A stretch of 64,000 nt of DNA, from the IMG/VR virus record IMGVR_UViG_3300035703_000043, positions 1 to 64,000 of that record; one strand, 5' to 3'. Under the pieces are notes generated by a model. The model was not told where the DNA came from. It saw nothing but the letters and a program-made list of their open reading frames with translations, and made no database searches. The position numbers and the translations under genes are program-made. Numbering within the stretch: position 1 is the first letter of the stretch; each line of letters begins with the position of its first letter. This document shows, piece by piece, positions 1-64,000 of the stretch. The DNA is from a virus.

Positions 1-2
1 CA

Positions 3-338
3 TTTGATAATTCTTCTTCCCAAGATGTTTGGATATTTACTTCACCAATTAAAACAACTGATGAGATGGAATTTACTTTAGGTAAACCTGGATGTGATAA
101 TAAAATTGCTAAATTGATGGCAGAACAGGGATACATTTTAAAAAATCCAGGAAAACAAATAGTATGTGCTCATTATCATATTTCTGGACATAGAAATTAT
201 AATAATAATGATAGAATTCCTGGTCCATATACTTGCTTAGTGCCAAATGATGATATCAACACAGAGACACAACTTATTGAAATTGATGGTTTTGATGAAC
301 AAGGACGAGCATACATTATACAGAAGGAGAGATCATAA
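3..338 (+). CDS. Glycosyltransferase-like protein, C-terminal part (5' end outside window)
   Basis: The reading frame is open from the first bases, so this is the end of a longer gene; an internal ATG at 66 is not its true start. The visible part carries the pattern LGKPGCDNKIA, then a GY..NPG segment and AHYHISGHRNY. I associate this pattern with the C-terminal region of phage and bacterial glycosyltransferase-like proteins. It ends one base into the following nucleotide-sugar dehydrogenase gene, so the two are probably cotranscribed and may act in the same sugar pathway. The assignment rests on motif memory only; the catalytic N-terminal part cannot be seen. Confidence 0.5.
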   Translation, partial: FDNSSSQDVWIFTSPIKTTDEMEFTLGKPGCDNKIAKLMAEQGYILKNPGKQIVCAHYHISGHRNYNNNDRIPGPYTCLVPNDDINTETQLIEIDGFDEQGRAYIIQKERS

Positions 339-1138
339 TGAAAGTTGGAATAATCGGAAATGGATTTGTTGGTAATGCCATATACCAAAATCTAAAAAAT
401 AAGATTCAAAATTTATTTGTTTTTGATGTTGATGAAAAAAGATCTTTAAATTCTTATGACGAAACTATAAATTCAGATATTGTTTTTGTTTGTCTTCCAA
501 CTCCCATGAAAAATAAAATGGGTGGAGGATGCAATTTATCTTATATTGAATCATTTTTTGATACTCTTCCTAAAAATCTATCTGGAATTTTTGTTATAAA
601 ATCTACTGTTCCTATTGGAACTACCAAAGCATTAATTGAAAAAAGATTAGATTTAAAAATAATTCATAATCCAGAATTCTTAACTGCCAGAAATTCTGTA
701 GAAGATTTTAATAATGCTGATAGAAATATTATTGGTGGAGAAAAAGAATCATCTCGAAAATTAGAAAATTTTTATTTAAACTATTTTCCTCATATCAAAA
801 CTATTTTAGTTTCTTCTGAAGAATCTGAATCAATAAAATACTTTTCTAACACATATCTTTCAATGAAAGTTACTTATTTTAATTTAATGTTTGATTTGTG
901 TGAGAAACTTGGAATTGATTTTGAGAAAGTTAGAAGTGGTGTTTGTTTGGATAAAAGGATTGGTGAATCTCATAGTTTGGTTCCAGGCATTGATGGAGAC
1001 AGGGGATTTGGTGGAACTTGTTTTCCGAAAGATTTGAATGCTCTTAATGAAACTTTTAATGATAACGATTTGAATAGTTCTATATTTTCTGAGATTTGGA
1101 ATTATAACATCAAGATTAGAAAAAATATTGATTGGTAA
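338..1138 (+). CDS. Short UDP-glucose/GDP-mannose 6-dehydrogenase family protein
   Basis: Predicted NAD-dependent nucleotide-sugar dehydrogenase, oxidising the sugar C6 to a carboxylate. It opens with a Rossmann dinucleotide motif (MKVGIIGNGFVG, G7-x-G9-x-x-G12). It has the family segments VCLPTP near residue 52, KSTVPIGTT near 88 and HNPEFL near 110. The active-site block GFGGTCFPKDL lies at 223-233, with the catalytic cysteine at C228 and K231/D232 following. At 266 residues it is far shorter than the usual 390-440: the NAD-binding and central domains are present but the C-terminal UDP-sugar-binding domain is missing. It starts at the last base of the upstream glycosyltransferase-like gene. 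Function as a true dehydrogenase is therefore likely but not certain. Confidence 0.8.
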   Translation: MKVGIIGNGFVGNAIYQNLKNKIQNLFVFDVDEKRSLNSYDETINSDIVFVCLPTPMKNKMGGGCNLSYIESFFDTLPKNLSGIFVIKSTVPIGTTKALIEKRLDLKIIHNPEFLTARNSVEDFNNADRNIIGGEKESSRKLENFYLNYFPHIKTILVSSEESESIKYFSNTYLSMKVTYFNLMFDLCEKLGIDFEKVRSGVCLDKRIGESHSLVPGIDGDRGFGGTCFPKDLNALNETFNDNDLNSSIFSEIWNYNIKIRKNIDW

Positions 1139-1191
1139 ATTTGATTCAGTAAACCCTAACGCAATTAGGTATAAATTACTACTAAAGGGGC

Positions 1192-1220
1192 TTGACCCCT
1201 CTTTATTTTTGCTATATACT
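1192..1220 (+). promoter_or_regulatory. Sigma70-type promoter of the hli cassette
   Basis: TTGACC at 1192-1197 and TATACT at 1215-1220 are separated by exactly 17 bp. Transcription would begin near 1227. That places the ATG at 1227 at the transcript start and argues for the next in-frame ATG, at 1248, as the real hli start. Confidence 0.8.
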
Positions 1221-1247
1221 TTTGTAATGTTTCTTAACAAAACTTAT

Positions 1248-1457
1248 ATGACTGTAACCAAAAATGAATTTGGGCAAATGAATATGTGGGCAAAAGAACC
1301 TTCTATGTATATGACTAAGGAAGATCTTGAGCGTTATGGTATTGAACCTTATGCCGAAAAGGCGGAGAAAATGAATGGACGCTGGGCAATGGTCGGTTTT
1401 ATTGCTGCTATCATTTCTTATGTTGGCACTGGTAAACTCTTCTTCGGTATCTTCTGA
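1248..1457 (+). CDS. hli: High-light-inducible (Hli/Scp) protein
   Basis: A 69-residue single-helix chlorophyll-binding-type protein. The diagnostic helix is AEKMNGRWAMVGFIAAIISY, with the chlorophyll-ligand ExxNGRxAM pattern, near the C-terminus. Family members sit in the thylakoid membrane and protect photosystem II from excess light. Phage copies are thought to help keep photosynthesis running during infection. The N-terminal extension (EFGQMNMWAKEP) is longer than in the second hli at 1704. The start at 1248 is chosen because the predicted transcript begins near 1227. It is the first gene of a four-gene unit that ends at the terminator at 1842, and its stop overlaps the next start as TGATG. 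Confidence 0.9.
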   Translation: MTVTKNEFGQMNMWAKEPSMYMTKEDLERYGIEPYAEKAEKMNGRWAMVGFIAAIISYVGTGKLFFGIF

Positions 1458-1543
1458 TGACTGAATTAATTTTCACCATTACCTCAGTTGCATTTTTTGT
1501 GACTTTGGGTTATGCTGTAGAGAAACTTGCCGAAACTTATTGA
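1457..1543 (+). CDS. Tiny single-pass membrane protein (28 aa)
   Basis: MTELIFTITSVAFFVTLG is followed by YAVEKLAETY: one transmembrane helix with a short charged tail. It overlaps the hli stop (TGATG) and its own stop overlaps the next start in the same way, so it is translationally coupled in the hli cassette. The size and form recall small photosystem or cytochrome b6f subunits, but I do not recognise it as any of them (PsbT, PsbM, PetL, PetM, PetN and PetG do not match from memory). It could interact with the photosynthetic membrane; that is inference from context only. Confidence 0.6.
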   Translation: MTELIFTITSVAFFVTLGYAVEKLAETY

Positions 1544-1707
1544 TGAGTGCTAATATGCTTGGGCAACTGTCTGTTGCTCTTCAAGAACTGGTTGAATCTG
1601 GTGCCTGGGATAATAATGACGAACTTAAAGTCTGTATAGCAGGTACTTTACCAAAAGACAAATTTATCGTTATTCAAAACACTACTAAACGAGGAGAAAA
1701 AAAATGA
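1543..1707 (+). CDS. Small hypothetical protein of the hli cassette (54 aa)
   Basis: A soluble-looking small protein beginning MSANMLGQLSVALQELVESG and ending KRGEKK. It overlaps its upstream neighbour (TGATG) and ends ATGA-overlapped with the second hli. The purine-rich end of the gene (GAGGAG then a run of A) doubles as the ribosome binding site of hli2, which explains the lysine-rich tail. No family recognised. The strict coupling inside the four-gene unit supports it being translated. Confidence 0.6.
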   Translation: MSANMLGQLSVALQELVESGAWDNNDELKVCIAGTLPKDKFIVIQNTTKRGEKK

Positions 1708-1823
1708 AATTCGGATGGACTGAAGAAAACGAAAGACTGAATGGAAGACTGGCGATGCTGGGATTTGTTATTGCCGTAGGAACTTATCTCACTACCGGAC
1801 AGATTATTCCTGGAATTTTTTGA
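1704..1823 (+). CDS. hli: High-light-inducible (Hli/Scp) protein, minimal form
   Basis: A 39-residue Hli protein, little more than the single transmembrane helix with its ENERLNGRLAMLGF chlorophyll-binding signature. It is the shorter of the two hli genes and lacks the N-terminal extension of the copy at 1248. The ribosome binding site GAGGAG lies at 1691-1696 inside the preceding gene. It is the last gene before a rho-independent terminator. Role: photoprotection of the infected cell, as for other phage Hli proteins. Confidence 0.9.
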   Translation: MKFGWTEENERLNGRLAMLGFVIAVGTYLTTGQIIPGIF

Positions 1824-1841
1824 TAATACTTAATATATGTT

Positions 1842-1873
1842 ACTCTGCCTCTAAATAAGGGGCAGAGTTTTTT
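1842..1873 (+). terminator. Rho-independent terminator of hli cassette
   Basis: Eight-base perfect stem ACTCTGCC (1842-1849) with GGCAGAGT (1861-1868), followed by a T run. It closes the unit that begins at the promoter at 1192. Confidence 0.9.
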
Positions 1874-1879
1874 AGTATT

Positions 1880-2044
1880 ATGCCACGAGGACAACTGACT
1901 AAAGATATTATCAAGTGTGAAGTTCTTAAAATAAAATCAAACCTGGATAAAGAGTGGATGGATAAATCTGGGTATGACCCAAAATGGTTAGCACATCAAT
2001 ACCTAAATAAAGTTCTTGATAAAATAGAAGAGTATGGACATTGA
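1880..2044 (+). CDS. Conserved small cyanophage protein (54 aa)
   Basis: Begins MPRGQLTKDIIKCEVLKIK and continues as a charged, mostly helical protein ending KVLDKIEEYGH. The PRGQLTK...VLKIK start is one I associate with a recurrent small protein of T4-like cyanophages; no function is known to me. It lies directly after the hli terminator, with no clear promoter of its own, so it may depend on read-through. Confidence 0.6.
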   Translation: MPRGQLTKDIIKCEVLKIKSNLDKEWMDKSGYDPKWLAHQYLNKVLDKIEEYGH

Positions 2045-2048
2045 AATG

Positions 2049-2056
2049 GATAAATA
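2049..2056 (+). promoter_or_regulatory. T4-like late promoter motif (GATAAATA)
   Basis: One mismatch from the T4 late consensus TATAAATA, ending 25 nt before the ATG at 2082. It fits late expression of the lysis genes. Confidence 0.45.
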
Positions 2057-2081
2057 TCTTCAGTGTCTGTAAATATAAAAA

Positions 2082-2753
2082 ATGACATTAGATCTTCATA
2101 ACTTTTTTAAGTATTATGATGATGGAAATTCGAATCATGTGGCAGCAGTGCAATGGTTAGAGGATAACCTTCCTGCTGAATTCATGGATGACTCGGAAAC
2201 GGAATGGATCGGAATTTTTAGAACTAAACCACCTACACCAGCAGTTCTTGATGTTCCGTATTTCAATCAAGTAGATAATTATAGGGATGCACATAGAACT
2301 TGTAACAGTTCATCATGTGCGATGTGTCTTGCTTTCCTCAAACCAGGAAGCATCAAAGGTGATGATGAATATGTTAAGAAAGTATTTGCGATTGGTGATA
2401 CCACAGACCATGCGGTTCAGACAAAGGTTCTCGCAGGTTATGGTATTAAGTCTCACTTCAGTTATAATCTTTCTTTTGCTGACATTGATAAGAGCCTTGA
2501 TAGAGGTAAACCCGTTGTTATTGGTATTCTCCACCGTGGTTCTTTATCTTCTCCTACTGGTGGTCACATGTGTGTAGTCATCGGTAAGACCCCAGATGGC
2601 AAAGGATATTATATCAACGATCCATATGGTTCTCTAAACGATAACTATACTGGTCCAGTTACGAATGGTAAGAAGACCATTTACACAAAAGCAGTTCTCA
2701 AGCACCGTTGGTGTCCAGGAGGAAATGATGGGTGGGGAAGAATCTTCGACTAA
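2082..2753 (+). CDS. C39-like cysteine peptidase with shared lysin N-terminal module
   Basis: Residues 4-36 form a module (LHNFFKYYD, then AVQWLEDNLP) that is nearly identical to the start of the lysozyme gene at 2852. Residues about 55-223 look like a papain-like C39 family domain. Its parts are VPYFNQVDNYRDAHRTC with a candidate nucleophile at C74 (CNSSSCAM, compare CGPTSLAM), the histidine H162 in GGHMCVVIG, and D180 in INDPYG. Such domains cut peptide bonds, often in peptidoglycan cross-bridges or leader peptides. Placement beside a lysozyme suggests a role in lysis or wall degradation. That role, and the substrate, are inference. Confidence 0.7.
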   Translation: MTLDLHNFFKYYDDGNSNHVAAVQWLEDNLPAEFMDDSETEWIGIFRTKPPTPAVLDVPYFNQVDNYRDAHRTCNSSSCAMCLAFLKPGSIKGDDEYVKKVFAIGDTTDHAVQTKVLAGYGIKSHFSYNLSFADIDKSLDRGKPVVIGILHRGSLSSPTGGHMCVVIGKTPDGKGYYINDPYGSLNDNYTGPVTNGKKTIYTKAVLKHRWCPGGNDGWGRIFD

Positions 2754-2760
2754 TTTCAAA

Positions 2761-2865
2761 ATGAAAATTCTTAAGATTATAAAGTATCTTACAAATCACG
2801 GGAAACATAGAGAAGCAAACGACCTTTATACAAAGTATTTTGGAGGACCAAATGGCAAGAATTGA
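2761..2865 (+). CDS. Small helical protein between the lytic enzymes (34 aa)
   Basis: MKILKIIKYLTNHGKHREAN opens a short basic helical protein that resembles the recurrent LKIA..L...G...EAD type of small phage ORF. It starts 8 bases after the C39-like gene ends and overlaps the lysozyme start by 14 bases; the lysozyme ribosome binding site GGAGG lies inside it. It could be a translated small protein or simply a coupling leader. Function unknown. Confidence 0.45.
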   Translation: MKILKIIKYLTNHGKHREANDLYTKYFGGPNGKN

Positions 2866-3523
2866 TCTACACAACTTCTTCAAGTTTTATGACGAGAAGA
2901 ATCCTAATCACGTTAAAGCAGTTCAGTGGTTAGAAGATAATTTACCAGTCAAGTATCTGGAAGATAATGTTGATTGGGCAGAGATTTATCGGGGAAAAAA
3001 GGGTAATGCGGCACCAGCATCAGGACCATCTGTTGCCGCTCCCGTAGCAGGTGGTGACGATATGCCTATGATGGGCCTTAAATTGATCAAGGAGTTTGAA
3101 GGATGTCATCTAAAGGCATATCCAGATCCTCTCACAGGTGGTCTGCCAATCACAATTGGTTGGGGATCTACTCGCAAGAAAGATGGATCACCTTTCCATA
3201 TGGGTGATACCATTACTCAAGCAGAAGCGGATGAATTACTGATTAGTCAATGTAAGAATCAGTTTCTTCCTTCACTTCGTAAGATCCCACACTGGAATGA
3301 AATGTCAGATGGAAAAAGAGGCGCTCTGCTCAGCTTTGCTTATAACCTTGGTGCCGGTTTTTACGGTGGTGATAACTTTAATACTATTACTAAACGCTTG
3401 AAGAATAAAGAATGGGACTTAGTTCCAGATGCTTTATATCTCTACAGAAACCCTGGTTCAAATGTAGAAGCAGGACTTGCTCGTAGAAGAAAAGCAGAAG
3501 GTGAAGCTTGGAAAAAAAGTTAA
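2852..3523 (+). CDS. Endolysin: GH24 (T4-type) lysozyme with shared N-terminal module
   Basis: Residues 5-37 repeat the module found in the gene at 2082 (LHNFFKFYD, AVQWLEDNLP). An Ala/Pro/Gly linker (about 50-68) follows, then a GH24 muramidase domain from about 74. The catalytic glutamate is E83 in LIKEFEGCHLKAYPDP, with D92 nine residues on. ITIGWGST and the C-terminal ARRRKAEGEAW are typical of this family. It hydrolyses the glycan strand of peptidoglycan at the end of infection. The start at 2852 is preferred over 2840 because GGAGG (2842-2846) is 5 nt upstream. No signal peptide is visible, so release would need a holin; the gene at 3542 is the candidate. Confidence 0.85.
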   Translation: MARIDLHNFFKFYDEKNPNHVKAVQWLEDNLPVKYLEDNVDWAEIYRGKKGNAAPASGPSVAAPVAGGDDMPMMGLKLIKEFEGCHLKAYPDPLTGGLPITIGWGSTRKKDGSPFHMGDTITQAEADELLISQCKNQFLPSLRKIPHWNEMSDGKRGALLSFAYNLGAGFYGGDNFNTITKRLKNKEWDLVPDALYLYRNPGSNVEAGLARRRKAEGEAWKKS

Positions 3524-3541
3524 CCTATCACACTAACTAAA

Positions 3542-3895
3542 ATGGATAAGAAAAAGGAAAATGCTATGGGACAACTTATTCGTGTTGTAATTTTGAGTTG
3601 GAGTGCTGCTCTACTAACTGCCAGCTATGCTGGATTGCTTGCTAAAATGGATCCAACTTTTATTGCAACAGTATTTACTGCATCTGCTGCTACTTTTGGT
3701 ATTAATACTATGAAGAAAGGAGGAGATGATGAAGATGAAAAAAAAGAAGAATCTAAAAGAGAAGATTTTGTAGTTACTCCGCCAGTACCTCCAGAAATTG
3801 AAATATCACCAGAAACTCTTGAATCAAGAGTTGAAGCATTGGAAAGTAAGGTAGAAGAGGGTGAAGGATTTGTTCAACCACGCACAGGAGTATAA
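3542..3895 (+). CDS. Two-helix membrane protein, candidate holin
   Basis: Residues 9-58 hold two hydrophobic segments (QLIRVVILSWSAALLTASYA and FIATVFTASAATFGI) separated by a short loop. They are followed by a strongly acidic and charged cytoplasmic-type tail that ends in a short coiled-coil-like stretch (LESRVEALESKVEEGEG). The position 18 bases after the lysozyme, the size and the topology fit a class II-like holin. No holin family is recognised, so this is inference. M9 is an alternative start. Its stop overlaps the next start (TAATG). Confidence 0.6.
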   Translation: MDKKKENAMGQLIRVVILSWSAALLTASYAGLLAKMDPTFIATVFTASAATFGINTMKKGGDDEDEKKEESKREDFVVTPPVPPEIEISPETLESRVEALESKVEEGEGFVQPRTGV

Positions 3896-4008
3896 TGGCA
3901 AAGTCTGCCAATAAGGGTAAGAAAGGTTCTGCTGGTGGAAAACAACCCAAGCAGAACCAAGGTAATGCGACTGCCAAAAAGGCAAAGAATGGTGGCAAGA
4001 AAAAATGA
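3895..4008 (+). CDS. Lysine-rich small basic protein (37 aa)
   Basis: Composed almost entirely of K, G, N, Q and A: MAKSANKGKKGSAGGKQPKQ and so on, ending NGGKKK. No hydrophobic core, so probably disordered and possibly nucleic-acid-binding. It is coupled at both ends: its ATG overlaps the preceding stop and its stop (ATGA) overlaps the next start. The ending GGKKK is the same as in the unrelated basic protein at 4435. Confidence 0.55.
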   Translation: MAKSANKGKKGSAGGKQPKQNQGNATAKKAKNGGKKK

Positions 4009-4193
4009 TTGAACTATTATTAGTTCTTTTTATTGGAAATTTAATTACTAACATAACAATTGATAATATTGAATGCAACTCAAATTATGTTGGAGATCAA
4101 AATGATGGCGACACAGGAATAATCTACATTTGTAAATATGCCAAGAGAATGGAACACTCCAAAGAGGGAGTGTTGGAACTCCCCAATCCATAA
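4005..4193 (+). CDS. Small protein with N-terminal signal/anchor (62 aa)
   Basis: MIELLLVLFIGNLITNITI is a hydrophobic signal peptide or anchor, followed by a short polar part with two cysteines (C24 and C43) that would face the periplasm. No lipobox is evident. It is ATGA-coupled to the basic protein upstream and overlaps the next gene by 56 bases in another frame. Location near the lysis genes allows a lysis accessory role, but I recognise no family. Confidence 0.5.
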   Translation: MIELLLVLFIGNLITNITIDNIECNSNYVGDQNDGDTGIIYICKYAKRMEHSKEGVLELPNP

Positions 4194-4332
4194 TATACTT
4201 AAAGCCATAGATAATCACACCCGTCTTTATATGGAGACGGGTGATTTTTGGCATGAAGAACAATCTCAGATCTTGAGAAAGTATGTGAAAGATTTAAAAG
4301 TTTGGATTCATAAACAAGAGGGAAAGGAATGA
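4138..4332 (+). CDS. Conserved small cyanophage protein (64 aa), overlapping frame
   Basis: The central and C-terminal part (IHNILKAIDNH, METGDFWHEEQ, LRKYVKDLKVWIHKQEGKE) looks like a conserved helical cyanophage protein of unknown function. Its first 19 codons overlap the end of the gene at 4005 out of frame. If the real start were the internal ATG at 4231, the overlap would vanish, but the conserved-looking helix begins before that point. Two strong hairpins lie inside it (4153-4174 and 4218-4243). It is ATGA-coupled to the next gene. Confidence 0.6.
   Translation: MPREWNTPKRECWNSPIHNILKAIDNHTRLYMETGDFWHEEQSQILRKYVKDLKVWIHKQEGKE
4218..4250 (+). terminator. Terminator-like hairpin inside a coding frame
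   Basis: A nine-base perfect stem CACCCGTCT (4218-4226) with AGACGGGTG (4235-4243) is followed by ATTTTTGG. It has the form of a rho-independent terminator yet lies within the frame at 4138-4332. It might attenuate the long small-gene operon. A second 8-bp hairpin (4153-4160 with 4167-4174) lies just upstream, without a T run. Confidence 0.5.
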
Positions 4333-4442
4333 ATGAATTTCCTTGGGGTGTATTGATTATTCTTGGATGTGGTCTTTCTTTTACTCTTTATGTAATTTAC
4401 TACATATTAAGAATAGCATATTTGGAAATGAAAGATGAGTAA
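4329..4442 (+). CDS. Single-pass membrane protein (37 aa)
   Basis: MNEFPWGVLIILGCGLSFTL leads into a tyrosine-rich end of the helix and a charged tail (RIAYLEMKDE). It has one transmembrane span. It is coupled to the upstream gene (ATGA) and overlaps the start of the next gene by 8 bases. No family recognised; small membrane proteins of this kind are frequent in cyanophage small-gene cassettes. Confidence 0.5.
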   Translation: MNEFPWGVLIILGCGLSFTLYVIYYILRIAYLEMKDE

Positions 4443-4560
4443 AAAATGTAATCCAACATTTGGCAACGGAGATAAAAGAAAAGCAACTGGTCAGTGTCGT
4501 ACAAATAAACAAAAAACGGCATCAAATGCAAGAAAAAATTCAGGAGGAAAGAAAAAATGA
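4435..4560 (+). CDS. Lysine/asparagine-rich small basic protein (41 aa)
   Basis: MSKKCNPTFGNGDKRKATGQ starts a basic, hydrophobe-poor protein with two cysteines, ending NSGGKKK. The final codons are also the ribosome binding site (GGAGG) and start context of the next gene, with which it is ATGA-overlapped. It is the second basic protein in this cassette after the one at 3895. Probably disordered; function unknown. Confidence 0.55.
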   Translation: MSKKCNPTFGNGDKRKATGQCRTNKQKTASNARKNSGGKKK

Positions 4561-4769
4561 AATACTTAGCAATTATTTTATCGACAACAAGTTTGATTAT
4601 TAGTGGAGCACTTGCTTATGGTGCTTACGTAACTTATAAGAAAGCAGAAGCAATTCTAAACAATCCAGAAGAGTTTGTTGGGAAAGTCGTTGAAAATCAA
4701 GTCAATAAAGCATTTGAAAAATTACCTATCCCTAAACTAAATACTGAGAAGTTTAAATTACCATTCTAA
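4557..4769 (+). CDS. Small membrane-anchored protein (70 aa)
   Basis: MKYLAIILSTTSLIISGALA forms a signal anchor. A helical stretch (AYVTYKKAEAILNNPEEFVG) follows, then a polar C-terminus ending in PKLNTEKFKLPF. It has a strong GGAGG ribosome binding site inside the previous gene. It overlaps the thermonuclease start (TAATG), so the two are coupled. No known family identified. Confidence 0.6.
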   Translation: MKYLAIILSTTSLIISGALAYGAYVTYKKAEAILNNPEEFVGKVVENQVNKAFEKLPIPKLNTEKFKLPF

Positions 4770-5173
4770 TGGATAAAGACCCATATATCTACAGAGTAAA
4801 ACAAGTATTAAGAGTAGTTGATGGTGACACAATCGATGCGGACATTGATCTTGGGTTCGATATTTCTCTTACTAAGCGAGTACGCCTTAGTGGTGTTGAT
4901 ACTCCAGAAAGTCGTACAACCGATCTCAAAGAAAAAGCACTCGGATTAGAAGTCAAAGAATGGTTGAAAAAAAATCTTGATGGTAAAAAAAATATTCTCA
5001 TTAAAACGGAACTTCCAGACTCAACTGAAAAGTATGGGAGAATTCTTGGAAGGTTATATGTTGATGATCTATGTCTTAATGATCGTATGATCTCTGAAGG
5101 ATATGCTTGGACTTACGATGGTGGAACAAAGAAGAAAGACTTTGATGAACTGGAGTCTAAGCGTAAGAAGTAA
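4769..5173 (+). CDS. Thermonuclease (staphylococcal nuclease-like, SNase) family protein
   Basis: A 134-residue OB-fold nuclease of the SNase family, calcium-dependent enzymes that cut DNA and RNA. Visible family blocks are VVDGDTIDADIDLGFD (metal-binding aspartates), KRVRLSGVDTPES (catalytic arginine region), and YGRILGRLYVD (second arginine). The late segment MISEGYAW is also typical. No signal peptide is present, so it would act in the cytoplasm, for example in host DNA degradation. It is the last gene of the small-gene operon and converges tail to tail, without spacing, on the minus-strand gene ending at 5174. Confidence 0.88.
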   Translation: MDKDPYIYRVKQVLRVVDGDTIDADIDLGFDISLTKRVRLSGVDTPESRTTDLKEKALGLEVKEWLKKNLDGKKNILIKTELPDSTEKYGRILGRLYVDDLCLNDRMISEGYAWTYDGGTKKKDFDELESKRKK

Positions 5174-5839
5174 TTACTTATCGTGTGCTTTTTTATATTG
5201 GTTTACCTTTTCTTTCTTCCATTCTTTTTTAAGTAATTTGAGATTCTTTTTATCCAATTCTGCCGTAAAATAAAGTTGTAATTCATAGGGGGTAAGATCT
5301 CTATTCAAGAGTTTCTTGCCTCTTATGAATATTTGTTGAACGATAGGTTTCATTTTACCTACCATCCACTCCACCAAAGATTTGCCAACAATAGCCGCAG
5401 CAACAGAAGCAGTAGCAGTGGTGCCAGCAAGAATAACCTGTTCTTTTGGAGGAATTGGAACTTCTCCGATGATTGGTACTTCAATGACGGGCACTCCTAA
5501 ATTCGTATTTGTAGTGGATTGATCGGCAATAACCTGATTATTCTGAGGGGTTTGAATAACTGGGGGCAGTTGGGGGGTAGGGGTAGTATCTGGAAGTCCT
5601 CTGGATTTTTCTTCTTTTTCTTCTTCTTTCTTTTTTTGTTCTGCTCTTACGGCAGCATCAAATTCTTCTTGAGTTGGAACATCAATCACTGGATATTTGA
5701 TTGTTGTATCTGGCATATTGATAATTGGCATATCAACTTCAGGTATTACAGAACGTTCCGTTCTACGAGTAACAGGAGGTTCTATTGTTGGAATAAGAGG
5801 GGGAAGATCACTTCTTATTTGAATTGGTTTGATTTCCAT
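5174..5839 (-). CDS. Conserved proline-rich protein with C-terminal basic domain
   Basis: A 221-residue protein. The N-terminal half is Pro/Ile/Val/Thr-rich with repeated VIDVP, VIEVP-type motifs and an acidic/lysine block (EQKKKEEEKEEKS). A hydrophobic stretch near residues 133-155 (VILAGTTATASVAAAIVGK) could be a membrane or membrane-associated helix. A basic helical C-terminus follows. It overlaps the preceding gene by 32 bases and is the last of four coupled minus-strand genes that otherwise encode secreted proteins. No function recognised. Confidence 0.6.
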   Translation of the reverse strand: MEIKPIQIRSDLPPLIPTIEPPVTRRTERSVIPEVDMPIINMPDTTIKYPVIDVPTQEEFDAAVRAEQKKKEEEKEEKSRGLPDTTPTPQLPPVIQTPQNNQVIADQSTTNTNLGVPVIEVPIIGEVPIPPKEQVILAGTTATASVAAAIVGKSLVEWMVGKMKPIVQQIFIRGKKLLNRDLTPYELQLYFTAELDKKNLKLLKKEWKKEKVNQYKKAHDK

Positions 5840-6395
5840 TTGCTACATCCTGTACTCGTGGATACTTTACAACGACATCAGCACAGATTTTTGCATAAGG
5901 ACTTTCTGGGTGAAATGAAATTCCATTTTTCATTGCTTCACCACATTTCAATAATCTGACTAATTCAAAATCAAGTCTTGCTTTATCTGCTTCTGCTTGT
6001 TGTCTGGCAATCTCTGTACGAACTCTTGCTTTACAAAGTTCTTGAAATGAACCATCAAGGGGAATGGAGAAACCTGCAGATAAACCAGCATTGATTGAAT
6101 TTTGTTGATATGAAGTTGGATCAGTATTGTTGGATATACTATTGTATCCAAAAGTTTGCAAATTAAGTGTTGGACCCTGACAAGAAACACCAGAACCATA
6201 AGTATTCACAGAAAAAGGACCCTGAAGCACTTGTACTGCCTGGTTAGTTACATTGCCAGTAGCAGATGCTGAGGGTCCTGCAATATTCGTATTAGATGGT
6301 GCTTCCGCAAATACGGGAGATGCTAAACCGATTATTGTGTAAAGACTGATATAGAATTTGTGGTAGAATCTTCGGTAGTTTTGCGATCTATCCAT
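5808..6395 (-). CDS. Secreted protein with signal peptide (195 aa)
   Basis: The N-terminus (FYISLYTIIGLASPVFA, likely cut after FA in A-x-A form) is a signal peptide preceded by a basic n-region. The mature part is Asn/Thr/Ser/Gly-rich (for example GNVTNQAVQVLQGPFS) and then becomes helical and charged (RVRTEIARQQAEADKARLDF), with four cysteines. It overlaps the upstream gene by 64 bases. It belongs to a unit of three exported proteins, unusual for a phage. Function unknown; secretion into the periplasm of the infected cell is inferred. Confidence 0.65.
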   Translation of the reverse strand: MDRSQNYRRFYHKFYISLYTIIGLASPVFAEAPSNTNIAGPSASATGNVTNQAVQVLQGPFSVNTYGSGVSCQGPTLNLQTFGYNSISNNTDPTSYQQNSINAGLSAGFSIPLDGSFQELCKARVRTEIARQQAEADKARLDFELVRLLKCGEAMKNGISFHPESPYAKICADVVVKYPRVQDVANGNQTNSNKK

Positions 6396-6694
6396 GTTTC
6401 TTTCGCAATTCCAGGAGTCAGATGAGTTTCACTAAACTGGAACGGAGCACCTTGATTGATGATGGTGTAGTTCGCTCCTGGCTCTGGACGAGCAGGAATA
6501 TTGATGTTTGTACCAGTGACCGTATAAGATGTCCCAGTGGTATATTCTATTTGCTTGATAACTTCAATCACTTCAGTACGAGTTTTTGTTTCAGAAGTAA
6601 TTGTGCCACTCGTAAAATTGGGAGTGACTGGCGCAGCATAGCAGGGAGATATAAATCCCGCTGCTGCCAGCAGAACGGGAGTTATATGTTTCAC
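6332..6694 (-). CDS. Secreted protein, paralogue of the 6691-7152 product
   Basis: MKHITPVLLAAAGFISPCYA is a signal peptide with an AYA cleavage site. The mature protein contains GTSYTVTGTNINIPARPEPG and PFQFSET, closely matching a segment in the neighbouring upstream gene (GASYAVSGTNIN ... FSFSETSIT). The two probably arose by duplication. A cysteine in the signal region does not fit a clean lipobox. Its start overlaps the previous stop by 4 bases. Function unknown. Confidence 0.65.
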   Translation of the reverse strand: MKHITPVLLAAAGFISPCYAAPVTPNFTSGTITSETKTRTEVIEVIKQIEYTTGTSYTVTGTNINIPARPEPGANYTIINQGAPFQFSETHLTPGIAKETWIDRKTTEDSTTNSISVFTQ

Positions 6695-7152
6695 TTAAAT
6701 ACACTCAATTCTATGCTACGTTGTGCAGTTGCTGTAGTTCCTGAACCACCTGCAGTGACAGTAGGAACACCAGTTGCTGATAAAGAACCTGCAAGAGTAC
6801 CTTTATCTCCACCTAACTGAGTAGTAGAGTTGCTATAAAGGTTGGGAGAAGCAATTGATCCAGAAGCTGCCGACTGAGAGGTAACATCAACATCTGCAGT
6901 AATTGATGTTTCAGAGAAACTAAATGCTTGTCCGTTTGTATTGATGGCATAAGAACCTGCTCCACCAACTCCTCCAAGAGTTGTTACATTAATATTGGTG
7001 CCTGAAACTGCATATGAGGCACCAACTCTTTCTGATTGTACCGCAGCACCCTGAACATTTAATTGAATTGAGTCAGTGATTTTTGATGTGATTTCACCAG
7101 CAAAAGCAGGAGTAGTGAAGAATAACGAAAAGATAAGTGCTAATCTTTTCAT
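6691..7152 (-). CDS. Secreted protein with signal peptide (153 aa), paralogue pair member
   Basis: MKRLALIFSLFFTTPAFAG is a classical signal peptide. The mature part is rich in Ser, Thr, Gly and Ala with few charges, consistent with a beta-strand-rich extracellular or periplasmic protein. Motif GASYAVSGTNINV and later FSFSETSIT recur in the gene at 6332. First gene of the minus-strand unit, preceded by a late-type motif at 7178-7185. I cannot name a family; an envelope-modifying or superinfection-related role is possible but unproven. Confidence 0.65.
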   Translation of the reverse strand: MKRLALIFSLFFTTPAFAGEITSKITDSIQLNVQGAAVQSERVGASYAVSGTNINVTTLGGVGGAGSYAINTNGQAFSFSETSITADVDVTSQSAASGSIASPNLYSNSTTQLGGDKGTLAGSLSATGVPTVTAGGSGTTATAQRSIELSVFK

Positions 7153-7177
7153 TTTTCTAAAAGTAATGTTTGTAACT

Positions 7178-7185
7178 ATTTATTG
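7178..7185 (-). promoter_or_regulatory. T4-like late promoter motif on minus strand (AATAAATA)
   Basis: Read on the minus strand, this is one mismatch from TATAAATA and ends 25 nt before the start codon at 7152. It lies back to back with the late motif at 7220 on the plus strand. Confidence 0.5.
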
Positions 7186-7219
7186 ATGTTATTTTGTTAT
7201 TTGTCTTTATGTATTATAC

Positions 7220-7227
7220 TATAAATA
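7220..7227 (+). promoter_or_regulatory. T4-like late promoter, exact consensus TATAAATA
   Basis: Exact T4 late consensus 20 nt before the ATG at 7248. Its 3' part also forms the left arm of an AT-only 8-bp hairpin (7222-7229 with 7235-7242). Confidence 0.65.
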
Positions 7228-7247
7228 AATTGAGTTTATTTAATTTT

Positions 7248-7457
7248 ATGACTGAACAACAGGAACATCTTGCGAATCTTGTAAAGCAAGCACAAGACCT
7301 ATCCCTTGAATTGGAAGGACTTCAAACTAAGGCCACAACAAAAAGAGAACTTTTTTTGAAGGTTCAAGGTGCGATTGAGTATCTTACACAAATAGGTGTG
7401 ACTCTTCCACAATCAGAACCACAACCAGAAGAAATTCCACTCCCAGAAGCAGAATAA
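7248..7457 (+). CDS. Small coiled-coil protein with FLKVQGA motif (69 aa)
   Basis: Begins MTEQQEHLANLVKQAQDLSL; helical throughout, with ELFLKVQGAIEYL in the middle and an acidic/proline tail (QSEPQPEEIPLPEAE). The same FLKVQGA(I/L)E.L motif and overall layout occur in the 53-aa gene at 56406, so the two are paralogues. The start at 7248 is chosen over 7194 because it follows the exact late promoter. Both copies stand alone between a late motif and a hairpin. Function unknown. Confidence 0.7.
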   Translation: MTEQQEHLANLVKQAQDLSLELEGLQTKATTKRELFLKVQGAIEYLTQIGVTLPQSEPQPEEIPLPEAE

Positions 7458-7463
7458 TTTACG

Positions 7464-7486
7464 GTCCCCGAAAGGGGACTTTTTTT
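7464..7486 (+). terminator. Rho-independent terminator
   Basis: GTCCCC (7464-7469), GAAA tetraloop, GGGGAC (7474-7479) and a seven-T run. It ends the 7248 gene immediately before the psbA promoter. Confidence 0.95.
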
Positions 7487-7490
7487 ATGC

Positions 7491-7524
7491 TTGACACCAG
7501 AAGCAGACCGTAGTATGATAAATA
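7491..7524 (+). promoter_or_regulatory. Composite psbA promoter: sigma70 plus late-type element
   Basis: TTGACA (7491-7496), 17-bp spacer, TATGAT (7514-7519): near-perfect sigma70 promoter. The -10 runs straight into GATAAATA (7517-7524), one mismatch from the T4 late consensus. Both elements would start transcription within a few bases of 7526-7530. The psbD promoter has the same overlap. Confidence 0.8.
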
Positions 7525-7695
7525 GGTAAACAAATGTTACGAATTCCTCATAATTCTTAACATTGTTAAACACCCATTAACCGGGACCTATGGGGTGTAT
7601 AAAAACGTCTCTCATCTTACCTTCACTTGAGGGTAGTGAAGGAAATCAGTAAACGAGTAATCCCTATACTCATACTTATTTCTTTTTAAAGTAAA
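7525..7695 (+). other. Structured psbA 5' leader
   Basis: About 170 nt between the promoter and psbA with no gene. It holds two hairpins: ACACCC-AT/ATGGGGTGT (about 7570-7599, one bulge) and a perfect 8-bp stem CCTTCACT/AGTGAAGG (7620-7627 with 7635-7642). No SD-like sequence other than a weak AAAG lies near the start codon. Possible role in mRNA stability or translational control; I could not match it to a known riboswitch. Confidence 0.5.
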
Positions 7696-8775
7696 ATGAC
7701 TGCTACAATTGCTACACGTAATTCTACTAACTCCTGGGAACAATTTTGCCAGTGGGTTACTTCAACGAACAACCGTCTTTATGTTGGTTGGTTCGGAACT
7801 CTGATGATTCCTACTCTGCTTGCTGCTACTGTATGTTTCATCGTCACCTTCATTGCCGCACCTCCGGTGGACATTGACGGTATTCGTGAACCTGTTGCTG
7901 GTTCACTCATGTACGGAAACAACATCATTTCTGGTGCTGTTGTTCCTTCAAGCAACGCAATCGGACTTCACTTCTATCCTATCTGGGAAGCAGCAAGTCT
8001 TGATGAATGGCTCTATAATGGTGGTCCTTACCAGTTGGTAGTCTTCCACTTCCTCATTGGTGTTTTCTGCTATATGGGTCGTGAGTGGGAACTTTCTTAC
8101 CGTCTTGGTATGCGTCCTTGGATTATGGTTGCTTACAGTGCTCCTGTTGCTGCTGCGACTGCCGTATTCTTGGTCTATCCTTTCGGTCAAGGTTCTTTCT
8201 CTGATGGTATGCCTCTTGGTATCTCTGGTACGTTCAACTACATGCTTGTGTTCCAGGCAGAGCACAACATCCTGATGCACCCCTTCCATATGCTTGGAGT
8301 TGCTGGTGTCTTCGGTGGTTCTCTGTTCAGTGCGATGCACGGTTCTCTGGTTACTTCCTCACTGGTTCGTGAAACTACTGAGAATGAGTCACAGAACTAT
8401 GGTTACAAGTTCGGTCAAGAAGAAGAGACTTATAACATCGTTGCTGCTCACGGTTACTTTGGACGACTGATTTTCCAATATGCTTCGTTCAACAACTCTC
8501 GTTCACTTCACTTCTTCCTTGCTGCTTGGCCCGTTGTAGGTATCTGGTTTGCTGCCCTCGGTGTAAGCACCATGGCATTTAACCTTAACGGATTTAATTA
8601 CAACCAAAGTATTCTTGACTCCCAAGGTCATGTAATTAACTCCTGGGCTGATGTTCTTAACCGTGCTAATCTTGGTTTCGAGGTGATGCATGAACGTAAC
8701 GCCCACAATTTTCCGTTGGATCTTGCTGCTGCTGAAAGCACCCCTGTTGCTCTCACTGCTCCTGCTATCGGTTGA
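7696..8775 (+). CDS. psbA: Photosystem II reaction centre protein D1
   Basis: Full-length 359-residue D1, the PSII core subunit that turns over under light. All key residues are present. YZ is Y161, with H190 as its partner. The P680 ligand is H198; iron and QB pocket residues are H215, S264 and H272. Manganese-cluster ligands are D170, E189, H332, E333, H337, D342 and A344. The C-terminal extension after A344 ([14 protein letters not shown]) would be cut by CtpA. Residue 130 is glutamate ([10 protein letters not shown]), the form linked to high-light D1:2 in cyanobacteria. No intron interrupts the gene. It replaces damaged host D1 during infection. Transcription starts at the composite promoter and stops at 8796-8821. 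Confidence 0.99.
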
Positions 8776-8795
8776 TAAAAACTCAATAGTTTTTG

Positions 8796-8821
8796 AGACC
8801 TCCTTTCGGGGGTCTTTTTTT
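8796..8821 (+). terminator. Rho-independent terminator of psbA
   Basis: AGACCTCC (8796-8803), TTTC loop, GGGGGTCT (8808-8815, one G-T pair) and a T run to 8821. Confidence 0.93.
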
Positions 8822-8832
8822 ATGTTATAATG

Positions 8833-8840
8833 CATAAATA
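8833..8840 (+). promoter_or_regulatory. T4-like late promoter motif (CATAAATA)
   Basis: One mismatch from TATAAATA, 22 nt before the endonuclease start at 8863. It gives the nuclease its own expression signal after the psbA terminator. Confidence 0.5.
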
Positions 8841-8862
8841 ATAATGCACGAAAAGAAAACAA

Positions 8863-9285
8863 ATGCCCAGACCTCTACAAATAACAGGAACAAAAATTTG
8901 CACTACTTGTGGTGTAGAAAAAGATATTAACCAATTTTATTTTCGGGGTGGAAATTATTCTCCAAATAGTCGTAAGTCAAAATGCAAAGAATGTGATAAA
9001 AAAAGAGTTGCAGAAAATTACGATCCTATTAAATATCAAGAACAACATCTTAAACGATCATATGGCATAACTCTAAACGAGTATAACCAAATGCTTGAAG
9101 GGCAAGATTACAAATGTATTACTTGCGGTACTACTGATCCTGGCGGCAAGCACGGAAAGTTTATGGTAGATCACTGCCACTCCACTGGTAAGGTTAGAGG
9201 TTTGCTTTGTAAGTCGTGTAATATTGCTCTTGGAGAAATAAAAGATAATAAGCAAACATTACAAAATATGCTTAATTACCTGTAA
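8863..9285 (+). CDS. Recombination endonuclease VII-like HNH nuclease
   Basis: A 140-residue zinc-binding HNH/treble-clef nuclease. The N-terminal part has CTTCG...KCKECDKKR (a CxxC/CxxC zinc knuckle). The C-terminal core has YKCITCGTTDPGG, VDHCHSTGKVRGLLCKSCN and ALGEIKDN, the signature of the endonuclease VII family. T4 endonuclease VII resolves branched DNA, but many small free-standing members act as homing endonucleases. The position exactly between psbA and psbD, with its own late-type promoter, fits a homing element. A general DNA-processing role remains possible. Confidence 0.88.
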   Translation: MPRPLQITGTKICTTCGVEKDINQFYFRGGNYSPNSRKSKCKECDKKRVAENYDPIKYQEQHLKRSYGITLNEYNQMLEGQDYKCITCGTTDPGGKHGKFMVDHCHSTGKVRGLLCKSCNIALGEIKDNKQTLQNMLNYL

Positions 9286-9298
9286 GCACTAATACTCA

Positions 9299-9332
9299 TT
9301 GACCCTTTTGTTACGATATGTTAAGATAAATA
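9299..9332 (+). promoter_or_regulatory. Composite psbD promoter: sigma70 plus late-type element
   Basis: TTGACC (9299-9304), 17-bp spacer, TAAGAT (9322-9327) overlapping GATAAATA (9325-9332). Same arrangement as at psbA. Predicted start sites near 9334-9338 leave no leader for the ATG at 9339. Confidence 0.75.
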
Positions 9333-9353
9333 TGAGAAATGACAATGGAGACT

Positions 9354-10415
9354 ATGGTTTCTTCTACACTTTCACAACCTATTTCACAGAGAGGATGGTT
9401 TGATGTCTTGGATGACTGGCTTAAACGAGATCGCTTTGTCTTTGTGGGCTGGTCTGGATTACTTCTTTTTCCCACTGCTTATCTTGCGCTTGGTGGCTGG
9501 CTTACTGGCACAACGTTTGCTACAAGTTGGTACACCCACGGGATTGCGTCTTCTTACCTTGAAGGCTGCAATTTTCTTACAGCAGCAGTGTCAACTCCTG
9601 CTGACGCTATGGGTCATTCTCTTCTTTTACTTTGGGGTCCTGAGTCTCAGGGAGATTTCGTCCGCTGGGTCCAACTTGGGGGACTCTGGCCTTTTGTGGC
9701 ACTCCACGGTGCCTTTGCTCTCATAGGTTTTATGCTTCGTCAGTTTGAAATTGCACGTTTAGTAGGAATTAGACCGTACAATGCTATTGCGTTTTCTGGG
9801 CCTATTGCTGTTTTTGTCAGTGTGTTTCTCATGTATCCACTCGGACAATCATCTTGGTTCTTTGCGCCGTCGTTTGGTGTTGCTGCGATTTTTAGGTTCC
9901 TCCTATTCTTACAAGGTTTCCACAACTGGACTCTTAACCCCTTTCATATGATGGGAGTTGCTGGTATACTGGGTGGAGCACTGCTCTGTGCGATTCACGG
10001 AGCAACAGTTGAAAACACGCTATTTGAAGATGGCAATCAAGCAAACACGTTCAAAGCATTTGAACCTACGCAAGAGGAAGAGACTTACTCAATGGTTACT
10101 GCGAACCGCTTCTGGTCGCAGATTTTTGGAATTGCTTTTTCCAATAAGCGTTGGTTACATTTTTTCATGCTTTTTGTTCCCGTTATGGGTCTCTGGACTA
10201 GTTCTATTGGCATTATTGGTTTGGCTCTCAATCTTCGTGCTTATGATTTTGTAAGTCAGGAGATTCGAGCGGCAGAAGACCCTGAGTTTGAAACGTTCTA
10301 TACAAAGAACATCCTCCTTAACGAAGGATTGAGAGCGTGGATGGCACCAGTTGATCAACCTCATGAGAACTTTGTGTTCCCAGAAGAGGTTCTACCACGG
10401 GGCAACGCACTGTGA
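9354..10415 (+). CDS. psbD: Photosystem II reaction centre protein D2
   Basis: D2, the partner of D1 in the PSII core. The frame is open from an ATG at 9339 (358 aa). I choose the ATG at 9354 (353 aa) because GGAG lies just before it, the transcript should begin near 9334-9338, and cyanobacterial D2 is about 351 residues. Diagnostic blocks: [20 protein letters not shown], the YD tyrosine in FLMYPLGQ, the chlorophyll-ligand histidine in [10 protein letters not shown], the iron-ligand histidine in [12 protein letters not shown], and the conserved end [12 protein letters not shown]. It has no premature stop or missing key residue. The GTG of the next small gene overlaps its stop. Confidence 0.98.
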
Positions 10416-10546
10416 ACTCTCAGTATCTTTTATACTTGGTTCTGTTTGTATTTGCTCTAATCGTTATTCTTAATGAGGATCACGATAATGACGATGATCA
10501 AGATGGGGGTATTTTACAACCTGTCTATTCACAAGGACAAACTTAA
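10412..10546 (+). CDS. Small membrane protein coupled to psbD (44 aa)
   Basis: Starts with GTG overlapping the psbD stop (GTGA). [19 protein letters not shown] is one transmembrane helix, then an acidic stretch ([13 protein letters not shown]) and a short tail. A small protein of this form directly after psbD is, from memory, a regular companion in cyanophages. Its function is unknown to me; association with the thylakoid membrane is plausible. Confidence 0.65.
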
Positions 10547-10558
10547 AAAATAAATAAG

Positions 10559-10584
10559 GGAGTTCTAAACGGACTCCTTTTTTT
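10559..10584 (+). terminator. Rho-independent terminator of the psbD unit
   Basis: GGAGTTC (10559-10565) pairs with GGACTCC (10571-10577, one G-T pair) around TAAAC, followed by seven T. Confidence 0.92.
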
Positions 10585-10665
10585 ATGGCATTTCTTTTAA
10601 TACTCTTTCTCTTTGAACTTTTTGGTGTTATTATGTTCATATTATCAGTCGCACAAGATTTCTAA
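10585..10665 (+). CDS. Possible tiny membrane peptide (26 aa)
   Basis: MAFLLILFLFELFGVIMFIL then SVAQDF: a single hydrophobic helix. It begins right at the end of the terminator T run and has no ribosome binding site of its own, so it is doubtful. Listed because tiny membrane proteins are common in this genome. Confidence 0.25.
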   Translation: MAFLLILFLFELFGVIMFILSVAQDF

Positions 10666-10690
10666 TACATACAATAGTTACCTTTTAACT

Positions 10691-10852
10691 ATGAAAACTA
10701 TAACTTTCACAGAAGAACAAGTTAAACTTCTGGCAGATGCTGTATGGATGCGTCAACGTCGTTTTATTGCAGGAGATAAACGATTTAAAGAATATGGTGA
10801 AATATTAAATGATATTCTTGAAAATATGGACTATACCCCATCAAGATTCTGA
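10691..10852 (+). CDS. Conserved small cyanophage protein (53 aa)
   Basis: MKTITFTEEQVKLLADAVWM begins a small soluble helical protein that ends NDILENMDYTPSRF. The TFTEEQV...A.W.RQR...GD...EYG pattern is one I associate with a recurrent small cyanophage protein of unknown function. The start at 10691 is preferred over 10613, whose extra N-terminus reads like untranslated AT-rich sequence. The metallophosphoesterase starts 2 bases after it. Confidence 0.6.
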   Translation: MKTITFTEEQVKLLADAVWMRQRRFIAGDKRFKEYGEILNDILENMDYTPSRF

Positions 10853-10854
10853 TT

Positions 10855-11562
10855 ATGACTTACGATACAGTTTTTCTATCTGATGTTCATTTGGGCACTC
10901 CAAGATGTGATACTGAAAAATTTTATAATTTTCTTAAAAACTTAAAAACTAAAAAGTTGGTATTGGTCGGTGATATTATTGATATTCACTGTATGGAAAA
11001 ATATAATACCCGTTGGACAAAGGAACATACAAAATGTGTTCATCAAATTTTAAACTTGGCAAAAAAAGGAACAGAAGTCATTTATATTCTTGGAAATCAC
11101 GAAGCAGAAATTCGTCGTTATACTAATTTTGAACATAAGAACTTTCAAATGGTAGACGAATACACTCATAAGGACTCAAAGGGTAATAAGTTTCTTTGTA
11201 TTCACGGTGATAAGTATTCGGAATATTCTTCTGGGTCTTGGAAGCAGTTGATGTTCAATAAAGGATATGAGATCATTACACCATTAAGTTTATTTCTGGA
11301 AAGATTTTTTAGATTCTCTTTGGTGTATGCTTTAAAAAATACGGTTCGTGGTAAAAATTATATTGATCGTTATGAGACTGATATTGCATCATATTGTGTG
11401 CAAAGAGATAAGAAGTATGATGGTGTAATCTGTGGGCACATTCATCACGGAAATGTGAGATACTTTAATAAACTTTTGTATATGTGCTGTGGTGATTGGT
11501 GTGATACCTGTTCTGCGATTGTGGAGAAAAATGGAATTTATGCTCTTGAAAAATATAAATGA
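10855..11562 (+). CDS. Calcineurin-like metallophosphoesterase (LpxH/UDP-diacylglucosamine hydrolase type)
   Basis: All five metal-binding motifs are present: D10-V-H12, GDIID (39-43), GNHE (80-83), HGD (117-119) and GHIH (194-197). Order, spacing and the 235-residue length fit the family that includes LpxH-like UDP-2,3-diacylglucosamine pyrophosphatases. The substrate cannot be read from the sequence. Other possibilities are a nucleic-acid or nucleotide phosphoesterase. It is coupled by ATGA overlap to the next small gene. Confidence 0.85.
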   Translation: MTYDTVFLSDVHLGTPRCDTEKFYNFLKNLKTKKLVLVGDIIDIHCMEKYNTRWTKEHTKCVHQILNLAKKGTEVIYILGNHEAEIRRYTNFEHKNFQMVDEYTHKDSKGNKFLCIHGDKYSEYSSGSWKQLMFNKGYEIITPLSLFLERFFRFSLVYALKNTVRGKNYIDRYETDIASYCVQRDKKYDGVICGHIHHGNVRYFNKLLYMCCGDWCDTCSAIVEKNGIYALEKYK

Positions 11563-11681
11563 TTAGTTCGGAGACACCCTATAAACTTGCAGAGATTATC
11601 AGGAATACCTGGCCAGGTCTTTACAGAAAACCAGAACCATCTTATAATGAAGAAAAGGAATTGAAAAATGAAAAAGTATAA
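11559..11681 (+). CDS. Small hypothetical protein (40 aa)
   Basis: MISSETPYKLAEIIRNTWPG is followed by a charged tail (NEEKELKNEKV). ATGA-coupled to the phosphoesterase upstream and overlapping the next gene by 14 bases, so it sits in a tight operon. The IIRNTWPGLYR segment looks like a conserved short motif, but I cannot name a family. Confidence 0.5.
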   Translation: MISSETPYKLAEIIRNTWPGLYRKPEPSYNEEKELKNEKV

Positions 11682-11958
11682 CGAAGAATATTTTTCAGTC
11701 ATTGAAACCAAGACTGGAAGAAAGATTGTTGATTGTGGTGATGAGATGGATGCACTGACAATGGTTTCCTTTGACCCACAAAACCGAACCATTACAAGAA
11801 ATAAGATTCTGATGAGTCCTGTGATTGATATTGAGATTCCGAAGGCACTTCCTACATCTAATGTTGTTATGTCTAATGTTCAAGAGAATGTTCGTCATCA
11901 GGAACAACTTGGGCAAATCAAATTACCAGAAGGTCAAGGAGAACCTGTGGTGGTATGA
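11668..11958 (+). CDS. Hypothetical protein (96 aa)
   Basis: A small soluble protein with a structured-looking N-terminal half (YFSVIETKTGRKIVDCGDEM, ALTMVSFD) and a low-complexity C-terminal half rich in N, Q, V and P. Beta-strand-like alternation in the first 50 residues. It lies between two coupled small genes and overlaps the next start by 4 bases. No family recognised. Confidence 0.6.
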   Translation: MKKYNEEYFSVIETKTGRKIVDCGDEMDALTMVSFDPQNRTITRNKILMSPVIDIEIPKALPTSNVVMSNVQENVRHQEQLGQIKLPEGQGEPVVV

Positions 11959-12158
11959 ACCATCGTAAACATAAACAAGCAGAGAATCTCAAAAAGAAAA
12001 AGATGTATACACCTGAGGGTTACGTTGGAGACCCCCCAGATGCTAAATGTCCACACTGCGGGGAGTCTGGAAAATCTTGTTCTCACGTAAATAGTTTAAG
12101 TCGTGCTTGGGCAAGGAGTGCTTGTGCCCATAAATACAAGAAAACTAATAATAGTTAA
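11955..12158 (+). CDS. Small zinc-ribbon-like basic protein (67 aa)
   Basis: Contains KCPHCGESGKSCSHVN, with CxxC and further Cys/His that could bind zinc, embedded in a lysine-rich protein (HRKHKQAENLKKKKM start, AHKYKKTNNS end). Likely nucleic-acid-associated, though no target can be inferred. Coupled by ATGA to the previous gene and immediately followed by the adhesin gene. Confidence 0.6.
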   Translation: MNHRKHKQAENLKKKKMYTPEGYVGDPPDAKCPHCGESGKSCSHVNSLSRAWARSACAHKYKKTNNS

Positions 12159-13745
12159 ATGGGAAGATATATTAAGACAAGAATTGTTACTGATGGATTG
12201 ATTTATCTGAATGATGCTGGAAATAGTAAGTCATATTCTGGTGTAGGAACAGCAATCAAGAATTTAGTGGGTTATGGTGCCACAAATACAGCATTTGATC
12301 AAACATTTGTATCCTCAGGAACAACAAGTCATTTTATATCTACAACTACTTCATCTTATATAAGCAATACAAATGTAAGTGTAAGTGCCTCTACGGGAAG
12401 AGGATTTACGATTTGTATGATGGTGAAACCACAGACGTTAACAAATAGTGAATGGAATTATTGGTTTCAACAGGATAGTTCTAGATCTTCAGTTCAATTT
12501 GGAAGATATGGAACTTCTGGTGGATGGCAGATGAAGGACAATGCAAAACAAGAAGGGCAAAAAGTTTTTACTTCAGTCGGAACTACAACTTGGACTGTTC
12601 CAGTTGGTGTGAGCACTATTACTGCTATATGTGTTGGTGGTGGTGGAGGAGGTGGTGGACACAATTCCTCAGAAGGAGGAGGAGGTGGTGGAGGTGGTGG
12701 ACTATCATTTGGTTCTACTATATCTGTAACTCCAGGTGATGTTTTATACATAAGAGTTGGAAGTGGTGGAACTGGAGGAATTTCAACAACTTCATTTTCT
12801 GGTGGTACTGCTGGAGCAGGTTCAACTGGACAATCAAGTTATATAAAAACAGGGTCCCATTCTGGAACTTCTCTTCTTGAGGCTTTTGGTGGAACTGGAG
12901 GACAAGGGGGAGAAAATGGAGAAACTTATCCAAGTCCTGGAGTTGGGGGAACATTTGGAGGGACTTCATCGACTAATGGTGGAAATGGTGGAATTGGAGG
13001 AAGAGGAGGATCTTCTTATTCTGGTGGAGGTGGAGGTGCTGGTGGATATACTGGAGTTGGTGGAACTGGTGCTAGATCTAGTGGAACTAATGCTTCAGAT
13101 AGATCCACTTCTGGTCTTGGTGGTGGAGGAGGTGGAGGAGGAAATAGTCAAGGTAGTTTAGTAGTTAGTACATATTCAGAAATTTTAAATTCTGGAGGTG
13201 GAGTTGGAATATATGGATCAGGTGCTAATGGGTCTGGGGGAAACTATACATCTGGATATGATAATAGAGGTGGAGGTGGTGGAAGTTCGGGGGCAACTGG
13301 AGGATCTTCTGGGGGACTTTATGGTGGAGGTGGTGGAACACGACCAGAGAGTACTTTAGGAATCAATTACGTAAGGAACGGTGGTCAAGGTGGTCAAGGT
13401 GCTGTAAGAATTGTATGGGGTTCTAATAGATCTTATCCATCCACTAATGTTTCTAATGTTGCTATACCACCAACACAATCCACATCATTTAGTGACTGGA
13501 CTTTTGTTGTTTGCGGAGTAACAACAAACTATTATACTTTTATATCAACTAATGGATCTACTAAAACATTAGGTTCTTCAAATGATTGGAATAATTCTGA
13601 TGAAATTAATTTAAATAAAATATTTGGAACAGGAACAAGTAATTACAGTTGCTTATGGAACAATTGTATGATTTATAATCGTGAATTAACAAATGAAGAA
13701 ATCCAAATAAACTTTGAAGCATTTAGACGTAAGTTTAATCTCTAA
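12159..13745 (+). CDS. Glycine-rich LamG-like adhesin / fibre protein
   Basis: A 528-residue protein with three parts. Residues about 1-130 resemble the first half of a LamG/concanavalin-like beta-sandwich (GLIYLNDAGNSKSY, TICMMVKPQ). Residues about 131-418 form a glycine-rich domain, from TTWTVPVGVSTITAICVGGG through many poly-Gly runs to GQGAVRIVWG. This is the usual start and end of the phage glycine-rich domain family. Residues about 419-528 return to the LamG-like fold (DWTFVVCGV, WNNCMIYNRELTNEEI). The glycine-rich block therefore looks inserted inside the sandwich. A host-recognition role is likely by analogy with glycine-rich phage adhesins. It lies apart from the main fibre cluster. 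Confidence 0.75.
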   Translation: MGRYIKTRIVTDGLIYLNDAGNSKSYSGVGTAIKNLVGYGATNTAFDQTFVSSGTTSHFISTTTSSYISNTNVSVSASTGRGFTICMMVKPQTLTNSEWNYWFQQDSSRSSVQFGRYGTSGGWQMKDNAKQEGQKVFTSVGTTTWTVPVGVSTITAICVGGGGGGGGHNSSEGGGGGGGGGLSFGSTISVTPGDVLYIRVGSGGTGGISTTSFSGGTAGAGSTGQSSYIKTGSHSGTSLLEAFGGTGGQGGENGETYPSPGVGGTFGGTSSTNGGNGGIGGRGGSSYSGGGGGAGGYTGVGGTGARSSGTNASDRSTSGLGGGGGGGGNSQGSLVVSTYSEILNSGGGVGIYGSGANGSGGNYTSGYDNRGGGGGSSGATGGSSGGLYGGGGGTRPESTLGINYVRNGGQGGQGAVRIVWGSNRSYPSTNVSNVAIPPTQSTSFSDWTFVVCGVTTNYYTFISTNGSTKTLGSSNDWNNSDEINLNKIFGTGTSNYSCLWNNCMIYNRELTNEEIQINFEAFRRKFNL

Positions 13746-13774
13746 ATAGTCATAAGTTGCAAAAACTTATGACT
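13741..13774 (+). promoter_or_regulatory. Late promoter overlapping a start-codon-sequestering hairpin
   Basis: TCTAAATA (13741-13748) is a late-type motif. It abuts an 11-bp perfect hairpin, 13748-13758 with 13764-13774, loop GCAAA. The ATG of the HNH gene (13769-13771) lies in the 3' arm. A late transcript starting near 13754 would lack half of the 5' arm and leave the start free, whereas upstream read-through RNA would hide it. The stem is also followed by CCTTTTC and could act as a weak terminator for the adhesin gene. Confidence 0.55.
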
Positions 13775-14140
13775 CCTTTTCATTCGTCTGAAGAATATTT
13801 GTTCAATCTTTACACAACAAGTTCTGGAGAGGCAAGACGAATATGGAGACAGCACATTAAAGAAAATTGGAATCATAAGTGTGCTTACTGTGGTTCTGAA
13901 GAAAAATTAACTATTGATCATATAGTTCCAAGATCAAAGGGTGGTACTGATTTTACAAATAATGTTGTGTGCTGTTGTCAAGAATGCAATCATGATAAAG
14001 GGCACACAGATTGGGAAGATTGGTTCTCAAAGCAAATCTTTTTTACAGAAGAAAAAAGAAGTGCTATAATAAAATGGATGCACAATAAGCAAGAGCAAGT
14101 GCTCTATAAATATCCTCAAAGACAAAATAAAGTTTTATAG
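13769..14140 (+). CDS. HNH endonuclease
   Basis: A 123-residue HNH nuclease. CAYCGSEEKLTIDHIVPRSK followed by GGTDFTNNVVCCCQECNHDK contains the paired cysteines of the zinc site, the catalytic DH and the asparagine of the HNH motif. It resembles free-standing phage HNH enzymes that spread by homing. The start at 13769 is preferred over 13757 because it follows the late motif by 20 nt; its ATG lies inside an 11-bp hairpin. It sits between an adhesin gene and glutaredoxin with no sign of an intron. Confidence 0.88.
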   Translation: MTPFHSSEEYLFNLYTTSSGEARRIWRQHIKENWNHKCAYCGSEEKLTIDHIVPRSKGGTDFTNNVVCCCQECNHDKGHTDWEDWFSKQIFFTEEKRSAIIKWMHNKQEQVLYKYPQRQNKVL

Positions 14141-14144
14141 TATT

Positions 14145-14393
14145 ATGAATTTTACAGTTTATTCAAAACAAGGTTGTCCTTATTGCGATAAGGTAAAGAC
14201 AATTTTAAATCTTCTGAGTGAATCAAAGGGATATAAAATTACTTCATATGAACTCAACACTGATTTTAATAGAGAGCAATTTTATTCCGAATTTGGAGAA
14301 GGTTCAACATTTCCTCAGGTAATTTTAAATGATTTGCATCTTGGTGGATGTACCGATACGATTTCTTATTTGAAAGAAAATAATATGCTCTGA
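14145..14393 (+). CDS. grx: Glutaredoxin
   Basis: An 82-residue glutaredoxin with the CPYC dithiol active site (C11, C14), the TFPQV cis-proline loop and the C-terminal GGCTD motif. It is a complete thioredoxin-fold domain. In T4-like phages glutaredoxins supply electrons to ribonucleotide reductase; whether this phage carries an RNR cannot be seen here. It lies 4 bases after the HNH gene. Confidence 0.92.
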   Translation: MNFTVYSKQGCPYCDKVKTILNLLSESKGYKITSYELNTDFNREQFYSEFGEGSTFPQVILNDLHLGGCTDTISYLKENNML

Positions 14394-14400
14394 TCGTGTC

Positions 14401-14408
14401 TATAAATA
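14401..14408 (+). promoter_or_regulatory. T4-like late promoter, exact consensus TATAAATA
   Basis: Exact late consensus eight bases after the glutaredoxin stop. The nearest good start downstream is at 14447. Confidence 0.6.
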
Positions 14409-14446
14409 ATTTTGGAAATTATGGCATTAATCGTGGTTTTGAGTTA

Positions 14447-14581
14447 ATGCTTAGAAAAAAAGGAGGAGAGAAAAAGGAAACAAAATTGACATTAAGAACT
14501 TTCAATTTTGAAAAAGTATTTTCTTTCCTTAAAAGAGAGATATATTTCAAAATTGAATTAGATATAATGAAAAAAAAGTAG
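14447..14581 (+). CDS. Small basic conserved protein (44 aa)
   Basis: MLRKKGGEKKETKLTLRTFN is followed by FEKVFSFLKREIYFKIELDI, a pattern I associate with a short recurrent cyanophage protein. The frame is also open from a GTG at 14396, but that start lies upstream of the exact late promoter at 14401, so the ATG at 14447 is chosen. No function known to me. Confidence 0.5.
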   Translation: MLRKKGGEKKETKLTLRTFNFEKVFSFLKREIYFKIELDIMKKK

Positions 14582-14598
14582 TCTCTCGGAGAAGATCA

Positions 14599-14835
14599 AT
14601 GACAGCAACGTATTTAGTGTTTGGTTCTTTTTTATTTGTTTTGTTTTTTATGGTAGGACTTTTTATCGGGTGGAGTGCCAGAGAATATATGATGAACTAT
14701 CAGGAAGGACCAAAACAAATTGCTTATCATCCAGAGTTTTACAATAAAAATGGTGAGTTAATTGATCAAGAAATTGTTTCAGTAAGATTTGATCCTGATT
14801 ATTTTATTGATGAAGATGATAGTGATAATGATTGA
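14599..14835 (+). CDS. Membrane-anchored protein (78 aa)
   Basis: One N-terminal transmembrane helix (YLVFGSFLFVLFFMVGLFIG), then a soluble domain with YHPEFYNKNGELIDQEIVSV and a very acidic end (DEDDSDND). A GGAGAAG ribosome binding site precedes the start. Conserved-looking small protein of the replication-proximal region; function unknown. Confidence 0.65.
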   Translation: MTATYLVFGSFLFVLFFMVGLFIGWSAREYMMNYQEGPKQIAYHPEFYNKNGELIDQEIVSVRFDPDYFIDEDDSDND

Positions 14836-14841
14836 TAAATA
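14834..14841 (+). promoter_or_regulatory. T4-like late promoter motif (GATAAATA)
   Basis: One mismatch from consensus, overlapping the previous stop codon and 31 nt before the start at 14873. Confidence 0.4.
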
Positions 14842-14872
14842 AATTTAATTAATTTAATTCTGCATTAATTTT

Positions 14873-15463
14873 ATGACAATGACAGTAAAAGAAAAAACAA
14901 CGACTAAAAGAACTACTTCAAAAGCAAAAGAAGTTGCAAATGAAAGTATAGATCTCCCTGCAAATCCTTTTGCTTTTGAGGTTTTAAAACTTGTTAGTTC
15001 ACAAAGAACTAATGCAAAAAAGATTGAAGTACTTAAAAAATATGAGCACGATTCTTTAAAAGCAATTTTTATATGGAATTTTGATGAATCGGTAATATCT
15101 GTTTTGCCAGAAGGTGATGTTCCCTTTTTTGGGGATAATACGATGAAGACGACAACAATGTCTGAAAGAATTGAAGAAGCAGTTAAACAATTGAGTGATT
15201 CTTCAATCGGAGCAATTGACCAAAAGTATTCTACAATACGTAAGGAATATGATAAATTTTATAACTTTGTAAAGGGTGGTAATGATTCTTTAAATGGTAT
15301 TCGTAGAGAAAATATTTTTGTAAATCTGTTGGAAGGTTTACATCCATTAGAAGCAGAGATTCTTTGTTTGTGTAAAGATAAAAAATTACAAACAAGATAT
15401 AAAATTACTAAAGAAATAGTTTCTGAAGCATACCCAGATATTACTTGGGGAAATAGAAGTTGA
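14873..15463 (+). CDS. Conserved T4-like phage protein, DUF6433-like (196 aa)
   Basis: After a Lys/Thr-rich N-terminus (VKEKTTTKRTTSKAKE) the protein is mainly helical, with NPFAFEVLKLVSSQRTNAKK, FEVLK-type blocks and a C-terminus LHPLEAEILCLCKDKKL followed by a YKIT..IV..AYPDI end. This layout matches my memory of a conserved T4-like family of about 200 residues, DUF6433. I have no function for it. It is followed closely by the gene at 15466. Confidence 0.65.
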   Translation: MTMTVKEKTTTKRTTSKAKEVANESIDLPANPFAFEVLKLVSSQRTNAKKIEVLKKYEHDSLKAIFIWNFDESVISVLPEGDVPFFGDNTMKTTTMSERIEEAVKQLSDSSIGAIDQKYSTIRKEYDKFYNFVKGGNDSLNGIRRENIFVNLLEGLHPLEAEILCLCKDKKLQTRYKITKEIVSEAYPDITWGNRS

Positions 15464-15465
15464 TT

Positions 15466-15723
15466 ATGCTATTAATACATAAAAATTGTGATCCTTCTGT
15501 ATCAAATAATAAAAGTTTGCCCAGGAATTCTTATTTAATTACATATCTTGAAGATGATCAAACAAAATATGATATTGTGCAAGCAGGTTCGTTTGTAGAA
15601 GTATTTGATAATTACTACGATCAATATGGTAAAGGCAATATCTTAAAGATTAAATGGACAGAAGGAACTGTAAATCCAAAATCATACAACTATCAAGTTA
15701 AAGATAAAAAAACAAAAAAATAA
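15466..15723 (+). CDS. Conserved small cyanophage protein (85 aa)
   Basis: MLLIHKNCDPSVSNNKSLPR and then a beta-rich SYLITYLEDDQTKYDIV. The HK.C.P..S.NKSLPRN.YL..Y pattern is recurrent in T4-like cyanophages, with unknown role. The ATG at 15466 is chosen over an upstream TTG. It ends just before a weak terminator. Confidence 0.65.
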   Translation: MLLIHKNCDPSVSNNKSLPRNSYLITYLEDDQTKYDIVQAGSFVEVFDNYYDQYGKGNILKIKWTEGTVNPKSYNYQVKDKKTKK

Positions 15724-15728
15724 GATAA

Positions 15729-15757
15729 AGGGGGGGATTGTCTTCTCCCTTTTTTTG
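15729..15757 (+). terminator. Weak rho-independent terminator
   Basis: A G-rich arm (GGGGGGGA) faces CTCCC across a short loop, followed by seven T. The stem has a mismatch, so it is less certain than the others. Confidence 0.55.
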
Positions 15758-15787
15758 TGTTAATATAAAGTGAGAAGAAAACATTCT

Positions 15788-15949
15788 ATGGATAAAGAAA
15801 AACTAAAACTTATTGTCCGTAATTTGGAACTTTTAGTTGATTCTCTAAAGGCAGAAATTTATTCTGATGTTTCTGCATATAAGGCACCAAAGAGAACCAT
15901 TACTGATTACGATGAAATTTTTGAGGATGACGACGGATATGCCGACTAA
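15788..15949 (+). CDS. Conserved small acidic protein (53 aa)
   Basis: MDKEKLKLIVRNLELLVDSL leads into KAEIYSD and an acidic end (DYDEIFEDDDGYAD). The LIVRNLE.LVDSLKAE.YSDV...DYDE.F.DDDGY.D layout recurs in cyanophages near thyX. Helical, function unknown. It overlaps the next gene by 11 bases. Confidence 0.7.
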   Translation: MDKEKLKLIVRNLELLVDSLKAEIYSDVSAYKAPKRTITDYDEIFEDDDGYAD

Positions 15950-16115
15950 TAGAGCAAAAAAACTAATTAAACTTCTTGAACGATTGGTAAAGCAAGAACA
16001 TCTTTATACTGATGAAAAAATCAAAGAGATGAAAGAACAATTACGTTCACTCAAAAAACAATTTTCAGAACTTGAAGCAAAAACATCAAAAGGATTTGGA
16101 AAGAAATGGCAGTAA
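15939..16115 (+). CDS. Small coiled-coil protein (58 aa)
   Basis: MPTNRAKKLIKLLERLVKQE starts a lysine-rich helix that continues as a coiled coil (DEKIKEMKEQLRSLKKQFSE) and ends KGFGKKW. The ATG at 15939 overlaps the previous gene; an in-frame ATG at 15927 is an alternative. It overlaps thyX by 10 bases, so it is translationally linked to it. Role unknown. Confidence 0.65.
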   Translation: MPTNRAKKLIKLLERLVKQEHLYTDEKIKEMKEQLRSLKKQFSELEAKTSKGFGKKWQ

Positions 16116-16792
16116 AACTTATTTCGGTAACTCCCGATGCAGAAAAAACAATGGCATATATTGCGAGAGTTAGTAATCCTGCGAACCAAGACAACGAAAA
16201 CTATGCCAAGTTGCTTGCTTATTGTATTAAGCATAATCATTGGTCTGTGTTTGAACAGGCTACTATGACTCTTGAGATTGAAACTAATCGTGGCATAGCA
16301 GCACAGATACTTCGTCATAGAAGTTTTACATTTCAAGAATTTTCACAAAGATATGCTGACACAAATTTGATTACTGGAAATATTCCTATTCCAGAACTTC
16401 GTAAGCAAGATACTAAGAACCGTCAGAATTCTACAAATGATCTTGGTGATTATGTAAAACTTAAATTTCAAGCAGAAATTGCAGAACTGTTTGCCAACTC
16501 TAATAATCTTTACAAGAGGATGTTGGAGGCAGGGGTAGCAAAGGAATGTGCAAGGTTTGTACTTCCACTTGCAACACCTACTCGAATCTATATGACCGGT
16601 TCTTGCAGGTCATGGATACATTATATCAATCTACGTTCTGCAAATGGAACTCAAAAAGAACATATGGAAATTGCAGAGGCAGCAAAATGTGTGTTTATTT
16701 GTCAATTTCCTAATGTTTCTGAGGCACTTGGATGGAAACCAAATGAAAGATGCCCAGATTGTGTTGATGCTCCATCTATTTGCATAGAATAA
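16106..16792 (+). CDS. thyX: Flavin-dependent thymidylate synthase
   Basis: ThyX methylates dUMP to dTMP with FAD and methylenetetrahydrofolate, supplying thymidine for phage DNA. The ThyX motif is R70-H71-R72 followed by SFTFQEFSQR, giving RHRxxxxxxxSxR. The nearby NHWSVFEQATMTLEI and the late LPLATPTRIYMTGS and WIHYINLRS blocks are also typical. Length 228 residues, normal for the family. The stretch after 195 (GWKPNERCPDC) is a cysteine-containing tail. The gene overlaps the coiled-coil gene upstream. Confidence 0.95.
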   Translation: MAVKLISVTPDAEKTMAYIARVSNPANQDNENYAKLLAYCIKHNHWSVFEQATMTLEIETNRGIAAQILRHRSFTFQEFSQRYADTNLITGNIPIPELRKQDTKNRQNSTNDLGDYVKLKFQAEIAELFANSNNLYKRMLEAGVAKECARFVLPLATPTRIYMTGSCRSWIHYINLRSANGTQKEHMEIAEAAKCVFICQFPNVSEALGWKPNERCPDCVDAPSICIE

Positions 16793-16795
16793 ATA
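16788..16795 (+). promoter_or_regulatory. T4-like late promoter motif (AATAAATA)
   Basis: One mismatch from TATAAATA, at the end of thyX and 21 nt before the start at 16817. Confidence 0.45.
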
Positions 16796-16816
16796 TTTTC
16801 GTAATAATTATAAAAT

Positions 16817-17059
16817 ATGGCAATTTATCCTATTATTCATAAGGAAACTGGTGAAACAAAAGTAATTGAAATGAGTGTTCACGACATTACTCAATGGTAT
16901 AAAGACAACCCAGAATGGCAAAGAGACTGGTCTCAGGGTTGTGCTTCACCAGGAGAAGTTGGTGACTTACTGAGTAAACACGTTAGTAGAAATCCAGGAT
17001 GGAATGATGTCCTCCATAAGGTTTCAAAAGTTCCAGGTGCAAATGTAAAACCGATTTAA
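16817..17059 (+). CDS. Conserved phage protein (80 aa)
   Basis: MAIYPIIHKETGETKVIEMS followed by ITQWYKDNPEWQRDWSQGCA, SPGEVG and NPGWNDVLHKVSK. The DNPEW.RDWS.GCASPGEVG block is a strongly conserved-looking motif that I know from T4-like cyanophage genomes next to phoH. Function unknown. It is 2 bases upstream of phoH. Confidence 0.7.
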   Translation: MAIYPIIHKETGETKVIEMSVHDITQWYKDNPEWQRDWSQGCASPGEVGDLLSKHVSRNPGWNDVLHKVSKVPGANVKPI

Positions 17060-17061
17060 CT

Positions 17062-17820
17062 ATGGCAAGAAAAAGAAGAAACAATGATAATCAACCAATT
17101 GGTGTTGGTTACACATCCAAGCAGATGAAGAGGAGAAAACCAATCAGTGCTGATTATCTCATTGATGTTGAACCTTTAACTGAAAATCAAAAAAAACTTT
17201 TTGATTCATATCAAAATGGAAAGCATTTAGTTGCTTATGGTTGTGCTGGAACAGGTAAAACTTTCATCAGTCTTTATAATGCACTTAGAGATGTATTAGA
17301 TGAAACTACACCATACGAACAAATTTATGTTGTTCGTTCTCTTGTAGCAACTCGTGAGATTGGTTTTCTTCCAGGAGACCACGATGATAAGTCTGCTCTT
17401 TATCAAATTCCTTATAAGAATATGGTAAAGTATATGTTCCAGATGCCAAGTGATGCTGACTTTGAAATGCTTTATGGTAATCTTAAATCTCAGGAAACTG
17501 TAAAGTTTTGGAGCACTTCATTTATTCGTGGTACAACACTTGATAATTCAATCATTATTGTTGATGAATATCAGAACCTTAATTTTCACGAATTAGATTC
17601 TATCATTACTCGTGTTGGTGAAAACAGCAGAATTATTTTTTGTGGAGATGCCACACAATCGGATTTGGTTAAAACAAATGAAAGAAACGGCATTAGTGAT
17701 TTTATGAATATTCTAAGAAAAATGGAATCTTTTGATATTATTGAATTTGGAGTAGATGATATTTGTAGGTCTGGACTTGTAAAAGAATATATTGTTGCAA
17801 AAATGGAAGCAGGTTATTGA
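17062..17820 (+). CDS. phoH: PhoH-like ATPase
   Basis: Predicted P-loop ATPase of the PhoH family (252 aa). A basic N-terminus precedes the Walker A motif GCAGTGKT (60-67). The Walker B segment is SIIIVDEYQNL with D168/E169. Sensor-like FCGDATQSDL and DICRSGLVKEYI follow, all typical of PhoH proteins. It is a standard T4-like cyanophage core gene. Its exact role is unresolved, with RNA- or nucleotide-related activity suspected. Its stop overlaps the next start (TGATG). Confidence 0.93.
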   Translation: MARKRRNNDNQPIGVGYTSKQMKRRKPISADYLIDVEPLTENQKKLFDSYQNGKHLVAYGCAGTGKTFISLYNALRDVLDETTPYEQIYVVRSLVATREIGFLPGDHDDKSALYQIPYKNMVKYMFQMPSDADFEMLYGNLKSQETVKFWSTSFIRGTTLDNSIIIVDEYQNLNFHELDSIITRVGENSRIIFCGDATQSDLVKTNERNGISDFMNILRKMESFDIIEFGVDDICRSGLVKEYIVAKMEAGY

Positions 17821-18557
17821 TGTCTAATCCTTTAATTGAAAAATATAATGAATTATATGGTGAAAAACAAATAAAAAGTAATCTTTTCACTCATATTGAT
17901 ATTAATCTTCCAAAACTTGAAAGGGAAACCATAGATGGTGTTCGTTATTACACAATACCAGAAGAAGATAAACCAATTAAACTTGTTTCAATTACTTCTG
18001 TAACCAGTCATAAGAACCGTCAGTTCTTTGCTGATTGGAGAAAAAAAGTTGGGGAAAAGCAAGCAGATAAAATTACTAAACAAGCAACCAGTCGTGGAAC
18101 TGATATGCATACACTGGTGGAAAATTATCTTTACAATAAAGACCTTCCACCAGTTCAACCTTTATCTGATTTCCTTTTCAAAATCGCAAAACCAGAATTA
18201 AATTGTATAAATAACATTTATGCTCTTGAAGGTTCTCTTTACAGTAAAGTTCTTGGTATCGCAGGAACTGTAGATTGTATCGGAGAGTATAATGGTGAGT
18301 TAGCAATAATTGACTTTAAGACTTCTAAAAAACCAAAACCACGAGAGTGGATTGAACACTATTTTGTTCAGTGTATGGCATATGGTTGTATGTTATACGA
18401 GATTACTGGTATAATGGTAAAGAAATTAGTCATCATTATGGCTTGTGAAAATGGAGAATGCATTGTTTATGAAGAATATGACAAACAAAAATACATTAAA
18501 TTACTCACCGAATATATTAGAGAATTTGTTAGAGATAAACTTCACCAATATGAATGA
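17820..18557 (+). CDS. PD-(D/E)XK exonuclease (RecB/MGME1-like)
   Basis: A 245-residue nuclease. SRGTDMHTLVENYL (H97, E101), GIAGTVDCIGEYN (D152), AIIDFKTSK (D165, K167) and QCMAYGCMLYE (Q184 region) are the successive motifs of the PD-(D/E)XK exonuclease fold as in RecB-type and Cas4-like proteins. It likely digests DNA ends during recombination or host DNA breakdown. It follows phoH with a TGATG overlap and overlaps gp33 by 8 bases. It is not part of a CRISPR locus. Confidence 0.85.
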   Translation: MSNPLIEKYNELYGEKQIKSNLFTHIDINLPKLERETIDGVRYYTIPEEDKPIKLVSITSVTSHKNRQFFADWRKKVGEKQADKITKQATSRGTDMHTLVENYLYNKDLPPVQPLSDFLFKIAKPELNCINNIYALEGSLYSKVLGIAGTVDCIGEYNGELAIIDFKTSKKPKPREWIEHYFVQCMAYGCMLYEITGIMVKKLVIIMACENGECIVYEEYDKQKYIKLLTEYIREFVRDKLHQYE

Positions 18558-18804
18558 TAAAGTAAAGGACGAATTAAATAGTAAGTTTTTATGTCCTCAA
18601 AGGTTTGCACAGGATATAGAAAATATTGTAAAAAATTCTAAAATCAATTACATTGATGCAATCGTTATTTACTGTGAAGAAAATAGCATTGAAATTGAAA
18701 CAGTTTCTAAACTAATTTCAAAACCATTAAAAGAAAAAATTAAAAATGATGCTATTGAATTGAATTTTTTGAAAAAAACTACTCGTGCTAAATTACCATT
18801 GTGA
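18550..18804 (+). CDS. 33: Late promoter co-activator gp33-like
   Basis: An 84-residue protein. INYIDAIVIYCEENSIEIET, VSKLISKPLKEKIKNDA and a KKTTRAKLPL end match the form of T4 gp33. That protein bridges RNA polymerase, the late sigma factor gp55 and the sliding clamp to activate late transcription. The start at 18550 (MNDKVKDEL) is chosen over 18445. The presence of late-type TATAAATA motifs through the window agrees with a working late system. It overlaps the gp59 GTG start. Confidence 0.85.
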   Translation: MNDKVKDELNSKFLCPQRFAQDIENIVKNSKINYIDAIVIYCEENSIEIETVSKLISKPLKEKIKNDAIELNFLKKTTRAKLPL

Positions 18805-19391
18805 CTCCATTTGATGTATATAAAACTTACTTAGCATTTAAAAATCATTTTACAAAAGAAAATTACGATTACTTTAAATATTGTGGAAAGTCCAGAGCAT
18901 CTCTGGACTCTTTTCATAAGAGAAAAGATAGATTTTTCTTTGAACGAACTTCTAGACAGAAGAGTGATGACGAAATAAAAGCATATTTTGTTGCTAACTT
19001 CGTAGAATGTAATGATCCAGAAACTTTATGGATTGGAGAAATCATAAACTCTGGAGAAGAAACATATACTAATTGGTTGAAAAAATCTCAGAGTCTTTTT
19101 TATTTGTTTAAGACAGAGGTAGAAGTTTTTATAAACAAAGATAATTTTGAAACCTTGTTTGAGATAAAAAATAATCAACATCCAGAAATTCTCAAAAAAT
19201 ATTTTCAAAAAGCAGTCAGTTTAGAAACAATGGTAATATTGGATATGATATTGGGTTATGTTAAAAAGTTTGACAAAAAGATGACAGATCCAGTGTGGGA
19301 AACCGTCAGGTTAAGGATTATAAAATACAAACCATTTCTAAATATTGATGTAGCAAAGTACAAGAAAGTTCTTCAGGAGATTGTGTTATGA
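18801..19391 (+). CDS. 59: Helicase loader gp59-like
   Basis: A 196-residue protein opening with TPFDVYKTYLAFKNHFTKEN, YDYFKYCGK and FFFERTSRQ, the N-terminal pattern of T4 gp59, which loads the gp41 replicative helicase onto gp32-coated forks. Start codon GTG at 18801, overlapping the gp33 stop (GTGA). Its own stop overlaps the next start. The gene order gp33-gp59-gp32 matches T4-like genomes. Confidence 0.88.
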   Translation: MTPFDVYKTYLAFKNHFTKENYDYFKYCGKSRASLDSFHKRKDRFFFERTSRQKSDDEIKAYFVANFVECNDPETLWIGEIINSGEETYTNWLKKSQSLFYLFKTEVEVFINKDNFETLFEIKNNQHPEILKKYFQKAVSLETMVILDMILGYVKKFDKKMTDPVWETVRLRIIKYKPFLNIDVAKYKKVLQEIVL

Positions 19392-19720
19392 GTAGATTTT
19401 TTGATTCGGAACAAGTCAGAGAATCTTTACTTGAATTGGAAGAACTTCAGCAGAGTATTTTTGATGAATTGTTTTCTCTTCCTTTCTTTGACTCAAAACA
19501 AAAAAAGGAACATCTTGATAAGATGAAACTTTTTTTAGAAAAACAAAAAAATTTTGTTTTTAGATTATCATTATCTGATGACCCAGAAGCAATTGAAATG
19601 AAAAATAGAATTCTGGATTCTGCCAAAATGTTTGGATTGAAACCAGGAGACAATTTAAATGTTTTCTTTGAAAAACTGGAAGAGTCAATCCAAAACCTTG
19701 AAGAAACACTTGACAAATAA
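19388..19720 (+). CDS. DUF1825-like protein (cyanobacterial type)
   Basis: A 110-residue helical protein. FFDSEQVRESLLELEELQQS, the F..KQKKEHLDKM block, FVFRLSLSDDPEA and KMFGLKPG resemble the DUF1825 family of cyanobacteria (FFDSE.V..., ...M...F..R..LS.D..A..., FG..P). If so it is host-derived or shared with the host. Function unknown to me. It lies between gp59 and gp32, and the gp32 promoter is inside its last codons. Confidence 0.65.
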   Translation: MSRFFDSEQVRESLLELEELQQSIFDELFSLPFFDSKQKKEHLDKMKLFLEKQKNFVFRLSLSDDPEAIEMKNRILDSAKMFGLKPGDNLNVFFEKLEESIQNLEETLDK

Positions 19721-19738
19721 CTTGATTCTTGCTACAAT
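19710..19738 (+). promoter_or_regulatory. Sigma70-type promoter of gene 32
   Basis: TTGACA (19710-19715), 17-bp spacer, TACAAT (19733-19738), with predicted start near 19745. It overlaps the end of the DUF1825-like gene and gives gp32 strong early expression of its own. Confidence 0.85.
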
Positions 19739-19739
19739 T

Positions 19740-19782
19740 AATACGTACAATACGTCTCAATACTACTAATACGGAGAATACG
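19740..19782 (+). promoter_or_regulatory. Periodic AATACG array in the gp32 leader (candidate autoregulatory operator)
   Basis: Copies of AATACG at 19740, 19749, 19768 and 19777 and AATACT at 19759 are spaced 9, 10, 9 and 9 nt. The ribosome binding site GGAG (19773-19776) lies between the last two. T4 gp32 represses its own translation by binding an unstructured repeat region of its leader. This array could be the equivalent here. Confidence 0.6.
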
Positions 19783-19783
19783 A

Positions 19784-20680
19784 ATGTCTTTTGCTGATCT
19801 TAAAAAGCAATCCAAGATGGGTTCTTTGACCGAGAAACTCATCAAACAAGTTGAGAAACTCAACGATGGTGGTTCTAAAGATGATGATAGGTTTTGGAAA
19901 CCTGCAATGGATAAAGGAGGAACTGGTTCTGCAGTAATCCGTTTTCTTCCTGCTCCCGAAGGTTGTGATCTACCTTGGGCACAAGTTTGGTCTCACGCAT
20001 TTCAAGGTCCTGGTGGATGGTTGATTGATAATTGCCTTACGACTCTGGGACAAAATTGTCCTGTTTGTGAGAAGAACCGTGTTCTGTGGAACTCTGGTTC
20101 TGATAAAGATAAGGAAGAAGCACGTAAGCAAAAACGCAAACTTTCTTATTTTGCAAACATTTATGTTGTAAAAGATCCTGCGAATCCAGCAAACGAAGGA
20201 AAGGTTTTTCTTTATAAGTTTGGTAAGAAAATCTTTGATAAGATTAGTGCTGCGATGCAACCAGAGTTTGATGATGAAGAACCAATCAATCCTTTTGATT
20301 TCTGGAAGGGTGCTAACTTCAAACTGAAACTGGTGAAGAAGGATGGATATTGGAACTATGATAAGTCTGAATTTGCAGCACCTTCTGCTCTTCTTGACGA
20401 TGATGATGAACTGGAATCAATCTATAAATCACTTAACAACTTGAATGATTTTGTTGCTCCAAGTGAGTTCAAGTCTTATGAAGATTTGAAGAAACGTCTT
20501 GATTACACTCTTGGTCTTAAAGGAACTCCTAAGTTCCAAGACCCTGAGACGATTGATGAGGAAGAAGAAGTTGAAGTTTCAGTTAAGCAATCTGTTTCTT
20601 CTCGTCCTTCAAGTTCTTCCAGTGAAGATGATGATGAAGATGATGCACTGTCCTACTTTCAAAAATTAGCAGAAAGTTGA
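19784..20680 (+). CDS. 32: Single-stranded DNA-binding protein gp32
   Basis: A 298-residue gp32 homologue. The N-terminal MSFADLKKQSKMGSLTEKLI is the cooperativity domain. The core has DDRFWKPAMDKGGTGSAVIR, FLPAP, and the Cys-rich CLTTLGQNCPVCEKNR zinc region. The C-terminus is a Ser-rich, highly acidic tail (SSSSEDDDEDD), used by gp32 to recruit replication partners. It coats single-stranded DNA at forks and during recombination. It has its own sigma70 promoter, a repeat-bearing leader and a terminator. Confidence 0.95.
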   Translation: MSFADLKKQSKMGSLTEKLIKQVEKLNDGGSKDDDRFWKPAMDKGGTGSAVIRFLPAPEGCDLPWAQVWSHAFQGPGGWLIDNCLTTLGQNCPVCEKNRVLWNSGSDKDKEEARKQKRKLSYFANIYVVKDPANPANEGKVFLYKFGKKIFDKISAAMQPEFDDEEPINPFDFWKGANFKLKLVKKDGYWNYDKSEFAAPSALLDDDDELESIYKSLNNLNDFVAPSEFKSYEDLKKRLDYTLGLKGTPKFQDPETIDEEEEVEVSVKQSVSSRPSSSSSEDDDEDDALSYFQKLAES

Positions 20681-20689
20681 AATAGTTAA

Positions 20690-20715
20690 GGGAGGTTTAT
20701 AACCTCCCTTTTTTT
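20690..20715 (+). terminator. Rho-independent terminator of gp32
   Basis: GGGAGGTT (20690-20697) pairs perfectly with AACCTCCC (20701-20708), followed by seven T. It sits between two converging units; the T run overlaps the stop codon of the minus-strand gene. Confidence 0.95.
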
Positions 20716-21007
20716 ATACCCCTGTTATTTTTGGATTATAACCACGTTTTGTAGTTTCATTTACATATTGTGAGGATTCATCGTACTTCATAATATTCTT
20801 CATATCACTGATGAATACAGAAAGATATTCTGGTTTTAGAATTAAAATTAACCTTTTATTTTCATTTTGATCAACTTCATATTCATAATTTGTAACTGCT
20901 TTAAAACTATTTTTTGTTGATATTGTACTTCCTGTAGTACTTGTAATTTTAGTATCTTGCTTTTCTGTAGATATTTTTATTTTTACGCCAGGTAATGGAG
21001 TTGCCAT
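20714..21007 (-). CDS. Conserved small structural-region protein (97 aa)
   Basis: MATPLPGVKIKISTEKQDTK followed by a Ser/Thr-rich strand region and a hydrophobic ILILKPEYLSVFISDMKN helix. Last gene of the minus-strand baseplate unit, next to gp53. Proteins of this size occur here in other T4-like cyanophages, but I know no function; a minor virion or assembly role is inferred from position. Confidence 0.6.
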   Translation of the reverse strand: MATPLPGVKIKISTEKQDTKITSTTGSTISTKNSFKAVTNYEYEVDQNENKRLILILKPEYLSVFISDMKNIMKYDESSQYVNETTKRGYNPKITGV

Positions 21008-21020
21008 TTTTTATTTTTAT

Positions 21021-21863
21021 TTAGGATTGAGGTAAGAATTTAAACACTGGAACAACTTTTCCATCTTGAAGTTCCCCAACAATTTCATATAATGATGGAT
21101 CTAATACAACGTCATTTTCAAAAACAACATCACCAACTTGTACAGTCGTTGATACATTATTTCTTCCAACAACTGAAAAACTTCCACCCCAACTATTTGG
21201 CCAATCCGATAAAGTATTTGTGATTGATATTGGGGTATTAGTATCTCTTGCTTTTACTTGCAAGAAAGATTTGTTAGTTTCAATATCTTTTACAATGGCA
21301 TCAGTATTTTCATTTGTTAGATTATTGCCAAAAACACGAACAAATTGATTTAAGTTAATTGTGATTACATTATCTATATCTGCACTTGGAAATTCCGATA
21401 GATTGTAATTTAAATCTGTTGAATTTGTCGTAACTGATATTGTTTTTCCTGGATCAACTTGCAAACCACCAGGAATAATTAATCTATTGTATTCATCTCT
21501 GACTTCTATTGTTTCATAATGATGGACTTGTGCAATTGTTTCATCATCACCATATTTGTCCAGTAGATATTTGTAAAGACTATTATTATCTAAAGGCCAT
21601 TGCTCATTTAGATTTGTAATATTATTTGTAATTAATATTACCCAATCAAGAGATGAATCATTATAAACTTTTTGTGCTACTTGGTCTGGTCTCTCGTTAT
21701 CTATTATTTCATAATACTCAAAGGCAGAAACTGCATTTGCAATATCATCTCTAAGTTTTGCTCTTTTAAATAGATTTTTTGTTACAGTATAATCAGTGTT
21801 AAAAGATTGATTTGGAAAATTTGAGATGTACTCAAAGTTTGGGAGTTCTCTAAAGTATGACAT
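21021..21863 (-). CDS. 53: Baseplate wedge subunit gp53
   Basis: MSYFRELPNFEYISNFPNQS, then VTKNLFKRAKLRDDI, DNERPDQVAQKVYNDSSLDW and LYKYLLDKYG: the conserved N-terminal pattern of gp53, the wedge protein that helps bind neighbouring wedges in the T4 baseplate. The C-terminal half (280 aa in total) is more variable beta-rich sequence. It follows gp48 at one-base spacing in a minus-strand unit of structural genes. Confidence 0.88.
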   Translation of the reverse strand: MSYFRELPNFEYISNFPNQSFNTDYTVTKNLFKRAKLRDDIANAVSAFEYYEIIDNERPDQVAQKVYNDSSLDWVILITNNITNLNEQWPLDNNSLYKYLLDKYGDDETIAQVHHYETIEVRDEYNRLIIPGGLQVDPGKTISVTTNSTDLNYNLSEFPSADIDNVITINLNQFVRVFGNNLTNENTDAIVKDIETNKSFLQVKARDTNTPISITNTLSDWPNSWGGSFSVVGRNNVSTTVQVGDVVFENDVVLDPSLYEIVGELQDGKVVPVFKFLPQS

Positions 21864-21864
21864 A

Positions 21865-23379
21865 TTAGTATCCTATATCGTTTTCTGTGATTTTATTATA
21901 ATCACCAGATAGACCATCAAATATTGTATCTTGATAATCACTTTCATATATGGGTTCAATTTCTTGAAATCCTAAAGACATTGTGTAAGAAACTGGTTGT
22001 CCTTCTTCGTATGCTGACCACTGACCATCAGGAGCATAATTTACGGATACTCCTTGAAGAGCACATATTTTAAATTTATTTACACCTGCAATTGATTTTC
22101 CTCCCACAGTTTTATATTCCAACTTAAAAACATTTGGAGAACCAAGAAAAACTGATCTATAACCAGCACCTTTTGTTGCATTAAGTTTTCTTGCAGCACT
22201 TCCTTGCTTGAAGAATCTGATGATTCTTCTTACATCTGCTGCCTCTCCTTCACTTCTTGGACTAAAACGATATGCGAATTGAAATTGACGGAGAGTTGGA
22301 CCTCTGAATAAGAGTTCAAGATTTGAATTTGGAACCAATCCAGCACCCCTTGCCAAAATACTTTCGGGGGAAACTTCAAATCCAGCATTTTTTAATATCA
22401 TTGACATTAATGCTGTTTTTACTTCTGGCATATTTAAGTCAGCATCTGCACCCTTTAATAATGCTGCTTGATTTATTGCTCCTGATGGCAGATTTAATCC
22501 CCCCTTTTGTTGTGCAATGGCAGCAGCAAGTGCAACAAGAGATTGTTGAATTCCAGTTCCAAGCAAATTTTTACCTACATATCCAGCAGCTGCCATTGTC
22601 ATATTATTCATTCTATCATCTCCCCATTCCACATTGTTGGAATCCGAGATTCCAGATGGGATTGGTAGAATGACTGTTCCGATTGGATCTTTTAATGCAC
22701 TATTTCTTTGAACTCCTTCAGTGAATATAGATTTTATATCTATTGCTTTGCCTGGTTCTGGATCAAACAATCCTTCAAGAGGTGGTCTATAATTAAACAT
22801 TGTAATATGAAGTGTATCTTGTTGATTTTCAAGAATATCTTTTGGGTACTTTAAAAGACCTTTAAATAATTTTTTTTCATTTTCACTTTCAAAATTTTTA
22901 TAATTTCCTAAATTAAGTCCAGGGTCAAAAAAGTTTCCTTGTCCTGGTGGGGCAGTGAGTGATGTTCCTCCTAATCCAGGCAATGAAGGTGGTGGCCCTG
23001 CTCCAGCAGGGGCATTGTTAACAATAAATCTTCCTTGATTTTGTGGTTGTGCTGCAGCATTAATCTTATTACCTTTTGCCGTTCCTCCTCTCGTTTGGAA
23101 AGCAGCATAAGATACCTTATTGATAGTTAACGCATAATCTTTTGCTAATTGTGTGGGTTTATTTGGATCCCCATCCTGAAATAATCTTGGGTCACTTATT
23201 GCCGCACTTGTCCAACTACCATTTAGAAAAAATACAGCAGGAGCAATTACATTATGTGGTGGTTGCTCTTTAAGTTGATAATCTCCAGTTTTATAATTAT
23301 ACTCAATTCCAAGTCTAAATGGAATTGGTCCAGCATTTGATGTATAAAAATTATCGTTTAGTATTATCCAGTCAGACAT
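21865..23379 (-). CDS. 48: Baseplate tail-tube cap gp48
   Basis: A 504-residue protein. The C-terminal domain has LLFRGPTLRQFQFAYRFSPR, EAADVRRIIRFFKQG and later VFKLEYKTVGG, the hallmark region of T4 gp48, which caps the baseplate and starts the tail tube. A Pro/Gly-rich linker lies near residues 120-150. It is larger than T4 gp48 (about 364 aa). Neighbouring gp53 and gp4 support the assignment. Confidence 0.85.
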   Translation of the reverse strand: MSDWIILNDNFYTSNAGPIPFRLGIEYNYKTGDYQLKEQPPHNVIAPAVFFLNGSWTSAAISDPRLFQDGDPNKPTQLAKDYALTINKVSYAAFQTRGGTAKGNKINAAAQPQNQGRFIVNNAPAGAGPPPSLPGLGGTSLTAPPGQGNFFDPGLNLGNYKNFESENEKKLFKGLLKYPKDILENQQDTLHITMFNYRPPLEGLFDPEPGKAIDIKSIFTEGVQRNSALKDPIGTVILPIPSGISDSNNVEWGDDRMNNMTMAAAGYVGKNLLGTGIQQSLVALAAAIAQQKGGLNLPSGAINQAALLKGADADLNMPEVKTALMSMILKNAGFEVSPESILARGAGLVPNSNLELLFRGPTLRQFQFAYRFSPRSEGEAADVRRIIRFFKQGSAARKLNATKGAGYRSVFLGSPNVFKLEYKTVGGKSIAGVNKFKICALQGVSVNYAPDGQWSAYEEGQPVSYTMSLGFQEIEPIYESDYQDTIFDGLSGDYNKITENDIGY

Positions 23380-23877
23380 TTATGGTGCGTCCCAAACTTT
23401 GGTTTTAAATACTGGTTGTCCTCGTCTATCCACAAATTTCTCTGTTGGAAGTAAAGATACTCCTGCCCATTCTCCTTCAGGCACTTTAAAGAAATCACTC
23501 ATTACTCCAGAGAAGAGATATTTATGTAAAGTTTTCTTGGGTGCATTTACAATACCTGATTTATTTAGATAAGAATTTGCAACTGCTTCACGATACTTTG
23601 GTGTTAGGTAGTGAAGATTTGAACCAAAAAATGAACCTTCTCTTGGATTTACTTCAATGATATAAGATAGTGGATGCATATCCCAATAATCATATCTTTG
23701 AGGATACTTGGCACTGTACATAAAAAACACCAAATCCCCAGGAATTATAAATCCAGTATCTAATTGATTGATATCTTTTTTGTTGTATTCTAATAAAGAA
23801 TTCATCAATGAATTGACATACCAATTGGTACTTTTATATTTTCCTCCTGTTTCTTTTATAATTTCTTCTGCTATCAT
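23380..23877 (-). CDS. Conserved T4-like structural-region protein (165 aa)
   Basis: MHPLSYIIEVNPREGSFFGS, NLHYLTPKYRE and DLVFFMYSAKYPQRYDYWD form a compact conserved-looking protein found between gp48 and gp4 in T4-like cyanophages. It overlaps gp4 by 4 bases and abuts gp48, so it is likely a virion assembly factor. I cannot assign it to a T4 gene. Confidence 0.6.
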   Translation of the reverse strand: MIAEEIIKETGGKYKSTNWYVNSLMNSLLEYNKKDINQLDTGFIIPGDLVFFMYSAKYPQRYDYWDMHPLSYIIEVNPREGSFFGSNLHYLTPKYREAVANSYLNKSGIVNAPKKTLHKYLFSGVMSDFFKVPEGEWAGVSLLPTEKFVDRRGQPVFKTKVWDAP

Positions 23878-24338
23878 AATTTGATACCTAATTCTTTTTC
23901 TGTCAGAACACGAAACTCATAATTTCTATCTGCACAATATTCTCTTGCTGCTTCCCATTTTGCTTGATTGACTGCCCAAGTTTTAACAGCATATGCCCAA
24001 GATTTTGTTTTTCTTTTTGGATTTGTTTCTGGCATTTTTAAATCTTTTTGTGGTTTAATTTCTACAACCAGATGTCTGTTATTTCCATTTTTGTCTTTAT
24101 ATTTAACGAAGAAGTCTGGGAAATATCTGTGAATTTTATTATCAATTGGAGAACGATAAGGAATCCAAAATTCTTCAGATTTCCAACCATTTACACTTTC
24201 AGTTAGGTCACAATATTGCATAAACTTCAATTCATATGATGACCTATAAACTATATTTGTTGGGTCACCATTATATTTTTCTGGGTTTTGTGGTCTATAT
24301 TTTCCTTGCCTATACTTACTATCTTCGTTACGAGGCAT
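23874..24338 (-). CDS. 4: Head completion nuclease gp4
   Basis: A 154-residue protein with GKYRPQNPEKYNGDPTNIVY, SSYELKFMQYCD, YFPDFFVKYKD and HLVVEIKPQKD. The segment E36 then PDF then EIKP is a PD-(D/E)XK/TnsA-like nuclease core as in T4 gp4 (also called gp50/65), needed to finish packaged heads. First gene of the minus-strand unit, with an exact late promoter upstream at 24361-24368. Confidence 0.85.
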   Translation of the reverse strand: MPRNEDSKYRQGKYRPQNPEKYNGDPTNIVYRSSYELKFMQYCDLTESVNGWKSEEFWIPYRSPIDNKIHRYFPDFFVKYKDKNGNNRHLVVEIKPQKDLKMPETNPKRKTKSWAYAVKTWAVNQAKWEAAREYCADRNYEFRVLTEKELGIKL

Positions 24339-24360
24339 ACATATTATATAATCTTAATCG

Positions 24361-24368
24361 TATTTATA
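24361..24368 (-). promoter_or_regulatory. T4-like late promoter on minus strand, exact TATAAATA
   Basis: Plus-strand TATTTATA reads TATAAATA on the minus strand and ends 22 nt before the gp4 start at 24338. It would drive the gp4-gp48-gp53 unit. Confidence 0.7.
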
Positions 24369-24369
24369 A

Positions 24370-25116
24370 ATGGCAACTAAAGGACAAAGAGCAGGACAAC
24401 CTGAAATTGGACCTTTATATACGAAGATGACGACTCCTACTGGAGAACTTCCTGGTGCGTTGGATATTTTTGGGAAGTTATCTCTTACGAGTCAATTTAA
24501 AGTATCGTTGCATTTAACTGATAATGATACTGAATTAATGGGATGGTTGCGAACTGCAGGGATTACCGATAATTTACAAGTCTCAAAGTTGTTTGATTTT
24601 TATTGTGCAGAAACTGCACTTCCTGGTGCAACCTTTGATGTCACAGAAGAAATCGGTTCATATCAAGGAGTGATAGAAAGATTTCCAACTAAAAGAGTTT
24701 ATCCAGATGTCACAATGACCTTTTATGTTGATTATGATTATAAACTCATTCGTCTTTTTGAAGAATGGATGAATTATATTAATCCACTTTATACAAATTC
24801 TGGAGAAGTGCAACCAAGTTCAAAAGGACAAGGAAATGCCAAAAATACTCCAGACTTTTTTAGACTAAGATATCCATCATCCTATAAAAGAATTATATCA
24901 ATTGTAAAATTTGAGAGAGATTTTAATACATCCAATCCAAATCAATCTGGGGGAGTTATACAAGATGTTCCCAGAATAACTTATCGTTTAATTGATGCAT
25001 TTCCTACAAATATAGCAGCAATGCCAGTGACTTATGAAGGAAGCACAATCACCAAAACAATAGTCACTTTTAGTTACTCCCGTTATGTAATTGAAAAGCA
25101 TAATGTGAGGAGGTAA
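24370..25116 (+). CDS. 54: Tail-tube-fold protein, gp54-like baseplate tube initiator
   Basis: A 248-residue protein with QVSKLFDFYCAETALPGATF, VYPDVTMTFYVDYDYKLIRL, FFRLRYPSSYKR and ITYRLIDAFPTNIAAMPVTY. These are features of the T4 tail-tube fold shared by gp19 and gp54. Length and place beside gp4, gp48 and gp53 favour gp54, the initiator on which tube polymerises, over the major tube protein gp19. Transcribed divergently from gp4 with only 31 bp between them. Confidence 0.7.
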   Translation: MATKGQRAGQPEIGPLYTKMTTPTGELPGALDIFGKLSLTSQFKVSLHLTDNDTELMGWLRTAGITDNLQVSKLFDFYCAETALPGATFDVTEEIGSYQGVIERFPTKRVYPDVTMTFYVDYDYKLIRLFEEWMNYINPLYTNSGEVQPSSKGQGNAKNTPDFFRLRYPSSYKRIISIVKFERDFNTSNPNQSGGVIQDVPRITYRLIDAFPTNIAAMPVTYEGSTITKTIVTFSYSRYVIEKHNVRR

Positions 25117-25123
25117 ATAAATA
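25114..25123 (+). promoter_or_regulatory. Late-type AT motif (TAAATAAATA)
   Basis: Contains AATAAATA-like sequence ending 21 nt before the gp26-like start at 25145; overlaps the previous stop codon. Confidence 0.4.
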
Positions 25124-25144
25124 AAAGCACTGAAACATTGAATT

Positions 25145-25873
25145 ATGCCATTACCAAAAATTTCTACACCAACGTATGAGTTGGTTTTGCCTTCAACAGG
25201 AAAAACAATTAAGTACAGACCATTTTTAGTTAAAGAAGAAAAGATTTTAATTCTTGCACTGGAAAGTAAAGATACGAAAGAAATTACAAATGCAATTAAG
25301 CAAGTATTAAAAGAATGTATTTTAACAAAAGGAATTAAAGTAGAAGAACTTCCAACTTTTGATATTGAGTATCTATTCTTGAATCTTCGTTCAAAGTCTG
25401 TAGGAGAATCAATTGAATTGGTTATTACTTGTAGTGATGATATGCAAACTCAAGTTCCAGTGACAATTTACATTGATGAAATTCAAGTTCAAAAAGAGGA
25501 AAATCATAGTACCGATATTAAACTTGATGATTCTTTAGTTCTGAGAATGAAGTATCCTTCTTTAGACCAATTTATCAAAAATAATTTTGATTTTAATACC
25601 GAACAAACCGCATCAAATATTGAAAAATCTTTAGATATTATTGCTTCTTGTATTGATATAATCTTTAATGAAGAAGAAAGTTGGGCAGCATCAGATTGTA
25701 CAAAAAAAGAATTAATTGCTTGGATTGAAACACTTGATTCAAATCAATTTAAACAGATTGAAAACTTTTTCAATACAATGCCAAAACTTGCACATACTGT
25801 AAAAGTTAAAAATCCAAAAACTGGTATAGAAAGTGAAGTAACGTTGGAGGGTTTAACATCTTTTTTCGGTTAA
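25145..25873 (+). CDS. 26: Baseplate hub subunit gp26-like (T4_baseplate family)
   Basis: A 242-residue protein. MPLPKISTPTYELVLPSTGK, KYRPFLVKEEKILILALESK and TFDIEYLFLNLRSKSVGE are the conserved N-terminal blocks of the T4-type baseplate hub family that contains gp26. The C-terminus (ELIAWIETLDSNQFKQIENF) is helical. In T4 this protein helps assemble the central hub. It is followed after two bases by the gp51-like gene. Confidence 0.82.
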   Translation: MPLPKISTPTYELVLPSTGKTIKYRPFLVKEEKILILALESKDTKEITNAIKQVLKECILTKGIKVEELPTFDIEYLFLNLRSKSVGESIELVITCSDDMQTQVPVTIYIDEIQVQKEENHSTDIKLDDSLVLRMKYPSLDQFIKNNFDFNTEQTASNIEKSLDIIASCIDIIFNEEESWAASDCTKKELIAWIETLDSNQFKQIENFFNTMPKLAHTVKVKNPKTGIESEVTLEGLTSFFG

Positions 25874-25875
25874 GT

Positions 25876-26052
25876 ATGGCTTATATGGAATTGGAGTCAT
25901 ACTTTAGAATTAATTTTGCCTTGATGCAGTTCCATAAATATTCATTAACTGAGATTGAAAATATGATGCCCTGGGAAAGGGACATTTACTTAGCACTTTT
26001 ACAGCAACATATTGAAGAAGAAAAATTAAAACAGCAGCAACAAAATGGTTAG
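25876..26052 (+). CDS. 51: Small baseplate hub assembly protein, gp51-like (58 aa)
   Basis: ESYFRINFALMQFHKYSLTE followed by IENMMPWERDIYLALLQQHI and EEEKLKQQQQ. This short helical protein with its MPWERDIY core is what cyanophage annotations call gp51, a hub assembly factor; it is far smaller than T4 gp51 (about 249 aa), so identity is by position and pattern. M4 at 25885 is an alternative start. It overlaps the next gene by 8 bases. Confidence 0.65.
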   Translation: MAYMELESYFRINFALMQFHKYSLTEIENMMPWERDIYLALLQQHIEEEKLKQQQQNG

Positions 26053-27691
26053 TTCTGTTCTTAGACCAGAAAAAATAGTAGGAAGACAGAATACAAATAG
26101 AGCAGCAGCACAGAATTTTATTTCAGGTGGTTCTGTACTTGGTGCTTCTGTTATTAATGGTGCTGCAAATAAAATTGTAGGTTTTCAAAGAGCAGGAGTT
26201 CAACCAGCAGCTCCAGCAATAGATAGCATCGTAAGTACAATATCTACAAATATTAATAATAATTTAACAAGTGTAATTAATAACACACTTCAAGGATTTT
26301 CTGCTGATTATCAAAAAAGAATAAAACAAGTAGATGATGCAAAACCAATTGGTATTCTTGGTAAGTTTTTAAATGTTTATAAGACTGCTTTAGGTTTTAT
26401 AAACTTCTTTGGTAATAAAAAAAATATTAATAAAGTAAGAGATAATTTAGAGGCACTTAAAAAATCATTTACTGAAAGTTTTGAGGTTGCAAAATTAATT
26501 CGTCAAGTTATAATCAAAATTGTAAAGCAATTATCCAATCTTCCTGTTGCTTCTTCTTCTGGTGGTGGAGGGCTAAATCTTGATGTTGATATTCCTGGTG
26601 GTGGGTTGAAAAAATCTGCTCCAAGAGGACTTGGAGGAATGATGAAGAGCAAAGGAAAAATGCTTGCTCTTGGTGCTGGTGCATTAGGATTAGGTGCTGC
26701 CGGTGCTGGTGTTGTGAATGCACTTTCTGATAGTCCACAGGAACAAGTTGCAGGAGCATCACCAGAAATTTCCGGTGATACGATTGATAGATTTTCTTCA
26801 ATTGTTGATAGATTTGCAAATGCGATTAGTAACTTATTCAAAACAGGAAAACCAAAACAACAACCTCCTGGTTCTTCTGCTGGTAGTGGTGTGGCAAAAC
26901 CACCAGCACCACCTAAACCTCCTGGACCACCTCCCGGACCAACTCAACTTATTCAAGGAAATGCTCCAACAGAAATGAAATCTTTGATGGATATGATTGC
27001 TTCTCCAGAATCTGGTGGCAATTATGAAGCTATGTATCCAGGAACTACATTACCTGGTGCAACAGAAATGACGATTACAGAAGTTGCAAAAAAAGCAACT
27101 GGTCCAGTTGGAAGATATCAACATAAACCAGAATATTTAGAAGAAAGGGCTAAAGCAGTTGGATTGGACCCAAAGACTGCTAAGTTTACTCCTGAAAATC
27201 AAAATTTAATTACAAGAGGTCATATATCAAGTCTTTTTACTGGAGGGGAACAAGCAGTAGTTGAAAAATTAAAAAAAGATCCATCATCAATTAAAAAAGA
27301 ATTAGAAAAGTCTACTTATACTGGACTACAAAAATACGGTTCTAATTTTAATCAACTATTTAATCAAAGAATGCAGCAATATGCTAAAGTACCATCGGCA
27401 CCAGTTCTTCCATCATCAGCACAAGTAGCAGCAGCACCAACAGCAACACAAATGAGACAAAAAATCGCACAGCAAGTAGCACAACCACCACCATCACAAC
27501 AGCAACAACAACCTATTGTGATGCCGATTGATATGAGTGGTGCAACACAACAACAAACTGGAGGTGGTGGTGTGAGTGCTCCTCCTTCAACACAAAGAAA
27601 TGGTCCATCGGTTCCATTGTTACCAGCAGCAAATACAGATAATTTCTTGGTTCTTTATTCCAGAATGGTCTATAATATCGTTGACGGGTAA
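26045..27691 (+). CDS. Large baseplate/tail protein with transglycosylase-like domain
   Basis: A 548-residue protein. The N-terminal third is helical. A Gly/Ala-rich hydrophobic stretch (MLALGAGALGLGAAGAG) could cross a membrane and lies near 200-220. A Pro-rich linker follows. Residues about 306-430 (MIASPESGGNYEAMYPGTTL, GPVGRYQHKPEYL, ITRGHISSLFTGG) look like a lysozyme/lytic-transglycosylase-type domain with ESGG. The C-terminus is Gln/Pro/Ala-rich. It lies among hub genes and may be a tape-measure or hub component that opens peptidoglycan at entry. The enzymatic assignment is tentative. Confidence 0.6.
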   Translation: MVSSVLRPEKIVGRQNTNRAAAQNFISGGSVLGASVINGAANKIVGFQRAGVQPAAPAIDSIVSTISTNINNNLTSVINNTLQGFSADYQKRIKQVDDAKPIGILGKFLNVYKTALGFINFFGNKKNINKVRDNLEALKKSFTESFEVAKLIRQVIIKIVKQLSNLPVASSSGGGGLNLDVDIPGGGLKKSAPRGLGGMMKSKGKMLALGAGALGLGAAGAGVVNALSDSPQEQVAGASPEISGDTIDRFSSIVDRFANAISNLFKTGKPKQQPPGSSAGSGVAKPPAPPKPPGPPPGPTQLIQGNAPTEMKSLMDMIASPESGGNYEAMYPGTTLPGATEMTITEVAKKATGPVGRYQHKPEYLEERAKAVGLDPKTAKFTPENQNLITRGHISSLFTGGEQAVVEKLKKDPSSIKKELEKSTYTGLQKYGSNFNQLFNQRMQQYAKVPSAPVLPSSAQVAAAPTATQMRQKIAQQVAQPPPSQQQQQPIVMPIDMSGATQQQTGGGGVSAPPSTQRNGPSVPLLPAANTDNFLVLYSRMVYNIVDG

Positions 27692-29409
27692 TGAAAACAC
27701 TTTCTTCTCCATTAGTTGCTGCAGCAAATAATATTGTTTCACTTGGTGTTAGGTCAAATTCATTACCAAAGTTTCAACGTGAATATATTAATTTTGGTAA
27801 ATTTTTAGAAGTAGAAAAAAGGTCATTAGAAAAATTAAAATTACCAGAAAAGAGAAAAATAAGTGCTCTTGCCAATTTAAATATTGCAAGCACTTTTGGA
27901 AAACCAGGAAATCTATTAGGTTCTTTGTTTAGTGGAGCATTAGACCTTGCTGGATTTGTTGGCAATATGTTTCCAGGTAGAGGAAAATTTGGAAAACCAC
28001 AAAGACCCACAAATGTAAAACCACCAAAACCAACACTTAGTGGACCACGATTGAAATTAGGTGGTATGAGAGCAGTTGGTGTTGGTAATGCACTATTTGC
28101 TGGACTTGATTTTGCGACTGGTCTTGCGGAAGGTGAAAGTGTAGGAAAAGCAGCAGCAGGAGCAAGTGGAGCACTTGCTGGTGGATTACTTGGTGGAGCA
28201 ATCGGGCAAGCACTTATCCCAATTCCAGGTGTTGGATTTGTTGTTGGAAATATGGCTGGAAGTTTTCTTGGTGGATTTGCTGCGGATAGATTTTATGAGG
28301 GAGGAAGTTCTCTCAAACAAAAACTTGAACAAAGATTAAAAGGACAAGAAGCAAAACAAAAAGGTATTGTTTCTGGTCTTACATTTAAGGATACAATAGA
28401 TAAGTTTGATGCTGCTGTAAGTAGATTTGAGAAAGGTGTTGCGATGGGATTGTTTGGAAGTGTTTCTCAACAAACAGAACAACCAACTGGTTATGATGAA
28501 GAAATATCTGCTGATGAAATGCCACCCCCACCAGATGAACCAACTGGTCCAATAAGTTATGGTAGTGGAAATGCCGAATTCGGGGAAACTGGAAATGTAA
28601 GTAATTCACCTGGATGGGTTCACGGACATTTTCAAGGTTCAAGTGCAGGAAGTGTTGTTAGAGATACAACGATGACTGTGAAAGCATTATTGCAACAAGG
28701 TTCTCCTGTATATTTAAATCCTGGTGTTGATTTGGTTCCAGGAAAAAAATATAGTGATGAAGAAATAAAGAATTATGTTGAAGGTGCAAGACAAGCACAC
28801 ACACACAGTGGAACTGGAAAATCAATTGATGTTTTTGTGAAGAAGGGAACAAAGGTTCCTATTTCCCTCACACAAGTTGGACCTACTGGAAGTGATTATG
28901 GTGGGTATGGAAGAGGAGGAATTGCTGGATATATTCAAGGAACTGATACTTGGATAGGACACTTAAATCCAAACTCTAAATCTGGATTAGCACAAAAAAA
29001 AGGAGAAATTAAAGGAACAGAAGCATCAAACATGGATCTGGCAATCCAAGATAATAACAAACCACAATCACAAGTGACACAACCAACATCAACATCAACA
29101 CCATCAGCATCATCACAAATGATGCAAGTTCCACAAATGTCTTCTATGGTTGCAGCAGCACCAACAAATCTTCAAGTTCCACCACAAAATATTCAGTATT
29201 ATACTTCATACAATCAAGCAGGTGGTGGTGCTTCTGTGATTATGCCTATTCTGATGGGTGGAGGTGGTGGAGGACAACAAAAACCAGTCTTCATTCCTGT
29301 TGGAGGAGGTGAAGGTGGTGGAACTGTGATTATGCCTGGTCCAGATGAAGGACAACTGGTAAATAGTCTTATGAAAACCATATTACTTACTAATCTGTCA
29401 GCAAGCTAA
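27691..29409 (+). CDS. Large tail protein with M23-like domain
   Basis: A 572-residue protein whose overall plan copies its neighbour: helical N-terminus, hydrophobic Gly/Ala-rich stretch (about 140-195, GALAGGLLGGAIGQALIPIP), enzymatic-looking domain, and low-complexity tail. Residues about 308-430 (GWVHGHFQGS, HTHSGTGKSIDVFVKKGTKV, GYGRGGIAGYI, WIGHLNP) resemble an M23 metallopeptidase. However, the HxxxD and HxH zinc ligands are altered, so it may be a non-catalytic binding domain. It starts at the previous stop (TAATG). Likely tape-measure or hub protein. Confidence 0.55.
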   Translation: MKTLSSPLVAAANNIVSLGVRSNSLPKFQREYINFGKFLEVEKRSLEKLKLPEKRKISALANLNIASTFGKPGNLLGSLFSGALDLAGFVGNMFPGRGKFGKPQRPTNVKPPKPTLSGPRLKLGGMRAVGVGNALFAGLDFATGLAEGESVGKAAAGASGALAGGLLGGAIGQALIPIPGVGFVVGNMAGSFLGGFAADRFYEGGSSLKQKLEQRLKGQEAKQKGIVSGLTFKDTIDKFDAAVSRFEKGVAMGLFGSVSQQTEQPTGYDEEISADEMPPPPDEPTGPISYGSGNAEFGETGNVSNSPGWVHGHFQGSSAGSVVRDTTMTVKALLQQGSPVYLNPGVDLVPGKKYSDEEIKNYVEGARQAHTHSGTGKSIDVFVKKGTKVPISLTQVGPTGSDYGGYGRGGIAGYIQGTDTWIGHLNPNSKSGLAQKKGEIKGTEASNMDLAIQDNNKPQSQVTQPTSTSTPSASSQMMQVPQMSSMVAAAPTNLQVPPQNIQYYTSYNQAGGGASVIMPILMGGGGGGQQKPVFIPVGGGEGGGTVIMPGPDEGQLVNSLMKTILLTNLSAS

Positions 29410-30722
29410 TGTCACAATCTGTAGCAGCATTTAAACCAAATTATTTCATTATACAATCATTGGATGGTAGTAAAAAAATTGATATTACCAATTCCTTGTT
29501 GTTTTTTGATTATTTTGAAGATATTTTATCACCTTGTGTAACTGCTACTGCACAAATAATTAATAGCACAAGTCTATTCAATCTTTTGCCAATTCGTGGT
29601 GGAGAAAAAGTTTCTATTAGTGTTGATACTGCATTTGGTGAGTTTTTATTTGATGGTGATAATGCTTTTTATGTTTATAAGGTTAGTAATCTTGATGCTC
29701 AAAAATCAAGTGAGATGTTTACTTTGCACTTAGTTTCTCGTGAAGGTTTAACAAATGATACTGTTAGATGCGAAAGAAAATATGCAGGAAATATTCAGAC
29801 TACAGTAACCAAAATTTTAAAGGATGTATTAAAAACTAAAAAGTTTAAAAGTGAAAATATAGAATCAACATCAAACGAATTTTCTTTTATTGGAAATAAT
29901 AGAAAACCATTTCACGTTTTGACTTGGTTAGGTCCAAAAGCAGTTCCTGCAAACGGGCAAAATTCGGGAACATCTGGGGGTGAAAGTAGTGGAATAGCAA
30001 AGGGAACTGCTGGATTTTTATTTTATGAGAATAAAGATGGTTTTAATTTTAGAAGTATTGACAGTTTAGTATCAAGCACTCAAATACAAAATAATAGTGC
30101 CGATAAGGAGTCAATATATAGTTATCAGTATGCTCCAATAATTGAGAGCAATAATGTAGAAACAAATTTTAGAATTTTAAATTATAAGTATGAAAAGAAT
30201 ATTGACCTGATGAAAGCATTGAGAGTTGGTATGTACTCAAATAAAACATATTATTTTGATTTGTATTCAAGTACTTTAGATATTTACAAATACACAGTAA
30301 AGGATCAAGTCAAGAATAAATTAGGTGCTTCTAAAAGTATTGCTGTATCTGAAGAATTTGGAGATAGTATTAGTAGAATTATGTTTAAAGCTTCCGATAG
30401 AGGAAACTTGAATAATGATGGAACGATAAGTGGTAAGTCTAGAAGTGGTGCTGATATGTCAATGTCTTATTCTAGATATAATTTATTGTTTACTCAGGCA
30501 CTAAATATGGTTATACCTTGCAACATAAGATTGAAAGTTGGAGATATTATAAAGGCACAGTTTCCAAGAATCACAAGAACAGACAATAAAGAAGCAGATG
30601 ACGAACAGAGTGGAAACTACTTGATTAAAGAATTAAGACATCATTTTGAAGGAAACCAAATGGTTACAAGTGTAAAACTAATTCGTGATAGTTACGGTCT
30701 TTACGGTCCTCAAAACGGGTAA
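29409..30722 (+). CDS. 27: Baseplate hub protein, gp27-like
   Basis: A 437-residue protein. FKPNYFIIQSLDGSKKIDIT, LLFFDYFEDILSPCVTATAQ and LHLVSREGLTNDTVRCERKY form a beta-rich N-terminal domain, and LKVGDIIKAQFPRITRTDNK with SGNYLIKELRHHFEG near the end resembles a gpD/gp27-type hub domain. Gene order (before a gp5-like OB-fold hub protein) supports gp27, the trimeric hub ring in T4. Overlaps the previous stop (TAATG). Confidence 0.7.
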   Translation: MSQSVAAFKPNYFIIQSLDGSKKIDITNSLLFFDYFEDILSPCVTATAQIINSTSLFNLLPIRGGEKVSISVDTAFGEFLFDGDNAFYVYKVSNLDAQKSSEMFTLHLVSREGLTNDTVRCERKYAGNIQTTVTKILKDVLKTKKFKSENIESTSNEFSFIGNNRKPFHVLTWLGPKAVPANGQNSGTSGGESSGIAKGTAGFLFYENKDGFNFRSIDSLVSSTQIQNNSADKESIYSYQYAPIIESNNVETNFRILNYKYEKNIDLMKALRVGMYSNKTYYFDLYSSTLDIYKYTVKDQVKNKLGASKSIAVSEEFGDSISRIMFKASDRGNLNNDGTISGKSRSGADMSMSYSRYNLLFTQALNMVIPCNIRLKVGDIIKAQFPRITRTDNKEADDEQSGNYLIKELRHHFEGNQMVTSVKLIRDSYGLYGPQNG

Positions 30723-30727
30723 GAAAA

Positions 30728-30937
30728 ATGAATTTACAACAATTCATACATAATATAAATGATGAATTAGGAAATTCATCATTAAATAAACAAAGAAAAA
30801 GATACTTAGAAGCACATTTGGAAGAACTTTTGGAATATCAAAAGAACAATCCAAATAATACTTTAATACCAAATGCATTAGAACTATTTTGCGATTTAAA
30901 CCCAAACGCACTGGAGTGTAGAATTTACGATGATTGA
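30728..30937 (+). CDS. Small conserved protein in hub cluster (69 aa)
   Basis: MNLQQFIHNINDELGNSSLN then a helical region (KRYLEAHLEELLEYQKNNPN) and ALELFCDLNPNALECRIYDD. It is wedged between gp27-like and gp5-like genes and overlaps the latter by 8 bases. Probably an assembly factor by position; no family recognised. Confidence 0.6.
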   Translation: MNLQQFIHNINDELGNSSLNKQRKRYLEAHLEELLEYQKNNPNNTLIPNALELFCDLNPNALECRIYDD

Positions 30938-33143
30938 AGAGGCTTTATTGAAATCCAATTACATTGGTAAAGATGGTTTTTATTGGTGGATTGGGCAAGT
31001 AGCAAATCAAAACTCTTGGAAAAGTAAATCTCAGTTTTCGGAGGAAAAGGGTTCTGATGGTAAAGTGTGGGCAGCAAGATGTAAGGTAAGAATTGTTGGT
31101 CATCATACTTTTGATGGTAATGTTCTTCCTGATGATGATTTGCCTTGGGCACAGATTATGATGGACCCTGCTTTTGGAAGTGGGCAAGGTGGTATGGGGG
31201 CAACAATAAATTTAAAGGGTGGTGAGACTTGCTTTGGATTTTTTATTGACGGAGATGACGCACAACAACCGGTTATAATGGGTCTTCTTCATCGTAGTGA
31301 TGGAGTTAAGAATTTAATCAGTGAAGATGTAATAGCAAAGGAAAAAAGTTCTCAATTTAAACCATTTACTGGTCACCCTGGAAATAATATCCCATCAACT
31401 CAAAGAAGTCATAGAAAAGATAAGGAAATTAATCCAGAAAATCCACAGGCAGAAACTTCTCCACTATCTGCAAAAGATAAGGTAGATATTGCTTTTAATC
31501 CTACTGTCGGTTTTTATACTGGAACCTCTCGTGTTTTTCCTCAATATGGAGATAGACTTCAATTTGATGCATCATCTATATGGCAAGTTGCGAAAAAAGC
31601 AGACATAGAAATTACAATACCAAGTGGTTGCCAGAATGGATTGATAGGTGATATTACACAAGGTCTTCAGGACTTTATGGCAATTACAAATGGATTGGAT
31701 AAGTATTTGAATGTTTATGTAGATACGGTATTAAATGAAATCGTAGATATAGGAAATCAAATCCGTAAGACTGCACGGTCAATACTTGGAATTGTAAAAC
31801 TGATTATCAATAATCTAAGAAATACAATTATGAAATGTATTACTTGGGCATTTAGAAAATTAGTTGGACTTATTATTCCGCAACCACAACAAAAAATTGT
31901 TCTGGAAGCAATGAAAAAAATTCTTGATATAATTTTTTGTATCCTGGAAAAACTCCCAGCAAGTCTTTTGGATTTTATTACAAATGCTTTACGAGATTTG
32001 GTAGATAGGACATTAAATGTTCCTCTTTGTGCAGCAGAACAATGGACTGCAGGGATTCTTGCCAAATTAATGAATGCAATTGAGGATGCATTATCTGGAA
32101 TAATGTCTGGTATTAGTTGGTTAACTGGGGGATTGGGAACAATTTCTGGAATCTTAAATCAGGCAAGTTCATTGGCATCGCAAATTTTTAGCTTTCTTGA
32201 ATGTACTGGACTTGCGTGTAAGCAACCTCATACTTGGGCAGCAAAATTCGGACCAAGTGAAAAGGAAGCAGATGACTGGAAAAAAATGGTTAGTAGTGTT
32301 AATGTGTTTAAAGATGCTGCTAAAGCAGGAAGTTCAATAGAGGATGCTCTTCGTGATACTCCTTTATATTCTGCGACTGATACTTTTGGTGCTGGATTTG
32401 GTGGACTGATTGATAGTGCTTTAAGAAATGCATCGTGTGCTTCTAAAGTCATCAACCCAACCAATCAAGATGATTTAATGAGAATGCCGATTGGAAGTAG
32501 ATGGAAAACTTGCATACCTCCACAAGTTTATATCACTGGTAATGGAGTTGGTGCTAAAGCAATCCCAATAGTTGGGGATAATAATAAAATTTTATCTATT
32601 GAAATACTCAATAGAGGTGTTGGTTATATAAACGGTACAACGGATATAAGAATTGTTGATAAAAGTAATTATGGTTTAGGTGCGATTGCAGAAGTTGAAG
32701 TTAATGAAAATGATGGTGGTATTGATAAAGTTATAATTTTAAATTCTGGTAATGGTTATTGTAAAGGTAATGTTGGTCTTGGCACGACTGTAGTTGGTCT
32801 TGGGACAACTGCACCTGGAATAAGTTCTTCCATAACAGGAATAGTTACTGATATTATAGTAAAATCACCAGGATATGGATATACGACTGGTGATACAGTC
32901 ACTGATGGTAAAAATACTTATACACCAATTGTTACTCCTGAAAGTGGGGCAATTGTAGATGTCTCTCTCCCAACGAATATTGTGGGAGGATTCAATAGCA
33001 TCCCAGTATTGACTATAAATACCAACACGGGAGTAGGTGCAGAACTCATAGCAGTTATGAAATATACTCCAAATTATGTTTCAACAACTGGAATTTCAGC
33101 AGTATCTGGAATAGCAGTAACTTCAGTGATAGATTGCGTATGA
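30930..33143 (+). CDS. 5: Baseplate central spike/hub protein, gp5-like
   Basis: A 737-residue protein. Residues about 10-125 (GFYWWIGQVANQNSW, KVRIVGHHTFDGN, DLPWAQIMMDPAFGSGQGG, PVIMGLLHRSDG) are the OB-fold domain typical of gp5/VgrG hub proteins. No lysozyme domain like that of T4 gp5 is evident. The middle is helical, and the C-terminus (about 540-730) has repeated GxGY-type beta strands (NRGVGYINGT, NSGNGYCKGN, SPGYGYTTGD). It would form the membrane-puncturing spike with gp27. Confidence 0.75.
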   Translation: MIEEALLKSNYIGKDGFYWWIGQVANQNSWKSKSQFSEEKGSDGKVWAARCKVRIVGHHTFDGNVLPDDDLPWAQIMMDPAFGSGQGGMGATINLKGGETCFGFFIDGDDAQQPVIMGLLHRSDGVKNLISEDVIAKEKSSQFKPFTGHPGNNIPSTQRSHRKDKEINPENPQAETSPLSAKDKVDIAFNPTVGFYTGTSRVFPQYGDRLQFDASSIWQVAKKADIEITIPSGCQNGLIGDITQGLQDFMAITNGLDKYLNVYVDTVLNEIVDIGNQIRKTARSILGIVKLIINNLRNTIMKCITWAFRKLVGLIIPQPQQKIVLEAMKKILDIIFCILEKLPASLLDFITNALRDLVDRTLNVPLCAAEQWTAGILAKLMNAIEDALSGIMSGISWLTGGLGTISGILNQASSLASQIFSFLECTGLACKQPHTWAAKFGPSEKEADDWKKMVSSVNVFKDAAKAGSSIEDALRDTPLYSATDTFGAGFGGLIDSALRNASCASKVINPTNQDDLMRMPIGSRWKTCIPPQVYITGNGVGAKAIPIVGDNNKILSIEILNRGVGYINGTTDIRIVDKSNYGLGAIAEVEVNENDGGIDKVIILNSGNGYCKGNVGLGTTVVGLGTTAPGISSSITGIVTDIIVKSPGYGYTTGDTVTDGKNTYTPIVTPESGAIVDVSLPTNIVGGFNSIPVLTINTNTGVGAELIAVMKYTPNYVSTTGISAVSGIAVTSVIDCV

Positions 33144-33709
33144 CAACCCCAGACCCACATTTAAGGCAAACTGACCATTTTATAGAAGCTTGTGGAGTAG
33201 ATAGTCCCCATAATGGAAAGATAGATTATTCTTGCACAACAAAAAAAGGACAAGGACACATTTTCTATGAAAATGGAGATTTGGATATTGTTAATGACAA
33301 AACATCAAAGGAAGTTTGTGGTAGAAAAATAACAAATGAAAATGAACCTGCAAAAATTATTCGTGCTGAAAATGGAGGAATAATTTTATCAGCACCAAAT
33401 GGAACTGTGACAATTGTTGCTGCAAACATTCGTTTTGTCGCTGTTGACGGTGGAGATGGTGGAGAGATTACTTTCCAAGCATCTAAAATAATTAATCAAG
33501 ATTCACCAACAAATAATACACAAGGAACAAATATAACATCTGCAGCATCACAAAATGCATCTGTTACAGGAAGTACCGCAAATCTTAGTGGAAATACACA
33601 GGCAGAAGTTCAATCAGGAATAGATTCTGATAAGTCATCAGTTTTGGGTAAAATATTGGATGCAATTACAAAATTTAAAAATTTCTTTAACTCAATTTGT
33701 TCTGGATAA
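33140..33709 (+). CDS. Conserved tail-spike-associated protein (189 aa)
   Basis: Begins MTTPDPHLRQTDHFIEACGV (the frame also opens at an upstream TTG, 33134). Beta-rich body with IIRAENGGIILSAPNGTVTI and VTIVAANIRFVAVDGGDGGE, suggestive of a spike beta-helix like the tip of gp5. The C-terminus is Ser/Asn/Thr-rich. ATGA overlap with the gp5-like gene supports a linked role in the central spike. No firm family. Confidence 0.6.
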   Translation: MTTPDPHLRQTDHFIEACGVDSPHNGKIDYSCTTKKGQGHIFYENGDLDIVNDKTSKEVCGRKITNENEPAKIIRAENGGIILSAPNGTVTIVAANIRFVAVDGGDGGEITFQASKIINQDSPTNNTQGTNITSAASQNASVTGSTANLSGNTQAEVQSGIDSDKSSVLGKILDAITKFKNFFNSICSG

Positions 33710-33724
33710 TCCTGGAGGAAAGTA

Positions 33725-34558
33725 ATGGCAGATTTTACAATTGTTAATGCTGCGGAAAAATTAATTGTAGGACAATTGGATATGTCCTTTTTAACTGCTA
33801 CTGATAAACTCACTCCAGGAACTGCAGTTATTAATGGTCCTTGTTACATTGGTTTGACTCCACAGATAGGTGTTGCGAGAGCAACTTGTATGATTGGTCC
33901 ACCATTGCCTGGTCTTTCTGTCCCTGCTTCTCTTGAAGTTACTGGAATTACAAATTTCGTTGGAATCACAAACACTACAGGAGTTTTAAATGATTTAGCA
34001 TTATCAAATGTTTTTGGGTTTACAAATAAAATTGGAGCAGAAATTCAAGCAGCATTCAAAGCAATTTTTGGGGTAAAAACAAATAATTCGGTACAAATTA
34101 CCAATGGACCAAAATCTTGTTCCGCAGTAGCAACAACACCTCTTTTGAGAGCAGATGTTGGTAGATTTGGGACTTGTCAGGCTGATTTGGGAATATTTTC
34201 TTCTGTTGCTGCACCTTTCAAGCAATTTGATATTCCTCATCCAAATAAAAAAGGAATGAGACTAAGACACGCTTGCATTGAAGGTCCAGAAGTTGGAGTA
34301 TATTATCGTGGAAGATTGGTAGATTCAAATGTAATTGATTTACCAGAATATTGGAGAGGTTTGGTGAATGCAGAAACAATTACTGTTTCACTGACACCAC
34401 ATACATTTTATCAAGAGTTATATGTTAAAAATATTGAATGGGGATGCAAAATCAATATAGTAAATAATGCTGGTGGTTCAATTGACTGTAGTTATGTTGT
34501 TTATGCTGAAAGAAACGACGTAGAAAAATTAGAAATAGAGTATAAAGAAGAATCGTAA
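33725..34558 (+). CDS. Tail structural protein with C-terminal fibre-cap-like domain
   Basis: A 277-residue protein. After a beta-rich N-terminal half, residues about 168-277 hold FKQFDIPHPNKKGMRLRHAC and IEGPEVGVYYRGRL, a block that recurs at the ends of cyanophage tail fibre and structural proteins. GAGGAAAG ribosome binding site precedes it. Likely virion component at the baseplate; partner unknown. Confidence 0.65.
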   Translation: MADFTIVNAAEKLIVGQLDMSFLTATDKLTPGTAVINGPCYIGLTPQIGVARATCMIGPPLPGLSVPASLEVTGITNFVGITNTTGVLNDLALSNVFGFTNKIGAEIQAAFKAIFGVKTNNSVQITNGPKSCSAVATTPLLRADVGRFGTCQADLGIFSSVAAPFKQFDIPHPNKKGMRLRHACIEGPEVGVYYRGRLVDSNVIDLPEYWRGLVNAETITVSLTPHTFYQELYVKNIEWGCKINIVNNAGGSIDCSYVVYAERNDVEKLEIEYKEES

Positions 34559-34560
34559 TT

Positions 34561-36447
34561 ATGGCATTATCAACAGAGGCACAACAAGATATTAATGAAA
34601 TTTATAATTCAGTTGCAAGATATTTTGCATCTACTGGAGGTTCTCAACCAAGCACTGACCCTAAAACTTATGCTAAAGATGGGGAATATGCTAAAAATGA
34701 ATCTACCCAAAAGGTGTCAGATCTTCAGCAATTGTTAGATGATAAACTTAATGAAAAACCAAAGAGGAGAAAAACACTTACTGAGACTTTTATTGACGAT
34801 ATAAAAGAACAAATCAAATATAAAGAAAGTGAAGTTGAAATGCTGAAAGATCAACTGACAATATATGACCTTAAAATTGATCAGTATGATATTGTTATAA
34901 GCAATATAGACAAAGAAATTATTCCATTAATTAATGAAATTAATGTTGGAATTGCTTCTGTCAAAACTGCTTATGATAATAGAGTTGCTGCTGGATGCAA
35001 AAGTGATTTGTATTGGGAATTAACTACTAAAAGAACTTATTTTCGTGTTATGGGTTTTTTTGATGATGATTATTATGTTGAAACATATACCTGCAAAAAG
35101 AATCCAAGTGTAAGAGAAGATTATAATTATTACGGTGCAAAGTATTATAGAAAACCACAAAATCAAGATTATGGTGCAAATATTGTCACCGAATTTCTTG
35201 GAACAATAGGTGTTGGGGAAACAATATTAGGGATAGTTGGTTCTTCCAGTACACTTAGATTTCAGATTGGAGATAAAGTTTTAGACAATATTGATAATCC
35301 TGTTGTTTTTTCTTCAAATAATATACCAACAATATTATCTTTTGGTACTACTTCTCTTGTTGGTGCTACCACAAGTTTTGGTGGAACAATTAGTTCTGGT
35401 TCTACAATTATAGCACATACAGGAATCGGAACCACCACTGATATTAGTATTGGAGATACAGTAAATCTTACAAATGTTTTGCCCATAAACACAAAAGTTG
35501 TTGGATTTGGAACTACAACAACTACAATATTAAATGTTTGGGATCCTAATGCAAATGGTCCTGGGTCTGGTGCTTTCATAAGCACTACTGGAGAAACAAA
35601 TAGTTTAATTATAAGTTCAGCATCTATTGGTAGTACATCAATTGGAACTTTTTCCGTTGGACTATTGACAAGTTATCCTGCAGTGATTCTTGATACTCAA
35701 GCACTTCAGGATGCAGAAAATACTAATTTTACATTAATAAGAGATACGCAAATAACACCTACAGAGTTTGATTATACAAATAATCCAATAGACCCAGTGA
35801 CAATCGGTATAATGGGTAATTCTTCTATTGGTTTAGGGCATAAATTAACTCTTGTGAACAATGGAAGTCCTATTGGTCCCTTTCAATGGCACGAAGTGAG
35901 AGGAGAAGAGTTTGCTCCTGAACCACCTTGTGGTGCTGATTACGCAAGATATTATCCTGGAAATAATTCTTGGCCTGTTGCAATTAGTTATACTTATAGC
36001 ACAGATGGAATGTTTTTATCTCAATCTTCTTCTTATGCTACGGAGGGTCAAATTCTTAATGTAGGTGTTGGTAATACTCCAGCTTTTGGTATAGGAACTA
36101 CTAATATTTCAGCATTAAATCCTTCAGCAGGAACTTGTTCTGCTTTGACTTCTATAATTACAGCATCAGAAACAAGTCGTAACGCAATTATTGCAAAAAA
36201 TGTCCCAAAAATTCAAGGATTGTTAGTATCCGGAAATGCATTAAAAAATCTAAGGGATAAATTAGAAAGTAGAGCATTTGCAATACTTCAAGGTAGAGTA
36301 TCTGCTGACGTAGACCTCAACAAATTAAAACAAGATCTTTCTGCACTTCAATCATTAGATTTAACCCAATTTGAACCCAGTGCTTATTATTTTGATTCAA
36401 GTAAAGGAAAAACCTCTTCATCAACTGTTGGTGTTGTGACCTCTTAA
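34561..36447 (+). CDS. Virion structural protein (628 aa)
   Basis: Coiled-coil-forming N-terminal region (IKEQIKYKESEVEMLKDQLT), a central beta-rich region with Thr/Gly/Ser-rich repeats (SFGTTSLVGATTSFGGTISS), and a helical C-terminus (QGRVSADVDLNKLKQDLSAL). Starts two bases after the previous gene. Proteins of this type occupy this position in T4-like cyanophages and are found in virions. Probably tail or fibre-attachment; function not recognised. Confidence 0.6.
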   Translation: MALSTEAQQDINEIYNSVARYFASTGGSQPSTDPKTYAKDGEYAKNESTQKVSDLQQLLDDKLNEKPKRRKTLTETFIDDIKEQIKYKESEVEMLKDQLTIYDLKIDQYDIVISNIDKEIIPLINEINVGIASVKTAYDNRVAAGCKSDLYWELTTKRTYFRVMGFFDDDYYVETYTCKKNPSVREDYNYYGAKYYRKPQNQDYGANIVTEFLGTIGVGETILGIVGSSSTLRFQIGDKVLDNIDNPVVFSSNNIPTILSFGTTSLVGATTSFGGTISSGSTIIAHTGIGTTTDISIGDTVNLTNVLPINTKVVGFGTTTTTILNVWDPNANGPGSGAFISTTGETNSLIISSASIGSTSIGTFSVGLLTSYPAVILDTQALQDAENTNFTLIRDTQITPTEFDYTNNPIDPVTIGIMGNSSIGLGHKLTLVNNGSPIGPFQWHEVRGEEFAPEPPCGADYARYYPGNNSWPVAISYTYSTDGMFLSQSSSYATEGQILNVGVGNTPAFGIGTTNISALNPSAGTCSALTSIITASETSRNAIIAKNVPKIQGLLVSGNALKNLRDKLESRAFAILQGRVSADVDLNKLKQDLSALQSLDLTQFEPSAYYFDSSKGKTSSSTVGVVTS

Positions 36448-36506
36448 TAATGGTTGTAAAGATGACACCTATATATTATAACGGTAAAAGCACTGCAAAA
36501 TAAGTA

Positions 36507-39500
36507 ATGGCGGACAGATTTCCACTAATAGCAAATCCAACAACCAAACAGATTGAGGAGTTAGCACCTGGAGATAATCTTAATCTGCAAAACAGTGGAA
36601 TAGTTGGTGCCACTACAATTACTGCGAATAAATTTATTGGAAGTTTAGAAGGAAATGCAACGACTGCGAGCACATTAAATAATGCCGCAAACATAACTGC
36701 TGGAACGATTAGTTCTTCAAGATTATCTGGAAGTTATAATATAACTGCGTCAAATGCAAACAATCTATCTAATGCTGCAAATATTAGTGCAGGAACAATC
36801 AGCAGTGCAAGATTGTCTGGGTATTATCCAATTTCAGTTGATTCCTCGTTTTCTTCTGATGCTCTTACTGATGCATCAAATATCACAGGTGGCACAGTTC
36901 CGTCTGCAAGATTGTCTGGATTTTACGACATTAATGTAGGAACAGCAAATACTGCAAATATTATTACTCCTGGAAGTTTTCAAAATATTGATATTGGGGG
37001 AAATGCTGCCACTGCCACTACAGCAGTGAATCTTTCTGGTGGAACAGTTTCTGGTGTTGATTTAAATATTATTGGTATTGGGACAATTGGTACTTTGGGA
37101 GTATCTGGTCTCACAACAACAACCAATTTAACTATAACTAACTTAGCTTCAATTGGATTTGCAAGTGTAGGAATTGCAACAATTGGTTTTGGGTCATTTA
37201 CAAATATTAGAGTATCAAGTGCTGCTACGATAGGATTTTTAACAGCAACTAATATTCGTGTTTCTGGCATTGCTACTGTTGGATTTCTAACAGCAACTAA
37301 TTTAAATTCACCCAATGCAACTTTAGGAATTGTTACTGCAACCACAGTCACTGGACTGAATACACTTTCGGCATATGATTCTACTCTTGACTTCATCAAT
37401 AATACAAGAATAAACTCAGGTTTATTGGTTGGAACTGCAGCATCAATTGGAATTGCAACAATAGGATTTGGAACTTTTACTAATGTTAGAGTATCTGGTA
37501 TTTTAACAGCAGGTACATTTTCAGGTAATTTTAGTGGGGGAATAGTTGCAACTGCTGCTTCCATTGGAATCGCAACAATTGGTTTTGCAAATATTGGTCT
37601 TGCATCTGTTGGTATTGCAACAGTAGGATTTGCATCTATTGGCATCGCAACAGTTGGATTATTAACAGCAACTGATGTTCGTGTTTCTGGTACTGCCACT
37701 GTTGGATTTTTGACAGCAACAACACTATATTCCAATAATTACCTTGGAAGTGGAGCAACTTTAGTTGGAATTGTAACACAAATCAATGTTGGTACTGGTC
37801 TTACCTTATCATCAACACAAACTTCCGGGAAGGGAATAGTTCAAGTTGGAATTCGCACATCTATAGGAAAAACAATCTTCGTTTCTTATGAAGGCAATGA
37901 TTCAAATACTGGATTGCTGAATAATGATGCAAAGAAAACTATAAAAGCAGCAGCAGCACTTGCTTTGTCTGGTGATACAATTAAAGTTTTTCCAGGAACT
38001 TATGTTGAAAATAATCCAATTGTTTTATCAAAAAATGTTTCTGTTGAGGGAACTGAACTTCGTAACTGTTTAGTTTCACCACAAAATTCTGGACTTGATT
38101 TATTCCACGTTAATGATGGTGTTCATATTACTAATTTAAGTTTTATTGGTGCTCCATCAACAAATGGTGCATCAGTGATAGCACTTCAACCTCTTGCTGG
38201 AGTTTCTACTCATAGATTCTTTGATGCAGCAAGAATGATTCGTATGAATCTTGACTTTATTGCCGAAGAAACGGTTGGATATCTGACAAGTACTGATTAT
38301 AAAAATCCAGCATTCAATTCCGGAATATCTACAATTAAAGAGGGAATTATTTCAACTCTTAAAGCAATTTGTTATGACACTACAAGAGGTGGAAATTCAA
38401 AGTCTGTAGGAGCAGGCAAATCATATTATAACCAAGCAGGAGTACTTCAAAATATAGTTGGAATTAAATCAGAAACAATTGATGCTTTAAATTATGCTGT
38501 TGGAATTGCAAGATCTTGCGTTAATAATGTTTCTTTTGCAAAAACAAGTGGTGGAAATTATCAATATCATTACACACAAGTAAAAGATGTTTCCATTCAA
38601 GCAGATTCGGCAACTGGTTCTAATACTGATTTGAATTCTTGTTCTAATGTAATTTCTGCATTATATTCTTGTGTTGGGATTGTAACAACGATTATTAATA
38701 ATGGATTAAGTGCTCTTGGTGGTGCTGGAATTAATACGACAACTCCATCATCATATGATGGTCAAGTAAGTAACAATTGGTCCAGCACAAAACTTGAAGG
38801 AACAACGTTCTCACCTGGTGTTGGAATTGTTTCAAAAGGTCCTTATATTCGAAACTGCACAAATTTCATACCAAATAGCATTGGATTAAAGGTAAATGGT
38901 TTTGATGCAGAACCTGGAGATGAAATTGATAATGGTATTCAAGGTTCTATGAGTGTTGATTCATATACTCAATATAATCAAGGAGGAATTGGAGTTTCAA
39001 TTACTAATGGTGGATATGCACAATTGGTTTCTATCTTTACAATTTGCGATGATATTGCAATTTATACGTCTTCTGGTGGTCAATGTGATATTACTAACTC
39101 TAACAATTCATTTGGAACTTATGGATTATATTCAAATGGTGTAGGGGATTATTATAGCAGATCGATTTTCAGATATACTGGTGCTGCAAATACAGACGCT
39201 ACTATAGGTCAAAACACAATTTCTATTTCTGGTTTGGGAACTAATAGACCATATCAAGGGCAAGCAATTTATTTTGGAAACTTATATTATTCTGTTGAAT
39301 CAATAAGTGTTACTGATGGTGGTTCTGGTTATACTTCGGAACCAATTGTTACAATTAGTCCTCCAACTGGTCCAAATGGAATTACTGCCGAGGCATTTCC
39401 TGTAATTGAAAATGGAAAAGTGGTTTCAATCAATCTCATTAGTACTGGAAATCAATATTTAACTACACCAACTGTAACAATTAGTGGTCCTGGTGCTGGA

Positions 39501-39929
39501 GTTACGGCAACTGCTTCTGCAAATCTTGCACCAATATATTATAAAGTCGATGGTGCAACTTTACCATCTGCTGGCATTTCGACTATCACATTAACTGAGA
39601 ATCTAAATAATACAGTCAGTGCAGGAACTACTGCTTATTTCTCTAGAATGAGTTTGCAGGTTGCTTCCACAATATCATTTGAATATATAGGAGCAGGTAA
39701 TACAATTGAATCTGCAAGACCATCCAAAGGTGGTGTGACAAGACAACAGAATGAAGTCGTTAGGATAAATGGAGGAGAAGTGGTTTATACTAGCACTGAC
39801 CAGTCAGGAAACTTTAGAATTGGTGAGGGTGTAGTCATTAATCAGTTAACTGGAACTATTAGTGGAAGATCCTTCAGCCAAAGTTTGTTAAATACAGTAA
39901 CACCTTTACTCATTGCATTAGGAAGATAA
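36507..39929 (+). CDS. Tail fibre with beta-helix (pectin-lyase-like) domain
   Basis: An 1,140-residue fibre. Residues 1-450 are diverged repeats of two kinds (AANIxAGTISSSRLSG and VGIATIGFxTxTNIRVSG). Residues about 455-900 form a right-handed beta-helix type domain opening FVSYEGNDSNTG, GDTIKVFPGTYVENNPIVL and including TNFIPNSIGLKVNG and SVDSYTQYNQGGIG. The conserved C-terminus is VVYTSTDQSGNFRIGEGVVI. Domains after the repeats match the gene at 56690. Its end is followed one base later by a small gene, the same arrangement as at 58477-58481. Confidence 0.8.
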   Translation: MADRFPLIANPTTKQIEELAPGDNLNLQNSGIVGATTITANKFIGSLEGNATTASTLNNAANITAGTISSSRLSGSYNITASNANNLSNAANISAGTISSARLSGYYPISVDSSFSSDALTDASNITGGTVPSARLSGFYDINVGTANTANIITPGSFQNIDIGGNAATATTAVNLSGGTVSGVDLNIIGIGTIGTLGVSGLTTTTNLTITNLASIGFASVGIATIGFGSFTNIRVSSAATIGFLTATNIRVSGIATVGFLTATNLNSPNATLGIVTATTVTGLNTLSAYDSTLDFINNTRINSGLLVGTAASIGIATIGFGTFTNVRVSGILTAGTFSGNFSGGIVATAASIGIATIGFANIGLASVGIATVGFASIGIATVGLLTATDVRVSGTATVGFLTATTLYSNNYLGSGATLVGIVTQINVGTGLTLSSTQTSGKGIVQVGIRTSIGKTIFVSYEGNDSNTGLLNNDAKKTIKAAAALALSGDTIKVFPGTYVENNPIVLSKNVSVEGTELRNCLVSPQNSGLDLFHVNDGVHITNLSFIGAPSTNGASVIALQPLAGVSTHRFFDAARMIRMNLDFIAEETVGYLTSTDYKNPAFNSGISTIKEGIISTLKAICYDTTRGGNSKSVGAGKSYYNQAGVLQNIVGIKSETIDALNYAVGIARSCVNNVSFAKTSGGNYQYHYTQVKDVSIQADSATGSNTDLNSCSNVISALYSCVGIVTTIINNGLSALGGAGINTTTPSSYDGQVSNNWSSTKLEGTTFSPGVGIVSKGPYIRNCTNFIPNSIGLKVNGFDAEPGDEIDNGIQGSMSVDSYTQYNQGGIGVSITNGGYAQLVSIFTICDDIAIYTSSGGQCDITNSNNSFGTYGLYSNGVGDYYSRSIFRYTGAANTDATIGQNTISISGLGTNRPYQGQAIYFGNLYYSVESISVTDGGSGYTSEPIVTISPPTGPNGITAEAFPVIENGKVVSINLISTGNQYLTTPTVTISGPGAGVTATASANLAPIYYKVDGATLPSAGISTITLTENLNNTVSAGTTAYFSRMSLQVASTISFEYIGAGNTIESARPSKGGVTRQQNEVVRINGGEVVYTSTDQSGNFRIGEGVVINQLTGTISGRSFSQSLLNTVTPLLIALGR

Positions 39930-39930
39930 A

Positions 39931-40284
39931 ATGGCAGTAGTAGCACTTAATACATTTAAAACTGTAAGGAAAACTTTAACCACTTCCAACGTTGGAATTT
40001 ATACTTGTCCTTCTGGAGTTGCATCAATTGTAATTTTGGCACAAGTAACAAATGTCTCAGCAGGAACAACCACTTATACAGTATCTGCTGTCCATTCCAG
40101 AAGCACAGAATCACCCACTGATTATAAATTTGCAAATAATGTTTCTGTTCCACCAAACGATTCGGTAAATCTAATTCCAGATGGAAGACTTGTGTTGGAA
40201 ACTGGTGATGTAATTAAAGTTTCGGCAAGTTCTGACAATAACTTAAATATTGTATTAAGTGTTTTAGAAACTGCAAAGGGATAA
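39931..40284 (+). CDS. Small fibre-associated beta protein (117 aa)
   Basis: A single beta-rich domain: TSNVGIYTCPSGVASIVILA, HSRSTESPTDYKFANNVSVP and GRLVLETGDVIKVSASSDNN. It is a paralogue of the 109-aa gene at 58481 (IYTAPVGYTGVVLLAQVANI, KLVLESGDKLVISGS). Each follows a beta-helix fibre gene and precedes a repeat-rich fibre gene, so it may form a joint or cap between them. No name assigned. Confidence 0.65.
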   Translation: MAVVALNTFKTVRKTLTTSNVGIYTCPSGVASIVILAQVTNVSAGTTTYTVSAVHSRSTESPTDYKFANNVSVPPNDSVNLIPDGRLVLETGDVIKVSASSDNNLNIVLSVLETAKG

Positions 40285-40289
40285 TTTAA

Positions 40290-41732
40290 ATGTATAAGTA
40301 TATTTCCGGAAGAGCCAAAAAGGAAACAAGAACTGGACTAACATCCGATAGGTATGAATTTTTAGGACTAAATCAAGCAGAGCCAGATCTTGGAGATCCA
40401 TTGGTTGGTCCTTCTTCTATTGGTGCAAATCCATCACCACCTTCAGTATCTGGTGATCAATATTTACTTGTTGCTAATAAAAATAATCCTGGCAAAAGAT
40501 ATTGGGTTGCATCTTCTCAGATATTAACTGGTGGTTTAATTCCTGGGTCTTTCAGTGTTTTTGATGATAACATTCAAGTAGGTGCAGCAAATAGTTTCAA
40601 TGTTTTTAATCTAGTTGGTGATATTGTATCCGTAGATCCAGTTGGTTCTGGTGTTTCAGAACAAACTGGAATTGCAACGATAAGATTTTCCCTAAAAGCA
40701 CCTGGCCAATTAAATCAAATAATGTATCACGGTAGTGGTGGTTTAATTAGAGCAGCAAGTGGATTTGTATATTCTTCAGGAAATATTGGAATTGGAAGCA
40801 ATTCACCGACAGAATTGTTAGATGTAGAAGGAAATGGAAAATTTCTTGGATCTGTAAGTGCTTCAAGTTTTGTTGGTGATTTGACAGGAACAGCCTCATT
40901 TGCATCTGGGTTTAGCACAACGGCAAATATCAATACATCAGGTATCATAACTGCTTCAAGTTTTGTTGGAAACTTAACTGGAACAGCAACCACTGCTTCT
41001 GGTGTTTCTACAGAAATAAACATTAACACTACAGGAATTATAACTGCTTCAAGTTTTGTAGGTAACTTAACTGGAACAGCAACTACAGCAACCATAGCAT
41101 CCACCGCACTTGGTGTGTCAACATCAATTAGTATAAACACTACTGGTATTATAACTGCTTCAAGTTTTGTAGGTAACTTAATAGGCACAGCAACTACAGC
41201 ATCCAATGTAAGTTCCACTATCAACATAAACACTACTGGTATTATAACTGCTTCAAGTTTTGTAGGTAACTTAACAGGCACAGCAACTACAGCAACGAAT
41301 GTAATTAGTGGTATTGCATCTGTTTCTTCATTGAATGTCTCTGGCATAACTACGATTGGAAGTGCAACAACTTCCACAAATACACCATTACAAGTTGAAA
41401 CTTATGGAGTGAAAACAGGAACTGGTAATTTTATTGCTTCAGTTGGAATTACTACATTCATAGATAGTTTTTCCATTACAACTACAGACTTTAAATTAGT
41501 TGAATATTCTGTTCATATTGGATTTAGTAGCAGTATTCAAGTTCAAAAAGTTTTAATTATGCAAGATGGCATTATTGCAAATGCTGAATCTTATGGCATT
41601 ATGTATAACAAAAATGCTTTGGTTGCAATTGGAGCAACTTTGGATGGGACTGACTGTAAATTGCAAGTTACACCTCAGTCTGGAGTAAATGGAGTGACCA
41701 CATATAGATTCGTAAGAGGAAGTTTATTATAA
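40290..41732 (+). CDS. Tail fibre protein with GTATTA repeats
   Basis: A 480-residue fibre. The N-terminal 170 residues form a beta-rich attachment-like region (RYEFLGLNQAEPDLGDPLVG, NPGKRYWVASSQILTGG). Then come tandem repeats of the type INTTGIITASSFVGNLTGTA with linkers (about 210-335), and a C-terminal domain (SVGITTFIDSFSITTTDFKL, TYRFVRGSLL). Starts 5 bases after the small gene. Repeat sequence also occurs in the fibre at 41778. Confidence 0.7.
   Translation: MYKYISGRAKKETRTGLTSDRYEFLGLNQAEPDLGDPLVGPSSIGANPSPPSVSGDQYLLVANKNNPGKRYWVASSQILTGGLIPGSFSVFDDNIQVGAANSFNVFNLVGDIVSVDPVGSGVSEQTGIATIRFSLKAPGQLNQIMYHGSGGLIRAASGFVYSSGNIGIGSNSPTELLDVEGNGKFLGSVSASSFVGDLTGTASFASGFSTTANINTSGIITASSFVGNLTGTATTASGVSTEININTTGIITASSFVGNLTGTATTATIASTALGVSTSISINTTGIITASSFVGNLIGTATTASNVSSTININTTGIITASSFVGNLTGTATTATNVISGIASVSSLNVSGITTIGSATTSTNTPLQVETYGVKTGTGNFIASVGITTFIDSFSITTTDFKLVEYSVHIGFSSSIQVQKVLIMQDGIIANAESYGIMYNKNALVAIGATLDGTDCKLQVTPQSGVNGVTTYRFVRGSLL
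40924..41300 (+). repeat. Tandem fibre repeat (about 4-5 copies)
   Basis: Four full copies and one degenerate copy of a 30-37-residue unit centred on INTTGIITASSFVGNLTGTA; DNA copies are highly similar, including the identical stretch around ATTATAACTGCTTCAAGTTT. Confidence 0.7.
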
Positions 41733-41756
41733 TTAATTTATCATTTCAAATGAAAA

Positions 41757-41764
41757 CATAAATA
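41757..41764 (+). promoter_or_regulatory. T4-like late promoter motif (CATAAATA)
   Basis: One mismatch from the consensus, 13 nt before the fibre start at 41778. Confidence 0.4.
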
Positions 41765-41777
41765 CTTAAAAACTCTC

Positions 41778-44700
41778 ATGGCAGATAAAAGTTTCGGTTT
41801 AAATCAACTAAATTTTACTGGAATAGCAGGAACTTCATTAATTGAGAGTGGAGATACTCTACAGATCAATTCTCCTTTAGTTTCTGTTAGCACAGATTTT
41901 TCTGTCGGTGGGAAGGTAAACTCAAATATAATTCTCTCAAGTTCTTATTCTATTGGTATTGGTTCTACTCAACCAAAAGAAAAACTTGATGTTTTAGGGA
42001 ATGTAAATGTTTCTGGTTCAGTAACTGCAACATCTTTTGTGGGGTCTGGTACTGATCTCATTGGAGTAGCAAAAAATACAATATCTGCAATTGATGAAAA
42101 TACTTATTATTATCCGGTTTTTACCCCATCGGATGCAAATGCTGGAACTTATTCAACAGTTGTAATACCATCAAATAAACTTGTTTTTAACCCATCAGGT
42201 TTGTTGGGAATTGGAAGCACATCTCCAAATTATAATTTAGATGTTGTTGGTACTGGAAGATTTACAGGAAATTTAACTGCTTCAAGTTTTGTAGGTAACT
42301 TAACAGGAACAGCAACTAGTCTTTCTGATGCTGCAAATATAACTACAGGAACCATTAGTAGTTCTAGATTATCAGGAAGTTATGGAATCAGTATAACTGG
42401 TACAGCAAATAGTCTTGCTGATGCTGCCAATATTACTACAGGAACTATAAGTTCATCAAGACTTAGTGGTTCTTATGGAATCAGTATAACTGGTACAGCA
42501 AATAGTCTTGCTGATGCTGCCAATATTACTACAGGAACTATAAGTTCATCAAGACTTAGTGGTTCTTATGGAATCAGTATAACTGGTACAGCAAATAGTC
42601 TTGCTGATGCTGCAAACATAACTACAGGAACCATTAGTAGTTCTAGATTATCAGGAAGTTATGGAATCAGTATAACTGGTACAGCAAATAGTCTTGCTGA
42701 TGCTGCAAACATAACTACAGGAACCATTAGTAGTTCTAGATTATCAGGAAGTTATGGAATCAGTATAACTGGTACAGCAACTAGTCTTGCTGATGCAGCA
42801 AACATAACTACAGGAACCATTAGTAGTTCTAGATTATCAGGAAGTTATGGAATCAGTATAACTGGTACAGCAACTAGTCTTGCTGATGCAGCAAACATAA
42901 CTACAGGAACTATAAGTTCATCAAGACTTAGTGGTTCTTATGGAATTAGTATAACTGGTACAGCAAATACAGCAACTACGGCAACTGGTGTATCAACAAC
43001 AATCAACATCAATACCACAGGAATTGTAACTGCTTCATCTCTAAGAGTTGGGACTAGTGCAACTGAATCGATTGGAATTACTACAAATATTATCAGTGGT
43101 GGAAATTTATTACTCATAAATCCTGCCACCGTAGGAGTTTCTACAGGAACAGTTAGAATTCTTGGTAACTTGATTGTTGATGGAACAACATCCACTACTC
43201 AAGAATTAGTATTAACTTCTTCAGATAAACTTATAGCAATTGCAAGTACAATAGGAAATGTTATTGACTTGGATGGGGCTGGAATAGGAATTGGTTCCAC
43301 ATCTATAAGAAAATTTATACGATGGAATTATGCATCCAGTTCATTAAAGAGTTCCGAGAATTGGAATTTAGAATCTAATAGAAATTATCAAATAAATGAT
43401 TCTATTGTCCTTTCCTCAACAACATTAGGAACTGGTGTAACAATATCCAGTCTTAGAAGTGTCAGTTCTGGAATAATAACAGATAGAACAGAACTCACTT
43501 CTGGGCAAGTATCGGCTAGTGATTATTTGCTAATTTATGATGTAAGTGACCCAACAAACTTGAAGAAAGCAACAATACAAAATGCTGCTCTTCAAGGTCT
43601 TCAGGGCACTCAAGGTACACAAGGAACTCAAGGAACTCAAGGTACACAGGGAACTCAAGGACTTCAAGGAACTCAAGGAACTCAAGGTACACAGGGTACA
43701 CAAGGAACTCAAGGATCTCAAGGTACTCAAGGAACTCAAGGAACTCAAGGACTTCAGGGTACTCAAGGACTTCAGGGGACTCAAGGTACACAGGGAACTC
43801 AAGGACTTCAAGGCACTCAAGGTACACAGGGAACTCAAGGACTTCAAGGCACTCAAGGTACACAGGGAACTCAAGGACTTCAAGGCACTCAAGGTACACA
43901 GGGAACTCAAGGACTTCAGGGTACTCAAGGTACACAGGGAACTCAAGGACTTCAGGGTACTCAAGGTACACAGGGAACTCAAGGACTTCAAGGCACTCAG
44001 GGCACTCAAGGTACTCAAGGAACACAAGGTACTCAGGGTCTTCAAGGAACACAAGGAACTCAAGGACCACAAGGACTTCAGGGAAGACAAGGAACACAGG
44101 GAATCGGTGGAAATAATGGTTCTTCTAATTGGACTCCAATTTTAGTTAATGTGTCTCAATCAAGTTCAGACCCATCTATATTCACAAAAACTGGTGGAAC
44201 TGATTCCCAATGGGATTCGTCTGTTTATTCAAAACAGGGGTTTGTTCTTGGTTCTTATGTATCCACAAGAATATCATCAACAAGTGGTAGTGCCATAGTT
44301 GGTTTAGGGACAAATCCATCAGCATCTAGTAATCAAAATTTTGATTACGGCATTTATTTAGATAATGGAGACATTAAATCAATTGAAAACGGTTCTGTTA
44401 CTAATCTTAGTAATACATATATAACTAATGATTTTGTTTCAATTACTTATGATGGTGCAAATATCAGATATTATAAAAATTCATCTTTATTGAGAACTGT
44501 TGCTCGTGCTGCAGGAAATGCACTATATCTTGATAGTTCAATTTTTTCAAGTGGTCTTGGATTTGAAGACCTTACATTTGGTCCTATGGGACCTCAGGGA
44601 ACTCAAGGTCTTCAGGGTACACAAGGAACTCAAGGTCTCCAAGGCACACAAGGAACTCAAGGCACTCAAGGCACTCAAGGTCTTCAAGGCACACAAGGAA

Positions 44701-46598
44701 CTCAAGGCACTCAAGGTCTTCAAGGAACTCAAGGAACTCAAGGCACTCAAGGTCTTCAAGGTACTCAAGGAACTCAAGGCACTCAAGGTCTTCAAGGTAC
44801 TCAAGGAACTCAAGGTCTTCAAGGAACTCAAGGAACTCAAGGCACTCAAGGACTTCAAGGCACTCAAGGTACACAGGGAACTCAAGGACTTCAAGGCACT
44901 CAAGGTACACAGGGAACTCAAGGACTTCAAGGTACTCAAGGTACACAAGGAACCCAAGGTCTTCAGGGTACACAAGGAACTCAAGGTCTTCAGGGTACAC
45001 AAGGAACTCAAGGTCTTCAGGGAACTCAAGGCACTCAAGGTCTCCAAGGCACACAAGGAACTCAAGGCACTCAAGGTCTCCAAGGCACACAAGGAACTCA
45101 AGGCACTCAAGGTCTTCAAGGCACACAAGGAACTCAAGGCACTCAAGGTCTTCAAGGAACTCAAGGGACTCAAGGAACCCAAGGTCTTCAAGGTACTCAA
45201 GGTACACAAGGAACCCAAGGTCTTCAAGGTACTCAAGGAACTCAAGGCACTCAAGGTCTTCAAGGTACTCAAGGTACACAAGGAACCCAAGGTCTTCAAG
45301 GTACTCAAGGTACACAAGGAACCCAAGGTCTTCAAGGTACTCAAGGAACTCAAGGTCTCCAAGGCACACAAGGAACTCAAGGCACTCAAGGTACACAGGG
45401 AACTCAAGGTCTTCAAGGTACTCAAGGTACACAAGGAACCCAAGGTCTTCAAGGTACTCAAGGAACTCAAGGAACTCAAGGAACTCAAGGTCTTACTGGC
45501 CCAGTAGCAGGTTCTGCAAATCAAGTTGTTTATAAAGATTCCTCCAATACAGTAACTGGGTCAAGTAGTTTAACTTATACTGGTCCAACTGGATCTGGAA
45601 TTGGAACATTAGGAATTGGAACAGTTATTACTATTAAGCACAATGATACTTTAAATTCCGGGACTTTAATCTTTGAAGGTTCTGCAGGACAATTATTTAC
45701 AATTACAAATAATCTTACCAGTGGTTCTATATTCTCTGTATCCGATTCTTCTGGTATTCCAAGTATTGATGTAAATGCAGATGATACCGTTTTATTAGCA
45801 CCTTATAATGGCAATGTTGGTATAGGAACCACAATTCCAAGAGCAACTTTAACTGTAGTACCAACAACAACAAGTATTGCTGGACTCTTTTCTGGAACCA
45901 CATCAAGTGATATGGTTCGTATCACTCAAACTGGAACTGGTAATGCTCTTGTAGTCGAAGATGAAACAAATCCAGATTCAACTCCTTTTGTCGTCAAAGC
46001 AAATGGTAGTATTGGTATAGGGACCACAAATCCACAGTACATTTTAGACATTATAGTTGCTCCTGGTAATTATGCTCGTATACCTGTATTAAATACTTTA
46101 CTACTAAATTCTCCGACTGGTGATTTATATCTTGAAGGCACTGGTATTAAGGCTGACGGTAATATTACTGTAGATGGATCTGTTGGAATAGGAACCACAA
46201 ATCCAACCTCAAAACTTTTTGTAGATGGTGAAATAAGAGCGACAGGAAATGTTATTGCTTACTATTCATCAGATATTAAACTAAAAAACAATATTGAAAA
46301 TATAAAAAATCCAATCAAAAAACTGATGCAAATAAATGGAGTTGAATTTGATTGGACCGATGAATATATTCAAAATAAAGGAGGAGTTGATGGTTATTTC
46401 ATAAGAAAACATGATATTGGTGTCATTGCTCAAGAAATAGAAAAAGTTCTTCCTGAAGCAGTGGCAACAAGAAATGATGGTGAAAAAGCAGTGAAGTACG
46501 AATTGATTGTCGCATTGTTGATTGAAGCAATTAAAGAGCAACAGGGTGAAATAAATAATCTCAAAGAAAAGATGCTTCAATTATCGGAGAAAATTTAA
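41778..46598 (+). CDS. Giant tail fibre: tandem repeats, two collagen-like arrays, S74 autochaperone
   Basis: A 1,606-residue fibre. Residues about 181-396 are seven 31-aa repeats (SLADAANITTGTISSSRLSG...). Residues about 606-775 and 938-1240 are collagen-like GTQGTQGLQ arrays, split by a 160-residue globular domain. After LTGPVAGSANQVVYKDSSN come beta-repeat modules (NGNVGIGTTIP). The C-terminus from about 1498 (SDIKLKNNIENIKNPI, VIAQEIEKVLPEAV, YELIVALLIEAIKEQQ) is a peptidase S74 intramolecular chaperone that trimerises the fibre and cuts itself off. Overlaps the next gene (TAATG). The fibre domains likely contact the host surface. Confidence 0.85.
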   Translation: MADKSFGLNQLNFTGIAGTSLIESGDTLQINSPLVSVSTDFSVGGKVNSNIILSSSYSIGIGSTQPKEKLDVLGNVNVSGSVTATSFVGSGTDLIGVAKNTISAIDENTYYYPVFTPSDANAGTYSTVVIPSNKLVFNPSGLLGIGSTSPNYNLDVVGTGRFTGNLTASSFVGNLTGTATSLSDAANITTGTISSSRLSGSYGISITGTANSLADAANITTGTISSSRLSGSYGISITGTANSLADAANITTGTISSSRLSGSYGISITGTANSLADAANITTGTISSSRLSGSYGISITGTANSLADAANITTGTISSSRLSGSYGISITGTATSLADAANITTGTISSSRLSGSYGISITGTATSLADAANITTGTISSSRLSGSYGISITGTANTATTATGVSTTININTTGIVTASSLRVGTSATESIGITTNIISGGNLLLINPATVGVSTGTVRILGNLIVDGTTSTTQELVLTSSDKLIAIASTIGNVIDLDGAGIGIGSTSIRKFIRWNYASSSLKSSENWNLESNRNYQINDSIVLSSTTLGTGVTISSLRSVSSGIITDRTELTSGQVSASDYLLIYDVSDPTNLKKATIQNAALQGLQGTQGTQGTQGTQGTQGTQGLQGTQGTQGTQGTQGTQGSQGTQGTQGTQGLQGTQGLQGTQGTQGTQGLQGTQGTQGTQGLQGTQGTQGTQGLQGTQGTQGTQGLQGTQGTQGTQGLQGTQGTQGTQGLQGTQGTQGTQGTQGTQGLQGTQGTQGPQGLQGRQGTQGIGGNNGSSNWTPILVNVSQSSSDPSIFTKTGGTDSQWDSSVYSKQGFVLGSYVSTRISSTSGSAIVGLGTNPSASSNQNFDYGIYLDNGDIKSIENGSVTNLSNTYITNDFVSITYDGANIRYYKNSSLLRTVARAAGNALYLDSSIFSSGLGFEDLTFGPMGPQGTQGLQGTQGTQGLQGTQGTQGTQGTQGLQGTQGTQGTQGLQGTQGTQGTQGLQGTQGTQGTQGLQGTQGTQGLQGTQGTQGTQGLQGTQGTQGTQGLQGTQGTQGTQGLQGTQGTQGTQGLQGTQGTQGLQGTQGTQGLQGTQGTQGLQGTQGTQGTQGLQGTQGTQGTQGLQGTQGTQGTQGLQGTQGTQGTQGLQGTQGTQGTQGLQGTQGTQGTQGLQGTQGTQGTQGLQGTQGTQGTQGLQGTQGTQGLQGTQGTQGTQGTQGTQGLQGTQGTQGTQGLQGTQGTQGTQGTQGLTGPVAGSANQVVYKDSSNTVTGSSSLTYTGPTGSGIGTLGIGTVITIKHNDTLNSGTLIFEGSAGQLFTITNNLTSGSIFSVSDSSGIPSIDVNADDTVLLAPYNGNVGIGTTIPRATLTVVPTTTSIAGLFSGTTSSDMVRITQTGTGNALVVEDETNPDSTPFVVKANGSIGIGTTNPQYILDIIVAPGNYARIPVLNTLLLNSPTGDLYLEGTGIKADGNITVDGSVGIGTTNPTSKLFVDGEIRATGNVIAYYSSDIKLKNNIENIKNPIKKLMQINGVEFDWTDEYIQNKGGVDGYFIRKHDIGVIAQEIEKVLPEAVATRNDGEKAVKYELIVALLIEAIKEQQGEINNLKEKMLQLSEKI
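42318..42965 (+). repeat. Seven tandem 93-bp repeats in fibre gene
   Basis: Seven copies of a 31-residue unit reading S-L-A-D-A-A-N-I-T-T-G-T-I-S-S-S-R-L-S-G and on to ISITGTAN. DNA copies are 93 bp; they alternate between two codon versions (AGTAGTTCTAGA and AGTTCATCAAGA), evidence of recent unequal exchange. Confidence 0.85.
43594..44103 (+). repeat. Collagen-like array 1 (9-bp repeat)
   Basis: About 170 residues of Gly-X-Gln triplets, chiefly GTQ with periodic GLQ, encoded by GGNACNCAA-type 9-bp units. Almost no proline. Confidence 0.88.
44590..45498 (+). repeat. Collagen-like array 2 (9-bp repeat)
   Basis: About 300 residues of GTQ/GLQ triplets with GLQ roughly every third or fourth triplet; same codon choice as array 1. 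Ends at LTGPVAGSANQ. Confidence 0.88.
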
Positions 46599-46924
46599 TG
46601 AATAATATAGAATACTCTTGGAAAATAAATTCTTTAAATAAAAAGAATACAGAATTGCATAATGATGTAATTTATAATGTAGTCTGGACAAGAAGTGGAT
46701 TGGATTTAGAAACCAATATTGCAACCTCAGTGACTTCCAGTTTACAACTTGAAATACCAATTGAATCTGAAGTATTTGTTCCTTACTCAAATTTATCAGA
46801 AAATATAATTATTGAATGGATTCTGAGTAAAATTGATATTGAAAAAGTTGAAGAAAATATTCAAAAACAAATTGAATATAATAACTCATTAGTTGTTGAA
46901 TCTCAATTTCCCTGGAACTTATAA
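46598..46924 (+). CDS. Small fibre-region protein (108 aa)
   Basis: MNNIEYSWKINSLNKKNTEL leads into VIYNVVWTRSGLDLE and two short helical segments near the C-terminus (WILSKIDIEKVEENIQKQIE). It starts at the stop codon of the S74 fibre. Beta then helical layout resembles small cyanophage proteins found behind fibres, but no function is known to me. Confidence 0.6.
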   Translation: MNNIEYSWKINSLNKKNTELHNDVIYNVVWTRSGLDLETNIATSVTSSLQLEIPIESEVFVPYSNLSENIIIEWILSKIDIEKVEENIQKQIEYNNSLVVESQFPWNL

Positions 46925-46926
46925 AT

Positions 46927-47436
46927 ATGGTTCTCCCCATTTCCGGTCAAATTAGTTTGCTATCTCTTCAAAATGAATTTGGAGGATCAAACCCAATTGG
47001 AATGGATGAGTATTATGGAAGTGGGGGTGCTCCTGGTTCTGGTCAAATTGGAATTAATACTTTTTATGGTCGGTTTGCAAATTGGACCGAGTATATGATG
47101 GGCAATGGTATTAGTATAAATTCTTATTCAGGAAACATTGTAGTTCCTGGTTCATCCCGTAGTCCAACAGTTTTTACTATTAATTTTAACAGAACTACAA
47201 CAGATTTTACGGGGACTTTAAGTATCTATGTAAATGAAGTTTTGAATTCTACTTACAGCAATGGTGCGATTGGAAATATAAACGTAGCGAACCCAAGTAT
47301 AAGTTTTGGGAGTTCCAATATAAGATTTTCTTCTATAATAATAGATACAAATCAAAACAACGATACACCATCAGAGTGGAAAGTTTCTGTCGGTAGCACT
47401 TTAGTATATTATCATTCTTATGATAATAATACATAA
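46927..47436 (+). CDS. Tail-associated structural protein (169 aa)
   Basis: MVLPISGQISLLSLQNEFGG and PIGMDEYYGSGGAPG are the conserved opening of a family of small cyanophage virion proteins. The rest is beta-rich and polar with few charges, like a capping or fibre protein. A late-type motif overlaps its start (TATAAATATGG at 46921-46931). It overlaps the following gene by 17 bases. Confidence 0.6.
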   Translation: MVLPISGQISLLSLQNEFGGSNPIGMDEYYGSGGAPGSGQIGINTFYGRFANWTEYMMGNGISINSYSGNIVVPGSSRSPTVFTINFNRTTTDFTGTLSIYVNEVLNSTYSNGAIGNINVANPSISFGSSNIRFSSIIIDTNQNNDTPSEWKVSVGSTLVYYHSYDNNT

Positions 47437-48148
47437 TAATTTGAACATACATTATCAAAAAAAAGTTTTAGATTCAATAAATCAAATATCAGAAGAATAT
47501 AGTTATTTTTTATCTACTGATGAGCACCCAAAGATGTCTCTTATTGGAGATGTTTCCTCTGATTTAAAATATATTTTCCCAAGTCCATTCAGTAAAGAAG
47601 AATTATATGAAAATTTGTTTAAGCAGTTTGAAATACAATATTCGTTGATAGATAAATCAAAAAACCCATATCTGAAATTCAACTTCAAAAAAGAAAAAAA
47701 ATTAACTTTTACTACTGGTTATGGAATTATAGTTTCAAATAGTAATCTATTAGTTTTAGATGTTGATAATCAATATCAACTTGAAGAGATGAAATCAATA
47801 TGCCCAAATATTATAACCAATTGTAAATTCAAAAGAATAAACACTGATAATCAGAATAGACTTCATTTATATTATAAAAAACCTAAAGATTTTAATCCTT
47901 CTGAAAAAATTAGAAGAATTAATTTAAAAAAGACAAATTTGTGGGTGTGTGGAATGAATTGTACTAAAGATTTGATATTTGGATTAGACACTGCACATTT
48001 TTTTCGTAATCCATATTTTAATTATGAGTTAGTTGGACATATGGACGATATAACTGAGTGTCCATCGGAAATTATTCATAGAATTATTGAAAGTGAAAAA
48101 CGATACGATTATTTTCACAGCAATAGTAGGGGCAAAATTACCACTTGA
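47420..48148 (+). CDS. Hypothetical protein with Prim-Pol-like core (242 aa)
   Basis: The middle resembles the bifunctional primase-polymerase (AEP) fold: TTGYGIIVSNSNLLVLDVDN (D114, D116), then RLHLYYKKP (H149) about 33 residues on, then INLKKTNLWVCG where other members have a metal-binding Asp/Glu. The position of the third acidic residue is asparagine (N168), so activity may be lost. Nothing in the tail-fibre context asks for a primase, which makes this unusual. It overlaps the upstream gene and ends inside the promoter at 48145. Assignment is tentative. Confidence 0.45.
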   Translation: MIIIHNNLNIHYQKKVLDSINQISEEYSYFLSTDEHPKMSLIGDVSSDLKYIFPSPFSKEELYENLFKQFEIQYSLIDKSKNPYLKFNFKKEKKLTFTTGYGIIVSNSNLLVLDVDNQYQLEEMKSICPNIITNCKFKRINTDNQNRLHLYYKKPKDFNPSEKIRRINLKKTNLWVCGMNCTKDLIFGLDTAHFFRNPYFNYELVGHMDDITECPSEIIHRIIESEKRYDYFHSNSRGKITT

Positions 48149-48173
48149 CAACCAAAAGTTTTTGTGCTATGAT
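48145..48173 (+). promoter_or_regulatory. Sigma70-type promoter
   Basis: TTGACA (48145-48150), 17-bp spacer, TATGAT (48168-48173), transcription start near 48180, 19 nt before the ATG at 48199. An early-type promoter placed within the structural gene cluster. Confidence 0.8.
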
Positions 48174-48198
48174 AGTAGAGACCCAATATTACTACAAA

Positions 48199-48372
48199 AT
48201 GCAAATTAGTCGTGAAACTCTTCGTGAACTTCAGGGAATGCAGGAGGACGTTGCATCTCATTTTACAGAAGAATTTTTTCCTATTAGTGGAGAAACTTAT
48301 TGGACTTGTGTTCAGTGTCTTGCAGAAGCAAAATTGGCAGAGCTTCGTGGTGAATTGATTTATGCTAATTGA
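48199..48372 (+). CDS. Conserved small cyanophage protein (57 aa)
   Basis: MQISRETLRELQGMQEDVAS followed by HFTEEFFPISGETYWTCVQC and LAEAKLAELRGELIYAN. The EEFFPISGETYWTCVQCLAEAKLAELRGE stretch looks highly conserved. The start at 48199 is preferred over 48145, which lies in the promoter. Function unknown; a small early protein by promoter type. Confidence 0.65.
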   Translation: MQISRETLRELQGMQEDVASHFTEEFFPISGETYWTCVQCLAEAKLAELRGELIYAN

Positions 48373-48374
48373 GT

Positions 48375-48382
48375 TCTAAATA
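48375..48382 (+). promoter_or_regulatory. Late-type motif (TCTAAATA)
   Basis: Two mismatches from TATAAATA (T-A changed, as in other CTAAATA copies here), 20 nt before the start at 48403. Confidence 0.35.
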
Positions 48383-48402
48383 AAGAAAATCAGGTTCGTT
48401 CT

Positions 48403-48675
48403 ATGAAATACCGCATAGACACTACTTACTGTTGGTATAATGGTGGAAAAGAAATAGTGTTTATGTATTTTATAAATGGCATTCCATTTACATTTGATGA
48501 GTTACCTCACACTGGAATGTACACAACAGAAATAGTAGAACACGCAAATAGTGAACTGTCATATGAACCTGAAGATTTATATCAAGCATCTTATTATTTG
48601 ATGCTTGAAGAATGTCATCCACTGATGTTTGAATTGGAATTAGAAAACCCAGAATTACTTCCTTGCGATGACTAA
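48403..48675 (+). CDS. Conserved small acidic protein (90 aa)
   Basis: MKYRIDTTYCWYNGGKEIVF, then a hydrophobic/beta segment (MYFINGIPFTFDELPHTGMY) and an acidic helical end (MLEECHPLMFELELENPELL, PCDD). Compact, soluble, with several aromatic residues. No family recognised. It follows the small conserved gene closely and shares the early-type promoter. Confidence 0.6.
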   Translation: MKYRIDTTYCWYNGGKEIVFMYFINGIPFTFDELPHTGMYTTEIVEHANSELSYEPEDLYQASYYLMLEECHPLMFELELENPELLPCDD

Positions 48676-48683
48676 AACCAAAA

Positions 48684-48720
48684 TTGACCTTTAATTACAA
48701 AAAGGGTCAAAAAAATTTCC
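48684..48720 (+). terminator. Weak terminator or stem-loop
   Basis: TTGACC (48684-48689) pairs with GGTCAA (48715-48720); the loop is long and no T run follows on the plus strand, so the call is weak. It lies in the 111-bp gap before the long fibre gene. Confidence 0.3.
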
Positions 48721-48748
48721 CGCAAAATTTTTTAGTGTAAGGTTTTTG

Positions 48749-48756
48749 ACTAAATA
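48749..48756 (+). promoter_or_regulatory. Late-type motif (ACTAAATA)
   Basis: One-to-two-base variant of the late consensus, 30 nt before the giant fibre start at 48787. Confidence 0.4.
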
Positions 48757-48786
48757 CAACTATAAAAGATTTATAGTGCTAATAAA

Positions 48787-51700
48787 ATGCCTCTGTCAAG
48801 ATTAGAGAATTTTTTAAAGAACGCTGAAGGAAATATTCTTTACGTAAATCCTTCAGATTTTGATGCTACAGATAGTTATGAGAATCAAGGTAATTCTCTA
48901 ACTCGTCCATTCAAAACAATTCAAAGAGCATTAATAGAAGCAGCAAGATTTTCGTATCAAAGTGGAAAAAATAACGACAGAATTGATAGAACTACTATAT
49001 TAGTTTATCCAGGAACTCACTATATTGATAATAGACCTGGATTTTCAATCTCAAAACAAGGGTCAAATGCTGTTTATAAAAAAAGAACAGGTACATCAAC
49101 TTGGACTGAGGTTACTTTACCAGAATTAAATGAAAATACAAATTATAATATTTTAGACACAAATAACGATTTATATAAATTTAACTCAGTTCTTGGTGGT
49201 ACAATTCTTCCCCGTGGAACTTCAATTATTGGATATGATTTAAGAAAAACAAAAATTCGTCCTCTATATGTACCAAATCCAGAGGATTCAACTGTTGATA
49301 ATACAAGCATTTTTAATGTAACTGGTACTTGTTACTTTAGTACCTTTACATTTTTAGATGCCGATTCTACAAAAACAGTATTCAGAGATTATACTGACAA
49401 TCGTTTTGTTCCTAATTTTTCACACCATAAAGTAGTTTCGTTCGCTTATGCAGATGGTGTGAATAAAGTTGCTCTTGGGACAGAGCAGACTGATTTGACT
49501 GACCTTGATATGTATTATTACAAGGTCGCAAGAGCATATGGAGATATTACAGGAAGAGGAATTGTTGATTATCCATCTCTGAACGATTTTGAACCATCTA
49601 AAGATGAATTTAGAATTGTTGGTGAGTTGCAAGCAAATCCACTTGGTATTTCAAGCATTAGTGGTGGTGATGGAATTACTAAGGCAACAAATGTAATTAC
49701 AGTTACGACAAAAAATATTCAGACTGGAGAGGAAATTCCTCATGGACTTTTTGTAGATAGTCCTGTTTTAATTTCTGGAATTACTACAGATGCTTCTGCA
49801 TTTAATGGTTCCTTTACAGTTAGAGAAGTTGTTGGAGTATCAACTTTCACATACACTTCAACATCCTCACCATCAAATCAGAACCCACAAGTCGCAGATT
49901 ATGAGTCGGGAATCGTAACAATTGAAGCAGATAGTGTAAGTTCTGCATCACCTTATGTCTTTAACTGCTCAATTCGTTCTGCATATGGATTATGTGGAAT
50001 GTGGGCAGATGGAAATAAGGCAGATGGTTTCAAGAGTATGGTTGTTGCCCAATTTACTGGGGTTTCACTTCAAAAAGATGATAATGCATTTATTATCTTC
50101 AATAAAACCACAGGAAAATATGAAGGAAATGATGTCTTAGCATTAACAAGTAATGAAAGACCATTGCACACAAATGGAAATGCAATTTATAAACCAGATT
50201 ATGAAAGTTATCACATTCGTGTTTCAAATAATGGTTTCGTTCAATGCGTTTCCATCTTTGCAATTGGATTCGCAAAACACTTTATAACTGAATCGGGTGG
50301 TGATATGAGTATCACCAACTCTAACTCAAACTTCGGTGCAATTTCACTTGAATCTGTTGGTTATAGGAATGAGTCATTTGATAGGGATGATGTAGGTTAT
50401 ATTACTCATATCATACCACCAAAAGAAATAGATGCACCAGAAAGTAATATCAATTGGCTTTCTTTTGATGTTCAAAAAACTATATCTGTAGGAGTAACAG
50501 AAAAATTATATCTTTATAATTATAAAAACAAAGAAGTTTCACCATCAAAGGACGTAGATGGTTTTAAGATTGGTGCAAAAACAAATGATTCTTTAAATCT
50601 TAATATTGTTATAGGAACTGCTCAAACAGTTTATACTTCACCAATATTAATGCCAGTTAGTGTTGGGATTGGAGTTACGGCAAGAAAAACATATACTATA
50701 GCAAGGTCTGGCAATTTAAATCAAATTTCAAATAATGTTTTAACTTTATCATCTAACCATCAATTAATTAATGGTGAAAGTGTTAGAATTTTCTCAGATA
50801 CTGGGGAAGTTCCAAATGGTCTGACTGTGAATACAGTTGCTTATGCAATTACAACTGGGTTAGCAGCAAATCAAGTTAAACTCGCATACTCATTGAATGA
50901 TGCAATTGCACAAAATGAAATCAAAGGAATTAATGATAGAGGTGGCATTCTTACCCTTGTAAGTTCTGTAACAGATAAAAAACCAGGAGAAATTGGAAGT
51001 CCAATTCAATATGATGATGCAAACGGACAATGGTATGTATTGAGTAGTAATGATTCAAATAATAAAATATACTCTGCAATTGTTGGTTTTGGAACAACTT
51101 CATTAGGAAATGAGTCATCTTCAACTTACGTAAAACGTAAATTAGATAATCGTTCAATACAAGATAGAATTTATAGATTAAGGTATGTAGTTCCTAAAGA
51201 GTATACAAACGCAAGACCACCACAAGCTGGATTTGTACTACAAGAGTCTAAGACTGTTGGAATTAGTCCAATTTCTTTTGATTATACACAATCTATTACT
51301 GAGCAAACTCCACCAGCATATCTAAGAAATGAAAAGATAATTAAAAATGCTACCGTTGGTGCTGTTTCTGGTGGTAAACAAACCGTAACTATTACCACCG
51401 AAAAACCTCACAAGTTTTTTGTTGGAGATAAAGTTAAAATTCAAAGAATCAAAAGTGAAAATAATTCTTCTGCAACTGGAATTACTTCAACATATAATGG
51501 TTCTTATTTTATTACTTCTGTACCGAGTTCCAAAACGTTTACATATGAAATTTCTGGTGTAAAAATCAATCCAGGGGCATTTACTAATCAAATTGATGAA
51601 CGTGATACAAGTCAAGAAAGAAGTCAAATTCCTTTGGCATCCAGAGAAGAATATAAAAATGATTTTTATATCTATAGAGTAGATACAATTAAATCTCATA

Positions 51701-54700
51701 TTCCAGGATTAAATGGTCAAGATGGTATCTATCATTTGATAGTATTATCTTCAAATGTATCCCCTTCTTCTGATATTGGATATAATCTTTCATCTAAGGC
51801 ATTCAATCAAGATGTTAGAAATTTATATCCACAAATTGATCTTGATAATTTCAATTCTGACCCATCAGAATCAGTAAGTTATGCTTATTCACCTGTAATT
51901 GGAAAAGTCATAACAGATGATAAGAGAAAGTCAATCACAAGAGAAAGTATAAACACATTTTTAAAGAATGCGAATGTAGGATTTGCAATTACAGGAGTTA
52001 CAGTAACTGGAACTGGATATACTACAGTAACTCTTCATACAAATGTTGAGCACAATTTTAATTCAATCAAATCAATATCAATAAAAGATCCAACTGGAGC
52101 AGGAACATCAGGGGCAGGATATGGAAATACAACAATTTATTCTTCTAATTTAATAGGAGGAAGTGGTCAAGGTGCTTCCCTTTTTGTTCCTGTTGTTGGT
52201 TCCACTGGAACAATTAATACAAATTCAATTAGAATAGTTGATGCTGGTTCCGTTTATTCGGTTGGAAATGTACTTGACGTTTCTGGTCCATCTGGAATTA
52301 CTCCGACAATTTATGCAAAGGCAGAAGTCATAGAAATAAACAATAATATTGGAGATTCTCTTGAAGTACGTGGTTTTAATACCACAGATTTAGATGGAGT
52401 TTATAAGATTACAAATGTTCCATCATCAAAATCTATAGAAATTTATGTTCCTAATGGAGTTCCATCATATCAATCAAATACAAATGGTAGAACTCCATTA
52501 GCAGCTTTAGTGTCAAAAGGTATTGGAATTAACTCATTTACATTTAATGATGTTAATACTGGAATTGTAACAGTTACAACCAGTATTTCTCATGGTTTAC
52601 TTAGAGGAAATAAATTTACAATTGTTGGTAGTGGTCATACAATATATGATAAAACATTTGTTGTAAAAGAAAATGTTGGATTAAATACTTTTACATTCAA
52701 TGTTGGAGTTGTTACGCAAACAGCAAATTCAACAACTGGAACACTTCTGAAGCATTCATTAAGTTCAAATGAACTTGTACTATCAAGAGGTGAAGACACT
52801 CTTGGATCTAGAGCATCTTATTTTTATGCAGGAATTACAACTACGATTTCTTCTGCATTGAATTTGTCAGATACAACAATTACCTTAACGAGTTCAAAGG
52901 GATTTGACCGTGGTGATTACATAGTCATCAATAATGAAATCATTCGTCTTGCCAATTCAACAAGCACAAATCAATTCAACGTCATTCGTGGTAATTTTAG
53001 TACATTTAAAACAACTGCTGAAGCAGGAACACAAGTCAAAAAAGTAAATGTAATGCCAATGGAGGTTCGTAGACCTTCATTTATGAGAGCATCTGGTCAT
53101 ACATTTGAATATCTTGGATATGGACCAGGAAATTATTCAACTGGTATGCCTCAAAAACAAACCAGAATTTTAACAGAAGATGACGTTCTTGTATCTCAAG
53201 CAAGAAAACAAAAAGGTGGTGTAGTTGTCTACACTGGAATGAACGATGTTGGTGAATTTTATTCTGGTGCAAAGAAACTAAGTTCATCAACAGGTGAAGA
53301 GAAAATTGTTGAAGCACCAATTCTCAGTTACACTGGAGATGATGCCGAAGGAACAAATACCAATAAGTTAGATGTAACATTTGATAATGTTTTAGCAAGA
53401 GGAAGAATTACTGTTGAGGGTGGTGATGGAGCAAAAGAGACAAGTCAATTTTATGGACCAGTAAGTTTTAATAAAAAAGTAGTAAGTACTTCCGATGAAG
53501 GTGTTAATGTTGAAAATCTTTATGTAAAAGGTGACACCACAACTTATAAATTAATTACAGTCGGGGTATCAACTCCAACTGATGCAAATTTAGTAAATCG
53601 TGGTAATATTTCCCTAAAATCACTTCCAAACGAAGGTTACATTGGGCAAGTTTATGTTGATGGGGAATGGAAAAAATATGGTCCAATCAGTCAATCTAAA
53701 GATATTTTAGATTTTAAAGTTGATAAAATTGGAATTGGTAATTCCAATGATTTTACAAATACTTCAAATCCTGGAGTTAATGATGTTATATTTTATGTTG
53801 GTGGAAAATCAAAATTCAAGGACGTAGTGTTTGCTGGTCAAGTTGAAATTGAATCTGGAATTACCTTAGATGATGTCAATTTTAATAATATTAATATTAG
53901 AAAAACTGCATTTTTTAGTGGAATAGGTGCTGGTACAAGTTATGCCATTTATGTTTATAATCCAGGAGATGTAGTAAATGGTTCAAATGTACCAAGACTT
54001 AGAAGTAGATTTTATGATTTAGAAGTTGCTGGAGTTTCTACATTTAGTGGTCTTGTAGGAATCGGAACAACAATTTTTACTGGAACTTCCAATCAATTGT
54101 TGCAGATTGATAGTGGTGCTTATATAAGTGGTTCTGTAGGTATAGGAACCACAAACCCAACAGATAAATTGTCTATAATTGGTGATGTTGGAATTCAAAC
54201 CAGTTTGAATTTATATTCCTCAAATCAAGTCAAAAAAGGAACAATACAAGCAGTAGAGACAACTGAAAAATATCAATCCGGTTTAGTAATTAACGTTCCT
54301 AATGGTAATGAAATTGCATTTTCTGATGGTGAATCAAGAAATGTTGTTATAACTGGTAATGGAAATCTTGGAATTGGAACCACAACTCTATCATCAAAAT
54401 TACAAGTTCACGGAACAATCGGAATATCTTCTACTGGAGATACAGAAGAACTTGTACCTGGAGGAAGAACACAATTTAGTTCAAGTAGCACCTCTGGATT
54501 TGTCTTAAATCACAATCACAGCACCGATATAGTTTTCCAAAATCAAGGAATTGAAAGATTTAGAGTTGGTAGTGGAATAACAGCAACTTATACAAGTCTT
54601 AGTGCTGGTTCTGACTTGACTGGAAGTCATTTCAAACTTAAAAATGATGGGACTGGAGACGTTGTTCTTTCTTGGTTCACAGATGATTTGAATAATCGTA

Positions 54701-56370
54701 GATGGTATGCTGGTATTGATGTAAGTGATTCTTATTCTTGGAAATTAGCAAGTACAAATAGTTCTGTTTCACCAGGACAAGAAAGTTTTGATTCAGTTGG
54801 TGAGAATACAGCAAGAAATCAAATTGAAACTAAACTTAAACTCAATCAAGATGGTGATTTAAGTGTTCTTGGTGCATTGACTCTAAATGGTTTGAACACA
54901 CCATCAAGATTTGAAGTCGGAAGTGTTGGAGTTTCAACCATTAGAGGAAATTTAAATCTTTTCAATCTTGTTAATACTAGTGGTCAAACAGTAACTGTCT
55001 CTGATTTTAAAATCAATACTGACAAATTTACTGTTGCAGGAAATACTGGAAATATTACTACAAAAGGAACAATTGTTTCTGATGGAACTTTGACTGTCAA
55101 TTCTCAAGGAAATTCATCTTTTAATGGCACTCTTGGAGTTACTGGTAATGTAACTGCTTCTGGATTTGTTGTGAATGGAAATCCAACGACAAATGGCATT
55201 TCAAATATACTAAGGGCAAATGGAACTAATTCTGCACTACAAACACAGGAGGTGATAAATGCTCTTGGGTTTACTCCTCAACCCCCAATTGCAACATCAA
55301 ATTTACCAATAGGAAACTCTGAAGTATTGAAGGATATTAGTGGTTTATTTAATGGACATCCAAAAACTGGAATATCATTCCAGTTATTTAGAACTTCGAT
55401 AGATCCAGAAACTGACACAAATTTACCATTTGTGCCACTTGGTCCTGATAATTTAATTGTTTCTCTTGGTGGTGTAATACAAAAACCATCTACTGATTAT
55501 ACAATCCGACAAGTTAAAGTCTCTGGACTTGGTGAGGAAGATCGTTACGCTTATACAAATATAATTGATTTTGTTGAAGCTCCTCCTGAAGGAACTCCTT
55601 GTTTCATTCTTGCTCTTGGTGGGCAGGGAAGTCTCAAATCTAATCAGGATTGGAACAATAAAGGTGAAATTCTTGTTGCAACAGGAGATAATGCAGCAAC
55701 AACACTTGCTGTCGGTGCCAATGGAACAATATTAACTGCTGATAGTAGTAAATCTGGTGGTGTTGAGTGGAAAAACTCTCTGGATCTTAATGGTTCTATT
55801 ACTGGAACTTCATTAAGTGCTGGTTCTGGTTCCATTAATGGTGGTTCTATTACTGGAACTTCATTAAGTGTTGGGACTGGTTCTGTTACTGCTGGTTCAT
55901 TTGTTGGAAATGGAACTATTCCAGTTGGTGGGATTATTATGTGGTCTGGTTCTACCATACCTACTGGATGGGCTCTTTGTAATGGGTTGAGTGGAACTCC
56001 AGATTTGAGGGATAAATTTATTGTTGGTTCTGGTAGTGGTTATGATATTGGAGCTACTGGTGGTAGTGCTAATGCAACTTTGGTATCTCACAGTCATACT
56101 ATGGTTGCAGACGGGTCTCATAGACATGGATATGTTTATGCGACTGGAAGTAGCATTGATGGAAATGGAACTGCAAATCATGTTAATCAAGGTGGCATTA
56201 ATGAATTAGAGCAAAGTGGAAGTCCAGATGGTAGAGGATTGAGGAAATTTTTTGCAGACACTTCAGAGAATGGATTTCACTCACACACAATCAATCCCGA
56301 AGGTTCTTCAGGAGCCAATGCAAATCTTCCTCCATACTATGCACTTGCTTTCATTATGAGAACTACATAA
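48787..56370 (+). CDS. Giant tail fibre / virion protein with tail-collar tip (2,527 aa)
   Basis: Begins MPLSRLENFLKNAEGNILYV, a start I know from very large virion proteins of T4-like cyanophages. The first part (YPGTHYIDNRPGFSI, FATRF-type strands) and much of the body are beta-rich with Thr/Asn/Gly-rich repeats. Modules of the NVGIGTTxP kind appear near 1770-1900. The C-terminus from about 2377 (GGIIMWSGSTIPTGWALCNG, DLRDKFIVGSGSGY, VSHSHTMVADGSHRHGY, FHSHTINP, NLPPYYALAFIMRTT) is a phage tail-collar domain with HxH motifs, as at the tip of T4 gp12. Late-type motif at 48749 precedes it. Confidence 0.8.
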   Translation: MPLSRLENFLKNAEGNILYVNPSDFDATDSYENQGNSLTRPFKTIQRALIEAARFSYQSGKNNDRIDRTTILVYPGTHYIDNRPGFSISKQGSNAVYKKRTGTSTWTEVTLPELNENTNYNILDTNNDLYKFNSVLGGTILPRGTSIIGYDLRKTKIRPLYVPNPEDSTVDNTSIFNVTGTCYFSTFTFLDADSTKTVFRDYTDNRFVPNFSHHKVVSFAYADGVNKVALGTEQTDLTDLDMYYYKVARAYGDITGRGIVDYPSLNDFEPSKDEFRIVGELQANPLGISSISGGDGITKATNVITVTTKNIQTGEEIPHGLFVDSPVLISGITTDASAFNGSFTVREVVGVSTFTYTSTSSPSNQNPQVADYESGIVTIEADSVSSASPYVFNCSIRSAYGLCGMWADGNKADGFKSMVVAQFTGVSLQKDDNAFIIFNKTTGKYEGNDVLALTSNERPLHTNGNAIYKPDYESYHIRVSNNGFVQCVSIFAIGFAKHFITESGGDMSITNSNSNFGAISLESVGYRNESFDRDDVGYITHIIPPKEIDAPESNINWLSFDVQKTISVGVTEKLYLYNYKNKEVSPSKDVDGFKIGAKTNDSLNLNIVIGTAQTVYTSPILMPVSVGIGVTARKTYTIARSGNLNQISNNVLTLSSNHQLINGESVRIFSDTGEVPNGLTVNTVAYAITTGLAANQVKLAYSLNDAIAQNEIKGINDRGGILTLVSSVTDKKPGEIGSPIQYDDANGQWYVLSSNDSNNKIYSAIVGFGTTSLGNESSSTYVKRKLDNRSIQDRIYRLRYVVPKEYTNARPPQAGFVLQESKTVGISPISFDYTQSITEQTPPAYLRNEKIIKNATVGAVSGGKQTVTITTEKPHKFFVGDKVKIQRIKSENNSSATGITSTYNGSYFITSVPSSKTFTYEISGVKINPGAFTNQIDERDTSQERSQIPLASREEYKNDFYIYRVDTIKSHIPGLNGQDGIYHLIVLSSNVSPSSDIGYNLSSKAFNQDVRNLYPQIDLDNFNSDPSESVSYAYSPVIGKVITDDKRKSITRESINTFLKNANVGFAITGVTVTGTGYTTVTLHTNVEHNFNSIKSISIKDPTGAGTSGAGYGNTTIYSSNLIGGSGQGASLFVPVVGSTGTINTNSIRIVDAGSVYSVGNVLDVSGPSGITPTIYAKAEVIEINNNIGDSLEVRGFNTTDLDGVYKITNVPSSKSIEIYVPNGVPSYQSNTNGRTPLAALVSKGIGINSFTFNDVNTGIVTVTTSISHGLLRGNKFTIVGSGHTIYDKTFVVKENVGLNTFTFNVGVVTQTANSTTGTLLKHSLSSNELVLSRGEDTLGSRASYFYAGITTTISSALNLSDTTITLTSSKGFDRGDYIVINNEIIRLANSTSTNQFNVIRGNFSTFKTTAEAGTQVKKVNVMPMEVRRPSFMRASGHTFEYLGYGPGNYSTGMPQKQTRILTEDDVLVSQARKQKGGVVVYTGMNDVGEFYSGAKKLSSSTGEEKIVEAPILSYTGDDAEGTNTNKLDVTFDNVLARGRITVEGGDGAKETSQFYGPVSFNKKVVSTSDEGVNVENLYVKGDTTTYKLITVGVSTPTDANLVNRGNISLKSLPNEGYIGQVYVDGEWKKYGPISQSKDILDFKVDKIGIGNSNDFTNTSNPGVNDVIFYVGGKSKFKDVVFAGQVEIESGITLDDVNFNNINIRKTAFFSGIGAGTSYAIYVYNPGDVVNGSNVPRLRSRFYDLEVAGVSTFSGLVGIGTTIFTGTSNQLLQIDSGAYISGSVGIGTTNPTDKLSIIGDVGIQTSLNLYSSNQVKKGTIQAVETTEKYQSGLVINVPNGNEIAFSDGESRNVVITGNGNLGIGTTTLSSKLQVHGTIGISSTGDTEELVPGGRTQFSSSSTSGFVLNHNHSTDIVFQNQGIERFRVGSGITATYTSLSAGSDLTGSHFKLKNDGTGDVVLSWFTDDLNNRRWYAGIDVSDSYSWKLASTNSSVSPGQESFDSVGENTARNQIETKLKLNQDGDLSVLGALTLNGLNTPSRFEVGSVGVSTIRGNLNLFNLVNTSGQTVTVSDFKINTDKFTVAGNTGNITTKGTIVSDGTLTVNSQGNSSFNGTLGVTGNVTASGFVVNGNPTTNGISNILRANGTNSALQTQEVINALGFTPQPPIATSNLPIGNSEVLKDISGLFNGHPKTGISFQLFRTSIDPETDTNLPFVPLGPDNLIVSLGGVIQKPSTDYTIRQVKVSGLGEEDRYAYTNIIDFVEAPPEGTPCFILALGGQGSLKSNQDWNNKGEILVATGDNAATTLAVGANGTILTADSSKSGGVEWKNSLDLNGSITGTSLSAGSGSINGGSITGTSLSVGTGSVTAGSFVGNGTIPVGGIIMWSGSTIPTGWALCNGLSGTPDLRDKFIVGSGSGYDIGATGGSANATLVSHSHTMVADGSHRHGYVYATGSSIDGNGTANHVNQGGINELEQSGSPDGRGLRKFFADTSENGFHSHTINPEGSSGANANLPPYYALAFIMRTT

Positions 56371-56373
56371 TAG

Positions 56374-56381
56374 CATAAATA
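56374..56381 (+). promoter_or_regulatory. T4-like late promoter motif (CATAAATA)
   Basis: One mismatch from consensus, 24 nt before the start at 56406, directly after the giant fibre stop. Confidence 0.5.
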
Positions 56382-56405
56382 CCCTCATAGTTATTCTATA
56401 AAATT

Positions 56406-56567
56406 ATGACTAAACAAGAAATGATTAGTTCTTTAACACAAAAGGCAGTTCAAATTCGTGATGAACTTGTTGCATTGGAGCAACAATTTAATGCCAAAAA
56501 AGAAGAATTCCTTAAAGTTCAAGGAGCACTTGAGGCATTAAATGAATTGGAGACAGAAGAAGAATAA
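56406..56567 (+). CDS. Small coiled-coil protein with FLKVQGA motif (53 aa)
   Basis: MTKQEMISSLTQKAVQIRDE then LVALEQQFNAKKEEFLKVQG and ALEALNELETEEE. Paralogue of the gene at 7248: both are short coiled coils whose central motif is FLKVQGA(I/L)E.L, and both follow a late-type motif. The copies lie 49 kb apart. Function unknown; a virion or assembly role fits late expression. Confidence 0.7.
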   Translation: MTKQEMISSLTQKAVQIRDELVALEQQFNAKKEEFLKVQGALEALNELETEEE

Positions 56568-56573
56568 ATAAAA

Positions 56574-56596
56574 GGGACAGAGATATTGTCCCTCTT
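56574..56596 (+). terminator. Stem-loop after the small coiled-coil gene
   Basis: GGGACA (56574-56579) pairs with TGTCCC (56587-56592) around GAGATAT, followed by TCTTG. The weak T run makes it a doubtful terminator. Confidence 0.45.
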
Positions 56597-56689
56597 GTAA
56601 TTAAAAATTGAAGTTCCTACCATTACTTTAGTAATTATAGAACAGGGGAAGTATCTATAGATTCTGAGGTTATTTTCTCCTAATATCAG

Positions 56690-58477
56690 ATGGATAATAT
56701 TAAAGTAAGAGTAGGAACTAATAATGCTATAAAAGTAATTTCAGCAAATCGTGCTGATGCAGTACAAGTAAATTCTGATTATGTAGTTTCAAATATCTTA
56801 TATGTCACAGAAGACGGAAACGATTCAAACACAGGAAAAAAACTCGGAGAAGCAAAAGCAACTATCTCAGCAGCAGTTGGAATTGCAACAGAGGGAACTG
56901 TTATTAAAGTTAGTGCTGGAACTTACATAGAAAATAATCCAATTATTTTACCAAAACAAATTAGTATTGTTGGAGACAACCTAAGAGAAGTTACAGTTGT
57001 CCCTCAAAATTCAAATGCTGATTTGTTTTATGTTAACAATGGAAATTATATTTCCAATATGTCTTTTTCTGGAAGTTTAAATTCAGGAAAAGCAGTTTTT
57101 GCTTTCAATCCAAATAAACCTGTTTATATAAACCAATCACCCTATATTCAAAATTGTACTAATTTTATTCCAAATAGTATTGGATTAAAAGTTGATGGAT
57201 CTAAAGCAATAGGACCAACTAAGAGTATGGTTTTAGATTCCTATACACAATACAACCAAAATGGAATTGGAGCATCAATTACAAATGAAGGATACGCACA
57301 GTTAGTATCTATGTTTACTATTTGTAATGATATTGCTGTTTATTGTGGTTCTGGTGGTGGTTGCGATTTAACAAATTCAAATTCCTCTTTTGGTAATTAT
57401 GCTCTTGTTGCAGATGGAGCCAGCGTTAAAAAATACACAGGAATTGTCACAGTATCTGCATCTGAAAATTCTGATACTTTTGTTTTAGATTTAAATACAC
57501 CAACTTTAAATGTTACAAACGCAGTTTATGACAATGTAACTGGTTTAACAACTATCACTGTCAGTCAAAATCATAATTTCAGTGTTGGAATGGGAGTCTC
57601 AATTAGTAATCTTACTTTTACTTGCCCATCTGGGGAAGGAACTGCGGTATTTCCTTCTGGCAATAATGGATATGTTTTTGAAGTTGCAAATTTACCATCA
57701 TCAACGTCATTTGAAGTTTATGTTGGAGTTTCCACCATTCAGCACACTTATTCATCTGGAGGTTATGTAAAAACAAATGTAGTTCGTCCATTTGATGGAC
57801 AAGTTGTTTATTTTGGGCAACCTTATTATACAATTGGGGGAGTAACAGTAAGTGCTGGTGGAACTGGTTATACAGGAAATGCATCAGTTATATTTGATTC
57901 ACCACAAACTTCTTGGGGAATATCTGCCTCAGCAGTTGCAGAAGTTAAGAATGGGTCAGTAGTTAACGTCGAGATGGTATCTTCAGGAAGAGGATATAGT
58001 TCAGCATCACCAACAGTAACTTTTAGTTCTCCTGATGTTGGAATAAATACTGCAGTAGGAGTTGCCAATTTAGTTCCAACATATTATACGATTCAAAGTT
58101 CTACTCCAATTGTGTCTGGAATTTGTACAATTACTTTAAATGATGTTGTTCCTTTTCCTGTTGGGGTTGGTACTACAACTTTCTTCTTTAAGCAAAGTCG
58201 TATTTTGGCATCTGGACATTCTCTTGAATACATTGGTTCTGGAACAAATATTGCGTCTGCTTTACCAGTCACTGGTGGTGTTGCCATTCAAGAAAATGAA
58301 ATTGATATGAGAAATGGTGGTCTTGTTGTTTATACAAGCACTGACCAATCTGGAAACTTTAGAATTGGAGATGGTGTCGTAATTAATCAACAAACAGGAA
58401 CTATTAGTGGAACATTTTATTCTAAGAGTTTATTTTCATCAATGACACCATTTATCTTAGCACTTGGAGGAGAATAA
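56690..58477 (+). CDS. Tail fibre with beta-helix domain, paralogue of 36507 fibre
   Basis: A 595-residue protein equal to the C-terminal beta-helix half of the fibre at 36507: LYVTEDGNDSNTG, GTVIKVSAGTYIENNPIILP, QNCTNFIPNSIGLKVDG, DSYTQYNQNGIGASITNEGY and the ending VVYTSTDQSGNFRIGDGVVI. It lacks the long repeat N-terminus. Start at 56690 opens with MDNIKVRVGTNNAIKV. It is followed three bases later by the 58481 paralogue, reproducing the upstream order. Confidence 0.8.
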   Translation: MDNIKVRVGTNNAIKVISANRADAVQVNSDYVVSNILYVTEDGNDSNTGKKLGEAKATISAAVGIATEGTVIKVSAGTYIENNPIILPKQISIVGDNLREVTVVPQNSNADLFYVNNGNYISNMSFSGSLNSGKAVFAFNPNKPVYINQSPYIQNCTNFIPNSIGLKVDGSKAIGPTKSMVLDSYTQYNQNGIGASITNEGYAQLVSMFTICNDIAVYCGSGGGCDLTNSNSSFGNYALVADGASVKKYTGIVTVSASENSDTFVLDLNTPTLNVTNAVYDNVTGLTTITVSQNHNFSVGMGVSISNLTFTCPSGEGTAVFPSGNNGYVFEVANLPSSTSFEVYVGVSTIQHTYSSGGYVKTNVVRPFDGQVVYFGQPYYTIGGVTVSAGGTGYTGNASVIFDSPQTSWGISASAVAEVKNGSVVNVEMVSSGRGYSSASPTVTFSSPDVGINTAVGVANLVPTYYTIQSSTPIVSGICTITLNDVVPFPVGVGTTTFFFKQSRILASGHSLEYIGSGTNIASALPVTGGVAIQENEIDMRNGGLVVYTSTDQSGNFRIGDGVVINQQTGTISGTFYSKSLFSSMTPFILALGGE

Positions 58478-58480
58478 AAA

Positions 58481-58810
58481 ATGGCATTACCGTTAAATGT
58501 ATTTCAGACAGTTACTGCAGTTGTGTCTACAAGTCCATCCGAAATTTACACTGCTCCAGTTGGATATACTGGTGTTGTTCTTTTAGCACAAGTTGCAAAC
58601 ATTGGTGCAACTTCTCAAGATATTACGATGCTTCATCGCAGAAGTTCTACTGATACAGAAATGTTAAAGCAATATCCAGTTGCTGGAAACGATACAATAA
58701 ATCTTCTTTCTGGAAAATTAGTTCTTGAAAGTGGTGATAAATTAGTTATATCTGGTAGTAATGCAACTAATCTGAAATTTGTCGCAAGCATTTTAGAAAC
58801 ACTTAACTAA
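58481..58810 (+). CDS. Small fibre-associated beta protein, paralogue of 39931 (109 aa)
   Basis: VSTSPSEIYTAPVGYTGVVL and LAQVANIGATSQDITMLHRR, then GNDTINLLSGKLVLESGDKL. Matches the gene at 39931 along its length with diverged sequence. Between a beta-helix fibre and a collagen fibre, as in the first module. Probably a structural connector; name not assigned. Confidence 0.65.
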   Translation: MALPLNVFQTVTAVVSTSPSEIYTAPVGYTGVVLLAQVANIGATSQDITMLHRRSSTDTEMLKQYPVAGNDTINLLSGKLVLESGDKLVISGSNATNLKFVASILETLN

Positions 58811-58818
58811 TACCAAAA

Positions 58819-61800
58819 ATGGCAAAGTACCTCAGCAATCGTCAAAAAAACTTTAAGATTGGTATAAGTTCTTATACTGAAAATAAAACAGTATTGGAGA
58901 TTACTGGGAATGTTGGTATTGGAACAACAAATGCAACATCTGATTTGTATGTAGTTGGAGATGGATATTTTACTGGTGTTGTAACTGCTTCTAACTTTTA
59001 TGTTGGAAATGAATTAGTTGGTGCTGGTGGTTCATTTGCACAACTTTATGTATCTGGTATCGCTACTCTTGGAGCAAATGGTGGTATTACTACAACTGGC
59101 GGAAACTTATATGTCGGTGGAGATTTACAAGTTTCTGGATCTTCTAATTTTATAGGAACAGCAATTTTTAGAGGTGGAACAATTGGAATTGGTGACTCTA
59201 CTTCTGATGACATTAATGTTGGTGGTGAATTTGTATCAAATTTAGTTCCAAAATATGACAATACGTATGATATTGGTTTAGAAAGTAATAGATGGAGAAA
59301 CGCAAGATTTTCTGGTTTAACAACAACTGGTAATCTTTATGTATCTGGTGTTGGTACAGTAGCAAATTTATATTCTACCACTGGTATTATTAATTATCTC
59401 TCTGGTACTGACCTTAATTTTAGTGGTATTAGCACTCTTGGAGTCACATCTGCAACACAATTAACTTCTCAAAGTCTTACTGTTTCGGGAAATAGTAATT
59501 TATCAATTACTGACATAACAGTCAATAGTTCTTCCAATGCATTAACAATTACTCAAACTGGGACTGGAAACGCATTAATTGTTAAAGATGATAATTCAGA
59601 TTCCAGTCCTTTTGTAGTTACTGGTATTGGTTCTGTTGGTGTTGGTGTTGAAAATCCTGCAGAAAAACTTCAAGTTGATGGAAATATAAGATTAGGTTCT
59701 TCAGACTCAAATTATATTGCATTTAAAGGTACAACTGGAGATTCTCCTAATGGAGGATTTACTCATACCTTTATTGGAGAAAGAATTTATACTCCTGGAA
59801 CAGAAGAATCCGAACTTCTTATATTTAAAGGAAACGACCACGATTTATCAGTTGAAGGACCAGATAGAATTCGATTAGCAGCAGCAGAAATTAGATTTGA
59901 CACTTATACAATTCCAACTTCAGGTTCTTTTGAAGAAGTTGCTACTTCTGGAAATTTAGATACGAAATTTATAATAAGAGACAACGGTTTTGTTGGAGTA
60001 GGAACAGCAAATCCATCTTCAACACTTGATGTTAGTGGAAATTTGAATGTCAGTGGAATTGGCACCATCAATACATTAGATGCCAATATAGTTGACATTG
60101 AGAATTTAACTGCCACTAATATTAATTCTTCTGGAATTTCTACATTAGGAATCGCATCAATAAATCATCTTTATGTTTCTGGTCTTTCTACATTTGTTGG
60201 TGTAGGAACATTTAATGATGATTTGTATGTTGGTGGTGATGTTAGAATATCTGGCATTTTAACAGTTGGTGGAAATAGTGTAGTAATAGATGGGGAAAAT
60301 GACCTTATTAAAATTGGTTCTGGAGTTACTTTAGGTTCTTCATCTGGAACTATAGTTTATTTGAGTGGTACTAATTTAAATTATAGTGGCATTGGTACGA
60401 TTGGAACTTTAGATACCAATATTGGTACAATTGATTATCTCTCTGGTACTGATTTAAATTATAATGGTATTGGTACATTTGGTACTTTAGCAGTAACTGG
60501 ATTAACAACTACAAAAGATTTACGAGTTGTTGGAATTACAACACTTGGAGTTACAACAGTAACTAATTTAACAGCACAGAATATTAACTCTTCTGGTATT
60601 GTAACTGGTTTTACATTCCGTCCAAGTAGTGGATATTATCAGTCTGCAAATGGAACTAACTCTTTCTATGTTTATGATGGTACAGGGAATGTAGCATTCC
60701 AAGGAACAATTGGTGCAAGTCAAATCAATAATGCTTCTGGATATAAAGTTATTGGATTTGCTGGAACCAATATTACTTTTGAAAATAATGCTTATATTGC
60801 AGGCATTACAACCTCTGTTGGTGGTTTTATAGGAAATCTGACAGGAACTGCAACAACCGCAACTAAACTTGAGACTGCAAGAGCATTTGAAATTACTGGA
60901 GACATTGTTGCGTCTGCGATTAGTTTTGACGGAACTGGCAATGTATCTTTAGCAGCAACAATTCAACCAAATAGTGTTGCTCTTGGTTCAGATACAACTG
61001 GTGATTATGTTCAGTCAATTACTGGAACTTCAAACCAAATTACTGTTACAGGTGGAACTGGTGAAGGTTCTACACCAACTTTAAGTCTTCCAAACAATTT
61101 AATTCTTCCACAAGATGTTACAGTTACAAGAGACTTACAAGTCAATCGTAACTTAAATGTAACAGGTAATATTACGATTGGCGGTTCAACTGCATTTGTG
61201 AATGTTCAAGAGTTAGTTGTTACTGACCCAGATATTATTCTTGGTTATAGAACAGATGCATTTGGTAATGATGTTTCAAATGATAATACTGCTAATCACG
61301 GTGGTGTTGCTCTTGCTTCTACAGAAGGAACTCCATTAGTTAATCTTTTTGTTGCTGGTATTGAAACAGCACCTGCCACATATAAGAAAATTATGTGGTT
61401 CAAGGAAGGCACTTTTGCTGGACTTGGAACTGATGCTTGGTTAATCAATTATGCAGTCGGTATTGGTTCAACACAATTCCCAACTGGAACAAGACTTGCT
61501 GCTGGTAATGTACAATTTACTGAAAATGATTTAGCAGTTGTTAGAAATATTAATTCTTCTGGTCTTATAACAGCAACCAGATTTATTGGAACAGCAACAA
61601 ATCTTGATATTAATGGTCTTACGACAATTAATGACCCACAAAGTAATGATTTTATAGCACTTTATGATGTGAGTGGAGCAGTTGTAGGAAAGGCAACTAT
61701 TCAAAATGCTGCTCTTCAAGGTCTTCAGGGAACTCAAGGCACACAAGGTATACAAGGTACTCAGGGTCTTCAAGGAACTCAAGGTACTCAAGGTACTCAA

Positions 61801-64000
61801 GGTCTTCAGGGAACACAAGGTATTCAAGGAACTCAAGGCACACAAGGTACTCAAGGTACTCAAGGTCTTCAAGGTCTTCAGGGAACACAAGGTATTCAAG
61901 GAACTCAAGGAACTCAAGGAACTCAAGGTACACAAGGTACTCAGGGTCTTCAAGGAACACAAGGTACTCAAGGTACTCAGGGTCTTCAAGGAACACAAGG
62001 AACACAAGGTACTCAAGGTACTCAGGGAACTCAAGGTACTCAGGGTCTTCAAGGTACACAAGGTACTCAGGGTCTTCAAGGAACTCAAGGTACTCAAGGT
62101 ACTCAGGGAACACAAGGTACTCAAGGTACTCAGGGAACACAAGGTACTCAGGGTCTTCAAGGAACACAAGGTACTCAGGGAACTCAAGGTACACAAGGCA
62201 CACAAGGTACTCAGGGTCTTCAAGGAACACAAGGTCTTCAAGGTACACAAGGCACTCAAGGAACTCAAGGAACTCAAGGCACACAAGGTACTCAGGGTCT
62301 TCAAGGAACACAAGGCACTCAAGGAACTCAAGGTACTCAGGGTCTTCAAGGTACACAAGGTACTCAGGGTCTTCAAGGAACTCAAGGTACTCAAGGTACT
62401 CAGGGTCTTCAAGGTACACAAGGCACACAAGGTACTCAAGGTACTCAAGGTACTCAGGGATCACAAGGTCTTCAAGGTCTTCAGGGAACTCAAGGTACTC
62501 AAGGTACTCAAGGAACACAAGGTACTCAGGGTCTTCAAGGAACACAAGGTACTCAGGGTCTTCAAGGAACACAAGGTCTTCAAGGTACACAAGGTACACA
62601 AGGAACTCAAGGAACACAAGGTACTCAGGGAACTCAAGGCACACAAGGTACACAAGGTACTCAAGGTCTTCAAGGAACACAAGGTCTTCAAGGTACACAA
62701 GGCACACAAGGAACTCAAGGCACACAAGGAACTCAAGGAACTCAAGGTCTTCAAGGTACTCAGGGTACTCAAGGTACTCAAGGTACTCAGGGAACACAAG
62801 GTACTCAAGGTACTCAGGGAACACAAGGTACTCAGGGTCTTCAAGGTACACAAGGTACTCAAGGAACTCAAGGCACACAAGGTACTCAAGGTCTTCAAGG
62901 TCTTCAAGGTCTTCAAGGTCTTCAAGGTACACAAGGTACTCAGGGAACTCAAGGTACTCAGGGAACTCAAGGTACTCAAGGAACTCAAGGAACTCAAGGT
63001 ACTCAAGGAACTCAAGGAACTCAAGGTACTCAAGGTACTCAAGGTCTTCAAGGTCTTCAAGGTACTCAAGGAACTCAAGGAACACAAGGTACTCAAGGCA
63101 CTCAAGGTACTCAAGGTCTTCAAGGTCTTCAGGGAACTCAAGGTACTCAAGGTCTTCAAGGTCTTCAGGGAACTCAAGGTACTCAAGGAACACAAGGTAC
63201 TCAGGGAACTCAAGGAACACAAGGTACTCAAGGTACTCAAGGTACTCAAGGTACTCAAGGTCTTCAAGGTCTTCAGGGAACTCAAGGTACTCAGGGAAGA
63301 CAAGGAACACAAGGCACACAAGGTACTCAAGGTCTTCAAGGTACACAAGGTACTCAAGGAACTCAAGGACTTACTGGACCAGTAGCAGGTTCGGCAAATC
63401 AAGTTGTTTTTAAAGATGGTTCTAATAATCCAACTGGTTCTGCGAACTTAACTTTTGATGGAACGACTCTGAGTGCTTATAATGTTAGCATCACTAATAA
63501 TTTAAGTATTGGTGGAACAACAACAATTATTACTGCTCAAGATTTAAGAGTTCTCGATGCTGATATTATTCTTGGTTTCACAACCAATGCTTTAGGTCAA
63601 GATGTTTCTACAGATATAACAGCAAATCACGGTGGTATTGCTGTTGCTTCTACTGAAGGTAATCCATTAGTAAATCTGTTTATTAGTGGAATTGAGACAG
63701 CACCTTCAACATATAAGAAAATTATGTGGTTTAAGTCTGGAGCATTTTCTGGACTTGGCACTGATGCTTGGTTAATCAATTATGGTGTTGGTATTGGATC
63801 AACTCAAGTCCCATTTGGTGTAAGACTTGCTGCAGGAGGAATGCAAGTTACTGATAGTAAAATATCTTCTCCAAATCTTGACATATCTGGAATTGCAACT
63901 ATCAATAAACTTGATGTTAATCAATTATCTCCAAATGGTACTGATTTTGGTACTGCTTCTTATGTTCCAATTGCAGATGGTACAGGAAATTGGAGTTGGC
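58819..64000 (+). CDS. Giant collagen-like tail fibre, 3' end outside window
   Basis: Begins MAKYLSNRQKNFKIGISSYT (ATG 58819) and stays open to the last base (1,727 codons, ending ...IADGTGNWSW). The opening NVGIGTTNATSDLYVVG and repeated VSGIxTLG modules resemble the fibres at 36507 and 41778. A domain with DIILGYRTDAFGNDVSND sits at about 61200-61530. A collagen-like array of about 550 residues (61714-63378) follows after GKATIQNAALQG, and the same domain returns at about 63540-63850. No stop lies in the visible frame. Confidence 0.85.
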   Translation, partial: MAKYLSNRQKNFKIGISSYTENKTVLEITGNVGIGTTNATSDLYVVGDGYFTGVVTASNFYVGNELVGAGGSFAQLYVSGIATLGANGGITTTGGNLYVGGDLQVSGSSNFIGTAIFRGGTIGIGDSTSDDINVGGEFVSNLVPKYDNTYDIGLESNRWRNARFSGLTTTGNLYVSGVGTVANLYSTTGIINYLSGTDLNFSGISTLGVTSATQLTSQSLTVSGNSNLSITDITVNSSSNALTITQTGTGNALIVKDDNSDSSPFVVTGIGSVGVGVENPAEKLQVDGNIRLGSSDSNYIAFKGTTGDSPNGGFTHTFIGERIYTPGTEESELLIFKGNDHDLSVEGPDRIRLAAAEIRFDTYTIPTSGSFEEVATSGNLDTKFIIRDNGFVGVGTANPSSTLDVSGNLNVSGIGTINTLDANIVDIENLTATNINSSGISTLGIASINHLYVSGLSTFVGVGTFNDDLYVGGDVRISGILTVGGNSVVIDGENDLIKIGSGVTLGSSSGTIVYLSGTNLNYSGIGTIGTLDTNIGTIDYLSGTDLNYNGIGTFGTLAVTGLTTTKDLRVVGITTLGVTTVTNLTAQNINSSGIVTGFTFRPSSGYYQSANGTNSFYVYDGTGNVAFQGTIGASQINNASGYKVIGFAGTNITFENNAYIAGITTSVGGFIGNLTGTATTATKLETARAFEITGDIVASAISFDGTGNVSLAATIQPNSVALGSDTTGDYVQSITGTSNQITVTGGTGEGSTPTLSLPNNLILPQDVTVTRDLQVNRNLNVTGNITIGGSTAFVNVQELVVTDPDIILGYRTDAFGNDVSNDNTANHGGVALASTEGTPLVNLFVAGIETAPATYKKIMWFKEGTFAGLGTDAWLINYAVGIGSTQFPTGTRLAAGNVQFTENDLAVVRNINSSGLITATRFIGTATNLDINGLTTINDPQSNDFIALYDVSGAVVGKATIQNAALQGLQGTQGTQGIQGTQGLQGTQGTQGTQGLQGTQGIQGTQGTQGTQGTQGLQGLQGTQGIQGTQGTQGTQGTQGTQGLQGTQGTQGTQGLQGTQGTQGTQGTQGTQGTQGLQGTQGTQGLQGTQGTQGTQGTQGTQGTQGTQGTQGLQGTQGTQGTQGTQGTQGTQGLQGTQGLQGTQGTQGTQGTQGTQGTQGLQGTQGTQGTQGTQGLQGTQGTQGLQGTQGTQGTQGLQGTQGTQGTQGTQGTQGSQGLQGLQGTQGTQGTQGTQGTQGLQGTQGTQGLQGTQGLQGTQGTQGTQGTQGTQGTQGTQGTQGTQGLQGTQGLQGTQGTQGTQGTQGTQGTQGLQGTQGTQGTQGTQGTQGTQGTQGTQGTQGLQGTQGTQGTQGTQGTQGLQGLQGLQGLQGTQGTQGTQGTQGTQGTQGTQGTQGTQGTQGTQGTQGTQGLQGLQGTQGTQGTQGTQGTQGTQGLQGLQGTQGTQGLQGLQGTQGTQGTQGTQGTQGTQGTQGTQGTQGTQGLQGLQGTQGTQGRQGTQGTQGTQGLQGTQGTQGTQGLTGPVAGSANQVVFKDGSNNPTGSANLTFDGTTLSAYNVSITNNLSIGGTTTIITAQDLRVLDADIILGFTTNALGQDVSTDITANHGGIAVASTEGNPLVNLFISGIETAPSTYKKIMWFKSGAFSGLGTDAWLINYGVGIGSTQVPFGVRLAAGGMQVTDSKISSPNLDISGIATINKLDVNQLSPNGTDFGTASYVPIADGTGNWSW
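61714..63378 (+). repeat. Collagen-like array 3 (9-bp repeat, about 550 residues)
   Basis: Longest of the three arrays: GTQ/GIQ/GLQ triplets with GLQ every third to fifth triplet and single interruptions (GSQ, GRQ). Same codon style as arrays 1 and 2, flanked by near-identical NAALQG and LTGPVAGSANQVV junctions. Confidence 0.9.

Follow-up and report, generated by a model that had tools for sequence, protein, structure and literature searches.

The start of an HNH endonuclease gene in a T4-like cyanophage raises the question of whether a late promoter and an overlapping RNA hairpin together delay its translation. The promoter-hairpin trick as such has been described before, in phage T4; within the wording that we searched, we found no paper on this arrangement in cyanophages. 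We studied the locus in a window of 64 kb (the whole stretch of DNA analysed) from a virus record of 94.6 kb. The window belongs to a T4-like cyanophage and encodes psbA, a second photosystem II reaction-centre gene, an Endo VII-type endonuclease, thymidylate synthase, a helicase loader and a gp33-type late co-activator.

Table 1. Features around the start of the HNH gene (positions in the window)
Feature	Position	Strand	Basis or remarks
Glycine-rich gene, upstream of the HNH gene	12159..13745	+	Pfam Gly_rich_2; own CATAAATA 22 nt before ATG
Late-type promoter box TCTAAATA	13741..13748	+	TAAATA spacing in relatives; overlaps stop codon of upstream glycine-rich gene
Hairpin 5′ arm AGTCATAAGTT	13748..13758	+	Bases before ~13754 would be absent from late RNA
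Predicted late mRNA leader AAGTTGCAAAAACTT, 15 nt	13754..13768	+	Family form AAGTYGCAnnnACTT; position-by-position counts; no Shine-Dalgarno sequence
Hairpin 3′ arm AACTTATGACT, contains start codon	13764..13774	+	ATG pairing probability ~1.0 in read-through RNA (predicted)
HNH endonuclease gene, 123 aa, conserved ATG start	13769..14140	+	Pfam, PHROG matches; relatives align from residue 1
Glutaredoxin gene, downstream of the HNH gene	14145..14393	+	Pfam Glutaredoxin 2.4e-11

A probable late promoter and leader that accompany a probably mobile HNH gene

The gene product carries an HNH nuclease motif (Pfam HNH_5, E = 1.6e-14; HNH, E = 2.4e-10; PHROG 2214, E = 1e-32). Relatives with 50–60% identity are present in many Kyanoviridae, and near-identical ones in viral contigs. 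An alternative start, the TTG at 13757, was rejected because relatives with AAGTCGCA lack the TTG and relatives align from the ATG. Comparison of loci indicates that the gene moves between genomic sites and is thus mobile in effect: in 71 locus pairs the ORFs are at least 85% alike while neither flank is alike (the loci are related and the pairs not independent). In S-SRM01, the named phage closest by DNA, the gene sits elsewhere and is missing before the glutaredoxin-like gene. From these context changes we regard the nuclease as a putative homing enzyme.

The first-pass annotation had proposed a late-type promoter before the HNH start, and a fixed spacing across the family bears this out. 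We gathered relatives by protein, blind to upstream DNA and motif, and added phage records, which gave 89 distinct upstreams. TAAATA ends 19–23 nt before the HNH ATG in 82/89 (19 or 20 nt in 77) and occurs at no other position within 75 nt upstream of the ATG. A frequent form of the box is CTAAATA, with C at the second box position in 20/61. Across the whole window CTAAATA is not overrepresented (15 occurrences vs. 16 expected), so the weight of the motif rests on its position. A late promoter NATAAATA has been published for cyanophages (PMC2984593), and the window encodes a gp33-type co-activator in keeping with late transcription; we consider a late promoter before the HNH gene very likely. 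Three distant HNH relatives from T7-like cyanophages (L202, L203 and L204) have neither late box nor leader, and two of the three adjoin a terminase small-subunit gene.

Late transcription in T4 begins roughly one helical turn past the box (PMC2988020). From this rule we infer an RNA start at ~13754, inside the 5′ arm of the hairpin, and hence a 15-nt leader. Where TAAATA is present, it mostly lies 20–25 nt before window gene starts (e.g., 1880, 8863, 12159, 16817 and 48403), so many late-type leaders in the window would be only ~15–20 nt long. The gene at 8863–9285 is the Endo VII-type endonuclease, which sits between the two photosystem II reaction-centre genes, beside psbA; its own TAAATA is 22 nt before the start, and it has no start-codon hairpin.

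Box, leader and HNH ORF appear to form one unit. In pairs of loci that share the ORF and have unrelated upstream DNA, identity is ~0.3 up to −29 (0.36 at −40 to −29), and homology begins at the box; among same-ORF pairs in different contexts it is 0.88 for the box, 0.62 for the spacer, 0.89 for the leader and 0.94 for the ORF. The spacer, the outer arm just 5′ of the predicted start, shows the lowest conservation within the unit. The leader pattern TAAATA N4 TAAGTYGCA NN RACTTATG occurs in 84 stretches of viral contigs, and all of the 80 examined precede the same HNH gene. A second pattern, TAAATA-N5-AAGTCGCA, was rejected as a general late-leader motif, as 53/116 sites precede this HNH gene and the other 63 have no consistent gene at that spacing.

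Exchange may also occur within the unit. Common upstream DNA is joined to different ORFs in 151 locus pairs, which again come from related loci and are not independent. Three loci (L098, L084 and L164) join upstream DNA and a leader from one lineage to the HNH ORF of another, and look as if exchange had occurred inside the 20-nt leader. One possibility, which we hold tentatively and put below an even chance, is that promoter, start-site spacer and 15-nt leader are a mobile Kyanoviridae regulatory cassette that travels with the HNH gene and offers a joint at which HNH alleles are swapped. For some of the family this cassette would also be a late-only translation lock, hiding an AUG that lacks a Shine-Dalgarno sequence in whatever transcription unit it enters.

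The hairpin at the start codon

The hairpin is a perfect 11-bp stem closed by a 5-nt loop, GCAAA, with the HNH ATG (13769–13771) within its 3′ arm. Box and hairpin share the last A of TCTAAATA, with which the 5′ arm begins, and the TAA of the box doubles as the upstream gene's stop codon. The first-pass annotation had the hairpin, the ATG in its 3′ arm and the box at exactly these positions, and their combination is not a chance one, given the spacing of the promoter in relatives and a local fold of −15.8 kcal/mol vs. −5.2 ± 2.0 in shuffles (z = −5.4). Hairpins with perfect 11-bp arms (loop 3–8) number two in the 64-kb window, vs. one in total in ten Markov shuffles. The other of the two is at 30758, near the start of a small ORF (30728–30937).

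The hairpin is strong solely in the window's own group and in some of the wider family. Near relatives may have any of A, C, T and G at 13749, which disrupts pairing with 13773, and the outer 2 bp of the stem vary even among these relatives, leaving a conserved core of 9 bp (TCATAAGTT/AACTTATGA) that is intact across the whole window clade. Several subfamilies of relatives keep the promoter and have lost the stem (e.g., leader AGATGCTTTCCTAA). By the cut-off that we used, 45/137 loci (about a third, in a set that includes loci found by motif) are switch-like. In the stem 77% of cells are paired vs. 34–46% when slid, but covariation is weak, with 15 double changes vs. 10.5 ± 2.6 in shuffles. 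The loop TCGCA is conserved too, and the stem does not account for this.

Predicted folds differ between read-through and late RNA. Whereas the ATG is predicted to be paired at ~1.0 in the window's read-through RNA, an RNA that begins at 13754 retains a stem of 5 bp, with an ATG pairing probability of 0.02–0.03 (62 nt of coding sequence folded) or 0.35 (40 nt). RNAs from 13752 or 13753 are predicted still to pair the A of the ATG (0.97 and 0.83, respectively), so the exact start position matters. Among 82 relatives, mean ATG pairing is 0.74 in read-through and 0.59 in late RNA (P = 6e-7, Wilcoxon; the sequences are related and not independent), and shuffling the 5-nt spacer reduces the read-through mean from 0.74 to 0.65 (P = 1e-4, Wilcoxon). 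CAT lies opposite the ATG, at −18 to −16, in 11/38 distinct contexts vs. 1.2 ± 1.1 in shuffles. The energy drop at the HNH leader (−13.1 to −2.1 kcal/mol) has no comparable counterpart among the other late-type leaders of the window, where the next largest is −5.7 to −1.7 kcal/mol.

Longer RNAs could reach the HNH gene, as no terminator is predicted on the + strand from 10580 to 13748. The late-type box of the upstream glycine-rich gene implies that some read-through RNA would itself be late. Stem strength is unrelated to upstream terminators (switch-like 7/16 vs. 38/121, P = 0.40), and we rejected the idea that such terminators replace the stem.

A proposed delay of translation and its rivals

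These observations suggest a mechanism in two halves, of which the transcription half is strong and the RNA half plausible and best developed in the window clade. At late times RNA polymerase with gp55/gp33-type factors would start at ~13754 and yield AAGUUGCAAAAACUU-AUG, an almost leaderless message in which the remaining 5-bp stem would leave the AUG open. Read-through RNA from genes further upstream, which we assume crosses the hairpin early, would add UCAU just 5′ of that point, and the resulting 9- to 11-bp stem would shut the AUG, so that this RNA would be poorly translated. With the AUG open in late and closed in read-through RNA, the nuclease would be made late, as are I-TevI and MobE. 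We judge it somewhat better than an even bet that a T4-like cyanophage here carries late promoter, short leader and HNH gene as a portable unit with a late-RNA hairpin switch, and we lean about as far toward a functional hairpin at the HNH start. The first-pass claim of a hidden start therefore stands in part: the predicted late start does fall inside the 5′ arm and the predicted folds do free the ATG in late RNA, but the hairpin is conserved as a 9-bp core in the window clade and not family-wide, its outer pairs vary, covariation is weak and the stem is unrelated to upstream terminators.

The main rival holds that the late promoter and short leader act alone. HNH would then be a late gene, the leader would be conserved for transcription start or for Shine-Dalgarno-free initiation, and the clade's long hairpin would be a by-product of the AAGT/ACTT symmetry plus a TCAT spacer. 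We consider this rather unlikely. In its favour, the promoter is nearly universal and the stem is not, covariation is weak, spacer identity (0.62) is below that of box and leader, and the stem has no link to upstream terminators. Against it, CAT and pairable spacers occur well above shuffles in distinct contexts, shuffling the spacer reduces ATG pairing, and the 9-bp core is intact across the window clade.

Two other readings make the element something other than a translation switch. The imperfect palindrome ATAAGTCGCAnnnACTTAT could be a putative DNA operator over the start site, with the HNH protein repressing its own late promoter as I-TevI does; by analogy, the I-TevI operator overlaps the I-TevI late promoter (PMC2988022), and both the palindrome and its central TCGCA are conserved and occur with this HNH family. 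Many arm departures from Watson-Crick pairing are G-U pairs, however, although these are also common transitions, and the motif is absent from some subfamilies, which makes an operator improbable. It is very improbable that the hairpin serves the glycine-rich gene as an intrinsic terminator or a processing signal. It does lie 2 nt past that gene's stop codon and is listed, with CCTTTT, by a simple scan, but the T run falls in HNH codons 3–4 and is broken in relatives that keep the stem (CCTCTT; GGGACCTCTACA), the stem has only three G-C pairs, and a search of Rfam returned no known RNA family at E up to 1. We rejected the intrinsic terminator, finding neither a G+C-rich stem nor a conserved T run.

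Returning to the late-RNA switch, the HNH locus is probably a cyanophage member of the T4-type class of late-promoter/hairpin delayed translation. A late promoter lies in or just before the 5′ arm, and the AUG is predicted to be paired in long RNA. The arrangement has been reviewed for I-TevI, I-TevII, I-TevIII, SegB and Aeh1 MobE (PMC2988022). In the three T4 I-Tev genes longer RNAs fold a hairpin that blocks initiation, and a late or middle promoter is placed so that its RNA misses the 5′ arm (PMC2988022); there the Shine-Dalgarno sequence is hidden and the genes lie in introns, whereas the window's gene is free-standing, belongs to a cyanophage, has no Shine-Dalgarno sequence and has the AUG itself paired. 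MobE, an HNH endonuclease of Aeromonas phage Aeh1, and SegB of T4 are likewise free-standing endonuclease genes with this arrangement (PMC2988022, PMC3014915). What sets the window's locus apart is that the ORF keeps its promoter and leader in many genomic contexts; its likeness to MobE is one of arrangement. In the T4 lysozyme gene e, late promoters lie within the 5′ strand and the Shine-Dalgarno sequence and/or AUG is sequestered in long RNA (PMC3014915), but e is a lysis gene and not a mobile endonuclease, and it is absent from the cyanophages examined in that review (PMC3014915). F-CphI of cyanophage S-PM2 is a free-standing homing endonuclease of a T4-like cyanophage that carries an Endo VII motif (PMC6083498), and the window's Endo VII-type gene is not the HNH gene. 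The first-pass parallel with I-TevI and several late genes thus holds for the published precedent, the promoter and the predicted folds, but not for a family-wide stem.

If the switch operates as proposed, the abundant T4-like viruses of cyanobacteria also use the delayed expression known from T4 homing endonucleases; the mobile gene would bring along its own clock, and control of initiation would act on a bare AUG. Dozens of naturally occurring variants of the fixed unit, some with the stem and some without it, lend themselves to a direct test. A further box, TATAAATA at 14105–14112, lies within the 3′-terminal part of the HNH gene, with the glutaredoxin ATG 32 nt further on, and may be a promoter of that downstream gene embedded in the endonuclease gene, comparable to those reviewed for several T4 endonucleases.
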